Shown here piece after piece: positions 1 to 64,000 of a DNA stretch of 64,000 bases (position 1 is the first letter of the stretch; each line of letters opens with the position of its first letter). Source of the DNA: a virus. The stretch covers positions 50,201 to 114,200 of the IMG/VR virus record IMGVR_UViG_3300044539_000111. One strand, written 5' to 3'. Under the pieces are notes generated by a model. The model made no database searches and was not told the DNA's origin. It was given only the letters and a program-made list of their open reading frames with translations. Position numbers and translations under genes: made by a program.

Positions 1-1
1 A

Positions 2-91
2 TTACTTTCTCCGCCTAGTCCTGATCAAGAAACTATATTTGTTACACCTTCAATTAAAAAACAAATAATTGAAGATTATTGTTTTAGTTAA
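2..91 (+). CDS. 3' end of a convergent plus-strand gene (partial)
   Basis: An open frame enters from the left edge and ends with TAA at 89-91; the visible tail ends in IIEDYCFS. It converges on the minus-strand gene whose stop lies at 84-86, so the two overlap tail to tail by 8 bases. Only about 29 residues are visible and I do not recognise them. crAss-like genomes often have two oppositely transcribed arms, so this may be the edge of the other arm. No hairpin terminator is visible between the two genes. The frame is open, but it is too short to prove coding. Confidence 0.4.
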   Translation, partial: LLSPPSPDQETIFVTPSIKKQIIEDYCFS

Positions 92-3000
92 AGAAATCTG
101 AATTTTCTCTTTGAATAGTAGTAGGAGCATCAACTAAACTTCCAGATAAGCCCATAGATTTAAGCACAATATTTAATGCTTTATCTCTGCCTTTTTCTTG
201 AAATTTGTATGGTCCTGCTGCTTTTTCATAGACATCCGGCTCATCAGTAAAATATGTTGCATACAGCGAGCTTGCTAAATCTTCTATTGTAGCTAAACCT
301 CCACCAGTAAACAAAGGTGATTGTCCAGTTACAATATCTTTTGTTGTTGATAGAGCATTAGTTAAAAAGAATGTATCCTCCTCTTTCTTAAAGACCAAAA
401 GCAAACGCAATGTCTGTAACTTTAAATAGTTTTCTGAGTGAAAGCGTTTGTTTGTACCTTTAATTGTTCTTGCATCAGAAATTAAAGGTAATTCAGGTAA
501 GGATGTTGAATGTTTCAACTTTGAATAAATCCCGTCATCATTTGGATCCCAAGTAAAATCAATAAGTCCGTCATCATCATCATCAAAACCAATTGACATG
601 GCTAACATATTAATGATCATTGAAATCATTTTTGCTAAAACTAACTGCATTGCTCCTTTTTTAGCTTGCCAACTATAGGCATCCAGTTGCCAAAATTTTC
701 CTTTATTGCTTACAAGTTCATTTGCTAAAGCAACAATCCCTAAATAAGTTCCAAGCTCAGCCCTGCGCGTTGAATAATTTAATCGTCTTTGACCTCTTTT
801 TCCTTTTTTAGTTCTTATCTGGTATCTATCTAATGCCATTCCAGGAAAAAACTTCATTAAAAAGAACGCAGCCTTTCCCAACAAACTTCTATAAACCTCT
901 GGTTCATTAAACTCATTTGCTATACCAAGTGATTTTTGTAAAAAAGATTGATGTTCATTCATCAAATCTTGTATTTTTTTTCCAAATTTAATGTTACCGT
1001 CCGCATCATAAGTGATTGCCATATCAGCAGGAACACCTGCTACTGTTTGTATTTTTCCATCAACCAATTCTATAGCTTCATCAAGTGATGTTTTCTTACC
1101 GTTTATCATAAAAGAATTATGCTCAAGAATTGCTAGAAATTGATGAACAGGTACAGATTCACTTAAATATTTTCTATCCGCATAGAAAAAACTTCCGCCA
1201 AACAAAGATTGCGCTACAGTTTTAGAACCTCTTGCACCAATTTCCTTTTTTAAGTTGCCGGGTATAGCATTTAAAATATCTAATAATTGCAATCTTGCAC
1301 TTACATTCTTATTAGAATACTGCATAGCAATTAATTCCCCCATAACAGAAGCAGACTTTCCTCTTGTTAAAGCAACATCCTTCATATTATAAACCGATCC
1401 TTCTGTTGCTTTTTTGTACATCATGGATTTACCTCCAACATAATTTCGCACAGACTTAACCGGATCTAATGCAAATGATGTAAAAGACATCCATCTTTGT
1501 AACCCACCAATAACTCTTGCGGTAAACATTGTTCCACCAGAAGCATCAGTGCCACCACTTACAAATCCTGTAATTGTAACACCTTTAAAATTTTTGTCTA
1601 TTATTTCTCTAATGTTTTTAATTCTTCTGCTTTGAGTAGAATCTTGTTTTTCTAACAACTCTGAGTCTTTAAGCATTTTGTCCACTACTGTTTTTGCAGG
1701 ATTAGTGTACATGTTTGTCATTGCATTTTCAAAAACATTTGCAAATGAATTTACTTTACGCATGCCTTTAAAATGCTCAATAGAATAAGAATGATCCATC
1801 ATTTTATCAATGATGTTAGTGGACACATCTGAAATATCAAGTTTATAACTACCACCTATTGGTCTGGTCAATGTTTTGTAAGAAGCTGTTTGTTGGTCAT
1901 TTGTTCTAATGCCATATTCAAAATCATCTTCTGCACCACGCCACGTTTCAGCAACCCTGTTCCATTTTCTTTGAAAATAATTTTTGTCATACTCCTCAAT
2001 ATCGCCTTTTCTATAACGCGGATAACTCAAATACATTTTTTGAGAAGCATCCAATCCTTTTTGATTATCCAGATGTTTATTCTTTAAATAATCTAACAGG
2101 TTCCATAAATTCCTTTGATTAGAAAACATCTTTTTGTATGTACCATTTACATACTTTGCATTTGGATCTGTTTCATCTAAGTTTTTAGGAAGCCAGTTCC
2201 CTCTGTTATCAACTGTAGCAATAACAAGGTCCCCGTTGTTGTCAACATAATCCCTTTCAATCTTAGCTGTTTCAAATTCTTGTTTTACTTTTCTGCGGTA
2301 GTATGCTCTAGTTGGAATACGCGGAACACCATTTAATTCAATGTATCCATTTGGAGAAAATTCAGCAGGAATTTTTGTACCTAATACACTTTTAGTTTCA
2401 TAATCTGAAATTTCACTAGGCATTGTAAATTGCCAAGCTGCCGTTGGTCGGTTGCGAGTAAACTCTCCAACAAAATGACCATCAACTTTATCAAATTCAT
2501 TTACTGATTCAGTATAATGATTTCTATCAAACCATTCTTTAAACTCAGGGCTAGTAGCAGATAATGCATCTGTAAATTTAGTATCCTTAATTGCTTCAAA
2601 AATATCTTGAGATGTTGGAAATTCACCATCAACAAAATCATAAGCTTTAAATGCATCTTCAAATATATTAGCAAACGCATCATTTGTTTCTACAAATGCT
2701 TTTAAGTTTGAAATATACTGCTGTGTCAATCCGGAAAGCTTAGAACCGTTAAGTTCTTTATCAATCTCTCTTACTCTGTCCAGTGTATCTTTATCTATTC
2801 CTAGATTAGCTAAACGCTTTTGTAAATCTATCCAAAAATTATTGTAGAAATCTTGGTCATTGTCATATTCAAACTCACCATTTTCTAAATAGTATTCTTC
2901 AATTCTTCTAAAGTTACGCATCTCTTGAGGACTATAACCTTTGATATTCAACCACTGTTCTTTCAAATTAGAAATAGTTTGTTGAATGTCTTTTATTTTT

Positions 3001-6000
3001 GCTTGAGCAGTTGGTGTTAAATCATTACCATTGTACTGATTAAAATTATCTTTAGATGGCTTTAGGATTCCGTAAATCTGCTCATACATTGGAGTGACAT
3101 CAATGAATGAATTATTAATTCTAGTAATTGGTTCTACTAAAAAACTTCTTTCCTCAATTAATGCTGCTCTGTTAATGTAATAGTTTTCACTTACAGCAAT
3201 CGTAGTGTTGTGCTTAATCCATTCTTCCATTACTGCATTATATGCATCGCTTCCTGGATGTTTACCTTTAGAAACTAACTCATCATGCAAAAGTTCAAGA
3301 GCTAACTCAAAAGCATTTTCTTTTTCTTCCCACTCATAAAATTCAGAAATCTCATTCCTATAGCCGGTAAGTATTTCAGCAATTTCTCTTGATATACCTG
3401 TTTTTTCTTCACCTGTTTTAAAATCATAAATATTGTGAAGCAATTGGTATTCATTCCAGAGTTCATTTAATGCATCAACTTTCCCAAAGTTTGTAGGATT
3501 GACATCAGCATTTTCAGAAATAACTCGCATCCTATCAAATATATCATCCAGTGCAGCTTTAGCTAATTTACCTGAATCAGTTTTAAAATATCTAGCAGCA
3601 ACTTGATAGAACTCATCCGTGTAATCACGGTTCATATACTTAGTGTCAAAATCTTCTAATGCTTCTTTAGCTTTTTCAAATTCTGCCTTTAAAGGATCTC
3701 TAGATTTTGCATCTTTATTTAAATTAAATTTTTGTCTAGCAAACTTAACAGCATCAAGAAGAAGCTGTCTATCATATTCATAGTTGTGGAAGTTACTCAA
3801 AAACTGCCACTCTAAAAATTCTTCTGATTCACCTTTGTTATTTGTTTTAAATGAACGGTTTATTTGACCAACTTCTTTTCCAAGTTTACCTTCACCTAAA
3901 AAATGTGTATCATAACCCGCAGCTTTTAAAAGTGGCTGTAAGTTGTTTAATAATTCACCTCTTCTTGCATTAGCATTACCATCAATGGTATTAAAAGTCT
4001 TCATTAAAAAAGAATAGAATCCGCCAACAATTTGGTCCTGGTTATTCATAAATGACTCAAACAAACCATTCCATTTATGTGAATCACCTAATCTCCCCTC
4101 TGCTTTTGCTCTAAGCGCATCTTTAGAAATTACATGTGAATTAAATGTTGCTAATTTAAGTTCTTGCAACTTTATCATTTCATCTCTAGTAAGACTTGCT
4201 TCAGGTTTATTTTTTAACCTGTTGTACTCAACCATGTCTGTTGGAGTCAAACCGTAATATTCTGCATGTAATTTATTGTACGCAGCCATAGAACCGACTT
4301 TCTTTAATGAATCCATTTGATCAAGATAATCTTTTTTAATTGGAGTCATTAATTCATTTAAGTGATCATACAAAACATCAATCACTGAATCTATTTGTAA
4401 ACTATCAGAAATTCTTTTACCTGCATCTAATTTTTCTTGTAGTTCATCTAATGCATCATAAATAGGGTTGACTTGTTGACCAGTTAAAGGATCAGTTACT
4501 AATGAATAGGTTGTATATTCAGATTTCCAATCTGTTATTTTAGCTAACCACTCTTCATTGTATTGCATGATTGCAAACAATTGGTCAAATTCATTGTTTT
4601 CTTTTACGCCAGACGCAGCCAGTGCTTTTAATTTATTATTAAGCAAATCCACAACTTCATCTACAGTTGAAATAACTTGAACAAAAGAATTAATCTTGTT
4701 GTTAAAGCTGATAATGTCTGCATCAATAGCAGTATTACCTGTAATGTTTAAAGCATCTAATGGGATAACGATATTTCTTGAACCAAATGTAGCTAGTCCT
4801 TCAAGAATCATTTGAGCTTGATTTAAAAGACCTTCTCTATTTTCATCAGCCAATCCTACTTCAATAGTTTTAAAGATGTCATTCTCTGCTTTAAAGTTTG
4901 ACAGTTGCAGTTTAACTACATCATGAAACTTGTTCATCAACTCCTGAGTTTTCTTTGCAGAACCATCTTTGATTTGTTGTTTAAGTAATTCATAATCTGT
5001 CTTAAACATTACCATCAAATCCTTGTCTAAAAACTCTGTGTCCAAAATAAATTCCTCCCCGTAGTTGATCATTTTTACCAGATCAGCCAATGTAGTTTTA
5101 GAATTAAGTTTTGACACATCTATTTTCTTTCCAAATACTTTTCTAAGAAACTGTTTGATTTGAAAGAATAGGTTTTGAATAAAACTTTTAGGTGCTACAT
5201 CTTCATTCTCATTGATTGCTTCTAAAGATGTAACAATTGCTTCCTCCATATAAGCAGCCGTACCCGGAGTTAAATCCGGATCTAAATTAAGATCAGCTAT
5301 AATACGTTGACCAAGTTCTGTAGCAGCAAGGTCATCAAATAATTTTTGAAATAGCTCAGGATTTTGTTTACTCATAGATTTTACAATCGGGTGAGCAAAC
5401 TCATGAAACACATCTGACGCAGTTAAATTACCTGCAACAATGTAAACCTTACCTGCTTGATAAAAAGCTTTTCTGTAAGACTGATTAGGAAACTTTTCTT
5501 CTAGTTCTTTTTGTGTAATTACTTCATAAGGAACATTCAATTGTTTAGATAATTTTTCAGCAACATCTAACGCTTTTGCTTTGTTTTCTACTTCAACAAC
5601 TTGTTCAAACTGATTTATAAATTCATCAATGCTTGGCATTTGCAAATCCATAGATTCATTTACCGTGTCTTGAAAATCTTGTTCTTCTTCCTCAAGTCTT
5701 TTAAATAACTTTTCTAGAACAACATTAGCAGGCCTAACAACTTTATTTGTTTCAAAATAGTCACGCCATGCTTCTTTTTCACCAATAGCATTTGCTAACT
5801 CATTAAATTTTTGTTGATCAACGGGATCTTCAATTTTATTATAGGCTGGGTTATCTATTAGCAAGCTTAATTCTTTGTCAGAAATAAGTGCAACCTCAGA
5901 TGGATTTTTAAAACCCCAGTCTTCAGTTTGTCCAATAAGCTCTTGCTCTTTTGTTATTGGAGTGCTTTCTTTAAATTCAAGAGTATCATCATACATTTTG

Positions 6001-6110
6001 TATGTTTGCTCTTGCATGAGTTTATCATACATGATTTCAGCCAATAAAAAATTTGGCTCCTGCTCAAGAATTTTCTTAAATTCTGGTGAATTTGGATTTA
6101 CACAGCTCAT
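84..6110 (-). CDS. Giant virion/ejection protein with zincin domain (2008 aa)
   Basis: Third giant of the cargo block, translated last. A zincin-like domain spans about residues 215-350: HEFAH at 236-240 follows a hydrophobic strand (VYIVAG), with a candidate third ligand at E289/E290 and an amphipathic FF-K-FL-KVFG segment after it. A long, mostly helical, charged middle follows. Near the C-terminus are a basic stretch, a hydrophobic helix at about 1819-1842, and an acidic DxDxDGxxD calcium-loop-like motif at 1843-1851 with a similar DPNDDG a few residues on. The start ATG overlaps the polymerase stop (ATGA), suggesting coupled translation. In crAss-like phages such giants are packed in the virion and ejected; that role and any protease activity here are inferred. 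Confidence 0.85.
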   Translation of the reverse strand: MSCVNPNSPEFKKILEQEPNFLLAEIMYDKLMQEQTYKMYDDTLEFKESTPITKEQELIGQTEDWGFKNPSEVALISDKELSLLIDNPAYNKIEDPVDQQKFNELANAIGEKEAWRDYFETNKVVRPANVVLEKLFKRLEEEEQDFQDTVNESMDLQMPSIDEFINQFEQVVEVENKAKALDVAEKLSKQLNVPYEVITQKELEEKFPNQSYRKAFYQAGKVYIVAGNLTASDVFHEFAHPIVKSMSKQNPELFQKLFDDLAATELGQRIIADLNLDPDLTPGTAAYMEEAIVTSLEAINENEDVAPKSFIQNLFFQIKQFLRKVFGKKIDVSKLNSKTTLADLVKMINYGEEFILDTEFLDKDLMVMFKTDYELLKQQIKDGSAKKTQELMNKFHDVVKLQLSNFKAENDIFKTIEVGLADENREGLLNQAQMILEGLATFGSRNIVIPLDALNITGNTAIDADIISFNNKINSFVQVISTVDEVVDLLNNKLKALAASGVKENNEFDQLFAIMQYNEEWLAKITDWKSEYTTYSLVTDPLTGQQVNPIYDALDELQEKLDAGKRISDSLQIDSVIDVLYDHLNELMTPIKKDYLDQMDSLKKVGSMAAYNKLHAEYYGLTPTDMVEYNRLKNKPEASLTRDEMIKLQELKLATFNSHVISKDALRAKAEGRLGDSHKWNGLFESFMNNQDQIVGGFYSFLMKTFNTIDGNANARRGELLNNLQPLLKAAGYDTHFLGEGKLGKEVGQINRSFKTNNKGESEEFLEWQFLSNFHNYEYDRQLLLDAVKFARQKFNLNKDAKSRDPLKAEFEKAKEALEDFDTKYMNRDYTDEFYQVAARYFKTDSGKLAKAALDDIFDRMRVISENADVNPTNFGKVDALNELWNEYQLLHNIYDFKTGEEKTGISREIAEILTGYRNEISEFYEWEEKENAFELALELLHDELVSKGKHPGSDAYNAVMEEWIKHNTTIAVSENYYINRAALIEERSFLVEPITRINNSFIDVTPMYEQIYGILKPSKDNFNQYNGNDLTPTAQAKIKDIQQTISNLKEQWLNIKGYSPQEMRNFRRIEEYYLENGEFEYDNDQDFYNNFWIDLQKRLANLGIDKDTLDRVREIDKELNGSKLSGLTQQYISNLKAFVETNDAFANIFEDAFKAYDFVDGEFPTSQDIFEAIKDTKFTDALSATSPEFKEWFDRNHYTESVNEFDKVDGHFVGEFTRNRPTAAWQFTMPSEISDYETKSVLGTKIPAEFSPNGYIELNGVPRIPTRAYYRRKVKQEFETAKIERDYVDNNGDLVIATVDNRGNWLPKNLDETDPNAKYVNGTYKKMFSNQRNLWNLLDYLKNKHLDNQKGLDASQKMYLSYPRYRKGDIEEYDKNYFQRKWNRVAETWRGAEDDFEYGIRTNDQQTASYKTLTRPIGGSYKLDISDVSTNIIDKMMDHSYSIEHFKGMRKVNSFANVFENAMTNMYTNPAKTVVDKMLKDSELLEKQDSTQSRRIKNIREIIDKNFKGVTITGFVSGGTDASGGTMFTARVIGGLQRWMSFTSFALDPVKSVRNYVGGKSMMYKKATEGSVYNMKDVALTRGKSASVMGELIAMQYSNKNVSARLQLLDILNAIPGNLKKEIGARGSKTVAQSLFGGSFFYADRKYLSESVPVHQFLAILEHNSFMINGKKTSLDEAIELVDGKIQTVAGVPADMAITYDADGNIKFGKKIQDLMNEHQSFLQKSLGIANEFNEPEVYRSLLGKAAFFLMKFFPGMALDRYQIRTKKGKRGQRRLNYSTRRAELGTYLGIVALANELVSNKGKFWQLDAYSWQAKKGAMQLVLAKMISMIINMLAMSIGFDDDDDGLIDFTWDPNDDGIYSKLKHSTSLPELPLISDARTIKGTNKRFHSENYLKLQTLRLLLVFKKEEDTFFLTNALSTTKDIVTGQSPLFTGGGLATIEDLASSLYATYFTDEPDVYEKAAGPYKFQEKGRDKALNIVLKSMGLSGSLVDAPTTIQRENSDFFN

Positions 6111-9100
6111 TTATAACATGCTTTAAGTTTCTCAATAATTATTTTTTGCACAAGATCATTTCCTTTTGCAAGTGCTTCTTCAATGTATTGTTTTGCATCT
6201 GCTACAGTATGTTCTTTTTGAAGACTTACTGTTAGCTTTTTAGCAAAGTTAACTAATATAGTTTGTTTTTGTTCGGCAGTAAACGGCAGTGTATTAAAAG
6301 TCAAAGAACCCGCTTGTTTTAACTGAGTAATATTATCTTCTAATCTTTTAAGTTCTTCCTGTAAAAATTTATATGTTTCAGGAGCTCTTGTGGGTAATTC
6401 AGCTAAACCAACACCCATTTGTGGAATTATAAGTTTAGAATATTTTCCAGTGTTCCATTCTGCAATTGCTTTGTTTATGTCTTCAGTAATTATTTTTTTA
6501 TTTTCTTGTAACTCTTTATCTGATTTGTATGCTTCTTCGCCTCTTGCAGGTAATTTTTTAGTAGATATACCAATTGCATTTGGTTCATCGCGCATTTCTT
6601 TTGCTTGACCACCTAATCCTTTTCTTATATCATTATCTCCAAATAAATACAAAGTTGCAGGATTTGCTTTAAGTTCACTTCTTAAAATAATTTTATCTGT
6701 TTTTTCAACAACGCCTGTAGATAATTGAGTAGTTGGAGCAGACCAATCATGTTGATTAATTAAATAATCTAATGCTGTAGCATGTGTAGCATAACCTTTT
6801 TCTTGATAATAAAGAATTGAAGATCCTTTAATTTTTCCTGAAGCAATGTCATTAATTATTGCTTGTCTATATTCTTCAGTTGCATTTGCATTACCTAAAT
6901 TTTCTCCAGTTGTCATCCAATGAATAAATTTCATAGTAGAAATTTTACCTGCTTCATCTCTTGACGTTTGTTCATCTTGCCAATCAAATGGATTACCCAA
7001 TGTTAAACCATCTTTGTAGTTTTGCAAAAATGATTTTTTAGAATTACCTCTAAAAGCAATAATCATTGTTTTTAGTTTACCGGTTTTTCTATTCATTTTA
7101 TTATCAAACAAACTGCGCGCTTCAGGTACAATATCATTCCAAAAATTCTTACCTGTGTATGTGGTATTTACATCTAAATCAGATGGTAGAACAACATTTT
7201 CTGATTTAGTTTTATCACCAAGCTGCTCATAAATATTTTGAGCTGCTGATTTTGTTTTAACCGGAACAGGTGTTTGATTAAGTTTAGCACTAGATGTAAG
7301 TACAGCTTGTCTATATTCCATTAAAGTTTCTTCTACTAATGAATCAAACAAAGTTTTACCAACAACAATTCTACCTGATGAAAATTTAAGTTCATTGATG
7401 AATTTAACTCTGAAGCCCACATAATTATTTTTTTTGTAGCTGGTATCTAAATCAGCAATAATTGAGCGTAATTGTTCTTTAACTATCTCTTTTCCATTGT
7501 TGATTAATTCAGACTGAGTAAGCTTTGTAAACCACTCAGGAGTCTTTCTATTTATATCATCATAAAGTATATCCAATAGTTCATTAAACACATTAGAGTT
7601 TGCTGTTCTTGTATCTGTTAGTTTTGGATCATACATTGGATCAGTTACACTTTCAAATGCTTTAGCTGAAATCATTTCATTGTATGTACCTAGCTCTGAA
7701 TAACGTATTACTTTTTTAAATCCAAGACCTTCCAAATGTTTTACAGCCATGTCATCTATACCGGAAGCTGTACCTACAAAGAATGAAGACACACCTGCTT
7801 CTACAGCCTTATCTATTAATGGCTTATGATAAGCATCAAAAGTTTTTTCAACCGCTGTTACAAACTCTTCTTTCTTTTTACCTAAGTATGCATTTTGAGT
7901 AATAGTACTACCAAACACCCAAACTTTATCTGTAGGAACAAATTCAGTTTTTGCTGACTTAGGTTTGGCTAAGGTTCCAGGATGAAAAGATTCTAAAGCT
8001 GCGGCATACGCTGCAGATGATGACTCATACTTAGAATTAAGTGGAGTTGTAGCTTTACCAATTGCTTTAGTGGCAGAGTTTGCCATCGCCTCATCTTTAA
8101 TTGCAAATTTTTCTTTGAAGACATTTGACTGAGCAACTGATAAAAATCCTTTTTTAGCATTTTTAGTTTTGTATCTTAAACTTGGTAAGTCACCTGAATT
8201 ATCAATACCTAAAATAAGCAAAGCCTTATCTAATTCTTTTTGACTTTTTCCTTCCGGTGCAATAAATTTCTGATCTCTAATTACCCATTCCATATTCTGA
8301 ATTGATTCAGCAAATGCTAATGGAGTCATTGATTCATCATTGTAGAAGTACTCAAGTTTTAATTCCTTTTGTTCTGCTGTTATAGCTTTAGCTAAAGGAA
8401 TTTTTGTAATGTTACTTGCTCTTACTTTTGATTCTTTGAGCTTAATATCTTTTGAGAATTTTAGTTTGTCAACAAGATAGTTAGCACCACGAACTTTCAT
8501 ACGCATTCCAGTGCCAACAATCATTCCTTGGTACAAGTTTTTAAACTGATCAATAATTTGTGCATCAATTTCTTTTCTGTTTTCTCTTTGGTCAAAACTT
8601 TTTTGCAATTCATCCAGCACTTGATAAATATACGGAAGACCAATTTGATTTGTTATTGCTTGTTCAAAGTAACTCTGATCAATAATTGGGAGCATGGAAT
8701 ACTTTGAAGCACGGTTAACACCAGACTGCATTATTGCAAGGTGATTTAATTTGTTGATGAAATTTTTAACTTCAGGATGTGGACTGTTTTTAAGTTCTTG
8801 AATATTTTCTCTATAGATAGAAGCCATTTGTGGATCTTTCACCTGCGGAAAATAAATGTTGTTCTTTTTAGCAGATTCATTAAAGTCATATTTTACATCT
8901 CTGAATAAAGCATAGTTTTCTAATTCAGGATAAAGAGCTTTTAAGTTTTGAACAACAGATGCAGCACCAGTAGAAATATCAAACATAGCACTTACATTCC
9001 CTGTGTTATATAAAGCAGCTCTTCCCAATATAATTAGTTTTCCTTGCTCAAAACCTTGATTCATAAATGTTCTCTTTGGTTGATCAAACACTTTGAATTT

Positions 9101-12100
9101 TTCTTTAAACTCATCAACAGTTAAAGTTTCAGCAACCTTAGAAAGATTACTGTATTCAAGTCTAAACTTAACCCATTCTTTTGGTAAAGCGTTGTTAAAG
9201 AATTTTCTGAATGGCATAAACTCCAACATGTTTGCTTCTTTAAAGTAAACATCTGGGCTGTATCTTACTTCACCAGTTTCTTCATTAATGTCCATACCAA
9301 ACTCAACAGATGCATCTTCAACTAAAGTATAGGATTTTCCAACTATGTCAATTTTTTCTGTATCACCTTTGATAAACTTTGTTGGACTTGTAGTATAACT
9401 GTTATCATTATAGACTGCATTTTGATACAAGAACCAAAGAAAGTCATTTTTAAAATCAGCAAGTAATTTTCTTTGATCAACACCCTTTGGTCTTTTTAAA
9501 TCAAGCGATCTTAAAATCAAAGCTTTGTTGTTTCTAAGTTTAAAATACTTAGAAAATAAATCAACAATGAACTCATCATTGTTAAATTTACCAACAGGTG
9601 TATCTTTTAATTTGTCAAACCATGCATCTGGAATCATCTTTTCTGCAATAGGAATTAATTTAAACTCCTCTATTGATTCAATTCTAGCTTGTGCTTCACT
9701 GATGTTTGAAATTTTCTGAGTATCAAATTTTGATACCATTGTAAAATCAGTTAATGCCTGAGCCATTTGTTTTATCTGAAGAAAATGAGATAAGATTTCC
9801 ATATCTCTATAGTTGGGTTCTTGCCCTAATCTATTTGCAATATCTTCATTTGTAAAAGGTTTTGCTGTGTTTGCAATTCTATTAAATGATCCTAAAGAAC
9901 TAGCTTTAGTTACATTTGTTGGATCACTAAAAACATTAGCATATTTTTTACTCAATACTTCCGCTGCTTTTCCAAGCGTGTCAGTTTTACCTTTCTCGTA
10001 ATCTTCAGACAACGCAGCAAATACTCCTTTGTATTCTTCTAGTACTTGATTAAATTCTAAAACTAATGGATTATTCACCATGTTAATAGCTGACGTTACA
10101 TTCATACCTGCCATCACCATAAATAATAATACAGGCGCAGTTTCTTTAGTACCTTGAGCATCAAAAATCCAAGCATCTTTAGCAACATCCACAAAACCAT
10201 TAATAAGCTGAGAAAGAATATCTGAAATTTCTAAGCCGTCCACATTTTTCATTGCGCCTAAAGTGATTGCATTTTTTTCAACATTCAAATTAAATCCAGG
10301 AGTACCTGCATCAGTTACAAAATTTAATTTTTTGTTGCTAAACGTATCAACTGTTTTTAATGCTGCTGCATACTGAGGCGTGTTTGCTTTTCCAAAGTCT
10401 TGAAGAAGCTCTAATGCTTTTACAAACTTAGCTTGATCTTCATTGCTTGTTTCTTGCAAAGTTGCACCAAATGTTGTAAAAAGTGCATAGAATGTAGACG
10501 TAACCGCAGCAATCCCTAATGAATCTTTTCCTACAGAATTTTCCTGATGCTTTAATAAGTTAAACCTGTACTCAAAAATGGAAGTGTTTGAGATTTTTCC
10601 ATTTTTCTGAATCTTGTTGTAGTTTTTCTTAGTCAATTTACCTGCATCTCTGGAAGGTCCTTCGGTATCTTTAGTTGTATTCGGAGTAATCAAATGCTTT
10701 AAGTTATCATTCATCAAAACTCTTTCATTCAACAAATCAAAAAACCTATTCTCTAATCCTTTAACACCTTTGCCATCACGTTCTCTTTGGAAGTTAGCAA
10801 TGTTTACCTTAATGGCATCTACAGCTTCCTGACTCTTCTCTATTTTAGACATGAACTCAAGATAGTTTTCTTTTACAACAGCCATTCTATCAGCCTTGTT
10901 TTTAATTACTGTATCAAAGAAAGCATTTGTTTCACTTTGAGCAAAACTTAATAATGTTAATTTTTGATTTACTTTTTCATCAATTTGTTTTTGTAATTCA
11001 CCATGTAGTTTTTCTTGAAACTCATAATCATAGTCTTTGTTTTCATACACAGATTTCTTTTCTGCATACAAAGCATCAATATCTACTTGAAGATCACTTA
11101 TCTCACCATAAAATGCACCAACGTACTCATTTAAACCTTCTTTTTCAACAAGGTAATCCGTGTATTCTTTCCAGTTTTTTTGTAATGCTGTGTTTGCTTT
11201 TTCTAATTTAGGTTCTTCTTTTTCAATACTCTCTCTTATTTCTTCATAAGTTCGATTTGATGATGAATACTTTACTGCTTCTACAGATCCATTGTAGTTT
11301 CTGATATTCATAAACATCATAAATAACTTATCAATATCAAAGTCAGCTCCAGACTGAGAAACAATTTCAGTAGGTAGTATAATTGTAGGACCGGCAAACT
11401 CAGGTAAAAATTCTGCAACTGTAGCAGCAACTAATGAGTTTGGTCCCTGCGTAGGAATACGCACACCAGGAAGTTTAATTAACTCTCCATATTTATTTTG
11501 CCAGTATGTAGTTTTAATTGCATCATTAAGTCTTTGTAATGATGCGTTATAGTCTAATACTTTTTTACCATTTTCATCTTCAGTGTAAACAGCAATTTTT
11601 TCTCCTTTGACATTTTCTGTGTAAAGTAATTTTTTGAAATCACCTTGAAGTGAAATCTTAACATCCATTCCTTTTACAATAGCTTTCCCATCATTATCCA
11701 AAACCTCATTTCCAAACTCATCTTGTAAGAAATAAAACTTCAAACCATTAGAACCATTCTTCAATAAAGCAGCTTGATTAGAACTTTTAAGCATTTCTTC
11801 AGAAACAGATATTCCGCCAGTCACTTGGAACTTTTCAAACATTGTACCTGCAACTTGAACTAAGGCTTCTCCATTAACTGTAATCCTTCTTAAAGTTTTA
11901 TCTACAAGAGTCACTAACAATTCTTCTAGCTTATCGCTAATCAATGACAAAGACAAGTCATCTATTAATGTTCCATCAGGTTTAATCAAATAGCTAATCT
12001 CCTCTGGCAATACCTCTTTAGACTTTAACTTCTCTCTCAAGTAGTTCGCTAGTTTTGAAGAGTCACCGGTATAAGTTTTTTGACCATTAACTGTATCTTC

Positions 12101-15100
12101 TTTAAGAGCAATGTCTTCCAACAATCTATCTCTTAAAACATTTTGCATTTCATCTAAGGTGCTAGTATAGTCTTGATACCATTGCCATTTTTTAGATTGT
12201 TTTAACTTATCATTTTTAGACAATGCTTCCCATGCATCTTTTTTGTTTTTCTTACCTGTGTATTTAAAGTCAGTAGGAACACCGCCATCTAAAATACCAA
12301 TCAAAGCAATTTTTCTTACTTGAGTTGGTAAAGTAATATGTTCTTTATATCCTTCATCTAAAAAAATTTGACTCTTTAAATACTTGACATGAATTACATT
12401 TGGCGTAAACTGAATATCTACATTAAATTCTCTTTTGCTTGCATCATAAAAATTATCAAAATCAGCAACAATCTCTTTACCTTTTTCTGTTTCAACAACT
12501 TTTACTTTTGAAAGAGAAGATAGTTTAGATCCAGATTCCATTGTCACATAATCAATTCCTTGCTCCATCATTTTTTCATGCATGATTTGCAAAGGAGTTC
12601 CTTCTATTAATGCAGGAATTAATGGCATCAATGAGTACTTATGAAATGCAGAATGACCTAAAGTAATTCCTAAATCTTTTAGTATTTTTTCAGATTTTGG
12701 ATTTGAAACATTACCATAGTACTGAAACTTTCTAACAGGAAATGTAGCAATCATATCCTCTTGTGTCAACTTAGTTCCCGCAAGCATTTTTTGATACATT
12801 TTTTCTTGAGCATCTGACCACTCACCAATTGAATCATTTAGTATTCGGTATGCATCAAATGATAACCATCCCTGGCCATCAGCTTCTTTCATGTTATTAT
12901 AATCAGCCGTGTCTACACCTAAAAGTTTTTGATAATGATCTATGTAAATAGAATTAGATTTAGCTTCTTTTATAATAGCTGTTTGTAAAAAACCAGTGTA
13001 CTCATAACTTAAAGTAATAGATGGTTTTTCTTTGTTATGTTTTTTAGCAAACCCGTAAGCATTGTACTGTGTGGAATTTATGTACTTCATCCAAACTCCA
13101 TCATGTCTAAAGATTTTACCAGTAGAAATTAGTCCAGCAATACGTTTGTGAAAAGCTTCCCCCTCTACATCGTGTACTGTTACATCTCCTAAAAACAAAG
13201 CATTGTAGTTCAAGTTTTGAATAAAGTTGTTCATCAAAAACACCTTAATCATTTTTTCTTTTACTGCTTCTTTGTTTTCAGCTTCAGATAACTCAGGATC
13301 TGATTCTATTTCTTTAGCGTATGATTCAAATAAACTGTCACCAATAACTAACTTACCACCTAACTCATCATTTAACTTTGTAGTTTCCTTTTTAAAGTAA
13401 TCAATCAATGCATTTTCAACTCTAGTTTTTAACTCTGGAGATAAAGCATCAATTGAAAAACTTCCTTTTCCTTTAGCATTTTCTGATTCAGAAATTACAG
13501 AGTTGATGTCAAATGCCAACAAGTCTTTTTTCAAGTTTTTATCAAAGCTTTCATCAAAAATTTTATCAAATACAAACCAGTCGCCACCACGGTTTAATTG
13601 AGCTACATCTATAGCAAGATCTTCAGGTTTAATCTCACCTGACAAAATCATTGATTGCAATTTTTTTATTTGCTGTATTCTTATAAGTTCTGCAGCTAAA
13701 TGATTTTTAAATTCTGTAAAAAGAATTTCTCCTTTGTATCCTTCAGCAAAAATCTTTTCAGATTCATTTATATTGATAAGAAGATTGGTATTCTTTCTTC
13801 TCCCGTCACTTTTAACAGCCGGTACATAAACAGTCATTGATGTTGACTTAGCTTCTGTACGCATGATTTCCTGTTTACCTTCAAGAGTTAAATGAAAATC
13901 AGAAATAAACTTTGATTTTTCATCAGTTTCCATTGAAGCAACACCGTTGTCATACTCTAAAGTAACGCGCTTGTCTGTAACATCTCCAGTTTCAGCATTG
14001 ATGTCTTCAACCCAGTATTCTTCTTTAGAAATAAGTTTTGATCCAGATAAATTTTCAGTGCTAATTTTAATTGAGTAATCTCTATTACCTCTTTTTGTTT
14101 TAGAATGGACAGCTGGATCTAATTGGAACATGTCAATCAGCCACCTAGAAGCAGCAGCTTGAGGATTTGTGTATGGATTTAAATACTCCAATCCTTTTGT
14201 GTTGATTATATCATTGATGTGATCAGCATTATTTAAAGCTGCAGTTAGGCTTAACAAACTTGAATTAAATGATTTCTCACTTTGTAAATCACCATTAGCA
14301 TTATAACTTGAAAAGTTTGTGTAGTCATTTGAGTAAACATAATGCAACTCACGAAGTTGTGTTAAGTAACCTGTAAGACTTGGTTGTGTTTGCAGTTTAC
14401 CAGTTTCATCAAAATACATAAACGGTTTAAACACATCTGAAAGACTTGTTATAAACTTTGCATTTGGATCTAAAGATGGAACTTTGTCTTCATTAAAAAC
14501 AACTTTACTCATTCTATTTTTTAACGCCTCAACAATATAAGTTGAGATTGCAGGACTTGTTCCTAAAGTTGAATCGCCTTCAAATAAAACTTGTCTAACA
14601 TCAGAGTCATCTACTAAATCAATACCAAGGGCCGCAAACAACAAGTAAGGATCAGCAATAGCTTTTACATAAGGAGTCCTGGAATATCGACTACTCTTAG
14701 ATCTGATTGGATCATATTGAGATTTTAATAATGTTTTACCACCTCCCTCAATTAAAGCATAATAAAGATCTTCGTCATTTGCTAAATCATCTAACAGTGA
14801 TTCAATGTCAAACACAGGATTACCTTCTTTGTTTGTTGATGAATACTCTCCTGTTAGTGCCATAGTTTTAAAATTAGCACCCCACTGTCTTTCTATTTGA
14901 ATACTTTGAGATTGAGATTTTCCAGACTTAGAAGTTAACTTGACAGTTCTTTCATCATCAATGTTTGTAATGTCTTCTCTTTCTAAAATAAATTCTCTCA
15001 ATAAAACATCTGCTTTATTAAATGACTGCCAGAAATCAGACCATTGACGGTGTTCCATTGAAGTCATAGTGTCTGCAAATTCTAACTCTGATATATCACC

Positions 15101-18100
15101 TAACCTTCTAAAGACTTGATCTATTTCTTTGTCATTCTTTGCCGCATCTTTTAATGCAGTTGCCATATCCATAGCATCCGGCATATTGCGCAAAAGCTTA
15201 GCCACTTTTGCAATAGCATTTTTAACAGGAAGAACTTCCTTAAATCCTAATGCATTCAATTGCACCACACCTTTACCTTGTTCAGAATAAGCAAAGATAG
15301 AATCTAAAAGAGCTTTAGTTCCTTTTTCAATTGTGTCATCAAATAACTGATCGTTACCAGTTCTATCCCACATTGGAACATAAATATCTTCTTCTAAAGC
15401 CTTAGCTTCATATTCATCCTGATATACTTCTTTACCTAAAACTAAATTACTGTAAGACTTTAAGAACAATGGAAGCAATGTTCTTTCAACTTGCTGTCCA
15501 TCATTTTGTTTTTCTTTAATAGCAACATTAAGGTCTGTTAGTTTTCCAAAATTATCAGGCTTAATTGCTTTTTCAAGTAGTTCTTTTTGGAATTTCAATT
15601 TAGTGCTTTCACTTAAATCTCTTGCAGATTTATCTTTTATATCTGCAATAGCAGCAATCTTAACATTTGTTTCAGCAAGTTTTTGTTTAAACCGAGCTAA
15701 AATATATTTACTCATAAGGTTTAGCATCTCTGGATTAGAAACTAAAGTAAATACACCTGCTCCACTTCTAATTGATGTTTCAGAAATGTTTTCTAACTGA
15801 GTAGCCAACTCAATATATTCCTGAGATGATTCAGGATACTGTGTCATTTTTGCTAATAATGTTGTAGCATTTTTTCTATCAGTTGCATTTTGAGAAACAT
15901 TCAAACCTTGTGTAACAAAATCAGACATTACTGATTTCATACTAGACATTACATCATGCATTTCCTCTAATGAAAATGTATCACCTGTTGTAGTTTTTAT
16001 TTCAGATGACATCCATTTAGTTTCTGCATTTTGTATGTTAAACATGTCCGCAGTAAAATCACCTTTAAACAATCTTGTAAACATTGCATCAGTAATACCT
16101 TGTGTTTTGTTAAAAGCTTTTGCTTCAGCAAAACTCATGTTTCCAAATACATTCTTTAAAAGAGAAAGCAATTTTTGAAAAAATGCCATTACTTTGTTGT
16201 TGCTAAATGTAGTTTTTTTACCACCAGCCATAGCAAACTCTCTAAACTTTTCAGCTAAGAACTCTTCTAGTTCTAAATTTGTTGCATCATCGTAAGGCAC
16301 AACTTTAGATACACCCTCTACAGTTACTGTAAAGTATCCTGGAGTTTTTCTAAGTGTGTCATATATTTCTTTTCTTTCCGCAGGTGATAATATTCCATCA
16401 AAATAAGCATGGAACGCTTCATGGTACAAATCTGTAGGTGAAGATCCAAGATATAAATTAATAGAGTTGCCAATAAAGTTTGCCAAATAGTTTGGACCAA
16501 ACTCACTGACTTTGTTTAAGATATTAACATTGACTACATTCTTTAATGGGCTCTTTTCCCACCACTCAGACACACTTTTGTCTTGTTCTTTTGTAGATTG
16601 AAGTAAGTTATTTCTTTGTGGAACTGACCGCCATTTGACATTATCAAAATCACTAGAATTAAAATCAGATTCTTCATTGTCTATCATAGCATCATACCCA
16701 TCTTTAAAAGCAAGGTAAGAGCCTAATCCAATTAATTTATTTTCAGCTGTAGGTACTATGGTTGTATAACCATGTTTTATTACATGTGAACCAATTGAAA
16801 CTTGTTCACCTAAAATAATAACACCATTTTCTAATTTAGTTGGAACTATATAAATTAAATCATTCATAGAAGCACCTGTTCTATTTGCAAAAGATCTTCT
16901 TAATCCAGCAGCCTCAAATAAGTTACCATCAGCATCTGTATAGTATTCACCCAAATAAGCTTCCTCTAATGATTTTTTTGGAGTAGGTTCTTCAGCATTT
17001 AATTTACGGTTTACAGGTTTTCCATATTTTGCATTAGTCCATTCTTTTAATTTTTCTAAAGTCAAAGAAGATGCTTCAATTGGTTTTTGGTTTAAAAAAC
17101 GCAACATCATTACTTTATCTTTGCCTGTCCCTTCATAGAAATATTCAAATGGATTATTAAGCCATGTTTTACCTTTTAATAAATTAGAACTATCAATAAA
17201 AAAATGAATAAGATCTTTTCTTAACCCATTAGCATTTTTATCTGAAACAACTCTGTCTTTAATTTTAAGTTCAGGAGTAGTTAAAATATGGTGCAACAAT
17301 TCTAACTCATCTTCTGTTAAAGTTGATAAAGGTTTTCCAAAAACTCTTTCTTCTTTGTTAGTATTTTGTACAGCTAATACAGGATAAAATTGATTTGTTT
17401 GAGGTGATTGTTTTAATGTAGTAAGCCCATCAGCCGCAGATGTACTAATATTTGATACTTCTGAAAGTGGTGTTTGAATATTTCTATTTAAAGCAATTAT
17501 ACCAATTGAACTTCTTGATAAGTCAATATTCATAAACACAGTAGTACCTGCTTTAGCTTTAGTTAAAGATGCTTCAAAAGATTTAACAAATTTATCAACT
17601 TGTGCTTTTGCTTGTGCTTTTGCTTGTAACTCAACTGTTCCTGATTGTATCAAACTTTGCGCAATCATTCTTTCTTGATACTGTAAAGCTTCTCTATTTG
17701 TTTTTACAGTAAATGCAACAAACTTACCATCCTTATTTAAGTTACCATCAGAATCAAAAGTTGCTACATTGTTGTTAGAATCAATTAAAATTAATACTGG
17801 CAAGTTTGGATCTGTAGTTCCTGTAGTGTTATCAAAGTTTTGTTCACTTTGAATTGCACCAAGTGTAGTAATTTTAAATTTTAAAGCTGCCGCATTTTGC
17901 TTGTTAAGAATATTCCGAGCAACCTTAAACTCCAATTCTTTTCTTGGATCTAAAATGTTTTCAGCATAACTATTTAAAATTGGATTATAAATGGCCTCCT
18001 GATTACTAGTCTTAGCCAACTCCATAGATACTGCTTCAAATCTATCCAGCGGATCTTCTTCTGTAACAACAACATCACTGTTGTTTCCAATAAATCCTCC

Positions 18101-18448
18101 AAATCTATCAATAACATTTTGGAATTTGTTTGTGCTTTCATCTTCAGCCGCATTCATCACTTGTAAAGCAAGATCTCTAAAAAGAGGTAGTGACTTTGCA
18201 TTTGTTAATTTTGGATTGTCAGAGGTGTGTTTTAATACAATCTGAGGAATAATGCTCATGTGTTGAAGCACCAATTCTTTATTTCTATCTGCGGTTAATC
18301 CATTTCCACTAAAAACAGTTAAAGCATCATTGAACAATTCATTCAATAATGCTTCACCTGATTTGTCATTTGTTAACCTCTCGCCTAATTTTCTATTTAT
18401 GAATGAACCAAATAATTTAATTGACTCCGGAGTAATACAAATATTCAT
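6107..18448 (-). CDS. Giant virion RNA polymerase with zincin and C-terminal nucleotide-related domains (4113 aa)
   Basis: Single-chain, two-barrel RNA polymerase of the crAss-like type, expected to be packed in the virion and to transcribe early genes after ejection. The double-psi barrel signature is clear: GVRIPTQGPNS with R2330, EFLPEFAG, then GADFDID with the metal-binding aspartates D2369, D2371 and D2373. Upstream lies a KISLQGDFKKLLY segment typical of the first barrel region. A zincin-like domain is N-terminal: HEAFH at 676-680, candidate third ligand E728/E729. The C-terminal 600 residues carry a SLOG-like Rossmann domain (about 3505-3600), a GNPF/DUF4326-like domain (3795-3902) and a DUF7831/macro-like domain (about 3925-4060). 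It sits between two other giants and ends in an ATGA overlap with the next gene. The polymerase call is strong; the C-terminal calls are moderate. Confidence 0.93.
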   Translation of the reverse strand: MNICITPESIKLFGSFINRKLGERLTNDKSGEALLNELFNDALTVFSGNGLTADRNKELVLQHMSIIPQIVLKHTSDNPKLTNAKSLPLFRDLALQVMNAAEDESTNKFQNVIDRFGGFIGNNSDVVVTEEDPLDRFEAVSMELAKTSNQEAIYNPILNSYAENILDPRKELEFKVARNILNKQNAAALKFKITTLGAIQSEQNFDNTTGTTDPNLPVLILIDSNNNVATFDSDGNLNKDGKFVAFTVKTNREALQYQERMIAQSLIQSGTVELQAKAQAKAQVDKFVKSFEASLTKAKAGTTVFMNIDLSRSSIGIIALNRNIQTPLSEVSNISTSAADGLTTLKQSPQTNQFYPVLAVQNTNKEERVFGKPLSTLTEDELELLHHILTTPELKIKDRVVSDKNANGLRKDLIHFFIDSSNLLKGKTWLNNPFEYFYEGTGKDKVMMLRFLNQKPIEASSLTLEKLKEWTNAKYGKPVNRKLNAEEPTPKKSLEEAYLGEYYTDADGNLFEAAGLRRSFANRTGASMNDLIYIVPTKLENGVIILGEQVSIGSHVIKHGYTTIVPTAENKLIGLGSYLAFKDGYDAMIDNEESDFNSSDFDNVKWRSVPQRNNLLQSTKEQDKSVSEWWEKSPLKNVVNVNILNKVSEFGPNYLANFIGNSINLYLGSSPTDLYHEAFHAYFDGILSPAERKEIYDTLRKTPGYFTVTVEGVSKVVPYDDATNLELEEFLAEKFREFAMAGGKKTTFSNNKVMAFFQKLLSLLKNVFGNMSFAEAKAFNKTQGITDAMFTRLFKGDFTADMFNIQNAETKWMSSEIKTTTGDTFSLEEMHDVMSSMKSVMSDFVTQGLNVSQNATDRKNATTLLAKMTQYPESSQEYIELATQLENISETSIRSGAGVFTLVSNPEMLNLMSKYILARFKQKLAETNVKIAAIADIKDKSARDLSESTKLKFQKELLEKAIKPDNFGKLTDLNVAIKEKQNDGQQVERTLLPLFLKSYSNLVLGKEVYQDEYEAKALEEDIYVPMWDRTGNDQLFDDTIEKGTKALLDSIFAYSEQGKGVVQLNALGFKEVLPVKNAIAKVAKLLRNMPDAMDMATALKDAAKNDKEIDQVFRRLGDISELEFADTMTSMEHRQWSDFWQSFNKADVLLREFILEREDITNIDDERTVKLTSKSGKSQSQSIQIERQWGANFKTMALTGEYSSTNKEGNPVFDIESLLDDLANDEDLYYALIEGGGKTLLKSQYDPIRSKSSRYSRTPYVKAIADPYLLFAALGIDLVDDSDVRQVLFEGDSTLGTSPAISTYIVEALKNRMSKVVFNEDKVPSLDPNAKFITSLSDVFKPFMYFDETGKLQTQPSLTGYLTQLRELHYVYSNDYTNFSSYNANGDLQSEKSFNSSLLSLTAALNNADHINDIINTKGLEYLNPYTNPQAAASRWLIDMFQLDPAVHSKTKRGNRDYSIKISTENLSGSKLISKEEYWVEDINAETGDVTDKRVTLEYDNGVASMETDEKSKFISDFHLTLEGKQEIMRTEAKSTSMTVYVPAVKSDGRRKNTNLLININESEKIFAEGYKGEILFTEFKNHLAAELIRIQQIKKLQSMILSGEIKPEDLAIDVAQLNRGGDWFVFDKIFDESFDKNLKKDLLAFDINSVISESENAKGKGSFSIDALSPELKTRVENALIDYFKKETTKLNDELGGKLVIGDSLFESYAKEIESDPELSEAENKEAVKEKMIKVFLMNNFIQNLNYNALFLGDVTVHDVEGEAFHKRIAGLISTGKIFRHDGVWMKYINSTQYNAYGFAKKHNKEKPSITLSYEYTGFLQTAIIKEAKSNSIYIDHYQKLLGVDTADYNNMKEADGQGWLSFDAYRILNDSIGEWSDAQEKMYQKMLAGTKLTQEDMIATFPVRKFQYYGNVSNPKSEKILKDLGITLGHSAFHKYSLMPLIPALIEGTPLQIMHEKMMEQGIDYVTMESGSKLSSLSKVKVVETEKGKEIVADFDNFYDASKREFNVDIQFTPNVIHVKYLKSQIFLDEGYKEHITLPTQVRKIALIGILDGGVPTDFKYTGKKNKKDAWEALSKNDKLKQSKKWQWYQDYTSTLDEMQNVLRDRLLEDIALKEDTVNGQKTYTGDSSKLANYLREKLKSKEVLPEEISYLIKPDGTLIDDLSLSLISDKLEELLVTLVDKTLRRITVNGEALVQVAGTMFEKFQVTGGISVSEEMLKSSNQAALLKNGSNGLKFYFLQDEFGNEVLDNDGKAIVKGMDVKISLQGDFKKLLYTENVKGEKIAVYTEDENGKKVLDYNASLQRLNDAIKTTYWQNKYGELIKLPGVRIPTQGPNSLVAATVAEFLPEFAGPTIILPTEIVSQSGADFDIDKLFMMFMNIRNYNGSVEAVKYSSSNRTYEEIRESIEKEEPKLEKANTALQKNWKEYTDYLVEKEGLNEYVGAFYGEISDLQVDIDALYAEKKSVYENKDYDYEFQEKLHGELQKQIDEKVNQKLTLLSFAQSETNAFFDTVIKNKADRMAVVKENYLEFMSKIEKSQEAVDAIKVNIANFQRERDGKGVKGLENRFFDLLNERVLMNDNLKHLITPNTTKDTEGPSRDAGKLTKKNYNKIQKNGKISNTSIFEYRFNLLKHQENSVGKDSLGIAAVTSTFYALFTTFGATLQETSNEDQAKFVKALELLQDFGKANTPQYAAALKTVDTFSNKKLNFVTDAGTPGFNLNVEKNAITLGAMKNVDGLEISDILSQLINGFVDVAKDAWIFDAQGTKETAPVLLFMVMAGMNVTSAINMVNNPLVLEFNQVLEEYKGVFAALSEDYEKGKTDTLGKAAEVLSKKYANVFSDPTNVTKASSLGSFNRIANTAKPFTNEDIANRLGQEPNYRDMEILSHFLQIKQMAQALTDFTMVSKFDTQKISNISEAQARIESIEEFKLIPIAEKMIPDAWFDKLKDTPVGKFNNDEFIVDLFSKYFKLRNNKALILRSLDLKRPKGVDQRKLLADFKNDFLWFLYQNAVYNDNSYTTSPTKFIKGDTEKIDIVGKSYTLVEDASVEFGMDINEETGEVRYSPDVYFKEANMLEFMPFRKFFNNALPKEWVKFRLEYSNLSKVAETLTVDEFKEKFKVFDQPKRTFMNQGFEQGKLIILGRAALYNTGNVSAMFDISTGAASVVQNLKALYPELENYALFRDVKYDFNESAKKNNIYFPQVKDPQMASIYRENIQELKNSPHPEVKNFINKLNHLAIMQSGVNRASKYSMLPIIDQSYFEQAITNQIGLPYIYQVLDELQKSFDQRENRKEIDAQIIDQFKNLYQGMIVGTGMRMKVRGANYLVDKLKFSKDIKLKESKVRASNITKIPLAKAITAEQKELKLEYFYNDESMTPLAFAESIQNMEWVIRDQKFIAPEGKSQKELDKALLILGIDNSGDLPSLRYKTKNAKKGFLSVAQSNVFKEKFAIKDEAMANSATKAIGKATTPLNSKYESSSAAYAAALESFHPGTLAKPKSAKTEFVPTDKVWVFGSTITQNAYLGKKKEEFVTAVEKTFDAYHKPLIDKAVEAGVSSFFVGTASGIDDMAVKHLEGLGFKKVIRYSELGTYNEMISAKAFESVTDPMYDPKLTDTRTANSNVFNELLDILYDDINRKTPEWFTKLTQSELINNGKEIVKEQLRSIIADLDTSYKKNNYVGFRVKFINELKFSSGRIVVGKTLFDSLVEETLMEYRQAVLTSSAKLNQTPVPVKTKSAAQNIYEQLGDKTKSENVVLPSDLDVNTTYTGKNFWNDIVPEARSLFDNKMNRKTGKLKTMIIAFRGNSKKSFLQNYKDGLTLGNPFDWQDEQTSRDEAGKISTMKFIHWMTTGENLGNANATEEYRQAIINDIASGKIKGSSILYYQEKGYATHATALDYLINQHDWSAPTTQLSTGVVEKTDKIILRSELKANPATLYLFGDNDIRKGLGGQAKEMRDEPNAIGISTKKLPARGEEAYKSDKELQENKKIITEDINKAIAEWNTGKYSKLIIPQMGVGLAELPTRAPETYKFLQEELKRLEDNITQLKQAGSLTFNTLPFTAEQKQTILVNFAKKLTVSLQKEHTVADAKQYIEEALAKGNDLVQKIIIEKLKACYK

Positions 18449-18453
18449 GCTAG

Positions 18454-21400
18454 TTATGTTTTACATTTTGTTGTTTCTTCTTTCAAACTGGAGATGAGTT
18501 TATCTTCTGATAATGAATTAGCCTCTCCCATATAGGTAGTAAAGTTATTTAAAATATCAGTATAAGCACTCTTAATATAGTCAAATTCTTTGACTTTCAC
18601 AATAGAATCAATGTTTAAATTTGCAACATCAGTATTCACTGGAACTTCTTTTTCAATGCCATTTAAAAATGCATCTATTTCAAAATTCAAATACTCAGAC
18701 AAGTTATTTACATCTTGCAACACTACCATTCTTTTTTGATACCCCGCAATTCTATAAACTTTACCATTAATTTGAACAGACTTTCCTCTGTAGTGACCTT
18801 CAGATATTTTAGCTCTAATTATTGCCTCATTCCTATTTTCAGTTTTTTCACCAAAAGCAAATTTGCCATTAGTTACTAATCTAAATACAGCAGCTGCAAA
18901 AGCAATATCTGTTTTCTTATCCTTATTTAAATTATCCCAAGCATATTCAATTGCATTTGGTAAAGCGCCTCGCGTTGGAATAGAAGCCAAAGAATCCAAT
19001 TCATCTAAGTATAAATCAACTTCTGTTTTTTCAGGTTTTTCTGTATCCTTATTTTCAAATATAGATTCTGTGTCAGTTTCTTCTTCAACCTCTTCAACGT
19101 CTTCTTCTTCTGAACCAACTTCTTTTAACTCGGATCCTGCATCTGATAAATCATTTTCATCACCTGTAAACTCATCATTTAGTAATTCAAATTCTTGAGA
19201 ATTGTAATACTCATCTAATAATTTTGCTTCAGATTCTAATGCTTCTTGACCTTCTTCAGTTTGTAAAAACTTTAAGTGAGCAAGATATTCAGCTGATTCA
19301 TCTGCAGACATTCCTTTTTCTTCTAGCTCTTGCAAAAACAATCTTTCATCTGCTTCTTCATTACTGATTCCTCTATTTTGATCTTCAGCTTTAGATTGAT
19401 CGCTTTGTACTTGATCTACTAAATTTCTAACAGCATTGGATAGACTTGAATACTTCATTAAAAAAGCTTCAAGGGCATTAGCCGCCATAGCACCATCTAT
19501 TCCAGTTGTAGTTACATCAAAATTTTGTGATTCTAAAATAGATACAGATGCACTATCAAAACTTGCTTTTGAATCCGCAGCACTTTCACTTGCTATTCCT
19601 TTCCAGTCTTTTACTTCAGACGCATTTTCTCCAAATACTTGTTCTAAAGCACTAGGCTTAATTTTTCCCCCCTGTAAGAAATACATAGCAATAGCTACTT
19701 CTAAATCAAAAGCAGAAGGGCTTCCTGTGTTTACTTCATAAGAACCCAAAATCTTTTTACTTGAACCATACGCTCCAGGAGGGGTTATTCTTTTTGTAGA
19801 TTTTACTTTTTGAATAACATACATGGAAGACATAGTAGCATTTTTACCAGAACGCGTAGCTCTAATTCTAAATTTGCTGTCAGCATTGTATAAAGCTAAG
19901 TTGATTTTATTAACCACTTCAGGATACAACTTTTTTTCTTTTTCTAACTTTCTAAATAAAGAATAAAGTTTTAAATGTGTAGTCTTAGATCCTCTTTCAA
20001 ACCCAAAATCTTTTGTGTTAAAAAACTTAATGTCTGTAATTCTACTTTTTAGAATGTCATTAACTGCATCTAAAAATTCTTGTCTAGGTAAAGTAAATAT
20101 CTCAGGATGATATGTAGTAATAAACTTGACCATTCCATTTTGTGGAATACGCATTTTTATTTCCTTGCCGTAGCTAGTTTTAAATGGTATAACAGGCAAC
20201 ATCAAGAAATCTAGATTACCTTTAATCTGTTTATTGACACGGGCTTCCTCTTTCTGTTGTTCTATATCTGCAAGCTTCTGTTCTTTCTGAGCTTGTACCA
20301 ATTTTTTATTGTTGATAAATGCTACAATGTCATTAACTGTAAAATCAATTAAGGCGTTGCTTTTATCTTTCAGCTTGGCTACAAGTTGGCTAATTTCTTT
20401 AGGAGAAAGGATTGAATAATCATAGTCCTTTAAAACACTTTTTAAAATGTCTTCATCACTAACCTTTGGTCTAGCTGCTCTTTTTTGTTTTTTAGCTTGA
20501 CGAGCAGCTATTCTATTTTGTTGCTGTTGTTGTTTTAATTTCAACTTAGCATCTTCAACTTTTTGATTATTTAACTTTAGTTCTTTAGCTCCTAACTCAG
20601 TATCTTGTTGATCTAATCTTAATTTAGAAAATGCAGAAATAACAGAAATGTATTTAGGATTAGACTTCATTTCAGCCTTAATTACAATAACATCTGCATC
20701 ATTTAATTTATTCAATGCCTTACCAAACAAATCAGCTAATTCATTTCTTAAACTTTGAGGAATATCCATCCAAGGAGTTTCACTAGAAATTATTTCATTT
20801 CCATTGTAGTCAAAAGCTGGAACATACTGTGCATCATTATTTAAAATTTCAGCCTCTTCACCAATTTCAGATAAACCAGCTTGTAAATTATTTAGTTGTT
20901 GATACAAGTCATTGATGTCAATAGCTAAAAGATTCTGTTTGTTTATTGCTTTTCTTTTTTGAATCAATGATAATTTACCTGTGTTTATTTCTTCAGTGAC
21001 TTTATCATACTCAACTTCTAGTTTTGCAATTTCATTTTTTACTGAATCAAGATCATCTAAAATTTCAGTCCTAGATTGATAAGATGTTTCAGCTTGAATT
21101 TCATTTTCTGGTTCTTGTTCTTCTGCTGGGATTTCTTCTTCAACTACAGTTTCTTCTTCAATGTCCCTTGAGATTTGTTCAGTAACCCAGTTTTCCGGTT
21201 CAGTAAACAAGTTTGGTTCCATTATTTTTAGCTCTCTATCTATGTCAGCAAATGTTACACTTCCATATTTATTAAATTTAGGATCTTGTCCCTTGTGAAA
21301 AGCTTTAACAAACCATTCTATTTCTTTGCCCTCATCATTTATAGCTTTTCCTATAGCTATTAATGGAACCCACTCACCGGCAGATGCCGCAGTTGAACCT

Positions 21401-24400
21401 TTTCCAATAGATTTGTACATCAAGAATTTAACTTTCTTAGTGCCTTGCTGAACAGTTTCTTCTCCTTCTTCAACAATGTCGTCATCTTCTTCATTGAGTT
21501 GGTCTTGAAGAGCGTTTCTTTGTTTAAGAACATCTGCAATTTCTGCATCAATTTTTGTAGTATCTTGATCGCTTTGTCCAATTGATTTTTGAATTGCATC
21601 TTTAATCTCAGCTAAGACTCTTTCTGTTTCTGCAACTGTAGTATTGCCAGGATATTTAATATCCGCTACAAGTTTTTCAAAAACAGCTTCATTAAAATTT
21701 TCTGGAACTTTAACATTTACTTTAGTAGAACCGCCAGATCTACCAAACATATCTCTACCTTCAATGATTACACCAAGTACTCCATTATTAACATAGTAAT
21801 TAGTTTTACCATATCTTTTTAATTTGTTAAGTTCTTGGGTTTCATCACCCATTTTTATAGAAGCGTCATCACTAATGATTCTTTCATTACCATTTTTTGT
21901 AGTTGATTCAACATTTAATTTTAAATCAGCTTTAGATCCACTCGGTTGTGATAAACTTTGTGTTTTCTTGTCATTAATAAGTTTTTCAGCTGCATCATAA
22001 GATACTTCATTTTCTACTTCATTCTCACTAAATAAAAAATACGGATTAGAATACTCAATAGTTTTTAAATCCAGTGTTCTAGTAACTGACTTACCACTAA
22101 CATCAGTAAATGTAAATGAGTTATTGTTAAAGCTTGTAATAGTCCCAAGCTTCTCTACAACAGGATCTGATGTATTATTTCTATTTATATAGTAAGCAAA
22201 TTGTCCAACAACAGGTTTAACATTATTCAACATGCGCAGGTACTGATACAACGGCATGTTTTTTCCAGGAAACTTTTTCTTAGAGAATGATAAAACATCT
22301 CTGGCATTTTCAAATTCTTTTAATGCTGCGGTTGAATCATCTTGAGCTGCCGCACTTGGTCTAGCTTTAACAGAAACATTAAGAGATGTGTCAACAGCAG
22401 ACAATACAAATTTACCATTTATAATATTTGGTAAAATTGCATTCATCTTTGTTCTTGCTGCCCTAGTTGCATTATCTATTTCTTCTTGTGTAGCGTTTTC
22501 AGAAATCTTTACAGATGTTGTAACCCATGCATCTCTTCCAGGTTGTCCATTAGACGTACCTTCAGATAACCTATTTCCATTAGCATCTACTTTAGAATAA
22601 AGCACAACAAATCTATCATTCTCAGTTGCACTATTTGTTGCACCCTTAGTAATTAATATACCTTGTGCTGTTGATTGTTGACCAATTAAACCTCTAATGT
22701 CCCCAACGCCTTTATCCTTAGATTCTGATGCCTCCGTATATCCTCTTTCAATACCACCAACATGTACTTCAAATGTTTGATCTTTCGCTACTGGTGCAGA
22801 AACTGGCGCAGGAGCACTAGCTGCAATCTTTTTTTGATTACTTAACTGTTGAATTTTTGTATCTAAATCTGCAATTTCTTTTTGCAATTCAGTTACTCGC
22901 GGATTAGCTTTTTTGTTTTGTAATGCTTTCTTTACAAACACAGGAATTTCAGCTGTAATATCAATGATTAATCTGCCATCAATTTGAGCACGGATATTTC
23001 CATAAACCCAATTGGTAATTCTTGCATCATCTAATTCTTGACCAAGATCAACAAGTCTTTCAGTCCATTCAGCAATAACTAAATTATTTCCAAAAACAAT
23101 TTCAGGATGTAAAAAATCACCAAAAATATCTGGACGCTCACTAGCATTATCTAATACAAGCAAATCTCCTCCTTTATTTACAGTCTGTTCTTCAATAACG
23201 GTTCTTACACTTTTGACAGTCTTCTTTCTTGTTCGTGGTTTAAGTGTAGCTTCAGTTGATTGAGCTTGTTTCCCTGCTTCAATTATTTTACCAAGATCAA
23301 CTTTAACATTGCTGTTTACTGAATACTCAGCCAAATCTGTAATGGTAGTTTTTCTTGGATTAAATCTTCCAATGTCTGACTTACTAATATTAAGAAACTC
23401 AGCAACTTTAGCCAACATTCTTTTAATGAACTGGCCTATCTTTTTGAATAAACCTGGTTCTTTCTTTTCACTTAATTTATTACTTACACTTAAATCATAA
23501 GCTCTACCAACAAGTTCATGTTCAAATTGTCTTGAACCAATTTTGTCTTCAGTACCATAATTTTTTTCAACATAATCAATAATCTCTTGACTGCCTTTTG
23601 CTTCAGCTACAAGTTGTTTATAAAACTCAGGATTAGTTTTTTCAAGATTAATTAAAAATGGATGCAAGAAAATCTCATGGTATAAAGTATTTTCTTTTAC
23701 AGCATCTGCAACAATGTAGGCTGTATTTGTTTTCTCATCATAGAATCCAGCAACAGTTTCTTCTTCTGCTTGAAAGAAAATATTTTTAACCATCTCAATT
23801 CCATCACCAATATTGTCTGCATTATTTACTAACCAGTCAACCATTTCTCCTACTTTACCATTAGTTTGATAAACAGAAAGTTCTTTTAGATTAGCAATTA
23901 ACTCAGATAATGAAGTTGAATTATTATAAATGGACATAAGAAGTTCTTTTAAAGAAACTTCATTTACTCCTTTCTGAAGATTAAAGCCCATGTATAATGG
24001 ATCATAAAGCAAGTCATTTAGAATTGTAGAAAACTTTTGATAGAACGGATCTTGAAGACTGTTTAAGATTTTGTCTGCTTCTTCTTGTGAAGCCAAAACT
24101 TTTACATTTACATTCCATCTCTGACCTAGCTCAGTAGCCAACTTATTTAATTCCTCTACTTGTTCTTTTGACGCAGCCGCTCTTTGTTGTTTTACTTCTT
24201 TTGATTCTTCATTACTTTCAGATATGTTGTCTATAATGGAATCATCTAAAGCTTTAGCAGCAATGTTAATTACTCGGTTGGCTAGTTTTTTATCAATGTC
24301 TTCTTGTACAATGACTCCAATTCCCGTACTTAAAGTTGACCAAAGAGATTTACTTGTAGGTTGTACTGTATCTTCTACAGTTGCTAAAAATTTTTGGAAT

Positions 24401-27400
24401 TGCAAATCATTCATGGCTTCTGTCATGAAAATGTTTACATCTTCAAATACTGACAACTCATCTACATTAGCTCTTGGATTTGCGCTGGCAAATGCTTTTT
24501 TAGCTTGCTCCATTGCATTACGAGCAGCTAAATATAAATCATCTTTTGTTTTTAATTTTTCTGTAATTGCATGTTGAGTAAGCCCAGTAACAATAAGATT
24601 TTCAAATGACATTACTGAATTAGTATAATCACTTCCAGCAAATCGTATATCTAACTCTAAGATACCATCATCAGTGAGTTTAACCGGCAATGTGTTATCA
24701 CTAACAAATTTAATTGTAACATCTTGCTCACCCAACTTAGTAAGAATTTCTCTATCTAGTTTAGTCAAATACTTATTTTCAGCCGCCATTAATTTAGCTA
24801 AAAGTCTTTGTCCTTCAGGAGATGACAACTTAATTGGCTCATTTAATTTGACTTTGTACTGTCTTAAAATACCAGCAATAGTTCTTTTATCAGACTTTAG
24901 TTTGCGCCCTTGTTTATTTAATTGAGTTCTGTCATTGGTAATGGTTTTACCTTTGAGTTTTTTAATGTAAGAGTTAATAATTTTTTGAGCAGCCTCATAC
25001 TGTTCTGGAGTTGCTAGTTCGTTTGTGGTGATGTTAAAAATTTCTTGAGGCATTAATCCTTTATTCAACAAATCATCTAGTTCCTGTAAATCAAAAAACA
25101 AATTATTGTTGTACAAATCATTAAGCATGTCATCAGAAACTGCTTTTTTATCAAACTCATATAATGCAGAAAGAATATGATCTTCTTTATTTTCTTCAAG
25201 TCTTTTTAGCATTTCTTCTTGACCTTCAATAAAAACAGAAGAACCCGCAGGATTTAAAATAGTATCAATTAACTCTTGATTAAACCTACCTTCTTCAGCA
25301 AGTGCTAAGTAATCAAAAACTTTATTAAACTGCTGTCTGTTAAACTGAAGTTGAGATGTAGTATTAATTAATTTGTTTTTTCCAGACACCTCAAGAATAC
25401 CGTGATAAGCATCAAATAATTCATCAAATGTATCTGATTCAGAAATAGAACCTTTTTCATTTTTTTGTTCAGCTTTATAAGCACTTAATTTTGCTTGATA
25501 ATTTTCATAAGCTTTTAACTTAGCTCTTGCCTGTGCTTGATTTTGAACAGCAGCATCGCCATAAGCCGATAACTTTGAATTAGTTTCTACTTCAGTTTTT
25601 AATAATTGAATTTGTTGGTTTAAGTCACCCTCATCTAAAAGAGCATTAACTTCCAATGTAGAAAGAGGATTATCACTATTAATCTCAGCTCTAATTTCTT
25701 TTTGTCTATTTGCTCTATCCGCAATTTTAGCATGACTAAATAATAATTCTTTCTTTAAGTTTTCAACTGACCTGTATTTAAAATACTTATTCAAATACTC
25801 TGGATCATTAACATCCAAAGATTTTAAATCAATTGGATTATTAATAGTGTTTTGAATTTCATTGTAAACACCTCTTAGCTTTTTAATATTTTCTGCTTGA
25901 TGCTGAAGCTTCTTTTGATACTGACCTTTGGTTTCTTCAGTAATATCTGTTCTGCTAAATATTTCATTTAATTGCTGGGCGTTTAAATTTTTACCCATGT
26001 ACTCTAAATGATCAGCAAATTGATTCTCCATTCCTGATTCAAGCAAAGTATGCACACCATTAACAAAAGATTCATGCTGTTTATTTTTCATGGTTTTTTG
26101 ATCACCAGATTCACCAGCAGTTAATATTTGTTCTTGTAGTTCACTTTGTGAATAAATGCCTTTTGACCAAGCATCAACAAAGTTTTTACTGTTGTTAAAG
26201 AACTCAGTAAGAACTTTTGCTTTTTCTTTTCTTTTAGATTCAACATCTACTTTTTGTTGTTTGTATTTATCTCTATCAGAAAAATAGTCATAGGTTTTAT
26301 TTACACCACCATTAAATAAATAATTTTGAGTTTGCTGTGATGCAAATCCAACAGGTGATGCAAATACACCCATTAATGCACCAGAAAGAAATGTACTTAA
26401 ACCTTCACCACTCTTTTGTTTATCAATGGCTTTTGTAACATCATTTTCTAAAAAGCTCATCATCCCACCACGAACTTGTAAACCTTTTACATTTCTTTCA
26501 CGGTAAGCTTTAACTGATTCAGAAATTACATCCTGTCCAAGCTCTTGGAATCCTTCCATTGAACCGGATACCACACTTTTTAATGCGCCTTGCCAAGTTA
26601 TTTCTCCAATTTTTTTTCTACCATAATTCCAAACATTTTTCTTGAGAACATCAACAGCTACTTTGCCTCCTTCTTTTTGAACAACTTTAAATAAATCACC
26701 AGCATTAGCAAAAAATTTATTTGTACCACGCATAGATTTAAGCATGTTATCAAATGTAATTGCATTTGTAGCATAAATTAAAGCAAAGTTTGAAGTATAA
26801 ACATTGTCCCGTACTTTTTGAGATTCACCTTCAATTTTGTTGGCCATTTCTTTTGATAATGGCTTGCCTGCCATATCTGGATTACTTTTATAATAATCAT
26901 CATACATTTTTTCTCTAAACTCTTTAGCCGCCATATCGGCTTCTAATTTAGATTCACTGTGGGACATTGTGATTTTTCTAGCATCTCTTACAATAGATCC
27001 TACACCTAATGCTGTCTGTTTTAATCCATTTATATCTTTTAATTTATCAGCTGTAAAAATAAAATCCATTGTGTTTTCCAATGGATTTAAAGCTTTACCA
27101 AAACCTTTTACACTAGCTCCGGCTTTACCCATAAAACCAGTTGCCGTTTTTACATCTTGAAGTTTATTTACAAACTTCAACATATTACCAGCTTGCTTTA
27201 ATCTTGATACACCCTGTACTAACAAAGATCCTCCAGCAGCAACAGTTGCCGGTGCAGCAGCACCTCCACTTAATGCAGTAACACCAGCTAATGCTAATTC
27301 TTCAGCAGCAATACCGCCAATGATACCAATAGTATATCCAGAAGATAACATTGTATTAGACCAAAAACCAGCATTGCCACCTCTTGATGAAGAAAACTTA

Positions 27401-27846
27401 CTCATTGTATCTTCAAAATCAAGATAACTTCCTGAGTCAGCAAATGCGCCTAAGCCAATTGTATCTTGAAATCCAATACCTGCTAATTTCCACATGCCGT
27501 CCCAAGCTCTACCTACATCAGCGGACCAGTGAGTATTATCATCATATAGTACATCCATTCCGGATTTTTTACCTGGAATACCGCCTGCTTTAAATGGATC
27601 AAATCCTAGTTTACCATAAGTTTCAGAACCATAAGTTGCATACTTTGCAAGATTAGCCTGCTTAGCAGAAAAATCTTTAGCCTTACCCATATTATAAACA
27701 CTTACTAATTTAGGTAGTGCTTTTTCTAAATGTTTATCAGCTAACTGTTTAAACTTTACATCATCTGCATCCAGTTTTGGTTTTGGTTTTTGTGCATCAT
27801 CATTAAAATCCTTTTCTGATATTGTAATTGTCTTTAACTCGGCCAT
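18454..27846 (-). CDS. Giant virion/ejection protein with divergent zincin domain (3130 aa)
   Basis: First of the three giants to be translated. Residues 168-214 form a glycine/alanine-rich hydrophobic stretch that could insert into a membrane, and another hydrophobic patch lies near 490. The centre is highly charged and coiled-coil-like. A zincin-like domain at about 1370-1500 resembles that of the 2008-residue giant (YIVAD, then HEIFLHPF, then TNPEFYKQL), but the motif reads HExxxH (H1390, E1391, H1395), one residue longer than usual. Candidate third ligands are E1442/E1444. Further on are glutamine/lysine-rich coils and an acidic stretch (EEDVEEVEEETDTES) near the C-terminus. Only 5 bases separate it from the polymerase gene. 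By context it is a virion cargo protein; the rest is unrecognised. Confidence 0.83.
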   Translation of the reverse strand: MAELKTITISEKDFNDDAQKPKPKLDADDVKFKQLADKHLEKALPKLVSVYNMGKAKDFSAKQANLAKYATYGSETYGKLGFDPFKAGGIPGKKSGMDVLYDDNTHWSADVGRAWDGMWKLAGIGFQDTIGLGAFADSGSYLDFEDTMSKFSSSRGGNAGFWSNTMLSSGYTIGIIGGIAAEELALAGVTALSGGAAAPATVAAGGSLLVQGVSRLKQAGNMLKFVNKLQDVKTATGFMGKAGASVKGFGKALNPLENTMDFIFTADKLKDINGLKQTALGVGSIVRDARKITMSHSESKLEADMAAKEFREKMYDDYYKSNPDMAGKPLSKEMANKIEGESQKVRDNVYTSNFALIYATNAITFDNMLKSMRGTNKFFANAGDLFKVVQKEGGKVAVDVLKKNVWNYGRKKIGEITWQGALKSVVSGSMEGFQELGQDVISESVKAYRERNVKGLQVRGGMMSFLENDVTKAIDKQKSGEGLSTFLSGALMGVFASPVGFASQQTQNYLFNGGVNKTYDYFSDRDKYKQQKVDVESKRKEKAKVLTEFFNNSKNFVDAWSKGIYSQSELQEQILTAGESGDQKTMKNKQHESFVNGVHTLLESGMENQFADHLEYMGKNLNAQQLNEIFSRTDITEETKGQYQKKLQHQAENIKKLRGVYNEIQNTINNPIDLKSLDVNDPEYLNKYFKYRSVENLKKELLFSHAKIADRANRQKEIRAEINSDNPLSTLEVNALLDEGDLNQQIQLLKTEVETNSKLSAYGDAAVQNQAQARAKLKAYENYQAKLSAYKAEQKNEKGSISESDTFDELFDAYHGILEVSGKNKLINTTSQLQFNRQQFNKVFDYLALAEEGRFNQELIDTILNPAGSSVFIEGQEEMLKRLEENKEDHILSALYEFDKKAVSDDMLNDLYNNNLFFDLQELDDLLNKGLMPQEIFNITTNELATPEQYEAAQKIINSYIKKLKGKTITNDRTQLNKQGRKLKSDKRTIAGILRQYKVKLNEPIKLSSPEGQRLLAKLMAAENKYLTKLDREILTKLGEQDVTIKFVSDNTLPVKLTDDGILELDIRFAGSDYTNSVMSFENLIVTGLTQHAITEKLKTKDDLYLAARNAMEQAKKAFASANPRANVDELSVFEDVNIFMTEAMNDLQFQKFLATVEDTVQPTSKSLWSTLSTGIGVIVQEDIDKKLANRVINIAAKALDDSIIDNISESNEESKEVKQQRAAASKEQVEELNKLATELGQRWNVNVKVLASQEEADKILNSLQDPFYQKFSTILNDLLYDPLYMGFNLQKGVNEVSLKELLMSIYNNSTSLSELIANLKELSVYQTNGKVGEMVDWLVNNADNIGDGIEMVKNIFFQAEEETVAGFYDEKTNTAYIVADAVKENTLYHEIFLHPFLINLEKTNPEFYKQLVAEAKGSQEIIDYVEKNYGTEDKIGSRQFEHELVGRAYDLSVSNKLSEKKEPGLFKKIGQFIKRMLAKVAEFLNISKSDIGRFNPRKTTITDLAEYSVNSNVKVDLGKIIEAGKQAQSTEATLKPRTRKKTVKSVRTVIEEQTVNKGGDLLVLDNASERPDIFGDFLHPEIVFGNNLVIAEWTERLVDLGQELDDARITNWVYGNIRAQIDGRLIIDITAEIPVFVKKALQNKKANPRVTELQKEIADLDTKIQQLSNQKKIAASAPAPVSAPVAKDQTFEVHVGGIERGYTEASESKDKGVGDIRGLIGQQSTAQGILITKGATNSATENDRFVVLYSKVDANGNRLSEGTSNGQPGRDAWVTTSVKISENATQEEIDNATRAARTKMNAILPNIINGKFVLSAVDTSLNVSVKARPSAAAQDDSTAALKEFENARDVLSFSKKKFPGKNMPLYQYLRMLNNVKPVVGQFAYYINRNNTSDPVVEKLGTITSFNNNSFTFTDVSGKSVTRTLDLKTIEYSNPYFLFSENEVENEVSYDAAEKLINDKKTQSLSQPSGSKADLKLNVESTTKNGNERIISDDASIKMGDETQELNKLKRYGKTNYYVNNGVLGVIIEGRDMFGRSGGSTKVNVKVPENFNEAVFEKLVADIKYPGNTTVAETERVLAEIKDAIQKSIGQSDQDTTKIDAEIADVLKQRNALQDQLNEEDDDIVEEGEETVQQGTKKVKFLMYKSIGKGSTAASAGEWVPLIAIGKAINDEGKEIEWFVKAFHKGQDPKFNKYGSVTFADIDRELKIMEPNLFTEPENWVTEQISRDIEEETVVEEEIPAEEQEPENEIQAETSYQSRTEILDDLDSVKNEIAKLEVEYDKVTEEINTGKLSLIQKRKAINKQNLLAIDINDLYQQLNNLQAGLSEIGEEAEILNNDAQYVPAFDYNGNEIISSETPWMDIPQSLRNELADLFGKALNKLNDADVIVIKAEMKSNPKYISVISAFSKLRLDQQDTELGAKELKLNNQKVEDAKLKLKQQQQQNRIAARQAKKQKRAARPKVSDEDILKSVLKDYDYSILSPKEISQLVAKLKDKSNALIDFTVNDIVAFINNKKLVQAQKEQKLADIEQQKEEARVNKQIKGNLDFLMLPVIPFKTSYGKEIKMRIPQNGMVKFITTYHPEIFTLPRQEFLDAVNDILKSRITDIKFFNTKDFGFERGSKTTHLKLYSLFRKLEKEKKLYPEVVNKINLALYNADSKFRIRATRSGKNATMSSMYVIQKVKSTKRITPPGAYGSSKKILGSYEVNTGSPSAFDLEVAIAMYFLQGGKIKPSALEQVFGENASEVKDWKGIASESAADSKASFDSASVSILESQNFDVTTTGIDGAMAANALEAFLMKYSSLSNAVRNLVDQVQSDQSKAEDQNRGISNEEADERLFLQELEEKGMSADESAEYLAHLKFLQTEEGQEALESEAKLLDEYYNSQEFELLNDEFTGDENDLSDAGSELKEVGSEEEDVEEVEEETDTESIFENKDTEKPEKTEVDLYLDELDSLASIPTRGALPNAIEYAWDNLNKDKKTDIAFAAAVFRLVTNGKFAFGEKTENRNEAIIRAKISEGHYRGKSVQINGKVYRIAGYQKRMVVLQDVNNLSEYLNFEIDAFLNGIEKEVPVNTDVANLNIDSIVKVKEFDYIKSAYTDILNNFTTYMGEANSLSEDKLISSLKEETTKCKT

Positions 27847-27855
27847 GACTAATTG

Positions 27856-30120
27856 TTATTTGCTGTTTCTATAATCCTTTGCTAAAAAATCCAAAAATGT
27901 TTTCTGTGCATCATTTACAGAAATTGCAGAACCATAAGGTATTTCATAAATTTTTGATTTCAAAAACCCTTCACTGTTATAATCCCATATTTCCCCAACA
28001 TAAGAATCTCTTTCTTTGTCATATTTCAATGCTGCAGATTTATATGCCGGTTTATTATTTTTGTCATTAAAAATAGGCATATCAAGTTGACCTTTAGCTT
28101 TAAAAGTAAAGTCTAATGGATCTCTTCCGGTTTTTGTAAACAAGTCTTCTTTAACACCTTTTTTTCCTAACATTTCTTGTGGAGCATACACCATCATACT
28201 TTCTTTAGTCTTAGTGTTATAAAACTGATAAGCCGATTGACCAGAAACATTGGTGTTCCTATAGAAAGTCATAGTAACATTATCATTGTTTGTTTTTAAA
28301 AAATTCTTTAAAACTTGTTCATTTAGTTTTCTTTGTTCTTTGAGTTCGCCTGCTTGCACTGCGTTAAGTCCATCTTTAATATCTTTGTTACTAAACAGCG
28401 TTACATTTTCCTTATCAACATTTCCATTTTCATCAAACAATAAACCAAATACTTTTTGAACATTTTCTTGCTTTGGTCCTGTTGTTTCTTTCAATTTCAT
28501 GTTTTTGTCAACTGCTAAATTAACACCAACATAATTCAATGCTTGGTTTCTGTCTTTACCAAAACCTGCATCTAACAAAGTTGCATCATAAATTTGTTTG
28601 ACACTAACGTCATCAAATGTTTTTTTGTAAGACTTTTTTAATTTTAGATACGCTTCAGTCCATACTTCTTTTTGCGCTCCTTCAAATGCACCACTTGTAA
28701 AAAATTGAGGATCGGTTACACCAGCAATTTTATTATAAAATTTAACCAGCCCATCAGTATTTTCAGAATACTTTTGTTCATATCCCCATTCATCTTTAAG
28801 AGCTACAGTTTTTGTTAGATTTTTACCTAACTCGCCCCTCCATGCTTTCAAAGACCGGATATTCCCATTTTCATCAACAAGAGATTTAAAAGCAACTTCC
28901 ATGTCTTTTTTAGATAAATCTCCACCAATTTTAGCACCATCTCTAATTGCTTCCCATTTTTTATTAGTAGCCACATCCAAAGTTTTTAATCTAATGTCTT
29001 TATCAACACCACGAAAAGCTTGAAAATTCATAATAGTCCTATCAATTATTCCATTTTCTTGTGTTTCATTGTAATAGTCATCTCTATCTTTACCCTTCCT
29101 TTGTGGATAATAATTTAAATTTTGACCAATGACTCCCTTTTTGTATTTATTGTAGATGGTAGCATTACCATAGTAACCCATTCTCCCAGTCATACCATTA
29201 ATTTTTTCAGAATAATTTTTAAGTATTTGCAATTGCTCAGTTCTATCTTTTCCTCGGATTTGCTTTAGGATGGTATTTGCAGTTTGCTGATCACCTGCTG
29301 CTAAATCTGGATCCTGTGTTGTTTTATGTTTTCCGATATGACTCAAAATATCCATGTTCATATTTAATGCAGCAGAATCTGATTCGCCATTAGGATGTTT
29401 TGTATCAATTCCTTGTAAAGAAGTAGATACCCATGACTTAGTAATTGGTTGAATTAAATCAAGACCTTGATTTTTATAATGCTGGTCAACTCTTTTAAGT
29501 TTTTTATAACCACTGCTTACATTAGCCAATTCATAATCAGCAACAAGTTCTTGATCCGCTGTTGGATCATAAACTACTTTAGCTGTAGTTGATGCCTTAT
29601 CTTTAGAAACTCTTGGTGTTTGATCCCATTTATCATATTGCTCTCTTGTCATCATATGACCTTCAGAGTTCATTGCTAATCCTTTACCTTTTTCATAATC
29701 ATAAGAATCAGCAATGCCATTAAAATAAACAATTGCATCTTTTTGATACTTTGTAAATTTTTCTGCATCAAACTCATCAGTATTATATTTCTTTAATTCA
29801 TTGGCCATAGCCCATGAACTATTCTTGAACTTCTTAAAATTTTCATAAGCTTTAGGATCATCTTCTTTTAGTTGTCCCATTACCATATCATACCTGCCAT
29901 TTACAGCACGCATCATAGGTTTTGAGGTTTGAAAGTTAACAAACTTTTTAAGCTCAGGGTGTTCATCTATAATAGGAGCAATTTGAGAATCCCAATTACT
30001 AAGCTCAGCTTTTGATTTTGTTTCACCTTTAGGTTCAACTTTAGCTTCAACTTTTGTTTCAATTTTTGCTTTACCTGCAGGTTCTGTATCGGATGCGCGT
30101 TTATATAAAAAATCTACCAT
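27856..30120 (-). CDS. Putative virion cargo protein (754 aa)
   Basis: Follows the 598-residue cargo gene after 2 bases and precedes the first giant by 9 bases, so it is co-transcribed with them. The N-terminus has a lysine/glutamate-rich repeat (KIETKVEAKVEPKGETKSK), probably disordered or helical; the rest is soluble, charged and rich in lysine and tyrosine. No catalytic motif, signal peptide or clear transmembrane helix is visible. In crAss-like phages the genes between the tail hub and the polymerase encode capsid or tail cargo ejected with the DNA, and this fits. I do not recognise a named domain. Confidence 0.75.
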   Translation of the reverse strand: MVDFLYKRASDTEPAGKAKIETKVEAKVEPKGETKSKAELSNWDSQIAPIIDEHPELKKFVNFQTSKPMMRAVNGRYDMVMGQLKEDDPKAYENFKKFKNSSWAMANELKKYNTDEFDAEKFTKYQKDAIVYFNGIADSYDYEKGKGLAMNSEGHMMTREQYDKWDQTPRVSKDKASTTAKVVYDPTADQELVADYELANVSSGYKKLKRVDQHYKNQGLDLIQPITKSWVSTSLQGIDTKHPNGESDSAALNMNMDILSHIGKHKTTQDPDLAAGDQQTANTILKQIRGKDRTEQLQILKNYSEKINGMTGRMGYYGNATIYNKYKKGVIGQNLNYYPQRKGKDRDDYYNETQENGIIDRTIMNFQAFRGVDKDIRLKTLDVATNKKWEAIRDGAKIGGDLSKKDMEVAFKSLVDENGNIRSLKAWRGELGKNLTKTVALKDEWGYEQKYSENTDGLVKFYNKIAGVTDPQFFTSGAFEGAQKEVWTEAYLKLKKSYKKTFDDVSVKQIYDATLLDAGFGKDRNQALNYVGVNLAVDKNMKLKETTGPKQENVQKVFGLLFDENGNVDKENVTLFSNKDIKDGLNAVQAGELKEQRKLNEQVLKNFLKTNNDNVTMTFYRNTNVSGQSAYQFYNTKTKESMMVYAPQEMLGKKGVKEDLFTKTGRDPLDFTFKAKGQLDMPIFNDKNNKPAYKSAALKYDKERDSYVGEIWDYNSEGFLKSKIYEIPYGSAISVNDAQKTFLDFLAKDYRNSK

Positions 30121-30122
30121 GA

Positions 30123-31919
30123 TTAATCTAATTTTAAATTATTTTTAATTTGACTTAAAACAGGATCAGTTGCATTTATTGCACTTATTGCTTGTTGGAA
30201 TCTTTCAGCAGTTAACTCTTTACCCCATTTAGTTTTGTATGCTCCTTTTAATTGATCCTGAGTATTCTCAAAAAACTTAGTTGAGTAATCAAATCCTAAT
30301 TCATCACTGTAAGTTTGCATATCAGTATAAGTAACAACATCTCTATTTACTGGAGTTTTATTGAATTTAACAGCTGCTTTATTTGCATCTCTTTGAAGTA
30401 AAGCTAAATCACTTTTAGTTTGTGCTAAAAAATCTTTGTAATCTTTTAATTGTTGACCTTCATAAGCAGCTACATCTTTAGGTTCAGGAAGTAATCCTCC
30501 ATTTGCAGCTTGATATTTTTTTCTTGCTTCCAACTCTGGATCATACGCAGCTACCTTGTCCGCTTTAGTAATGTAATCATTAGATGCAGTTAATTCACTT
30601 CCTGCTCCTCCTGTATAAGCAGAATTACCAAGTGCTTTTTTGTGGTCTTCTAATTCTTTTTTATTTGCAGTTTCCGCTGCGTCCAAAGCAACATTGTAAC
30701 TATGCTGAGTAGCCATCTCCGATAACTTATAGCTATGATCTACTTTCATCTTAGCAAAATCATCCGCTTTCATAGTTGACTTAGCATCTTTAAAAATAAG
30801 TGTATTCACAGCACCTTGTATCTCATCATTAAAAAGAGCATACGCATTTTGATTATCAATATGATCTGTTAAAGTTCCAATGCCTGCTTGATTAGTAGGT
30901 GAAATAGAAGAAATTTGATCAGTATATGCTTTAGCATTTTTTGCACTGTCTTGCAATTGTTTTAACTCAACTAATTCATTATACTTATCACTACCTTGAA
31001 CAAATTTTCCATTTTTAAAATCCTCTTCATATTCTTTTGTTACTTGATCTAAGTGTCCAATATCTGTATTTAAGGCTTCAGCTTGTTCTTCAATTTTTGC
31101 TTGATTATTTTTATCAATCTGTTTGACATAACCTAACTGCGCTTCATTGACATCTTTAAATTCACCCATGCTTACTTTACTATAAGCCCAGTCATTTCTA
31201 TCTACATACGCTTTTGTTTTGAACATTTCAGCAAACTGTGGATTTTGTCCAATAGTTTTATTAAAAAGTGCAGTTAAAGGTGAACGCAATACTTCTCCAT
31301 TTTTGGTAGTAACCATATAAGCACCATCTGAACTTAATTTGTCATACTCAATATTTAGACCTGCATCTTTAGCTAGTTTAATGGCTTCTTTCATTACACT
31401 TTTATACGGAACAAAAGTTACATCCCCCATACCTAAAGCATCACCAGCTGATGCATTTTTAAATTCTGCGCGTTTGTATTGCATGTACTTATCACCCTCT
31501 TCCCAATATGAACCACCGCATTTTTCTTCATCAATGCAGTTTTTGAATCCCTCCATTCTATTAGTTTCACTATTATAGTTTTTGGTCCAAACCATATCTT
31601 TAACAATATTGTTATTTTCATAAATAGATTGGAAAACGCCTGCAGCTGCTTGAACATTTTGATCTAATGAAAAATCCAAACCTCCCATTCTTCTAATATC
31701 ATCATTGATAATTTGAAAGAACTCATCTCTGGCTTGAATATTATCAGAACGCGTCAATGAAGAGTTTAACAATGAACCATATAACTCACTTACTTTTTTA
31801 TGATTAGCGTCATACTTAGCTTGTTTTTGTTGCAGTATCTGCGCATCAAATGCTAAATTTGGTTCTGTCGGCTGTATCTGACTAATATAATCTGTCTGTC
31901 CCTGTATATAAGTTGCCAT
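30123..31919 (-). CDS. Putative virion cargo protein, crAss-like conserved (598 aa)
   Basis: The N-terminus (MATYIQGQTDYISQIQPTEP, then FDAQILQQKQAKYD and LLNSSLTRSDN) matches a pattern I recognise from cargo proteins encoded before the polymerase giants in crAss-like and other Bacteroidota phages. The rest is charged and largely helical with coiled-coil character (about residues 270-330 and 400-420). A short CIDEEKCGG segment near residue 120 holds two cysteines. It starts after a 45-base AT-rich gap and ends 2 bases before the next gene. The role as an internal or ejected virion protein is inferred from position and family pattern; no enzymatic motif is seen. Confidence 0.8.
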   Translation of the reverse strand: MATYIQGQTDYISQIQPTEPNLAFDAQILQQKQAKYDANHKKVSELYGSLLNSSLTRSDNIQARDEFFQIINDDIRRMGGLDFSLDQNVQAAAGVFQSIYENNNIVKDMVWTKNYNSETNRMEGFKNCIDEEKCGGSYWEEGDKYMQYKRAEFKNASAGDALGMGDVTFVPYKSVMKEAIKLAKDAGLNIEYDKLSSDGAYMVTTKNGEVLRSPLTALFNKTIGQNPQFAEMFKTKAYVDRNDWAYSKVSMGEFKDVNEAQLGYVKQIDKNNQAKIEEQAEALNTDIGHLDQVTKEYEEDFKNGKFVQGSDKYNELVELKQLQDSAKNAKAYTDQISSISPTNQAGIGTLTDHIDNQNAYALFNDEIQGAVNTLIFKDAKSTMKADDFAKMKVDHSYKLSEMATQHSYNVALDAAETANKKELEDHKKALGNSAYTGGAGSELTASNDYITKADKVAAYDPELEARKKYQAANGGLLPEPKDVAAYEGQQLKDYKDFLAQTKSDLALLQRDANKAAVKFNKTPVNRDVVTYTDMQTYSDELGFDYSTKFFENTQDQLKGAYKTKWGKELTAERFQQAISAINATDPVLSQIKNNLKLD

Positions 31920-31964
31920 TGTTTTTTTTGTAAATATATTAATTAAACCCTAAACAAAAATTAG

Positions 31965-34403
31965 TTAAGACTGAACATTGGTATTGTTCAACTCACTTGC
32001 TTTAGTAATTTCATCATCTTTTTCCACAACCCATTTGCCAGATTTTTGAGCTTGAAATAATTTCATTGCCAAGTCTGGAGTCAAAGTAGGTACTGTTTTT
32101 GCAAAATCATTAAACTGTGTTCCAAGATCTTCTGAGTTGTCTTTAGTCGGTGTTAATGCTCTATCATTCATTTTGGTTATAATACCTGTAAACGGATCTT
32201 TTTTGAAGTTCTCCGTTGTGGTATTCAAATTATAAATGTTTGATGCATTAGTGTAAGCCTGATTAGAAAGCTGCGTAATTTTATCTTTAGCAGCACTGAT
32301 AGAATTTGCAAGACTTTGTTTTAAAATGTTCTCTTTGTCATACATATTTGTAGCCAACTGAGCATCCTGAGCATTACGCGCATTTGCCAATTGAGCATTG
32401 TATTGCTCACCTGCATTAAACACACCTACATTCTTATCAGCATAATCGCTAATTGCATTTGCTACATCACCGTAAGCTTGACCACTTAAAGCCATAGCGG
32501 TTGCGCCAGCAGATTGTGCATTTCCAAATGCAGAAACACCTTGCATCATTTGATTCAATTGCTCATTCTTAGCAGCTATTGTTCGCTCTGGTGAATAGTA
32601 TGCACGATCTGGCATAACAACTTCAGCAGACTTAGCCCAAGGATGTAATTCAGGAATCTCAAATCTAGCTTGTACAGCACGATTAAGTGAAGCCAAGTCT
32701 TCTCTCCTAAAGCCATAAGGATTTACAAGTTGATTAGTTTGACCTAATTTTTTATACTCTGGTGCTTTTGTATTACACGGTGCACAATTACCACTAGCAT
32801 CTCTAACTGGAACTGTTCCATCTGGACATGTAGCACAAGGCCCTACTCCAGGAGTTGTACCTTCTTCTTCATATTCAGGATTAGCTGTAAAACCAAATGC
32901 ATCAAAATGTTCAAAACCAGACAACTGTTCATTTCCAATTGCAGGTCTATATCCAGATTCACCAAGTTTACTTTCAACCCCTGCAGTTACGGCAGCATAA
33001 TTTTTTTTATAAAAATCAGGAGCCATTAAATCTTCTTCTTTTTCTGGAGGTTTTATTCCTAAAAATCCAATGTATTCTTTTCTAAGTTCTTTGACTTTAG
33101 TTGGATCTTTATATGTATCATCAACTGCTTTAAAAGCTTCATCGTCTGTCATACCTGCACCGCGAGATTTTTCAAACAGGAATCTTTTTTCATAATCCTC
33201 TGGAGTAAACCCAGCAACAAATGAACCACTACCTTGCCACTTACCATCCTTTGCACCACTATAATCAGTACTACCTCTTTGTAATGTAATTTTGTATTTG
33301 TCTGTAGAAAAATCTTTACCTGATTGATTAATAACCCTACTTAAAATAATACGGTCTTTAAAGTCAGGATTAAAGTTTCCTTGAATTTTAATTTGATTTG
33401 TGCCTGGAACTTTAACAATAGTTCCATTTTTAATTCCATTTTCAATAACCAAGTTTGCAGCTTCAGCAGACTTAGCGTTTTCCGGACTTTTTGTTATCCA
33501 CTCTGAAATCGGGCCTGAGCTTGTTTGCGAATCTGCAGATGCGGTTGGATTTAAATTTACTTTGGTTACTTTTTTAAATGTGCCGTCTTCTTGTTGCACA
33601 TACTGACCAACTTTAAATCCTTTTCCTGTAGTATTAATATCAGCAGAAGCGGGTAGTTCTTCTTTCTTATAGACTCTTCCTCCACCACCATACTGACGAA
33701 GCTGTCCTCCCATAGAGAGAGAAGGGAAAGGATACAATTCATTAGTAGCTGCAAAATCATTAACTGCGCCACCAAAAGCTTTAGCAACAGCTTGATTAGC
33801 TGCACCTGCGTCTTGTTGGTTCATAGCAAACATTTCATTAGGATCAATCTGCAACTTATCAAAGAACGGAGATAACCCATTAGGTACACCATCTTTGAAT
33901 CCTTTGCGTGATTCTTGTAAAAGTTTCAACGCAGCAATTTTAAACGCAGCATTGTCCATTGACATTTCCGCAGACTTCTTGCTTACTTTATCCGCTGTAT
34001 CATCAATAAGAATTTGTTTTGACGTATTGATTGCATCTAGCCATGATTTAGAAATGCCTGCAAATGTTTGAGGCTTCTTTGGATTAACACCGAAGTACTC
34101 TAGGATTGCAGGATCTTTTACTATCATCTTCTTGTTATCACTAAAGATAAACGAAGTTCCATCAGATTCCTTATCACCATCAGTAGGTAAATTCAAAGGA
34201 GTTCCACCTTGGCTGTGCTTCTTGCCACCAATAGAATACATCTCATAGATATTATTAATACCTCTGCTCATGTTTGTAACTACTGTTTCACCTTTTTCAG
34301 CTTCAACATTAGCTATCTTCCTATTCACAGGACCAAGAACTTTTGACAAAGTTACTTTAGGTACTTCTTGATTAGGAAATCCAGTTATTGTGTACTTACC
34401 CAT
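31965..34403 (-). CDS. Putative virion cargo protein with YGG motif and Cys cluster (812 aa)
   Basis: The N-terminal 100 residues have the pattern seen in crAss-like cargo proteins: NVEAEKGETVV, then GGKKHSQGGTPL and SFIFSDNKKM. Around Y238 lies a YGGGGRVY motif like those in the preceding 1045-residue protein. At about 520-545 is a paired CxxC arrangement (CATCPDG and CAPC), which could bind zinc. An alanine/asparagine-rich helical region follows (SAFGNAQSAGATAMALSGQ), of the kind found in ejection proteins that cross or line a membrane channel. It sits 2 bases after the 1045-residue gene. Role inferred from context. Confidence 0.82.
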   Translation of the reverse strand: MGKYTITGFPNQEVPKVTLSKVLGPVNRKIANVEAEKGETVVTNMSRGINNIYEMYSIGGKKHSQGGTPLNLPTDGDKESDGTSFIFSDNKKMIVKDPAILEYFGVNPKKPQTFAGISKSWLDAINTSKQILIDDTADKVSKKSAEMSMDNAAFKIAALKLLQESRKGFKDGVPNGLSPFFDKLQIDPNEMFAMNQQDAGAANQAVAKAFGGAVNDFAATNELYPFPSLSMGGQLRQYGGGGRVYKKEELPASADINTTGKGFKVGQYVQQEDGTFKKVTKVNLNPTASADSQTSSGPISEWITKSPENAKSAEAANLVIENGIKNGTIVKVPGTNQIKIQGNFNPDFKDRIILSRVINQSGKDFSTDKYKITLQRGSTDYSGAKDGKWQGSGSFVAGFTPEDYEKRFLFEKSRGAGMTDDEAFKAVDDTYKDPTKVKELRKEYIGFLGIKPPEKEEDLMAPDFYKKNYAAVTAGVESKLGESGYRPAIGNEQLSGFEHFDAFGFTANPEYEEEGTTPGVGPCATCPDGTVPVRDASGNCAPCNTKAPEYKKLGQTNQLVNPYGFRREDLASLNRAVQARFEIPELHPWAKSAEVVMPDRAYYSPERTIAAKNEQLNQMMQGVSAFGNAQSAGATAMALSGQAYGDVANAISDYADKNVGVFNAGEQYNAQLANARNAQDAQLATNMYDKENILKQSLANSISAAKDKITQLSNQAYTNASNIYNLNTTTENFKKDPFTGIITKMNDRALTPTKDNSEDLGTQFNDFAKTVPTLTPDLAMKLFQAQKSGKWVVEKDDEITKASELNNTNVQS

Positions 34404-34405
34404 AA

Positions 34406-37400
34406 TTATACTCTTGAAAGTTTAAATCCAGCCGCAGCTAATTGTTCCATTTCATCATCTGCTAAATCTACTTCTCCACCTATTTCATATACTCTGCCGC
34501 CATAAGCAAAAATTTGTCTTTGGTTATTATACATTGTATCTGTTGGATTCAATACCTGATTGCCAATATCGTTTGGAATAAAGTTCCCAGCTTGATCATA
34601 AAGACCTTGCTTCATTGTATCATAAGTGTTGCTTGGACGATTTAATGCAGACAACTTAGCTTTGTCCCTTTCAGGATTCATTGCATTCATTTTATTTGCA
34701 AAGTTAGTTACTTTACCTGCAGCGTTCATGTACATATCACCTGCAGCCGCACCAACTTGATTCCAATTGATGTCTAACTTTTTACCAGCAGATTCTTCAA
34801 TTGTACCATTGTTTCCAAAAGGACTTGGTTGATTTGCTGGAAGATTTTCAAACTGTAAATAGTCTGGAATTTTATTTCCATCTGTATCTTCAGAACCTAA
34901 ATTAATTCCATTATCTGCTCTTGGTATTCTACCTCCAAATGCGCGGTTGATTAATGCTACTGCATTTTCTAATGCCGCTGGATCAACACCCCCTCCATAT
35001 TCATAACGCTTGCCAGCTTGTCTAGCTTCTTTATTTTCTGCTCTATTAGCTTGGCGATCTTCTTGCCTAGTATTTCTTATATCTTGTTTTGATTCATAAA
35101 TGTTTCCATTATAATTAGGTACATTACCTAATGAAAAGTTTTTAGATATATCTTTTCTTTCAGATCTACTTAAATCAGGATAAGTTTCCTTATAAAAAGC
35201 TCTATCACTTCTAAAATCTTTTCTATCTGTATCATAAGGTATATATGGATTATTCTCATCAATGCCTTTATATTCCCCTTCTTTTTTAAGCATACTTTCT
35301 TCAATTGACTTTTGATTTTCTAAAGCCGATTGATTAGCTACGTTGCCTTCATCTACAGCTGGAGTTCCTGCATTTCTAGCAACTTCCCGAGCAGCCTCTT
35401 CTTTATCAAATTGCGCAAGAGCCGCATCCTTTTTTTCATTGTATCTATTTTCTTTTCTATCCCATTTAGAATCTTTGTAATCTTGTTCTACTAGTTTTCC
35501 GTCTTGTATTCCTTTAACACCAGTTTCTGTTTGTTTAGTTACATCAATTGCATTTTGATCATTTTGATTTACTTCAGATGCCGGATTAACTACATCAGTA
35601 GAACCCGGAGCAACTAAACTTTGATCTGCTACATTTGCAGCAGAAGGTTGATTAAATGAAACAGCACCAGGAATTTGCGCATTTGAAGTACGCCAATCTT
35701 TTGGTGCCATTGCTGTTTGATTACCGTACATGTCTGTTTGCAAAGTTGTACCTCCAGGAGCTGGATTTAAACCAGTTGCATCTTGATAACCTGCATATTG
35801 AGTTACCCCATTTATTGGAGTAATTGAATTAGCAGGACCTTCTTGAGGACCAGCCGGTGCAGCAGGATTCATTGCAGCAGCATCACCCCAATCAATTTGG
35901 TAACGTACTCCTTTTCTTCTATTACCTTTCCAGATACTACCTTCTTTGAATTTTTCAGCTTCACCTATTCTCCAATTTTGTCCAGCAACATTTCCGGCCA
36001 TTCCAGGCACTAAACCATTTGCTCCTACAGCACCAAGGAATTGATTAGCATTCATGCCACCTGGCAAATTAGCACCAGTGATTCTTGGATCATACATATT
36101 GTTTGTACCAATGCCTGACATCATTCTTGCAAAAGGACTTGCACCAGCAAATAAATTACCATATAAACCTTGGTTCATTGGATTTTGATAAGCTACAGGA
36201 TTAATTTGAGAATAAGATGATTGAGATGCACCAGGAACTTGCGCAGCTGGTACTCTTTGCATTGTGCCATCTTTTCTAGTTACATAACTACCTTGTGCGT
36301 CTTGTCCAAGTACGTCACCTTCAGCAAACTGAAATTGATTTGTTTTTTCTTGAGCAGGTTGCGCAATATAAGTACCAGTTGCTTCGTCATATTTATAACT
36401 AGCATTTTTATCTGGCTGTTGTGACCATTTATTTGCAGTAAACATCTCTGTTGTTACCGTTTGATCTTTATTTGCTGGATCATTATTCCAATCATACACT
36501 GCTGCTTTATAGTCAGCCTCTGACTTAAATGCTTTTGGATTGATGGTTACTTTACCATCTTTTCCCATTTCAATACCATTTAGAGCTTTAGGAAGATCGC
36601 CACCGTATGCCCTTTGATTTCCACCAAGGCTCGGAAACTCATCATCTAATGTAGATTTGTATGCACTGTTTTTAACAGCACCAACAAACATTGATGTTCT
36701 ATCTTGTGCGTATGTTTTAGAATCAGTCCCCGGAGCAACTGCCGGTCCACCATAAGCGCGTGACATTAATTTTTTAAGATTGCCACCAAACTTAGCCATT
36801 CCCATTGCAGAGTCTGGTGCAGGTACATTTGGATCCAGTGCTTGAGGATCTTGTGAGCCTTCTGTCATTGCTACATCAGAACCTTGTGGATCTGTTGCTT
36901 GTTGCATACCACTTAGTTGTTCCATCACAGATGTTGCAATTTCAGGACTAATCTGACCTTGTTGTGCGGCAGCTTGAATTTGCTCCATAACTTGTCTTGC
37001 ATCTGCACCTTGTGACATCATCTCTTGAACTTGCTGCATTACTGCTTGCATTTCTTGATTGTCCCCTCCTTCAGCGTATGAACGCAAACGTCTTGGCATG
37101 CGACCACCATATTTCATTTGAATTTCTTCAGCAGGAGATGGTTGTCCACCTTGATCTGGAGCCGGTGCACCTTGTTCAGCCATTTCCTCTTGAGGATTAC
37201 TAGCTTGACCTTCCATTTGTTCTTCACCTGGATTTTGTGGTTGTTGACCACCTTGCATAGCTTGTTCAATAGCTGCTTGAGCATCTTGTTCTGGCATTCC
37301 CATTTGAACAAAAACTTGCATAATCATTTCAGGCGGAACTTGTTTAGCTAATAATTCAGCTGCAGCATCAGCAGGTTGTGCACCTTGTTGCATCATCTGT

Positions 37401-37543
37401 TGTACAAGTTGCATAATTTGTTGCATCTGTGGATCTTGACCACCTTGTTGTGGTTGACCTTGAGGTGCGCCTTGTTGCATTTGTTCTGGAGCCTGACCTG
37501 GTTGGCCTTGTGGCATTTGTGCTTGTGGATTTTCCATTTTCAA
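34406..37543 (-). CDS. Putative virion cargo protein with Gln/Pro/Met-rich N-terminus and repeated YGG motifs (1045 aa)
   Basis: The first 140 residues are low-complexity, rich in Gln, Pro, Gly and Met. Motifs of the form (F/Y)GG followed by a basic/hydrophobic/proline segment recur: Y145 GGRMPRRL, F252 GGNLKKL, Y264 GG, Y313 GGDLPKALNG, Y849 GGG, F869 GGRIPRADNG and Y1014 GGRVYEIGG. A DTDGNKIPDYL segment at 886-896 resembles a thrombospondin-3-type calcium loop. It is the first cargo gene after the tail hub, preceded by a 57-base AT-rich gap. Related phages have a cargo protein here; what the YGG motifs do is unknown, with roles in packaging or membrane contact as guesses. Confidence 0.8.
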   Translation of the reverse strand: MKMENPQAQMPQGQPGQAPEQMQQGAPQGQPQQGGQDPQMQQIMQLVQQMMQQGAQPADAAAELLAKQVPPEMIMQVFVQMGMPEQDAQAAIEQAMQGGQQPQNPGEEQMEGQASNPQEEMAEQGAPAPDQGGQPSPAEEIQMKYGGRMPRRLRSYAEGGDNQEMQAVMQQVQEMMSQGADARQVMEQIQAAAQQGQISPEIATSVMEQLSGMQQATDPQGSDVAMTEGSQDPQALDPNVPAPDSAMGMAKFGGNLKKLMSRAYGGPAVAPGTDSKTYAQDRTSMFVGAVKNSAYKSTLDDEFPSLGGNQRAYGGDLPKALNGIEMGKDGKVTINPKAFKSEADYKAAVYDWNNDPANKDQTVTTEMFTANKWSQQPDKNASYKYDEATGTYIAQPAQEKTNQFQFAEGDVLGQDAQGSYVTRKDGTMQRVPAAQVPGASQSSYSQINPVAYQNPMNQGLYGNLFAGASPFARMMSGIGTNNMYDPRITGANLPGGMNANQFLGAVGANGLVPGMAGNVAGQNWRIGEAEKFKEGSIWKGNRRKGVRYQIDWGDAAAMNPAAPAGPQEGPANSITPINGVTQYAGYQDATGLNPAPGGTTLQTDMYGNQTAMAPKDWRTSNAQIPGAVSFNQPSAANVADQSLVAPGSTDVVNPASEVNQNDQNAIDVTKQTETGVKGIQDGKLVEQDYKDSKWDRKENRYNEKKDAALAQFDKEEAAREVARNAGTPAVDEGNVANQSALENQKSIEESMLKKEGEYKGIDENNPYIPYDTDRKDFRSDRAFYKETYPDLSRSERKDISKNFSLGNVPNYNGNIYESKQDIRNTRQEDRQANRAENKEARQAGKRYEYGGGVDPAALENAVALINRAFGGRIPRADNGINLGSEDTDGNKIPDYLQFENLPANQPSPFGNNGTIEESAGKKLDINWNQVGAAAGDMYMNAAGKVTNFANKMNAMNPERDKAKLSALNRPSNTYDTMKQGLYDQAGNFIPNDIGNQVLNPTDTMYNNQRQIFAYGGRVYEIGGEVDLADDEMEQLAAAGFKLSRV

Positions 37544-37599
37544 TCTTGCTTATGTTCTAATATACAAAAAAATTTTTATTTATCTTAACTATAAAATGT

Positions 37600-40500
37600 T
37601 TATCTGTGAGATAATTGCTGATTACTTGCAGCCAAGCTCACTAAGATTTCTACATTATTGTTTACAGTTCTTCTCAAAATTACTCTATTGTTGAAGTGTC
37701 TGAATTTTTTTCTTTGAAACTCTTGCTTGTCATAGTTTAAGTTTGCGGGATTTAATGTGCGAATATACCCATTATCTTCTGTCATCCAAATTCTTTCTTC
37801 AGCACCACTATACTCACCTCTATCATTTGTAACATCCCAGAATTGATTAAATCTGTACTGTTGTTCCTCTTTAGAGAACAAGATGTTTATGTAATTGGTT
37901 TGAATATTTGGGAATGTCAATAACAATGGTAAATTATTCTTTGGATTAAGATGAAGTTTAAGTACTCCAGAAACTTGTTCTGAATTATACACGGTTGCTT
38001 CATCAAATCCGTGATCTAATACATGAAATCTATCATAACAGTTACGCTCATCATATACATAACTTTCAATGTAGTATTCAACATTACGCATAGTTGCTAC
38101 AGCAAACTTATTGTCTAACTGGAACTCAACCTCAAACGGATAGTCAACACCGTAGTAGTTACAATATTTACTACAAATGTTATTGTGTTTCCAAATACCA
38201 TTATCATTAGTTGTAAGGAATGTATTCTTTGCTCCTAAAGATAAGTCTGGATGCCAATCATGGAATGAAACAAACTCTTCAATTTTTGGATCATAACTTA
38301 AAGTCCATGAACAATCATCAAAGTAAAGGGGATCTCCAGTTTTAGCAATAAAAACACCGTTGATTAAGAATTTAGAACCTCCCATGTACTCTACTGTAAC
38401 AGGTAAGTTTTTCTTTAACCTGTAATCTTTCTTACAGAAATAAACCAAACTGTACTCGTTGTCATAAATAGTCTGACATCCAATTCCAGCAACTGGATTA
38501 TCTGTAACAGAATATGTTGGAAAGTCTTCTAGGAGTTTATATGGTAGATAGATGTTCAACCAGAATCTATTTCCTTTAAGTGAAATCTCTTTTAATCCTC
38601 CCGCATAGCAAAAGATTTTACCTTGATTAAGGTTCATCCAAAACACACCAGCTGGAGTATTGAGTACAGACAATCTGCTTTGACACGATGCATACTCATA
38701 AGAATTTTCAGAATTAGAAAGTTGCTGTAACTGTCTTGCAAATAATCGCCCATCTCCAATAGTAATGTTTGCACCACTTTGAGTTTGCATTTCATCTACA
38801 CCCGGTAACATACCAGGTGCTTGATTCTCAAACAATATTAAAGCAGCTGTTCTATTAATTGACTTTACTGAAGTTACATTACTTTCATAGTCAGCATAAT
38901 TGTTTGGTAAAAATACACGCCACTGATCTTTTTTAGCAAGTGAAATATTATTTGCGGCAGCCGTTTGTGGCAATGAATATAACAATCTTCTAGGATACTT
39001 TGTATAACAAGTTTCAGATAATAATGGATTATAATCTCTTCCTTGCATTACTCCCCATGGAATTTTTTGACTTGCCATAAATGACCATGACAAACTTCTA
39101 TCAATTTGATAATAGTTATCTGCTTTAATCAAGTTCATGTTAAACAGGGTTCTTAAATCAGAAAGCACAGGATAATGTTTTTTAGCATCGGTATCCTGCC
39201 AATCACGCATATCAATATTAAATTCAGACTCTACAAAGAAATCACGAACTCCTGAATTAAATAAATACATAAATGCTCTTTTTAATAAGAACACTCCATT
39301 TTGTCCAGGTAATCTATCAAAACAATGTTTGTCACTTGGTGTAACTAAAGTTGAAAAAAATGTTGAAAGTGATCCAGCAAGAATTGCACTTTGCAAGGCT
39401 CCAGGAACACTTTGAACAAACTCCATTAAATCAAATGGATCTGTATCCATCCAAAATGCAGTCCACTCAAACATCTTTTGTTTGTTGTAATTAAGAATTG
39501 CGCCATCAGGTTGACCGTCTAACCACTGTTGAAAATAAAACAATGTGTTTTTTTCAGAGTATTTTCCAATGTAAGTATCACCTCCAAATAAAGTTGGTGA
39601 ATTAGTTAACGCTATAGGAGTTACACATGAAGAAACCATAAGTTGTCTTATGGATTGCAACTGTCCATACTGATTACGAAGTCTTGTTTTTAAAGCTACA
39701 TAATGAGAAGATGCTCTTCTTGAAAAATTATCAAGATGGCGGTCAGCTGGCATTGCTGACAATCGCGGTGGTCTTGATACGTCAACTATTGCACCTGTAA
39801 TGTTTTCAATGTCTACAGGTGTATCAAACATTACTGTTTCATTTCTGTAAATATGATTTACAATGTAATTAGTTTGGTAATCTTGAACTCCTGGATTTAA
39901 ATATCTAGCATCATTTACTCTACGTCTTCTATTATTTGCATAAGGTGCAGCAAAGTTTTCATATTTGCATAATGCTTGGTACTGTAAAGCAAACTGTTGC
40001 CACGCTCCTAATGATTCAATTAATTTGTAAGTGGTGTCTGCACCTCCTGCTAAGTAACTTAAAAACATAGGATTTCCTAAAGCTAACAATGCAGCTTTTA
40101 ATATACCCGGTCCAGCATCTTGGTCTTTATAAGTTATTTCTAAATAACCGGAAGTAACCCCTGTGCTTGGTATCTGAGCAGATGTTCTTGATGCTGTAAG
40201 TAAAGCTCCTTGAGAAGAACCAGTAATTGATGCTATTCCTGAGTTTTGTCCAGTTAACGCATCACCCATTCCTTGAACCCCAATGGTATTAATTGCAGCA
40301 GCTTGTGCCGCTGTTAATGCAACACCTACAGGTATAATATTTCCTGTTGACGTTGAAGAACCTGCAAAAATTGGATCACTGTCAATTTGGTATCCTCTAT
40401 ACTTAATATCTCTTGAACCAAGCATTTTAGAAATAGCATAACCAAATCCAACTACTATGCCTGTAATAAAAGATACATCTGTAATAAATTTATGACGCGG

Positions 40501-42507
40501 GTGATTTTTAGGTTCAACATAAGAACCCTGACTTTCTCCCCATGCAGCACCGTAAATTTTTACTTCATCATCTACCAAAAACGGTCTTGCAAACATTGTG
40601 TCTGGAGAATGAAAAGTAAAATGTTTTTTGCTGTAATCCGCATTAGGAGTGTAGTTTATTAGCCCACCTTGAAGTGGTTCATAACTAGTTGGCAATGTAT
40701 TTGATGAAATAAACGGATCTGGTCTTAAATCATTAAATGGATAATTTGCATATAGTGCTTTTCTATTTGTTACCAAATTAGGAGCATCATATTCAAACAT
40801 ATTATTAATAAGCCCTTTATACAAAACTGTTTTTGCACCAGTTCTGTTTCCTCTTAATATTTCATATCCAACAATATTTGTTATTAAATTTCCATTGTTG
40901 TCTTTTGGTGGTTGAATGTTATCAAATCTAACACCCATAATTCTAATTTTATCACCCCCGTCTTTGTAGTGATTGGTAAGTGTATTAGTAGAACCACCTG
41001 ATGTAATTACATTTTCTGGAAACTTATGGTGACGTATTGGTTGGCCACATAAATTCCAATCAGGTCTACCTGGTACAAAAGAGTTCCAAATTTCTGGATG
41101 TTTGTCATCATACAGTTCAATTGATTCCCAATAACCCATTTGTCCTTCAGCAACTAAAAGTCCACCATCAGGTAATGTTGTATTTGGAGTTGATATTAAA
41201 CTTGCAGTATTATAAACTTCAAAAACTCTTGGTGTGTAATCAGGAGATTCAATATCATTAATTGTAGTTGGACAAGGAGCAATTTCAGATATAGCTCCTG
41301 CGTTTCCACCTGCATCATTGGTTAAAAAGAATTGACCAGCACCGCGACCTGGGATATGATAACTATTTGATTTATCTCCTGTATTGTAAACCCAGCGTAT
41401 AAAAAAGCCATACACTTCATCGCGCATGTAACCAATATTGGTTCCACCATTTTTGTAGTATTCATTTTTATATTCTACACATTGCCAAAATGTACCAATT
41501 TGATTTGCCAAAGGTTGATAGTTAAAATCAAACTTTGTTGTTGGCCCAACTCTTAATGCATATTGACCAACACTAAATATTGCTTCAGACTTATCTGGAA
41601 TTGGTGTTATTATTGTTAGATCAGCTAATGGTACTACGGGTAATGTAATGTCAATGTAATCTATAGAAACAACATTTTGTCTGGTGCTATAGATACCAAT
41701 CTTTCTAGCTACTGTTTTTTCATTTATGGTTGAAATTAAAACCAACTCATAACTGTCAAAGGCTGTGTCTAGATTAGATACATAGATATCTATGGAACTA
41801 TTAACATTTGTATGATCAAACAGAGATAAAGCATTTGATGGAATAAAGTAATCTGTTACTCTTTGGTCATCTACCAAATAAGCTACTTGCGCTTGATATG
41901 AGCCATTTAAAATACTTGCAACACCTTTTCCCTTAACTATGTTTACACAAGGTGTTTCTATGAAAGATTCTAGTCTTATTTTATCACAATCTAAATCGGT
42001 GGTATCAACACATGTTGTACAACCATTTACTGTTGTACAAACTTGTATCCAAGGAACCGCTCCAATATCCAATACTCTTGATACATTGCGCCCATCATCC
42101 CAGTAAGCATTAAATGAACAATCAAATGTTGCCCTAGTAATTCCCTTTATTAAATTGTCTGTGCTAAAATTTAAACACTTGTCATTCACTAATGTGCTAT
42201 AAGAGCAATTACCTTCTTTAAAAATTCCTATTTCAGAATCAGTGTTGTTTGTAGAAAACATTAACCATCTATCTTCTTCAATATGCAAAGCTCCAATAAT
42301 TGTGTATGGAGCAAACGTACAGAAGTTATTAGCTGGCTCAGTACTCAATTTACCTAAGTCACCTTTTCTTGTATTGTTGATTGCGTTTCTTGCATAAGTC
42401 CATGAGTTTTCCGGTAAATGAAAATCACTTGTATCAGTTACAAGTGATTTATCAAATGTTCCTTGACTCTTAAATGTAGAACTACCTGCACTTCTTTGCT
42501 TTGCCAT
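37600..42507 (-). CDS. Tail hub / stabilization (muzzle-type) protein (1635 aa)
   Basis: Large tail protein of the type called stabilization or muzzle protein in crAss-like phages, expected at the distal end of the short tail. The N-terminus has the recognisable pattern: TFDKSLVTDTSDFHLPENSW, YARNAINNTRKGDLGKLS, then IIGALHIEEDRWLMFST and SEIGIF. It is mostly beta-rich, with many aromatic and asparagine residues. Cysteines cluster near residue 190 (CTTVNGCTTCVDTTDLDC). A hydrophobic alanine/glycine-rich segment lies near 840-870. It follows the 323-residue ring protein gene after only 2 bases, consistent with one tail operon. Start ATG is followed by AKQRSAG; the leader has no Shine-Dalgarno. 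Confidence 0.85.
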   Translation of the reverse strand: MAKQRSAGSSTFKSQGTFDKSLVTDTSDFHLPENSWTYARNAINNTRKGDLGKLSTEPANNFCTFAPYTIIGALHIEEDRWLMFSTNNTDSEIGIFKEGNCSYSTLVNDKCLNFSTDNLIKGITRATFDCSFNAYWDDGRNVSRVLDIGAVPWIQVCTTVNGCTTCVDTTDLDCDKIRLESFIETPCVNIVKGKGVASILNGSYQAQVAYLVDDQRVTDYFIPSNALSLFDHTNVNSSIDIYVSNLDTAFDSYELVLISTINEKTVARKIGIYSTRQNVVSIDYIDITLPVVPLADLTIITPIPDKSEAIFSVGQYALRVGPTTKFDFNYQPLANQIGTFWQCVEYKNEYYKNGGTNIGYMRDEVYGFFIRWVYNTGDKSNSYHIPGRGAGQFFLTNDAGGNAGAISEIAPCPTTINDIESPDYTPRVFEVYNTASLISTPNTTLPDGGLLVAEGQMGYWESIELYDDKHPEIWNSFVPGRPDWNLCGQPIRHHKFPENVITSGGSTNTLTNHYKDGGDKIRIMGVRFDNIQPPKDNNGNLITNIVGYEILRGNRTGAKTVLYKGLINNMFEYDAPNLVTNRKALYANYPFNDLRPDPFISSNTLPTSYEPLQGGLINYTPNADYSKKHFTFHSPDTMFARPFLVDDEVKIYGAAWGESQGSYVEPKNHPRHKFITDVSFITGIVVGFGYAISKMLGSRDIKYRGYQIDSDPIFAGSSTSTGNIIPVGVALTAAQAAAINTIGVQGMGDALTGQNSGIASITGSSQGALLTASRTSAQIPSTGVTSGYLEITYKDQDAGPGILKAALLALGNPMFLSYLAGGADTTYKLIESLGAWQQFALQYQALCKYENFAAPYANNRRRRVNDARYLNPGVQDYQTNYIVNHIYRNETVMFDTPVDIENITGAIVDVSRPPRLSAMPADRHLDNFSRRASSHYVALKTRLRNQYGQLQSIRQLMVSSCVTPIALTNSPTLFGGDTYIGKYSEKNTLFYFQQWLDGQPDGAILNYNKQKMFEWTAFWMDTDPFDLMEFVQSVPGALQSAILAGSLSTFFSTLVTPSDKHCFDRLPGQNGVFLLKRAFMYLFNSGVRDFFVESEFNIDMRDWQDTDAKKHYPVLSDLRTLFNMNLIKADNYYQIDRSLSWSFMASQKIPWGVMQGRDYNPLLSETCYTKYPRRLLYSLPQTAAANNISLAKKDQWRVFLPNNYADYESNVTSVKSINRTAALILFENQAPGMLPGVDEMQTQSGANITIGDGRLFARQLQQLSNSENSYEYASCQSRLSVLNTPAGVFWMNLNQGKIFCYAGGLKEISLKGNRFWLNIYLPYKLLEDFPTYSVTDNPVAGIGCQTIYDNEYSLVYFCKKDYRLKKNLPVTVEYMGGSKFLINGVFIAKTGDPLYFDDCSWTLSYDPKIEEFVSFHDWHPDLSLGAKNTFLTTNDNGIWKHNNICSKYCNYYGVDYPFEVEFQLDNKFAVATMRNVEYYIESYVYDERNCYDRFHVLDHGFDEATVYNSEQVSGVLKLHLNPKNNLPLLLTFPNIQTNYINILFSKEEQQYRFNQFWDVTNDRGEYSGAEERIWMTEDNGYIRTLNPANLNYDKQEFQRKKFRHFNNRVILRRTVNNNVEILVSLAASNQQLSHR

Positions 42508-42509
42508 AA

Positions 42510-43481
42510 CTAGTAGGATCTAAACATTGTATAAAAATTGTGATACTGAGCTTTTCTGTTTATTTCCCAGATACGTCTTAGTTCACTAAAGTTAGGTGTA
42601 TTTACCAAACTGTATGCATTGTTTCTTGCAGCTTTTAATCTTGACTCTATGATTTGAATTTGGCTTCCATTTACAGTTTCACCATTCATAATCATATTCT
42701 CAAGTACGCGTTGTTTAATTGCATACTCATAAAACTCATTTAGCATATCATGATCAGGGACTAGTAAGTTCCCATCATCATCTTCCATCATTCCTTGGTA
42801 ATTTACATACAGCTTTCCTGTTTTAAAAGAAGTGTAAATAAATCCATCTTTAATATAAGCCGTGTCGCGTGCTTGCCATGTTTTGTTTGGACAATCTGGA
42901 TCTACAACATCAGGACTGTTTATCATTCTTATAGAACGCATAGTTGTCCATCTTCTTGTGTGGAATTTAAAGTGTTGTGTTAAAGCTACAAACTCTCCTT
43001 TGCAGTTTAATTTGACATCACCAATAGGTTTACACGAACAACTTTCATATTTGGATCCGCAGTCATTGCAACTATGTGGATGTGGAACAGCACAAGGTTC
43101 ACATCCTGGTTCTGTAGGAGCAAGTGCAGGAGAACACAAGTTTACATCAGTCCAATTCCCTGGATTATAAACCGGTCCTAAATTTACATTTTCAACATGC
43201 GTTCCTGAAATTAATGGCTCAATAATAAAATGATCCATTAACATAAATGCAAAATTTAACACTTGAAAATTATTAGGAAGTTTTGCTCTTCCTTTTTCAA
43301 TGTCAAGTACCACTTCTTTTGTTTTAAAAATCTTTAAGCCTAGTTCATAGTTACATCTTTTTGCAACTTTGATAAACTCTTGAGGATTAATAAAATCTTC
43401 CAGATAGTATTTTTTAAAATCAGATTGGATCTCAGCCAATAACTGATCATAAGTTCTATAGTTTAAAAATGTATTTGGCAT
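42510..43481 (-). CDS. Tail ring / tubular protein, crAss-like (323 aa)
   Basis: The pattern matches a ring-forming tail protein of crAss-like phages: an N-terminal DQLLAEIQSDFKKYYLEDFI, INPQEFIKVAKRCNYELGL, KEVVLDIEKGRAKLP, and a C-terminal helix set (EYAIKQRVLENMIMNGE). Between about residues 115 and 163 is a cysteine-rich insert with CEPC, CNDC and CSC, which looks like a metal-binding or disulfide-rich loop. It is packed tightly between the 223-residue gene (1-base gap) and the tail-hub gene (2-base gap). Function as a tail adaptor ring is family knowledge; the insert's role is unknown. Confidence 0.8.
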   Translation of the reverse strand: MPNTFLNYRTYDQLLAEIQSDFKKYYLEDFINPQEFIKVAKRCNYELGLKIFKTKEVVLDIEKGRAKLPNNFQVLNFAFMLMDHFIIEPLISGTHVENVNLGPVYNPGNWTDVNLCSPALAPTEPGCEPCAVPHPHSCNDCGSKYESCSCKPIGDVKLNCKGEFVALTQHFKFHTRRWTTMRSIRMINSPDVVDPDCPNKTWQARDTAYIKDGFIYTSFKTGKLYVNYQGMMEDDDGNLLVPDHDMLNEFYEYAIKQRVLENMIMNGETVNGSQIQIIESRLKAARNNAYSLVNTPNFSELRRIWEINRKAQYHNFYTMFRSY

Positions 43482-43482
43482 C

Positions 43483-44154
43483 TTATCTCAGTATATTTTG
43501 TGAATTATCTCCAGTATCTGGTGGAAGTTTAGCAAGTGTCATTAACTCTTGCTGTGTCATTTGCTCAATTTCAGCAAACATGTAATCTGGAATTGTTACA
43601 TTTCTATCTTGAGCTTGTGTGCAATCAGAATCATTTTCATTACAAAAAGCATCAACTGGTTCTTCAAACATTCCTTCTACAGATACAGCATCCCAAACAA
43701 TATCTGGAAAATATAAGTAACCATTCTTGTACCAATAGTAGTGAGTTTTGTTGTATTTAAAATTTGTTGATTGTGTCATTGCAACATATACAGCAGTTAA
43801 ACATTGTTGAAATACATCACTGCCATCAATTGGCGCAATTGTTCTAAAGATAGGACCGTTACTTCCAGACATTAGTTTTGGAAGTTTCTTTTTAGTTCGC
43901 ATGATTTTGCAACCAGTTTTTATTCTAGCGCAGTCAGCTTCAATTCTGTCTACTTCAATTAACTCAACATACGGCAGTGTTTCAAACAAACTATCATATT
44001 GCATCAATTTGTTTTCTACATCTTGTCTTCTTATCAAAGCTTTTGAATACTTTATAAGCAAACTGTAAATAAAACGGTCAGTTAAAAATGCATCTTCATT
44101 TACTAACTTGAAGACATTTCTGATTCTTGATATGGATTCTCTTATTGTTGTCAT
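43483..44154 (-). CDS. Tail ring / connector protein (223 aa)
   Basis: Begins MTTIRESISRIRNVFKLVNED, followed by FLTDRFIYSLLIKYSKALI and later DRIEADCARIKTGCKIMRTKKKLP. This helix-then-strand organisation, size and position (before the 323-residue ring protein and the hub) match a tail adaptor ring of crAss-like phages. Near the C-terminus is a GMFEEPVDAF segment followed by a CNENDSDC pair. It lies 2 bases after the 163-residue gene and 1 base before the next. No enzymatic motif. The assignment rests on context plus general pattern. Confidence 0.7.
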   Translation of the reverse strand: MTTIRESISRIRNVFKLVNEDAFLTDRFIYSLLIKYSKALIRRQDVENKLMQYDSLFETLPYVELIEVDRIEADCARIKTGCKIMRTKKKLPKLMSGSNGPIFRTIAPIDGSDVFQQCLTAVYVAMTQSTNFKYNKTHYYWYKNGYLYFPDIVWDAVSVEGMFEEPVDAFCNENDSDCTQAQDRNVTIPDYMFAEIEQMTQQELMTLAKLPPDTGDNSQNILR

Positions 44155-44156
44155 GG

Positions 44157-44648
44157 TTATATGTTAATATCAACAGTAGAATTATAGTTTACAGAAACGC
44201 ATCTGGCCCAATGCATTCTAAAATATGCACTAGCTTTTCTTCTAAACTGCTGAAGAGGATTAAATGAAAACATGTTAGCATTCTTCACCATAGTTCTTTT
44301 GGTGTGGTTAATATACACAATTCGCATCATGTTGTTATCTGTATCCCAATTTTTATGGTAAACGGTTTTTCCTGCTAGTTTTGAATTAGCATAGTCAATA
44401 GACTTGCCTTTTGCTTTTCCAGCATTATTAATAAACACAGCACCAATATTTTCAGGAAGTATTACTCCATAAATATTAGTCATTGTTTCTTCCGCCATGT
44501 TTGAATTAAATGCTCTCATGATCTTTATGATTGCAGACTTATCTAAATTGTACTTTGGGTGCAACTTATTAAAGTCTTTAACTTCTTTATAGTTAATAAC
44601 TTTCCCTTTTTTCTCAGTTACTCTTGGTTTATTTAAGTCAACCTCCAT
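44157..44648 (-). CDS. Small basic tail-module protein (163 aa)
   Basis: I place the start at the ATG at 44646-44648 (MEVDLNKPRVTEKKGK), not the upstream ATG at 44795 that would give 212 residues. The extra 49 codons run through the terminator hairpin at 44696-44717 and overlap the end of the collagen-like gene. A TATTTTTG box lies just upstream of the chosen start. The protein is basic, with KDFNKLHPKYN, an AIIKIMRAFNSNM helix, VILPENIGAVFI, NWDTDNNMMRIVYINHTKR and a lysine/arginine-rich end. A similar small basic protein occurs before the ring genes in crAss-like phages; I take it as a tail or connector component. Confidence 0.75.
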   Translation of the reverse strand: MEVDLNKPRVTEKKGKVINYKEVKDFNKLHPKYNLDKSAIIKIMRAFNSNMAEETMTNIYGVILPENIGAVFINNAGKAKGKSIDYANSKLAGKTVYHKNWDTDNNMMRIVYINHTKRTMVKNANMFSFNPLQQFRRKASAYFRMHWARCVSVNYNSTVDINI

Positions 44649-44668
44649 ATAATATACTAATTTATCCT

Positions 44669-44697
44669 CAAAAATACAAATTAAATAATAAAACAAA
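44669..44697 (-). promoter_or_regulatory. Candidate promoter of the tail/cargo block
   Basis: Minus strand: TTTG (44697-44694), 17 bases, TATTTTTG (44676-44669), then 20 bases to the chosen start at 44648. The same TATTTTTG octamer precedes the 530-residue gene. It overlaps the terminator tail. It could drive the long run of genes down to the giants. Confidence 0.5.
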
Positions 44698-44717
44698 CCC
44701 CAGATTGCTCCGGGGTT
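44696..44717 (-). terminator. Hairpin terminator after collagen-like gene
   Basis: Minus strand AACCCC, 10-base loop, GGGGTT, then TGTTTTATTATTT. It lies 44 bases after the stop of the 362-residue collagen-like gene and separates the appendage block from the tail block. Confidence 0.78.
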
Positions 44718-44760
44718 CATCCTAGTCAGCCACATAAACCAACCTTCTGTGACATTTTTT

Positions 44761-45849
44761 CTAACACACTGGTGTAGGTGTCGGTATTGTTGCAACGCAT
44801 GGTCCTATAAATCCGGTTAATCCATCTAAAATAATCCAAAATCCTCCAATTTCACTTGAATCATTTGCATTAATACTAATTGGATATTCTTCACTTGCTT
44901 TAAAAAACGGTTGTGCGTTTTGATTACTTGATGAAACACTGTCATGCACATTTGTTGCAAATTTAAAATCTGTAACTTGATCTCCTTGTGTCACATTAGA
45001 AACTACATAATTTAATGCAGATGTACTAAATGCTCCTGGGTTACATCCTGAAACAAAACTTTCTTCTAAATCTGCAAGACATCCCCATGACAACGTGCCT
45101 GTTGGTGAAATACCAACATTTGCAAAAGAAGTTAATACTGTATTGCAACTGCCTGTATCCATAGCTCTCCAGTTTAATCTCCATCCAAGACTATAACTGC
45201 CATCTAGAACATATCCGCTAGGTAAAACTGCAGCTGGAATTACACTAACTCCTTTATTAAAAGTTAAACCTCCAGATGTGCTTATATTAACTCCACCTAT
45301 TCCAGTATATGGTTTTTTACCATGTGCTGGTAATGATGATGATACAACACCCTCATAAGTGTTTGTGCCTGATTTATATAAAAATGTAACAACATCACCA
45401 ACTTTTGTATCATCTTCCAAAGGAATTACCACACTGCCTCTAAAATGTACAACATTTCCAATACGTCTTACTTGCGGTCTTTTAACAAGCATAGTAGGAT
45501 CAGTAGAATAATGATTAAAACCAAGTAAATCTACCCACCCTGTATCTTGCACATTTGCAGTTAATACACCTGCAGTATAACTAAGATCCACAGTTGTTGT
45601 GTCATCAACAGTTGTAGGTACTCCCGGAATACCTTGTGCACCAGCTGCGCCCGTGCTTCCAGCAGATCCTGTTGCACCACTCAAACCTTGCGGTCCTTGA
45701 CTTCCTTGTGGTCCAGGTGCGCCTTGTAGACCTTGCAGACCTTGTGGTCCTACGGGACCTTGTGGTCCTGCCGGTCCAACAAATCCTCTTGGGCCTTTTA
45801 ATTTTATTTCATTGCTTTTACATTCACAATTTCCTTTACAAGTACACAT
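44761..45849 (-). CDS. Collagen-like fibre protein with Cys-rich N-terminus (362 aa)
   Basis: Starts [11 protein letters not shown], then twenty uninterrupted Gly-x-y triplets (residues 19-78, many GPQ/GPR), then a beta-rich C-terminal domain of about 280 residues ([19 protein letters not shown], then [16 protein letters not shown]). The C-terminal part resembles a fibre tip that could fold as a trimer, matching the triple helix expected from the collagen repeats. A terminator hairpin follows the stop. It is the last gene of the appendage block, 12 bases after the vWA-motif protein gene. Likely a virion fibre; the receptor role is inferred. Confidence 0.8.
45616..45795 (-). repeat. Collagen-like Gly-x-y repeat region (20 triplets)
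   Basis: Residues 19-78 of the 362-residue fibre protein. GPQ, GLQ and GAx triplets dominate. Confidence 0.85.
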
Positions 45850-45861
45850 ATCATATATTAT

Positions 45862-47634
45862 TTATGGACACACTGGGATACTTATTCCTAAAGCTGTAAG
45901 AGCAGCAACTATCTGATCTCTATAGTAAGTTGGGGAACCTGCAGCCAATGTGTCTAAGTTACAATTAAAGTTTAAGGTATAATAGTCAGATACATTATTA
46001 GGAACTGTGTAAGCACCATTATTAATGAACGTTGCCTGAGTTAATCCTCTAAATCCTGGAAATGCATTAGGTCCTGTGTTTACTCTAAATGCAGTTCCTT
46101 TTATTGTGTATCCTACTGTTGACATTACATTTCTTAAATAAGCAATGTCTGTATCATATCCAGATGTTCTAGATCCACTATTAAATGCTACGGAACCTCC
46201 GTATCCATAATCATTAGATTCATCAGCAAAAGTTAAATTAATAACTTGATTTACTGTTGTATCTGCAGTTCTTTGAAAATTTCTTTCTTCAGCTAAACAT
46301 CTTATAAACCTTTCATTATAATTCCAAGTTCCAGAAGACATATTGAGTACTTTGACTCTTTCATTATAAAGCACTGGATCATTATTGTAAATAGGCAATA
46401 AGCATGCTTGAAGTATAGTTGATTGCATTGTTTGCAAAGGGGACAATGTTGTGTTCATTGAACCTGAGTTATCAAACCAAATGTTTATTTCTGTTTCACT
46501 TGTTAACACTTGTCCTTGGCCACATGGAATTGAATCTGTAACAATACATTGCGGTGCACCATTACAAAAATCAACAGGACTGCCATCCGGACAACTCCAA
46601 GTAATTGTTTCACCATACGCGGGTATCAATAAAGGAGGTGTTTGAATTAATTGTTGTGTTGAGAATGCAATAAAGGGTGCAAGATCAACTACAGTAACTG
46701 TTGTACTTGCTATAAAAGCATTTAGAGTTTGATCAGTAGGCCAAATATCTCCCGGAGTTCCTACAGGAATATCATAAATTTCTGCACCAAATGCAGCAGG
46801 TGTTCCAAAATCATATCCTGCTAATTGTAAAATATGATTACCTGCCGGTAAAGTAATTGGAAACATGTGCCATATAGCAAATGTTCTTGTTACACCTGTG
46901 CTTGTAGGTGTGCCACTTGGACCAAATGAACCCCATAAGTTTACAAGATTAAAATTAGCTACACCTCCCATAAAAGTAGAAGACGTTATACTTGCTCTAA
47001 TTTGATTATCCCCAGCAATTGCAAATATATATGTTTTTTCTGTTGGTATATTTATACAAAACTCAACCGGCAGCCATTGATCGGTACTATATCCTGTAGC
47101 CCATATACCTACATTATTTAATCTACCTTCTGTATAACCAGCAGGAAAATTAGTAAATACATTATTTCCTGCTGCAGATATGGCATCAACAACTAAAACA
47201 GTTCCAACACCTGCTGATTCATAAACTTGATAGCCTACTGTACAACCTGGTGTACCAAATGGACAAAGAGTTGCATCTGACCAACCATTTAAAGGAAATA
47301 TTTTAGTAGAAATGTCTTCATATAATCTAGATGACGAACTACCATAACTAGGACTTGTTCCTCCTGCTACAATTGGAACTGTTGCTCCACCACTTGGAAC
47401 AGCTGGTTCAATTGTAGTCAACTCACATGCATTAGTTGCAGGATTAAATATATAACCTGCAGGACATTGACATGGACATGTTATAGGACACCAGTTAGTT
47501 CCATCAAAATAACTTATGATACAATTGGTTGTATTGAGTAACTGATAAGTTACCCCATCAATATCCACTATGCTAATATTGCAATCACAGGGATCTATCC
47601 AATTTGTACCATCAAATATTTTAAAATTGCTCAT
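45862..47634 (-). CDS. Fibre-region protein with vWA-like MIDAS motif (590 aa)
   Basis: The N-terminus has two FDGTNW motifs (residues 7-12 and 43-48) and a cysteine-rich stretch (CDC, CPCQCP). A beta-rich, glycine/threonine-rich section follows (about 95-340). From about 380 the sequence reads [16 protein letters not shown]: a hydrophobic strand ending in DxSxS (D388, S390, S392), the metal-ion-dependent adhesion site of von Willebrand A domains. The rest (380-590) has the length of a vWA domain. vWA domains usually bind proteins or matrix through a divalent metal, so an adhesin-like role is plausible. It sits between two collagen-like genes, 4 and 12 bases from them. The motif is clear; the whole-domain call is inference. 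Confidence 0.75.
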
Positions 47635-47637
47635 AAA

Positions 47638-48129
47638 TTATGGTGTGCATGATTGAATCCAAATATCGCCAGGTCTTATTGCGTCATTTCCAGGAATAAA
47701 GTTTACACCAAATCCATCAACACCACCATACTGTGCAGTAAAGTCAGCAGCTACTGGTTGACTTGTTTGAACAAATACAGCAACTCCGCGACCAGAAAAT
47801 CCTTGATCACCTTGTAGCCCTGCTGCTCCAGTTGCTCCCGGTGCACCATCATTACCATTTGTTCCACTGATACCATTTGCTCCAGGCAATCCTGCAGATC
47901 CAACTAATCCCGAAGGACCAATAGGACCTTGTGGGCCTGTTAAACCAATAGGACCAGTTAAACCAGTCAAACCTTGAGCACCAGATGGCCCTTGTGGACC
48001 AGTCAAACCAATCAGTCCTTGCTCGCCCTTATCTCCTTTGTCGCCTTGATGTCCTCTTGGGCCACGAAGACCTTTAGGGATTACATTGCAATTTCCAGAA
48101 CAATTATTATTTCCACAGTTTTCACACAT
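47638..48129 (-). CDS. Collagen-like short fibre protein (163 aa)
   Basis: Starts MCENCGNNNCSGNC, a compact cysteine cluster, followed by about 32 Gly-x-y triplets (residues 20-115; GDKGDKGEQ, GPQGPSG and so on). It ends in a short 48-residue tail (VAVFVQTSQPVAADF, then NFIPGNDAIRPGDIWIQSC). The triplets predict a collagen triple helix, with the cysteine cluster a likely base or cross-link. It is flanked at 4 and 11 bases by other appendage genes. Probably a virion fibre or a shaft for another tip protein. Confidence 0.8.
   Translation of the reverse strand: MCENCGNNNCSGNCNVIPKGLRGPRGHQGDKGDKGEQGLIGLTGPQGPSGAQGLTGLTGPIGLTGPQGPIGPSGLVGSAGLPGANGISGTNGNDGAPGATGAAGLQGDQGFSGRGVAVFVQTSQPVAADFTAQYGGVDGFGVNFIPGNDAIRPGDIWIQSCTP
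47785..48072 (-). repeat. Collagen-like Gly-x-y repeat region (about 32 triplets)
   Basis: Residues 20-115 of the 163-residue fibre protein are uninterrupted Gly-x-y triplets, many GPQ, GPI, GLT and GDK. At DNA level this is a 9-base-scale imperfect repeat. Confidence 0.85.
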
Positions 48130-48139
48130 GTCTAAAATT

Positions 48140-48937
48140 TTATGCTAATATAACAACTCTTACTTTTGTAAGTAGATCAAGGGTATATTGTATATTTATT
48201 ACAATTTCGCCACTTGCTTCACTTATTTTTAAGTCATAACCTTGACCAAGTACAGGATTATGTGGCATTAAGTACCAAGTACCTCCATTATCATAATAAA
48301 CTTGTGTATGTAAATCACACATTTTATCAACAAATAAATCATCTGATGAACAAGCCGTAGGAAGTAATCCACAAGTTTCTAATTCTACTCTTGAAATAGT
48401 AATTACCTCACTAGAAAGTGTTGCTAATTGTTCATGCACAAATTTATATGCATTAGTTCCATTTGTTCCCGGATCACCTTGCGGACCTATAGGTCCTTCT
48501 GGACCAACTTCTCCTTGTATCCCTTGAGGTCCTTCTGGACCTACTGGGCCAGGGATTGAAGCAACTTCGCATATAAATACTGAAAGCAATTGGATTGCAA
48601 TTTGTAATGACGTTCCCGCTGGAACAACTACAACACCCTCACATATAAGATCAATAGTTATTGTCAAACCTTGTTGTGCACAAAAAAAGTCAACCATCCG
48701 ATTTAAGGCTATAGAAACAGATGATCCAGAATCAACTACCATATCATTACCGCATACAATTGGAGCATCTGTATAAATTATACACTTGCTGTCTGTAATT
48801 TCAGTACATGGCTGAGGAGTAGGACAGACCGGTTCCTCACAACCACAAGCACATTCACAATGAGTTTGTGCAGTTTGATTATGTACATGTGTACTTGGTA
48901 CTACATGATTATTTTGTTGACAAGATGAACATCCCAT
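48140..48937 (-). CDS. Cys-rich fibre protein with short collagen-like segment (265 aa)
   Basis: Starts MGCSSCQQNNH, followed by a His/Cys-rich stretch (HCECACGCEEPVC). The middle has two similar short helix/strand units ending in a cysteine (DSGSSVSIALNRMVDFFC and PAGTSLQIAIQLLSVFIC), a duplicated module. Eleven Gly-x-y triplets (residues 130-162) lead to a C-terminal domain of about 100 residues. It is one of a run of appendage genes with cysteine-rich starts. Fibre function is inferred from the collagen segment and location. Confidence 0.75.
   Translation of the reverse strand: MGCSSCQQNNHVVPSTHVHNQTAQTHCECACGCEEPVCPTPQPCTEITDSKCIIYTDAPIVCGNDMVVDSGSSVSIALNRMVDFFCAQQGLTITIDLICEGVVVVPAGTSLQIAIQLLSVFICEVASIPGPVGPEGPQGIQGEVGPEGPIGPQGDPGTNGTNAYKFVHEQLATLSSEVITISRVELETCGLLPTACSSDDLFVDKMCDLHTQVYYDNGGTWYLMPHNPVLGQGYDLKISEASGEIVINIQYTLDLLTKVRVVILA
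48452..48550 (-). repeat. Collagen-like Gly-x-y repeat region (11 triplets)
   Basis: Residues 130-162 of the 265-residue protein; GPV, GPE, GPI and GPQ triplets. Confidence 0.8.
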
Positions 48938-48961
48938 TTTTAGTAATTTTTAATTTTATAA

Positions 48962-49795
48962 TTATACAGGCACTGGACCACCACCGCCTCCGCCACTAGT
49001 AGCTTCAACCCATTTTAAATATGTTTCTGATGAAGCCATTATCATTTCGCAACCGTTACACTGAATAACAAGTCCCAAATTTACAATAACTCCTAGAATA
49101 TTTAAATAATCTTCAGCCGTTAATTCTGGATGGTTTAATTGCAGATAGTTAAACAAAATGCCTAATCCGCTATATCCATTAAATGATGAAGACTCTAAGA
49201 TTCCAATTTGAAAAAGATCATCCAAATAAAAATTAGCACTTGATGAACTTGATGCATCAAACCATTGTTGAATTGCTTCATTGAAATCAGTATTGCAACA
49301 TGGATATTGATCTTGTGTTGCTTCTAAAACTTTTAACCATGTTTCAATAGTAGTTGCATGTTCTAAACAACAAATTCTTATTTTTGAACCAAGTAAAAAC
49401 TGTTGCACCATTAAAAAATTATCCGCGCCACCTAAATAGTAAATACCATTTTTGCAATCAGGGCAACAAAGATTCTTATTATTTGAAATAGATATTCCTC
49501 CAGATAATGTTTCAATCAATGCTGTAGTTACGTCTAAAGTAAATTTAAGTTGTCTATCAGGAACTGCATCAACAGGGTATTTAATTCCAACTTCAGCATT
49601 AACTGCAACTTCACCTATTGGAACTTTAACAGATTTCCCTCCTTTTGAAATATTTGCTAAAATCTGCAATACTGTAAGATTATCTGAATCAGTTCCTACC
49701 AACGAAAATACTCCTTTAAACATATAGATCAAAGGATTGATACATGTAGTTACTTCACATGTACATTTACTTGTTTTACATTTTTTACAGCCCAT
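48962..49795 (-). CDS. Cys-rich appendage protein, paralogue of the next gene upstream (277 aa)
   Basis: Starts MGCKKCKTSKCTCEVTTC. From residue 100 on it matches the 329-residue protein encoded just upstream: CCPDCKNGIYYLGG, ICCLEH, PCCNTDFNEAIQQW, a helical section, then VIQCNGCEMIM and TYLKWVEA. The paired cysteines are conserved between the two, so they are likely structural (metal or disulfide). It ends in a glycine-rich tail (SGGGGGGPVPV). No collagen repeat. Gene duplication within a fibre cluster fits diversification of host-contact proteins, but no binding function can be read from the sequence. Confidence 0.7.
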   Translation of the reverse strand: MGCKKCKTSKCTCEVTTCINPLIYMFKGVFSLVGTDSDNLTVLQILANISKGGKSVKVPIGEVAVNAEVGIKYPVDAVPDRQLKFTLDVTTALIETLSGGISISNNKNLCCPDCKNGIYYLGGADNFLMVQQFLLGSKIRICCLEHATTIETWLKVLEATQDQYPCCNTDFNEAIQQWFDASSSSSANFYLDDLFQIGILESSSFNGYSGLGILFNYLQLNHPELTAEDYLNILGVIVNLGLVIQCNGCEMIMASSETYLKWVEATSGGGGGGPVPV

Positions 49796-49806
49796 TGCTT
49801 ATTTTA

Positions 49807-50796
49807 TTAATCATATATAACTTCAAGTGACATCATTCCTCCAGAACAATTTGCAAGATATGTAAGAGCAGGCATTTGACATCTAATTCTTCCATCCCCA
49901 TTGTTAAAGTAAGTTCCATACTGTAAAAAACAAGAATTTATTTGTACAGGTGGATTAGAATTAAACATTGCTACTAAAGCATCAATATCTGTTTGATTTG
50001 TTCCATAACAAGCTGCAAACTGGATTCCCATGCATTTATATATAATTGAGTTATATGTTGCACCATTTTCTAATATTTGACTGTAAACGCTATATGTTTT
50101 TTGTGGAGGAAGAGGTGTTGATCCACATCCACCATTTTGTAACCATTTTGTAAATGTTTGAGGATTTCCAATAAACACATTACAGTCGCAGCAATAAGAA
50201 ACAAATCCTTTTTGTATAATAGCTATAAAGACATCTGAAATTGTTTCTCCTTGAAATAAATCTTCTGGTGTATTAATAAGCAAATTGTAAATTTTACAAA
50301 GAAGTGTGTTATCATAACCATTAACTTCCACAACTCCTGTATCAAGTAATGTAAGCATATCTACAATAGTTGAAAACTGATTTAAACAACTTTCAAAATC
50401 ATTACTGCAACAAGCTGGTGGCACATCCCAATTTTCTAAATAATCTGGATAAATTTGAGCAGATGCTGCAACATTTATACAACATATTGGCGATGGTATT
50501 GATTTACCTAGTGTATTAAATATTTCCACTCCCCCTAAAAAATAAAATGGAGCATCCTTACAGTTTGGACAACAAATATTTGAAGCATCTGACAATACTA
50601 GCCCACCACCTATCAAAGAACCAAACCAATCTTGTACTGACAATGTTTCATCAAGCAGGGCTTGATTAATAGCCATGTTCCATGTATATGTAAAAGAATC
50701 CACACAACCGTTAACTATAGGAACAATTGGTTCTGGACAACATACAGGAGTCTTAATTATTATCGCATTATTCTGCGGAGTGCATTTCTTTTTCAT
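49807..50796 (-). CDS. Cys-rich appendage protein (329 aa)
   Basis: Paralogue of the 277-residue protein: NICCPNCKDAPFYFLGG, PICCINVA, ACCSNDFESCLNQF, LLINTPEDLF, SDVFIAIIQKGFVSYCCDC and TFTKWLQNGG. The N-terminus is basic and carries another CC pair (TPVCCPEP). The last 90 residues (SVYSQILENGATYNSIIYK onward) are an extra domain absent from the paralogue. It follows the 170-residue gene after 1 base. Likely a virion appendage component; function unrecognised. Confidence 0.7.
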   Translation of the reverse strand: MKKKCTPQNNAIIIKTPVCCPEPIVPIVNGCVDSFTYTWNMAINQALLDETLSVQDWFGSLIGGGLVLSDASNICCPNCKDAPFYFLGGVEIFNTLGKSIPSPICCINVAASAQIYPDYLENWDVPPACCSNDFESCLNQFSTIVDMLTLLDTGVVEVNGYDNTLLCKIYNLLINTPEDLFQGETISDVFIAIIQKGFVSYCCDCNVFIGNPQTFTKWLQNGGCGSTPLPPQKTYSVYSQILENGATYNSIIYKCMGIQFAACYGTNQTDIDALVAMFNSNPPVQINSCFLQYGTYFNNGDGRIRCQMPALTYLANCSGGMMSLEVIYD

Positions 50797-50797
50797 C

Positions 50798-51310
50798 TTA
50801 TCCGCCTATTAAAAGATTAACCTGTGCTTGCAATGCAGCAATTTGTTGTTGCATTTGAGCTAAAGCATTATTCTGTGTTTGAATCAATACTTGTTGATCA
50901 CAAAGTTTAGAACCAATAGCGGTTATGTATTCAGTCATTGACATAACTACGCCATACTGTTGTTGAAAACATGCAGCAACTGCCATTTCGCATTCAGGAC
51001 AACCAGTAGTTCCACCTGTTGTTACAGATGTTCCTGTATTTACTTTTGCAATAGTGTCAATAAGTAATTGAATAAGTTCAACAAAGTTTGCTGGTGGACA
51101 TTCTGTACTTATTAACTCTGATAAATCATAAGATTGAACATCAAGCATTTCAAAGATTTTGCAAATCCTTTTAGCTAATTCATTTATGACATCGCTAATT
51201 GTATCACCATGACACAAATTAATGCAACACAAATCTGGTCCTTGCCATACAACACAGTTACTTGTTGTTACAGCACATCCAGAACTTCTAGTATTTGTTG
51301 GCTTTCCCAT
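50798..51310 (-). CDS. Cys-rich small fibre-base-like protein with C-terminal coiled coil (170 aa)
   Basis: The N-terminal 50 residues (GCAVTTSNCVVWQGPDLCC, then INLCHGDTISDVINELAKRIC) resemble a module at the base of many Bacteroidota-phage fibre proteins: C, VxWxGPD, CxxLCxGDxxSDV and a following helix. The C-terminus is a coiled coil (QTQNNALAQMQQQIAALQAQ), suggesting oligomerisation. A 39-base AT-rich gap lies before it, and the next gene starts 1 base after. A structural or adaptor role is inferred. Confidence 0.7.
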   Translation of the reverse strand: MGKPTNTRSSGCAVTTSNCVVWQGPDLCCINLCHGDTISDVINELAKRICKIFEMLDVQSYDLSELISTECPPANFVELIQLLIDTIAKVNTGTSVTTGGTTGCPECEMAVAACFQQQYGVVMSMTEYITAIGSKLCDQQVLIQTQNNALAQMQQQIAALQAQVNLLIGG

Positions 51311-51349
51311 AGCTAATAATATACAAATTTTTAATTTAATTTCCTAATT

Positions 51350-52810
51350 TTAATTACAATCCACTCCTTCAGTAAACTGCACCTGCAGTAAATCTTGATT
51401 GTTTGCAAGAATGTAAATATCAGCGGATGTTTGCGCTGTTATACCACATACAAAAACTTCATAAGGTGTGCTAGCTGAATAGAACATAACAGTTCTAACA
51501 ACTCGGTTGCAATCTTTAAAATACAACCATCCTTCCACATTAATTGGAATAATGATTGAATACTTTTTACATGTACCTGGAAGTGGAGCAATTGGACAAC
51601 ACGCGTTTGGATCCTCTGCAATATCCATCTTTAAGATTTCATGTTCTATTGTTGATTGCATTAGATCTGTAGGACAACAGAATTGTATTCCATATCTTAA
51701 TGCTAATACTTTTTCATAGTTTGCATCTCCAAATGCACAAAAGATTTGTTCTGCATCAAAAGGTTCTGCGTTGTTTACTATAAAATCAGGGTAAATCATC
51801 TTGTGATTTGTAACTGGAGGAATTGTTACCGGTTTTGGTAAACATTCCTGGCATGTGCTCACGCACTCAGTTTCAATAAAAAAGTCCTGCCATAGTATTT
51901 CTTCCCATTCTTCAAAACATTCCGCCTCTGTTACGCGGTAACATCCGGTGATAACATTTGCATTGATGTCTTTAATAGTTGTTAAAACAACTTCTAAAAA
52001 GTCATCTGGATGATTGTTGTTACTTGTTAAACCTTGGAATACAAATACTCCAGGTAAACCATTTACAACTAATGCTTCTCCTGTTGAACAACAAGTTAAT
52101 TGGTATCTTTCTTCTGGATAATTTAAAGTAGGATCTATTGTTGGAACAACTGGTTCTATTGCCTTACAAATGTAAGATTGAAATCTATTACTTTGCCATG
52201 ATGTTATTACACCTTCTTCTGCTGGCACTAAATTTGTTGAATTAAGTGTGTCAATAATAGTTAATGCATCTCCTAAAACAGTTGATGAATACCATACTTG
52301 ATCATCTATTGAAAACCAAACAAATACAACAGGCTGTGTCCAAGTATTAAGAATCTCATAATAGTTATGTCCATCATACGTTCCAGTTGGTCCTACAAAA
52401 GAATAAATAGGTTGACCTAATGTAATATTACCAACTCCTAGCCATTGAAAAAATAATGAGTTACATGTTGTATTGCAATCACAACACATTGGTGTAGTAA
52501 CTAACCCTGTATAAATAGCATCAAACCAATTTTGTGTATTAGCTGGATCTGGTCCAGCTGGCGGGTTTGCTGATTTTAAAATAAAACAACCATTGGTTAC
52601 ATTGCCTGATGAATCTGTAAAACTAGTTATGATTTGAGGATCAATTACAAGATCCATTGGCTGAATATCAAAAAAAACTCCAGTGTATTTAATGTACACA
52701 GGTGTTCCTGCATAAGGATGTCCTGTAGGATACACATACACTTGATTGCTACAACAATCTATAATAGTATAATACTTATTATTTTTTGGAGTTTCTGAAT
52801 TTGTTGCCAT
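51350..52810 (-). CDS. Cys-rich appendage protein with internal repeats (486 aa)
   Basis: Contains an internal duplication. Around residues 13-110 the sequence reads YYTIIDCCSNQVY, GVFFDI, ITSFTDSSGNVTNGCFIL. Around 232-330 it reads YQLTCCSTGEALVV, GVFVFQGL, LTTIKDINANVITGCYRV. Both repeats are followed by cysteine clusters (MCCDCNTTC and CVSTCQECLP). A shorter related stretch near the C-terminus reads CKKYSIII, LYFKDCNRVV. The units look like small beta domains in tandem. The start lies 1 base after the 46-residue gene. A host-facing or shaft protein is plausible; no known fold is recognised. Confidence 0.7.
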   Translation of the reverse strand: MATNSETPKNNKYYTIIDCCSNQVYVYPTGHPYAGTPVYIKYTGVFFDIQPMDLVIDPQIITSFTDSSGNVTNGCFILKSANPPAGPDPANTQNWFDAIYTGLVTTPMCCDCNTTCNSLFFQWLGVGNITLGQPIYSFVGPTGTYDGHNYYEILNTWTQPVVFVWFSIDDQVWYSSTVLGDALTIIDTLNSTNLVPAEEGVITSWQSNRFQSYICKAIEPVVPTIDPTLNYPEERYQLTCCSTGEALVVNGLPGVFVFQGLTSNNNHPDDFLEVVLTTIKDINANVITGCYRVTEAECFEEWEEILWQDFFIETECVSTCQECLPKPVTIPPVTNHKMIYPDFIVNNAEPFDAEQIFCAFGDANYEKVLALRYGIQFCCPTDLMQSTIEHEILKMDIAEDPNACCPIAPLPGTCKKYSIIIPINVEGWLYFKDCNRVVRTVMFYSASTPYEVFVCGITAQTSADIYILANNQDLLQVQFTEGVDCN

Positions 52811-52811
52811 T

Positions 52812-52952
52812 TTATTTCTTTATTTGACCTTCAGCAATTTGCTGATTGACCGTATTAACGCAAGCGGTACAACAAGATGTACCATTTGTTGCATTTACAA
52901 TGTATGTTCCTGTACAAGTACATACTCCACAATTTTGACAGTTCTGAGCCAT
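52812..52952 (-). CDS. Small Cys-rich protein (46 aa)
   Basis: ATG at 52950-52952, TAA at 52812-52814. The sequence begins MAQNCQNCGVCTCTG and has a second cluster, TSCCTAC, seven cysteines in all. It fits exactly between the 186-residue gene stop (52954) and the 486-residue gene start (52810), one base from each, which supports coding. The cysteine pattern resembles the N-terminal clusters of its neighbours, so it could be a separate base or cross-linking piece for them. Function unknown. Confidence 0.7.
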   Translation of the reverse strand: MAQNCQNCGVCTCTGTYIVNATNGTSCCTACVNTVNQQIAEGQIKK

Positions 52953-52953
52953 T

Positions 52954-53514
52954 TTAGCAAAGTTTACATGAATAATTATCTAATAATTTTTTGGCATAGT
53001 TATACAAAACCATTGCCTGATCATGGTCTAAACAGTATTCAGCTTTTGCTTGAGCCGCATCTATGTAACCAGTAATCTCCATCAAAGATATAAATTTATT
53101 CTTAGTTTCTGGAATTGGTTCACATGCACTCAATTTAAGTTTGCACCATTCCTCTTTCAGTTGTTTTCTTAAAGCTGTAACACGCAAATGATTGTATTCA
53201 ACATACATTTTATCATGCGGAGATAGGGCATACTTAATGACATAAATCCCATCAGGTAATGAATGGAACTCAGTTCCACAACATTCAGTTTGTATTTTTA
53301 AATCACAAGCAGTGAGATTAAGAATAAATCCTTTATAAATTGGTGGAAAAGTTGTGTCATTGAAAGTGATGCAATCTCTATATCCAGGTACTAATACTTG
53401 GACAGTAGGGCAAACATAAGGCATGAGTAAATCATACACACTTGTGTCTTCTATGCGAAGAACACAATCTGTCATAATGTTTGGAATATTTAAACTTAAT
53501 GAATTTGTTGCCAT
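52954..53514 (-). CDS. Conserved Bacteroidota-phage structural protein (186 aa)
   Basis: The sequence has a pattern I recognise from many Bacteroidota phages: CVLRIEDTSVYDLLMPYVCP, VPGY, LNLTACDLKIQTECCG, LPDGIYVIKYALSPHDKMY, VEYNHLR, then helices with further cysteines ending NYSCKLC. It probably forms a structural adaptor for appendages; its exact position in the virion is unknown to me. It begins just after the strong terminator that follows the 530-residue gene, so it is either read through or has its own promoter (none clear). Confidence 0.72.
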   Translation of the reverse strand: MATNSLSLNIPNIMTDCVLRIEDTSVYDLLMPYVCPTVQVLVPGYRDCITFNDTTFPPIYKGFILNLTACDLKIQTECCGTEFHSLPDGIYVIKYALSPHDKMYVEYNHLRVTALRKQLKEEWCKLKLSACEPIPETKNKFISLMEITGYIDAAQAKAEYCLDHDQAMVLYNYAKKLLDNYSCKLC

Positions 53515-53530
53515 AAGATTTCATTTAAAA

Positions 53531-53567
53531 AAAATGGAGAACAGAGAAAGACTCTATTCTCCATTTT
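53531..53567 (-). terminator. Strong hairpin terminator after 530-residue gene
   Basis: Perfect 11-bp outer stem (AAAATGGAGAA/TTCTCCATTTT) with an inner AGAG/CTCT pairing, followed on the minus strand by a run of eight T. It is the strongest terminator in the window. Confidence 0.88.
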
Positions 53568-53587
53568 AGGAAGATATAACTCCGGTC

Positions 53588-55180
53588 TTAAAGAACTGCT
53601 GGTGTATAAGCAGTATGACCAAAAGTATTCAATGTTACAACTCCACCAACTGCAGCTGCACCCAACCATGTTGCCATGAATGTTTCAAATGCTGTTGCTG
53701 TAGCAGCAGTAACATAGATGTTCAATGCATATTGATCATCATCATAAACACCACTAGGGTTATTATAACGAGGAACACTGTGCTGGATTACATAACGCGT
53801 GTACAACGCATTACGGTTAACCGCAGTAAAGTACTGATTTCCTTGAGTGATCTCACGGATACGAACATCATCAGAGAAATGATTTTGTAAGTATGACTCA
53901 TCAAGAATCACATCACGCAATACAGTTTCACCATATCCTTGTCCTGTAAATCCAGCATATTCTTTAGTAGCACAAAGTGCAGAGAAATCACATGGATCAC
54001 CAGTCAAATCTGTCAATGATAAGTTCATCTGAATGATTTCTTTTTCATAGAAATCATTATTTTGGAATGAACAGTTACCAAATTTAGTTTCAATGTAAGC
54101 TCCAATCAAACGAATACCAGCTAATGCGCCAGCAATGTATCCTGGAGATACATAAGTTGACCATACATTAGTTCCAGGGAAACCTGCAGCAATTGCTTCA
54201 GCAGCTGTAGCAAACAATGGAACACCTGTTTGAGTATAAACGATTGGACGAACAAAGTACTGCAACCATACATCAGTTACGATTTGGTTAGCCCAATTGA
54301 TCATTACCAATGTAGAATCTACATTTCCTGGTACAATTGTACCTGTTGGACAACAACCTGTATAAGCTGCAAAAGTTTTGTACAAGTCATGATTCAAGAA
54401 ACGCAATACGGGTGAACCCCATAAGTCAACACGAAGATTATAAGTTTCTCCACATACAAAGTTAAATTTGCATGGATTACTTCCTACTGCATTGTATTTA
54501 ATTGTTGCAACTGGAATTGAAGCAGCCGTACCCGGTGTAAATGGAATTGAAGCTGGTAATGTTAAAACATCACCTACTGTATATCCTTGACCAGGTTGTG
54601 TAATTGTAATTGACGCGATTGCACCACCTGCAGTTGTTACTACTGTAGCAAATGCACCTACACCTGCGCCACTATCTACAAGAGCAACATTAGTATAAGT
54701 TTGAGATGCAGCATAACCAGTACCTGGTACAAGAGCACCTAAAGTTGCAATTGAATCAGAATTCCAGTTTGTGTTTCCTAAATGCCAAATTGATTGCTCT
54801 GGAGCAGCACCTGTCATTTTAGAAAATTTGTGAACAAATCGCGGATTGATCATCTTTGATTTATTAGATTCTTTGTACCCTCCGTGGAAAGGTCCAATCT
54901 TATCATCAGTAAACAAAGATGCAGCAGCAAAAACCAATGGTTTTCCTGCAACTACTTCCGCAGATGCGTTGTTTACAGATACATAAGTGTTTGGATTAAA
55001 GAATCCATAAGTACCAACTCCTAATGAATTTGGTGCAACAGCGTTTGCTAAAGCTGATGTTGGTACACCTGCGTCTAACAAAAATCCGTTATTCACCGCA
55101 TTGGATGTACCAGGTACATTTGCTTGGGTTGCTTTTGTTCCGACAAATGATTTGCGGTAAGCATGATTAAAATAACTCAT
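53588..55180 (-). CDS. Abundant structural protein candidate (530 aa)
   Basis: Residues 1-150 are Ala/Asn/Gly-rich. Residues about 155-240 hold a beta-type domain with an internal near-repeat of the GxGY type (PGTGYAASQTYTNVALVDSG, then ITQPGQGYTVGDVLTL), common in phage structural proteins. The remainder has RVDLWGSPVLRFLNHDLYKT, TGCCPTG and EYAGFTGQGYGET. The gene is a compact unit: promoter-like boxes at 55220-55254 and a strong hairpin terminator after the stop, as expected for a product needed in many copies. It could be a tail, head-decoration or other major virion protein; I cannot decide which. Confidence 0.75.
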   Translation of the reverse strand: MSYFNHAYRKSFVGTKATQANVPGTSNAVNNGFLLDAGVPTSALANAVAPNSLGVGTYGFFNPNTYVSVNNASAEVVAGKPLVFAAASLFTDDKIGPFHGGYKESNKSKMINPRFVHKFSKMTGAAPEQSIWHLGNTNWNSDSIATLGALVPGTGYAASQTYTNVALVDSGAGVGAFATVVTTAGGAIASITITQPGQGYTVGDVLTLPASIPFTPGTAASIPVATIKYNAVGSNPCKFNFVCGETYNLRVDLWGSPVLRFLNHDLYKTFAAYTGCCPTGTIVPGNVDSTLVMINWANQIVTDVWLQYFVRPIVYTQTGVPLFATAAEAIAAGFPGTNVWSTYVSPGYIAGALAGIRLIGAYIETKFGNCSFQNNDFYEKEIIQMNLSLTDLTGDPCDFSALCATKEYAGFTGQGYGETVLRDVILDESYLQNHFSDDVRIREITQGNQYFTAVNRNALYTRYVIQHSVPRYNNPSGVYDDDQYALNIYVTAATATAFETFMATWLGAAAVGGVVTLNTFGHTAYTPAVL

Positions 55181-55219
55181 TTTTCTTTTTTTAGTTAATA
55201 AACAATATATTCAATATAG

Positions 55220-55254
55220 CAAAAATAATCCAATTGTGCAACACTTAGTGCAAA
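55220..55254 (-). promoter_or_regulatory. Candidate promoter of the 530-residue structural gene
   Basis: Minus strand: TTTG (55254-55251), 23 bases, TATTTTTG (55227-55220), then 40 bases to the ATG. It resembles the Bacteroidota -33/-7 arrangement, with a slightly long spacer. Confidence 0.5.
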
Positions 55255-55392
55255 TTATTTTTTAGTTTTTGCTTTTACTGAAGATTTTCCTTTTGTTGGC
55301 GTTTTACCAGCTTCTTTATCTTTTGCACTTTTGATCCATGGTGGAACCCATTTATCTTTAGCAGGTGCTGCTTTTTTCTTTGCTGTTGCCAT
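55255..55392 (-). CDS. Very small Lys-rich protein (45 aa)
   Basis: ATG at 55390-55392, TAA at 55255-55257. Sequence begins MATAKKKAAPAKDKWVPPWI and ends KSSVKAKTKK; about a third is lysine, with a central Trp/Pro motif (KWVPPWIKSAKDK). It starts 2 bases after the Dps-like gene stop and ends just before the promoter-like region of the 530-residue gene. It resembles the small basic proteins further up the operon. A DNA-associated or capsid-interior role is a guess. Confidence 0.7.
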   Translation of the reverse strand: MATAKKKAAPAKDKWVPPWIKSAKDKEAGKTPTKGKSSVKAKTKK

Positions 55393-55394
55393 GA

Positions 55395-55856
55395 TTATTT
55401 TAAAAATAAAAGTTTGTACTTTGTTGAACCTAGTAATCTTTTTACATTGTCTAGTTCATTGCTAATTTCTGAGAAACACATAATGTCTTGTAAAGCACAA
55501 ATCATGTCATAGATTTCTCTGATGTAAACAATACCTTCTTCTACAGAATTAAGACTTCTTGGACAACAGTCTGGAAGAACTAAAATTCTTTCAGCTGCTC
55601 CTTGGTATGCTTCTGTAATTGTATCTACTAGATCGGGTAATCCGTCATACAACCCACCCAATGCAGTATGCATAGCAAATGCACTAGGGCCTGATACTTT
55701 TAAATGAAGTTTATGAAATGAAATGGAAGCATTCATTAATTCACAAATACAAGCAGTTGTTTCTTCAACACAATGATTACCTGATGGCTTTGTGTAAGCA
55801 GGACTCGCTGCTGGTTGTGTTGGTCTTTTTAATAGACCTCTTTGTGGTGAGTTCAT
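55395..55856 (-). CDS. Dps/ferritin-like protein (153 aa)
   Basis: A four-helix-type protein whose central segment aligns without gaps to the ferroxidase region of Dps: HKLHLKVSGPSAF, then MHTALGGLYDGL, then DLVDTITEAYQG. H51, H63, D78 and E82 fall at the same spacing (and here the same numbers) as the E. coli Dps ligands; the position matching D67 is glycine. Length is slightly below typical Dps (about 167). The N-terminal 25 residues are Pro/Lys-rich and probably flexible. Uncharacterised phage relatives (DUF5856-type, from memory) share this pattern. Near both ends are cysteine pairs (ACIC, DCC). It lies between the ring/connector gene and a small basic gene, so it may be a virion part rather than an iron store. 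Confidence 0.72.
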   Translation of the reverse strand: MNSPQRGLLKRPTQPAASPAYTKPSGNHCVEETTACICELMNASISFHKLHLKVSGPSAFAMHTALGGLYDGLPDLVDTITEAYQGAAERILVLPDCCPRSLNSVEEGIVYIREIYDMICALQDIMCFSEISNELDNVKRLLGSTKYKLLFLK

Positions 55857-55862
55857 TATATA

Positions 55863-56564
55863 TTAGTTATTAGTTTCTACTGAGTTATCTGCAATTTGAT
55901 TTGCAGTAACATCTTCAAGATCTCCTGCTAGAATTTTTACACATTCATCAATGAATAACTCAACAATATCATCTTTAAATTCACATTCAACATTTACAGT
56001 TGAAACAAGTCCCGTATATGGATCTGATGTTCCTGGAATTTGTATTCTCCTTGGTTGTCTGTAATAAGTTAAAACTGTGTTTTCTAATTCAAAATCATTG
56101 TTTGTGTAAACTTTAATTTTATTTCCTAGTACTGTAGCAAAAGTTTCAGCCCATTCAAAACTTGGTTTTTTATTATGATCCCTCAAAAGTTCATCTACGT
56201 TTGCTTCTTCTGCAAGATAAATTACCATTTGTCTTTTATCACAACAATCTTTTTTTGATTTGCTAGAAATTCTTTTCCACTCAAAATAGTCTGAAGGTAA
56301 AGTTGGAGATTGAAAGTACAAATCTTTTTTGACCATTGCTAACGGTTTGTCTGAAAGCAAAACTTGTAAATCATCAATACGTCTTTTACTAGCTTCATCA
56401 CCAGTCTTAGTCATATTAGTTCCCATCAAGTTTCTTCTGCACCAAGTTACTTGTGCTTTATTAAAAGCTTCAACAATTTGCCAAGGCATAATGTTGTCAT
56501 AGTCATTACTAGCCAATTTATTAATTCGCTGTTTGACTTTTATTTGTATGGTGTCATTTGTCAT
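55863..56564 (-). CDS. Ring / head-tail connector protein, crAss-like (233 aa)
   Basis: Pattern matches a connector/ring protein of crAss-like phages: MPWQIVEAFNKAQVTWCRRN, GDEASKRRIDDLQVLLSD, LPSDYFEWKRIS, EEANVDELLRDHNKKPSFEW, then a beta section (LTYYRQPRRIQIPG) and a C-terminal helix (DDIVELFIDECVKILAGD) ending in SVETNN. Expected to sit between portal and tail. Its ATG overlaps the previous small gene's stop in an ATGA arrangement, suggesting coupled translation. No enzymatic motif. Confidence 0.8.
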   Translation of the reverse strand: MTNDTIQIKVKQRINKLASNDYDNIMPWQIVEAFNKAQVTWCRRNLMGTNMTKTGDEASKRRIDDLQVLLSDKPLAMVKKDLYFQSPTLPSDYFEWKRISSKSKKDCCDKRQMVIYLAEEANVDELLRDHNKKPSFEWAETFATVLGNKIKVYTNNDFELENTVLTYYRQPRRIQIPGTSDPYTGLVSTVNVECEFKDDIVELFIDECVKILAGDLEDVTANQIADNSVETNN

Positions 56565-56728
56565 TTCCCTTTAACTTTTTTAAGGTTTGGATTTTTACGT
56601 TTTGCAGCAGGAGAAGCTTTTCTTGCAGCAGATGCCAAAATAGCACCGGCTGCTTCCATAGAAACACCTTGCTTTTTTGCTATACCTTTTTGAGCTGCTT
56701 TAAAACCCATTCCTTTCTTTATTGCCAT
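56561..56728 (-). CDS. Very small basic protein (55 aa)
   Basis: ATG at 56726-56728; TGA at 56561-56563 overlaps the connector gene's ATG. Sequence begins MAIKKGMGFKAAQKGIAKKQ, has a short helix (SMEAAGAILASAARKAS) and ends with a lysine-rich tail (NPNLKKVKGK). It is one of seven small basic proteins in this stretch. Similar peptides encoded beside phage head genes are often unannotated; DNA condensation or capsid-interior roles are guesses. Confidence 0.72.
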   Translation of the reverse strand: MAIKKGMGFKAAQKGIAKKQGVSMEAAGAILASAARKASPAAKRKNPNLKKVKGK

Positions 56729-56739
56729 GATCTATTGTA

Positions 56740-57012
56740 TTAACAATTCCACTTCCTTAATGCAAGAGTTTTTCTTGTAGGTTCTCCATTTGGTTTTTTA
56801 GCAGGTCCAGGCATTCCGGACATTCTAGCACAAAAACTTTTTCTTCTTTTAGCATCTTTACTTCCAGCTTTAAGCTTAGAAGGTTTAGTAGTAACTGCGG
56901 TTTGTAATTTACTTCCTGGATTAGCTCTTCTATAAGAAGCAACTCCTTTAGCATTTAATCCACCTGTCTTATTTTTTCCTTCTGATCTTGTCCATGCTGC
57001 AGTCTTTGCCAT
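56740..57012 (-). CDS. Conserved small basic phage protein, DUF6321-like (90 aa)
   Basis: Sequence pattern AAWTRSEGKNKTGGLNAKG, then VASYRRANPGSKL, KRRKSFCARMSGMPGP and TRKTLALRKWNC matches a widespread small phage protein family (DUF6321-type, from memory). It is strongly basic and ends in the typical WNC/WDC. Its start overlaps the previous gene's stop (TGATG). Function of the family is not known to me; its frequent place near head genes suggests a virion or packaging role. Confidence 0.8.
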   Translation of the reverse strand: MAKTAAWTRSEGKNKTGGLNAKGVASYRRANPGSKLQTAVTTKPSKLKAGSKDAKRRKSFCARMSGMPGPAKKPNGEPTRKTLALRKWNC

Positions 57013-57182
57013 CAGTCTTCACTTTTTAATAATTCCATAACTTTCAAAAACCCGGCTTCATAAGCTTCTTTTACTTCTTCATATCTTTCATATTTAGAAA
57101 TATCATCACCTTTTTCCATTTTATGTTTTGAGGTAGCATATTCATCTGCTAGTCCCCAATAATTAACTGCTGTCTTTGCCAT
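57012..57182 (-). CDS. Very small charged protein (56 aa)
   Basis: ATG at 57180-57182, TGA at 57012-57014, overlapping the next ATG by one base (TGATG). Begins MAKTAVNYWGLADEYATSKH and is mostly one charged helix (KYERYEEVKEAYEAGFLKVM). Unlike its neighbours it is near neutral to acidic in its second half. The first five residues resemble the next gene's MAKTA start. The exact junctions and tight packing support coding; function unknown. Confidence 0.68.
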   Translation of the reverse strand: MAKTAVNYWGLADEYATSKHKMEKGDDISKYERYEEVKEAYEAGFLKVMELLKSED

Positions 57183-57184
57183 TA

Positions 57185-57304
57185 CTATTTCTTTTTAGCA
57201 ATTGGTTTTTTCATATTGCGACCAATCATCATTCCTGCCTGAAAAGATTTTTTAACCTTTTCACCACACTCTGATTTTTCTTTTTTAATTTTTTTTGCAG
57301 CCAT
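57185..57304 (-). CDS. Very small Lys-rich protein (39 aa)
   Basis: ATG at 57302-57304, TAG at 57185-57187. Reads MAAKKIKKEKSECGEKVKKS followed by FQAGMMIGRNMKKPIAKKK. About one third lysine, a single cysteine, and a short hydrophobic GMMIG. Gaps of 2 bases to each neighbour. Too short for domain recognition; grouped with the other small basic proteins as a possible DNA-binding virion peptide. Confidence 0.65.
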   Translation of the reverse strand: MAAKKIKKEKSECGEKVKKSFQAGMMIGRNMKKPIAKKK

Positions 57305-57306
57305 AA

Positions 57307-57456
57307 CTATTTCTTTTTTACAGTCTTTGCAGACTTAATAAAACTTGCTTTAGTTGGAGCACCTTTAGTTCCGGGTTTTCTCATTGACTCCCCGGAACCT
57401 GATGCTATTCTTTTTCTTTTAGCATGAATGTTTGAATATAAACCTTGTTTTGCCAT
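57307..57456 (-). CDS. Very small basic phage protein (49 aa)
   Basis: ATG at 57454-57456 overlaps the previous stop (TAATG); TAG at 57307-57309. The pattern GLYSNIHAKRKRIASGSGES, then MRKPGTKGAPTKASFIKSAK is one I recognise from small proteins encoded in head regions of many environmental phages. Strongly basic and probably unfolded without a partner. Function not known to me. Confidence 0.75.
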   Translation of the reverse strand: MAKQGLYSNIHAKRKRIASGSGESMRKPGTKGAPTKASFIKSAKTVKKK

Positions 57457-57581
57457 TAACAAGATTTTTTACCCATTTTACCACCCATTGCTTTCTTAGG
57501 TGTAACTTTACCACCCATTGCTTTTTTCGGTGCACTCCCTCCACATTTCATTTTAGGAGTTGCTTTTTTCATTGTTGCCAT
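57456..57581 (-). CDS. Very small Lys/Met/Gly-rich protein (41 aa)
   Basis: ATG at 57579-57581, TAA at 57456-57458. Begins MATMKKATPKMKCGG, then has a 9-residue tandem repeat (APKKAMGGK followed by TPKKAMGGK, with V between them) and ends KMGKKSC. The two cysteines could cross-link or bind metal. The repeat is also visible at DNA level (ccacccattgctt twice in 57481-57523). It heads the run of small basic genes, 18 bases after the 330-residue gene. Function unknown. Confidence 0.65.
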   Translation of the reverse strand: MATMKKATPKMKCGGSAPKKAMGGKVTPKKAMGGKMGKKSC

Positions 57582-57599
57582 TGTATTTCAGTTTAAAAG

Positions 57600-58592
57600 T
57601 TACTTACTCCAAACATCTTCAATCTTAGCCATCAAAAGATCCAACATGTCTTCATTAGTTGGATTTTTCAAATACTCTAAGATGTCAGATACATTTCTAC
57701 CAAGCATCACATTTTGTGAAGCTTCATGCAACATACCATCAGGTTTTACAATAATGTACTTGTAGAAACTTGCATCTTTGATAATCGCTTTAATTTTCAA
57801 ATCTTCAATGCTCATCTCTGAACTTTCAATGAATGTTGTAGCACAACGCTTCAAATTATTGTCAAACCCTTTACCATTAATATAAGTATCTAAATTGTTA
57901 TAGATAACGCCTGGTAATGTTTTGTTTGAATACTGAGGACTGTTTCCATCAATATTTTTAGCAATGTAAAACAATTTTCTTGGGTTATCCTCAGACAATT
58001 GTTCTAGTATAGCACCTGCTTTGTTTTTCAACTTAGTAATGCTCACACTTGTTGCTACAGTATCTATCAATCTATCAAGATACCATTTAGCTTTAGATCT
58101 TTTTGCTTCCTCAAAGTTTGAGGCAACTAATGAAAATCCTCCACTTTCAATAGCTTTAACAAGAATGAGATGGTCCAAATTTTCTTTTGGATCTAAAACA
58201 ATATCATCATTGCCTAGTTTCAAAAATACTTTTCCCCAAATGTCTGAATTACTTGGTGTAAATAATTCAACCTTACTCCAAAAATCTTTATCCTCTGGAT
58301 CAATTTGGTTAAATGCTCTTTCTCTTTCAAGTAAAGCAATTGTTTCTCTGATGTCTTTAATTACAGCAGATTTTTTTGCGGAGTCTTTAATTTGTTTCAC
58401 CTCTGGTGCAAACTCATTAAGACCTGTCAAATAACGCATTTTGCCATTTTGCTCAACGGCAGCAAGAGATTCTACTTGGAACGTATTAGGAAATACAACA
58501 TAATTATATTTCTCAAGTCCCATGTTCTCTTGATTTGGATCTGTGAAAGGTTTGATTGTTACCTTTCCCATGTGTTCTAATTTTGTACTCAT
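57600..58592 (-). CDS. Head-module structural or assembly protein (330 aa)
   Basis: Begins MSTKLEHMGKVTIKPFTDPN and has a mixed alpha/beta composition: VVFPNTFQVESLAAVEQNGK, a charged helix (SAVIKDIRETIALLERERAF), a middle section (KWYLDRLIDTVATSVSI) and a C-terminal IIVKPDGMLHEA followed by helices. It lies after the terminator of the 85-residue gene, with a TATATTTG box 30 bases before its start. A gene of this size follows the capsid gene in crAss-like phages, but I do not recognise a domain. No catalytic motif is evident. Confidence 0.7.
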   Translation of the reverse strand: MSTKLEHMGKVTIKPFTDPNQENMGLEKYNYVVFPNTFQVESLAAVEQNGKMRYLTGLNEFAPEVKQIKDSAKKSAVIKDIRETIALLERERAFNQIDPEDKDFWSKVELFTPSNSDIWGKVFLKLGNDDIVLDPKENLDHLILVKAIESGGFSLVASNFEEAKRSKAKWYLDRLIDTVATSVSITKLKNKAGAILEQLSEDNPRKLFYIAKNIDGNSPQYSNKTLPGVIYNNLDTYINGKGFDNNLKRCATTFIESSEMSIEDLKIKAIIKDASFYKYIIVKPDGMLHEASQNVMLGRNVSDILEYLKNPTNEDMLDLLMAKIEDVWSK

Positions 58593-58621
58593 TTTTTGGT
58601 TGGTTTAATATTAATGACTGA

Positions 58622-58629
58622 CAAATATA
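58622..58629 (-). promoter_or_regulatory. Candidate -7 box (TATATTTG) after terminator
   Basis: Reads TATATTTG on the minus strand, 30 bases before the 330-residue gene and just past the terminator T-run, as expected if transcription restarts here. No clear -33 element. Confidence 0.4.
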
Positions 58630-58636
58630 ATAAAAA

Positions 58637-58661
58637 GAGGCAGACGCATAGCGGCCACCTC
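58637..58661 (-). terminator. Hairpin terminator after 85-residue gene
   Basis: Minus strand: GAGGTGGCCGC, short loop, then GCG...GCCTC with G-T pairs and one mismatch, followed by TTTTTATTA. A GC-rich stem in AT-rich surroundings plus a T-run makes this a convincing rho-independent terminator. Confidence 0.8.
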
Positions 58662-58672
58662 AATTTACCTTT

Positions 58673-58930
58673 CTAGGATAATGATGCAATTAAAGCATTT
58701 ATTTTTGCTGTAATAGCTGCAAGTTTTGTGTTAACATCTGCTTGAAGACCAAGAACAGTTGTTTGACTAATGTTTGTGTATGCTGGTAATGCACCAACAG
58801 CAGCAACATCTGCTTTCATTAAACGAACTGCTTCATTGATATGAGCAATACGAGCTAATGCTGATTCCGCATAAGCTGATCTTTGTAATACTGGATCTGG
58901 GCTAGATACCCCAACTTTGATTGTTGACAT
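58673..58930 (-). CDS. Small head-associated protein in its own transcription unit (85 aa)
   Basis: Begins MSTIKVGVSSPDPVLQRSAY, followed by Ala-rich helices (ARIAHINEAVRLMKADVAAV, and a C-terminal helix DVNTKLAAITAKINALIASL). It is flanked by hairpin terminators on both sides, so its expression is insulated from the capsid gene and from the 330-residue gene. Such isolation next to the capsid gene fits an abundant auxiliary head protein; trimer or helix-bundle formation is possible. Function inferred only. Confidence 0.7.
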   Translation of the reverse strand: MSTIKVGVSSPDPVLQRSAYAESALARIAHINEAVRLMKADVAAVGALPAYTNISQTTVLGLQADVNTKLAAITAKINALIASLS

Positions 58931-58945
58931 GATTTTAAAGTTTAA

Positions 58946-58971
58946 AAGGGAGCCAAACTAATGACTCCCTT
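58946..58971 (-). terminator. Hairpin terminator after capsid gene
   Basis: On the minus strand a 7-bp stem (AAGGGAG/CTCCCTT), loop of 12 bases, then TTTTAAA. It lies 16 bases after the capsid stop and before the 85-residue gene. Confidence 0.7.
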
Positions 58972-58986
58972 GTTAATAAAATATGA

Positions 58987-60603
58987 TTATAATGAACCTC
59001 CCGTGATTGGGTTTCTCATAACAATTTTCAACACTTTAGTAGGATCTTCTACTTTGATTGCAGGCATTGCCTGAGTCATGTAAACTTGGTATCCGTTGAA
59101 GTTACCTGAAGAAGCAAACCCTTGAGTTCTTCCCATGTAATCCATAGAACCATTTACATATCTCCAAACAAGATCTTTGTTCCAAGCACATTTCAACAAT
59201 TTGATATTGTCTTGACCGTTCTCAGTAATATCAAAGATGATAAATGAGTAAGAAGACAAACGGAAACCATCAATGATTGGGTTTTCAATCTCGTTATTTT
59301 GCAAGTTGTCAAACGCAGGGTTTAAAACAAACTTCACATTTGCCAAGAAAGGAATTGTGTAGCTTGTGAAAGAGAAACCGTAAGACAAGTCCATTCCTGA
59401 ACCTTTTACTGCTTCCAATTCTTTTGCGTTCATTACCAATCCTGATGCAAAAGCCTCACGCTTGATTGCTTCATTGATAATACGCATACCACCCATTCCA
59501 GTTTGAACAATCAATTCACGCTTTGGATCTGGTCCTTGGAAATCAACTTTACCATTGTAGAAGTTGAAAATCTCAGAACGGAAGATGTCAAGACGGAAAT
59601 CAGATTTGTTGTAAACATGCTTGTAAGACAAGTCTAATTGTTTCCACAAACCAACTGACAAACGAAGATCATCTGGACCATCTTGCTTGATACGTCCACC
59701 TTTACCCCACATAAGGTATGTTTCAATATCATAAGCAATTTTAGAAAGGTGAGCTGCTTCCAACTTAGTGATGAAAGAACGAACCAAGTTTCCATTGTCC
59801 ATTGCTTTTTTCACATAACCTTGTCCTTTAGCAGCAACCATTCCTTCCAATGTATTGATAGATGGATCCATTGACGTATCAAAGTTTTTCCAAATTTCAG
59901 TTACAGGAATTGAACCGTCAGCTTGCATACCACCTTTCTCCATCAACTTCACTTTAGATGAAATTGTATAGTGAATATGTGCATCTGCATTACCAACATA
60001 GTTGTAGAACTCACGAGTTGTGTGAGTCATAGAAAGATCTGAGTAACGCTCACCGTACTCACCACGCGCAGAACCTACACGGAAGAAGTAAGTGTTGTTT
60101 GTCAAGAAACGGTTATCAAACGTTGCAGCTGAATCATTGTTCGGCATTTGCACTGTGTAGATATAACCATCACCCATGTCTAAGATGTCCTCATCTGTAA
60201 CATAAAGTTCTTTTCCATTGAATTTGTCATAAGTGATGATGTCACCATGTCCAAATACACGCTTGTTCAATTTAATCTTGAACGGAGTGCCATCTACACC
60301 TTTGATAGTGTTTGACGGATCAAGATCTTCCATTATGAAAGGAAGTTCTTCAGATACAGGTGTTGACCACTTGTATTCACCTCTTGGGTGGTTTACCTCA
60401 ATAACATTCTTTCCGCTAAAAGAAGACATTTGATACAAAGGCATCTCCAACTTTTTAACTTGCGCCCAAAGTTCAATTGGTCCCAAATCATCTGGTTGTG
60501 CGTCTTTCATCAAATTCATCAAGTGGTAAGAATCCACATGAGAGCTTGCTGTGTAATAGTTGTCCCGAAGGAACATCCCATTATTTAAAACTGGTGTACT
60601 CAT
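58987..60603 (-). CDS. Major capsid protein candidate (538 aa)
   Basis: Directly follows the scaffold-like gene and is followed by a hairpin terminator, the usual place for the major capsid gene. The N-terminus (MSTPVLNNGMFLRDNYYTAS) is followed by LWAQVKKLEMPLYQMSSFSG, an extended acidic loop region, a long helix region (EAAHLSKIAYDIETYLMWGK) and beta-rich C-terminal strands (KFVLNPAFDN, SSYSFIIFDITENG), ending NPITGGSL. This organisation fits an HK97-fold capsid protein of crAss-like size. Leader is A-rich with no Shine-Dalgarno. The fold itself is inferred, not shown. Confidence 0.83.
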   Translation of the reverse strand: MSTPVLNNGMFLRDNYYTASSHVDSYHLMNLMKDAQPDDLGPIELWAQVKKLEMPLYQMSSFSGKNVIEVNHPRGEYKWSTPVSEELPFIMEDLDPSNTIKGVDGTPFKIKLNKRVFGHGDIITYDKFNGKELYVTDEDILDMGDGYIYTVQMPNNDSAATFDNRFLTNNTYFFRVGSARGEYGERYSDLSMTHTTREFYNYVGNADAHIHYTISSKVKLMEKGGMQADGSIPVTEIWKNFDTSMDPSINTLEGMVAAKGQGYVKKAMDNGNLVRSFITKLEAAHLSKIAYDIETYLMWGKGGRIKQDGPDDLRLSVGLWKQLDLSYKHVYNKSDFRLDIFRSEIFNFYNGKVDFQGPDPKRELIVQTGMGGMRIINEAIKREAFASGLVMNAKELEAVKGSGMDLSYGFSFTSYTIPFLANVKFVLNPAFDNLQNNEIENPIIDGFRLSSYSFIIFDITENGQDNIKLLKCAWNKDLVWRYVNGSMDYMGRTQGFASSGNFNGYQVYMTQAMPAIKVEDPTKVLKIVMRNPITGGSL

Positions 60604-60633
60604 TTTTATATTTGTTTATTGTTTACTATTTAA

Positions 60634-61914
60634 TTATCTAGAAAATAGTGACTTACCTTGCCTTTTAATTGGCTCTCTTTTGGAAGACACTCTGCTAGCA
60701 TTTGTGTTTTGTTCCCCGATTCCGGTTGATGATGTATTTCTTGAAGCCTCTTCTGTTCTTAAAGCTCTCACCGTATTTGAATTTGCTACATTAGCACCAA
60801 GTTGTTTTACTGAGTTACGGTAGTTAACCGGATCAGCAAGCAACCATAATGCTTCAGCTACTAATGACGGATTTGCCTTCTCCCCAAACTGATGTTGCTC
60901 TAGCAAGTATCCTAATGCATTTGTAGCATTACCTTTTGCATCTTGATACTTAGTAGCATCTGTAAGACCATAGTACAACATGGTTTGAACTTTGTTGTTC
61001 AACGGAATACCGTTTAGGTTGTTACTGTTTAAAGTATTGTAAACAACATCATGATATTTCTTTTCCATGTCATTTTTACGGGCTTGAGCTGATTGTTGAT
61101 CTTTCAATCTTTTTTCAATTACCTCAGCTTGTCTTGCATCCAATTTTGGTTTATACCTTTCAGCATATTTTTGCAAATCTCCGCGATCTTTAAGAACATT
61201 GATTTCATCTTCAACTTCTTCTACAGAACCAAAGCCCGAAAGATTTAAGTATTGTCTAGCAATACTTTCTTGGTCTTGCTCATTTGCAACATCCAAATCA
61301 AATGTTTCTTGTGCTTTAGCTAATTGACTAAATACTGATTTGATGTCTTGTCCACCATTCAATGCATAATGAATAACTGCTTGAACTTCTTCAGGCAATT
61401 GTTGAAATAATTGTACTGGAGCATTCTGAGCAACTTCGCTTGTTTGTGAATCAATGTTTGCTTGAATGAGTTCTTCAAAATCATCAACAGTATAATCAGC
61501 AAGTGCTTTTCCATCATCAAATGGTTGAAGTACACCTTTGTCAATTAATCTAGTTGCTGCTTCAATCATTGCATCTTTTGTCAAACGCGGTCTTCCGCCT
61601 TTATCCTTTTCTTCAACTTCATCAGCTGCATCACTAGGACCTCCGGTAAACTCATCATCAACAAGTGCAGACACAGCAGCTTTAGCAATTTCTGGATCTT
61701 TCAATGATTCAGTATCATCATCACCAATTTTATCTAGGAACGATATGTCAACTTTATCTGATTTTAAAACTGAATTTTTGGAATCTACAGGAGCAATAAC
61801 TGAGCTTGCTGATGGGATTCCAAGTAAATCATCCAGGTTATCAAAATCAACCTCGGCTACCGTTGTAGCAGAGTTTTGTGCAGCTGCTTGAGCTGCTTTT
61901 TCTTCTTCTGTCAT
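60634..61914 (-). CDS. Scaffold-like head assembly protein (426 aa)
   Basis: Acidic and Ala/Asp/Glu-rich N-terminus (MTEEEKAAQAAAQNSATTV, DFDNLDDLLGIP), helical middle with coiled-coil character (QAEVIEKRLKDQQSAQARKN) and a basic C-terminus (SSKREPIKRQGKSLFSR). An acidic-to-basic helical protein encoded between portal and capsid genes is typical of scaffolding proteins, whose basic end binds the capsid protein. A TAAATTTG box and inverted repeats lie in the 128 bases before it. No protease motif seen. Confidence 0.75.
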   Translation of the reverse strand: MTEEEKAAQAAAQNSATTVAEVDFDNLDDLLGIPSASSVIAPVDSKNSVLKSDKVDISFLDKIGDDDTESLKDPEIAKAAVSALVDDEFTGGPSDAADEVEEKDKGGRPRLTKDAMIEAATRLIDKGVLQPFDDGKALADYTVDDFEELIQANIDSQTSEVAQNAPVQLFQQLPEEVQAVIHYALNGGQDIKSVFSQLAKAQETFDLDVANEQDQESIARQYLNLSGFGSVEEVEDEINVLKDRGDLQKYAERYKPKLDARQAEVIEKRLKDQQSAQARKNDMEKKYHDVVYNTLNSNNLNGIPLNNKVQTMLYYGLTDATKYQDAKGNATNALGYLLEQHQFGEKANPSLVAEALWLLADPVNYRNSVKQLGANVANSNTVRALRTEEASRNTSSTGIGEQNTNASRVSSKREPIKRQGKSLFSR

Positions 61915-61951
61915 CTTTGTTGGTTTTAGTTCTGACTATAAATAATATAAG

Positions 61952-61959
61952 CAAATTTA
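61952..61959 (-). promoter_or_regulatory. Candidate Bacteroidota -7 box (TAAATTTG)
   Basis: On the minus strand it reads TAAATTTG, matching TAnnTTTG, 38 bases before the scaffold-like gene start, in the only sizeable gap of the head region. No good -33 TTTG is at the usual distance, so support is partial. Confidence 0.35.
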
Positions 61960-61974
61960 TTCAATTGTAAACAA

Positions 61975-62036
61975 TATATGTTTAACTATTTTTGATTAGC
62001 TGAAAAGTTTTTTCCATACTATAGTTAAAACATATA
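61975..62036. repeat. AT-rich inverted repeat between portal and scaffold genes
   Basis: Arms at 61975-61989 (TATATGTTTAACTAT) and 62021-62036 are complementary except for one extra base, with a 31-base spacer. A smaller palindrome (ATTGTAAACAAT) overlaps the left arm at 61964-61975. It may be a weak terminator for the portal gene or a regulatory structure upstream of the scaffold gene. Function unproven. Confidence 0.5.
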
Positions 62037-62042
62037 ATTATC

Positions 62043-64000
62043 TTACTTGCTAGGTTTTTTCTGATCAAACTTGTTTTTATTTTCCTGAGCAATAGCTAAT
62101 TCAACTTGTTTGTTTCTTGATTCATTTACCATTTTTTCTCTGTCCAAGTCTAACTTTTGCTGATGAACATCTTTTTTATTAGATTCTTTTTCTCTGTTAA
62201 AGTTCATAGTATCAGCATATTGTTCAGATTCTCTAACATCTTTCAATACATCTTGGAAATCAGATTGATTATTTTTATTGACATCTTGCATAGCACCATA
62301 ACCAGCTGCTTTGATTTCTGCTTCAAGTAATCTAGCTCTACGATCTTTTTCTTTCTCTCTAGACACATGATCCATTTCCATTTGTTTTTCTTGTTGTCTA
62401 GCTTGAATTTCAGCTTCTTGTTGTTGTTGTGCAGCTTGCATTTCTTCTTTTCTTCTTTCTTCAGATTTTGTTTCAATCCCTTTAAGAATAGTATTCAATG
62501 AGCCAATTGAGTCAGATTGTATTAACTCTCCTAAATCATAAACAGAAGCACCAGTTGTATTGTTACTCATGAACACTTGTTTGAGTTGTTCAAGTGTATT
62601 TCTATTAGTAGCGTTGGTTAAACAGAATACATTTAAATCAACTAATAGTAAATCTGTACCATTGATCTCAAAGTTTGTTCTCTCATCTGGAGAAATCATT
62701 CCTTGCAATCTAACTGATGGTTTTGTTGAATGATAAAACTGTGCTAGATCTGTTCTCATTTGATGCACACGCGGCATTAAATGATCACTGTGCTGAATAA
62801 AGTAAGTTTCAGTTTGAGCATAAGAACCAGACATTGCTTGTTCAATACCTGTTGCGGTATTTATTTGTCCAAGCTGTTGTCCCATTCGTTGTGGATTTAA
62901 ACCAACAACTTCCATGGCCTGTGCTTTAAAGTAATTAGCCAATTGGATTCTAGACATCAATCTGTTTGATTGCTCAAGATTTAAAACTTGATAATGCTGA
63001 AAGTTTGTAGCACTTTCCGTATTAGCAATACTTGGATCTAATGGAAGCATTGAAAAATCCTTCATGGCTACATACGCTTTTGCAAGATTGTTTTTACCCC
63101 AGTCTTCACCCATTGAATGTTTTGGAATTGCATTCTGATCAAGTACAATTACTGAGCCTAATTCATCCACAAGAATATCTGCAATTTGATTGTTGCAAAT
63201 GTTATATCCAATTTGTGAGGGCTTTAGCAAATCAACAAATGATGTTGACTTGGTATTCCTATCTGAAAACACTCTTCCTTCAATTGGAAGTTTAGCTCCA
63301 TACATTGTTTTATCACCACGGAATTGGAATTTTAATGGTCCTGGTTTATCCCTGTCAATTCCTAAATAGATTGGATCAAAATCAGTATCAGTTTCTGTAT
63401 TGAAAATAGTTCTGTTATTTCCAATTTTTACTCCACCCCATACTTGGTTAATCCAAAACCAATCAATGTGATCACCAAAGATTAAATTATCTCCAGTTTC
63501 TTTTTTCTCAAATACTTTGTTGTAAATAGGTTTTGTAGTTACTACATAGTTCTCATCTATAATTTCTGTAATAACTGCACCATCTTCATCAATTTTAGTC
63601 AATTGACCAACGCGTCTTTGAGTTTTCCAATAAGATGTAGACACGCGCAACAATTCAACAGTATGTAAATTCCCAGCATGTTCACTTTGTCCAACAATGT
63701 AGGATACAACATCATGAGGATCATGTGCGTTTTCTACAAATGCTAAATGTCTACGCATATCTACACCAGACCTTCTGTTAGATTCATAAGTATCATCCGT
63801 ATTGTACAATGAACCGTCATTTGGAATACCATCAATCATGTGTCTAGCTGAACGTGCTGGATGTAATAGCTCAAGTGATTCTAATTGTTCAGCAGTCATC
63901 AAGTAACCATACTTATCTACAACATCTGCAATAGTAAGCATGTCAATCCATCCCGCCCAGTTACCTTGAGAAATGTAATGTACATTTCTCAAGGTAACTG
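62043..64000 (-). CDS. Portal protein (partial, 5' end beyond window)
   Basis: An open frame of about 650 residues reaches the right edge without a convincing start. The ATG-like opening is a TTG at 63990-63992 inside an inverted repeat, so the N-terminus is missing or distorted. Sequence pattern: GNWAGWIDMLTIADVVDKYG, then WINQVWGGVKIGNNR, KFQFRGDKTMYGAKLPIEGR, and a long glutamine/glutamate coiled coil at the C-terminus (EERRKEEMQAAQQQQEAEIQ). It precedes the scaffold-like and capsid genes. This matches the portal of crAss-like phages, the dodecameric ring that passes DNA. Portal identity is based on pattern and order. Confidence 0.8.
   Translation of the reverse strand, partial: VTLRNVHYISQGNWAGWIDMLTIADVVDKYGYLMTAEQLESLELLHPARSARHMIDGIPNDGSLYNTDDTYESNRRSGVDMRRHLAFVENAHDPHDVVSYIVGQSEHAGNLHTVELLRVSTSYWKTQRRVGQLTKIDEDGAVITEIIDENYVVTTKPIYNKVFEKKETGDNLIFGDHIDWFWINQVWGGVKIGNNRTIFNTETDTDFDPIYLGIDRDKPGPLKFQFRGDKTMYGAKLPIEGRVFSDRNTKSTSFVDLLKPSQIGYNICNNQIADILVDELGSVIVLDQNAIPKHSMGEDWGKNNLAKAYVAMKDFSMLPLDPSIANTESATNFQHYQVLNLEQSNRLMSRIQLANYFKAQAMEVVGLNPQRMGQQLGQINTATGIEQAMSGSYAQTETYFIQHSDHLMPRVHQMRTDLAQFYHSTKPSVRLQGMISPDERTNFEINGTDLLLVDLNVFCLTNATNRNTLEQLKQVFMSNNTTGASVYDLGELIQSDSIGSLNTILKGIETKSEERRKEEMQAAQQQQEAEIQARQQEKQMEMDHVSREKEKDRRARLLEAEIKAAGYGAMQDVNKNNQSDFQDVLKDVRESEQYADTMNFNREKESNKKDVHQQKLDLDREKMVNESRNKQVELAIAQENKNKFDQKKPSK
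63958..64000. repeat. Perfect 20-bp inverted repeat at window edge
   Basis: Arms 63958-63977 and 63981-64000 are exactly complementary, with a 3-base loop (ATG). It lies inside the portal frame and reaches the last base, so the arms may extend beyond. It may be a fold-back artefact of amplification or assembly, or a true hairpin. Confidence 0.9.

Follow-up and report, generated by a model that had tools for sequence, protein, structure and literature searches.

A predicted Dps-like ferroxidase of the DUF5856 family behind the tail ring gene of a crass-like phage, and its replacement by ferritins in relatives

Why should a phage place a gene for a Dps-like protein directly behind the gene for a ring of its tail? 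The question is raised by a small gene in the window, the 64,000-nucleotide stretch of DNA analyzed here, which belongs to a virus record of 114,200 bases. The record encodes a portal and a major capsid protein of Crassvirus type. An earlier sequence-only reading had described the product as a Dps-like protein with ferroxidase ligands and had left its role between DNA binding, iron handling and a structural use of the fold. The gene lies among the virion structural genes of an aquatic crass-like phage, Table 1, and its frame runs from an ATG at 55856 to a stop at 55397-55395, exactly as had been read in both coordinates and strand. By capsid protein the nearest phage with a name is Leptolyngbya phage Lbo-JY46, which is without the DUF5856 gene. 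A host inference from bacterial genome contigs was uninformative, giving only two fragments, in one metagenome-assembled bin. A search of the available literature returned nothing on DUF5856 by name and nothing on Crassvirales with ferritin.

Table 1. Features of the DUF5856 locus, in window coordinates
Feature	Position	Strand	Basis
Dps-like ferroxidase protein (predicted), DUF5856, 153 aa	55395..55856	-	Pfam PF19174, PHROG 858, AlphaFold2 model, Foldseek
Four-helix bundle, residues 27-152	55401..55778	-	AlphaFold2 model, Foldseek
Predicted iron ligand His51	55704..55706	-	Invariant
Predicted iron ligand His63	55668..55670	-	Invariant
Predicted iron ligand Asp78	55623..55625	-	Invariant
Predicted iron ligand Glu82	55611..55613	-	Invariant
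N-terminal tag MNSPQRGLLKRP, common to DUF5856 proteins and ferritins at the slot	55821..55856	-	Motif comparison
Disordered linker, residues 13-26	55779..55820	-	pLDDT <50 for residues 1-25
Tail-barrel ring protein, directly upstream (6-nt gap), syntenic anchor	55863..56564	-	PHROG virion structural protein; crAss001 ring fold
Small Lys-rich protein, 45 aa, downstream	55255..55392	-	Similar small ORFs at the same place in loci L047 and L049
530-aa probable virion protein, downstream slot anchor	53588..55180	-	Synteny; weak PHROG structural matches
Crass-like major capsid protein, query for relatives	58987..60603	-	Pfam Crass_capsid 2.3e-27
Portal protein, extends to window edge	62043..63992	-	PHROG 6547 portal 1e-57

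Fold and predicted iron ligands

The 153-aa protein matches the Pfam family DUF5856 with an E value of 3.8e-11 (44.3 bits, against a cut-off of 34.6) and PHROG 858, annotated 'starvation-inducible transcriptional regulator', at 4e-19. Its sequence matches solved Dps structures weakly (2d5k, E 0.005), and Pfam Ferritin (PF00210) is matched neither by this protein nor by anything else in the whole record; one DUF5856 relative, L077, matches that family weakly (E 0.001). An AlphaFold2 model built with 21 relatives has helices at residues 27-53, 59-88, 105-125 and 129-152 and a mean pLDDT of 82.5. Nearly all of the best 50 Foldseek matches in the PDB are Dps proteins, with TM scores of up to 0.70 at probability 1.00, none of them at E <= 0.001. 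The predicted fold is thus the four-helix bundle that a Dps-like protein calls for, in agreement with the earlier reading. The short BC helix expected of Dps, which forms the two-fold interface, is absent from the model, where residues 89-104 are a loop. Among predicted viral structures in BFVD the model matches Dps-like proteins of phages cr108_1 and cr106_1 and of CrAss-like virus ctDAq1 (A0A7M1RX14, A0A7M1RWN9, A0A8S5QTN3), as well as three entries named 'Prohead protease' (A0A6J7WIS1, A0A6J7WPK9, A0A6J7XDU5), which match over part of their length and are possibly protease-Dps fusions.

His51, His63, Asp78 and Glu82 do occur at the numbers given for them, with the spacing of 12/15/4 that had been quoted for E. 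coli Dps, and the search for relatives in other phages that had been proposed finds them with the same residues in place. All four are invariant, both in 72 members from crass-like phages and in 17 that other phages encode. Of the 111 well-filled columns that make up the core of an alignment of 88 homologues only nine are invariant (H48, H51, H63, Y70, D78, E82, G86, D136 and L149), and the four predicted ligands are all among them (hypergeometric P 2e-5), so that ligand conservation in the family is more than chance. The inter-subunit Dps ferroxidase ligand set is His, His, Asp/Glu, Asp and Glu, of which four are invariant here and the fifth, at position 67, is variable. The residue at 67 is Gly in the window protein, as noted earlier; among the 72 crass-like members it is Asn in 43, Gly in 25, Asp in two and Gln in two. 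With Asn or Gly standing in for the Asp67 ligand in most members, the second iron site is probably degenerate, its carboxylate missing across most of the family and not from the window protein alone.

Ferritins replace the DUF5856 protein behind the ring gene

The product of the gene upstream has a predicted fold matching the crAss001 tail-barrel ring protein (7qoj_D, E 8e-12, TM 0.73); the comparison of folds was needed because a PDB sequence search with the ring protein gave nothing useful, as was also the case for a 330-aa protein. It is this upstream gene that had been read as a connector gene, and the place of the Dps-like gene in a virion gene block is supported. Other genes nearby deserve mention. 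The small downstream protein is rich in Lys and Pro (MATAKKKAAPAK..WVPPW), and close relatives of it stand directly behind the ring gene in the cargo-free loci L047 and L049. Just upstream of the ring gene a basic 90-aa DUF6321 protein is encoded (56740-57012, minus strand); this domain is found in >500 phage records, mostly of cyanophages. It aligns with the C-terminal end of PHROG families that are long (928, 525 and 450 positions) and sometimes carry the annotation structural protein. A run of Cys-rich proteins whose order is conserved in relatives lies at 47638-53514 (minus strand), and two of these, 47638-48129 and 48140-48937 (minus strand), have collagen-like Gly-Pro-Gln repeats.

In order to see what relatives carry at this place we have collected 160 loci from viral contigs, most of them fragments, using as query either the window capsid protein or a ring protein from the clade with ferritins. 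In 114 distinct ring genes the next gene encodes DUF5856 in 77 cases, a ferritin in 13 and neither in 20, the other four being truncated. After removal of identical proteins 105 non-redundant loci remain, 72 with DUF5856, 13 with an FtnA-type ferritin and 20 with neither, a class that may hide a very divergent protein; these fractions are not population estimates, since the relatives were picked by similarity to those queries. The ferritins match Pfam PF00210 (3.8e-22 for L101) and FtnA-type PDB entries, and the six FtnA-aligned residues of the ferroxidase center (E, E..H, E, Q..E) are kept in 13/13. Thirteen records with an empty slot contain neither ferritin nor DUF5856 anywhere, which leaves no duplicate or relocated ferritin in them; there is no DUF5856 in the two ferritin records that were examined and no Pfam ferritin in the window's own record. 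An assembly chimera is an unlikely source of the ferritins, given 13 distinct loci and one identical locus recovered from three samples.

On a tree of the 105 ring proteins the three states of the slot require at least 20 changes, and the ferritin state alone 10, of which nine are forced by well-supported branches. Sister loci can hold different cargo. The ring DNA of L160 (ferritin) and L161 (DUF5856) is 92-100% identical, and shortly after the slot gene begins identity falls to about 40%; in the pairs L184/L203 and L151/L168 the DNA is similar up to the slot start, dissimilar across the slot and homologous again behind it. The changes on the tree and the breaks between sister loci argue for many swaps of the cargo gene at this one position, with the virion genes around it kept.

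A tag common to both folds

The predicted bundle of the window protein is preceded by a short tag and a disordered linker, Table 1. With a strict motif, [LIMV]-[KR]-R-[PNDTS] within the first 18 residues, the tag is found in 64/85 slot proteins (54/72 DUF5856 proteins and 10/13 ferritins) and in 2/1251 of the remaining proteins encoded at these loci, a contrast for which a Fisher test overstates independence because the slot sequences are related. Among ORFs of at least 90 aa in the whole window record the DUF5856 protein is the only one to carry the tag in its first 18 residues. On both folds it typically reads MEKPRMLKR or MxxFLKRP. It starts at residues 5-9 in DUF5856 proteins and is followed by a variable linker of 7-44 residues, whose net charge in the tagged relatives is -3 to +1 (median -1); in the slot ferritins it starts at residues 4-9, with linkers of 6-32 residues and a net charge of +2 to +5. 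Within one clade the N-termini are nearly identical across folds, MEFPAPNMLKRTLK in L164 (DUF5856) and MENPSPNMLKRTLK in L169 (ferritin), as would fit an exchange occurring behind the tag. The contrast with neighboring genes and the occurrence on two unrelated folds are not accounted for by domain descent alone. About a quarter of the slot proteins are without the strict motif, and L177, L182, L187 and L195, from deep clades, lack or vary the tag.

We have rejected the reading that the tag is a side effect of the A-rich starts of highly expressed genes, since the other genes of the same loci are without it. Encapsulin targeting peptides are of the type L-x-[IVL]-x and usually C-terminal, from which the N-terminal, LKR-type slot tag differs. 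A second motif, [LIV]-[STAGQ]-R-P, is present in the linker of 21/57 tagged DUF5856 proteins (L060, L066 and L071, for example), and by eye the linker of the ferritin L173 has ISRP. In a second phage group, L009-L026, several DUF5856 genes follow the gene of a ~1100-aa probable internal virion protein; at some of these loci the translated alignment runs upstream through the stop into the C-terminus of that protein (ISGLLQQRQ), which resembles the slot tag by eye.

Function and relation to known systems

There is good support for a ferroxidase encoded at the slot, because two ferritin-superfamily folds with the same chemistry occupy one place; oxidation of iron by these proteins is predicted. 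The explanation to which we lean, at slightly better than even, is that a Dps-type ferroxidase is produced along with the tail ring protein and tethered by its tag to the particle or to an assembly intermediate, as an exchangeable ferritin-type cargo. The conserved LKR tag and flexible linker would dock the protein on a component of either; there the protein would oxidize Fe(II) with peroxide or oxygen and store it, sparing phage DNA, packaged or incoming, from Fenton chemistry. The Dps-like protein would presumably assemble as a 12-mer cage and the ferritin as a 24-mer, and the variable linker lengths along with this presumed switch fit a flexible tether better than a part built into the virion. 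From the operon position, the tag and the data on Salmonella phage Sajous1 we infer that a particle-borne protein is the likeliest reading; the docking in the virion, the partner of the tag and the benefit to the phage are likewise put forward as presumed features. Mass spectrometry of Sajous1 particles purified on CsCl gave 10 spectra of gp217, called 'ferritin' by Phyre2, and the authors of that study caution that low spectral counts can be contaminants (PMC10892097). We find gp217 to be a DUF5856 protein (1.3e-28) without the slot-type tag. Internal cargo proteins in crassvirus virions are established for crAss001 (PMC10172136), and in an environmental podovirus the DUF5856 gene is directly behind the portal gene.

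The protein could instead be a late-expressed soluble ferroxidase that shields the infected cell or replicating DNA against iron and peroxide and stays outside the particle, its operon place serving timing and dose. Phage Dps enzymes have been read in this way in gut phages (PMC8008677) and likewise in Lactobacillus phages (PMC6669764); the slot is empty in some loci, and DUF5856 genes of T4-like and Ackermannviridae phages are found among non-structural genes, some lying outside structural blocks (RB49 rI.-1; Menlow, where the gene adjoins a primase). We nevertheless consider a soluble enzyme rather unlikely, as it leaves unexplained both the virion spectra of gp217 and a tag common to two unrelated folds at one locus. 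The arms of Dps-family proteins bind DNA in several species, and the sequence-only reading saw such an arm in the N-terminus, so that the basic residues might bind phage DNA and the particle carry a nucleoid protein. The short tag is indeed basic, and in slot ferritins it is often followed by further K/R. The arm itself is weakened as an interpretation by the median linker charge in DUF5856 proteins, by the presence of the same tag on ferritins of the FtnA type, for which DNA binding is not known, and because the strongest conserved basic residues lie in the tag. The motif keeps a hydrophobic residue and a constant position close to the N-terminus, more in the manner of a docking peptide, and a packaging role appears improbable.

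Still less probable is the 'Ferrojan horse', in which ferritin-bound iron on the particle exploits host iron uptake at adsorption. It was proposed for Vi01-like phages from gp217, of the same family, yet in that study hosts deficient in TonB or FeoB were infected about as efficiently (PMC10892097). The slot gene does follow a tail ring gene, but a cage encloses iron instead of displaying it. We give the least credence, next to none, to a Dps fold reused as a purely structural virion part with ligands as relics, which had been offered earlier on. The gene is in a structural block, and Dps, like a dodecameric ring, is built of 12 subunits; the ligands, however, stay invariant in a core where most columns vary, another fold, which has a complete ferroxidase center of its own, can take over the position, and 20/105 loci have an empty slot.

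For DUF5856, a 'family of unknown function' widespread in phages, these results make a ferroxidase activity testable, with replacement by true ferritins at the same place as functional evidence independent of, and beyond, single-gene annotation. Should the tag indeed dock the protein to the virion, these abundant aquatic phages would be iron-handling particles, with a bearing on virus-iron interactions in water, on protection of packaged DNA and on engineering of phage capsids with ferritin cargo.

Phage proteins of DUF5856/PHROG 858 elsewhere (T4-like rI.-1, Ackermannviridae, small podoviruses) have the same Pfam domain and the same invariant H51/H63/D78/E82; those that we read from other groups are without tag plus linker, do not stand behind a crass ring gene and show no ferritin exchange. 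Bacterial Dps likewise is a four-helix bundle with ligands on helices A and B at identical spacing; it differs in its BC helix, missing from our model, in Asp67, replaced by Asn or Gly in most DUF5856 members, in a Lys-rich arm where these have a tag and a near-neutral linker, and by low sequence identity. Gut phages, Gratiaviridae among them, encode DPS enzymes, of Dps type as here, which are described as host-protective auxiliary enzymes, with slot exchange and tag absent from the available text (PMC8008677). The cargo of phicrAss001 (gp45, gp46 and RNA polymerase subunits) is protein inside a crassvirus virion (PMC10172136), the place that the slot protein would share; none of it is described as ferritin-like, and the slot protein is small. 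Encapsulins hold encapsulated ferritin-like proteins in which a disordered linker joins the ferroxidase to a short targeting peptide at one terminus (PMC11202242). The encapsulin shell has the HK97 fold of phage capsids. The cargo tags of encapsulins are mostly C-terminal and differ from LKR, whose docking role is a candidate one, and the encapsulated proteins form no cages of their own, unlike those presumed for the slot proteins. It is a tentative view, to which we would give slightly less than an even chance, that ferritin-superfamily cages are interchangeable tag-docked virion cargo, one tag serving Dps-like 12-mers and FtnA-type 24-mers through repeated gene exchange at the slot, and so a viral counterpart of ferritin-loaded encapsulins.
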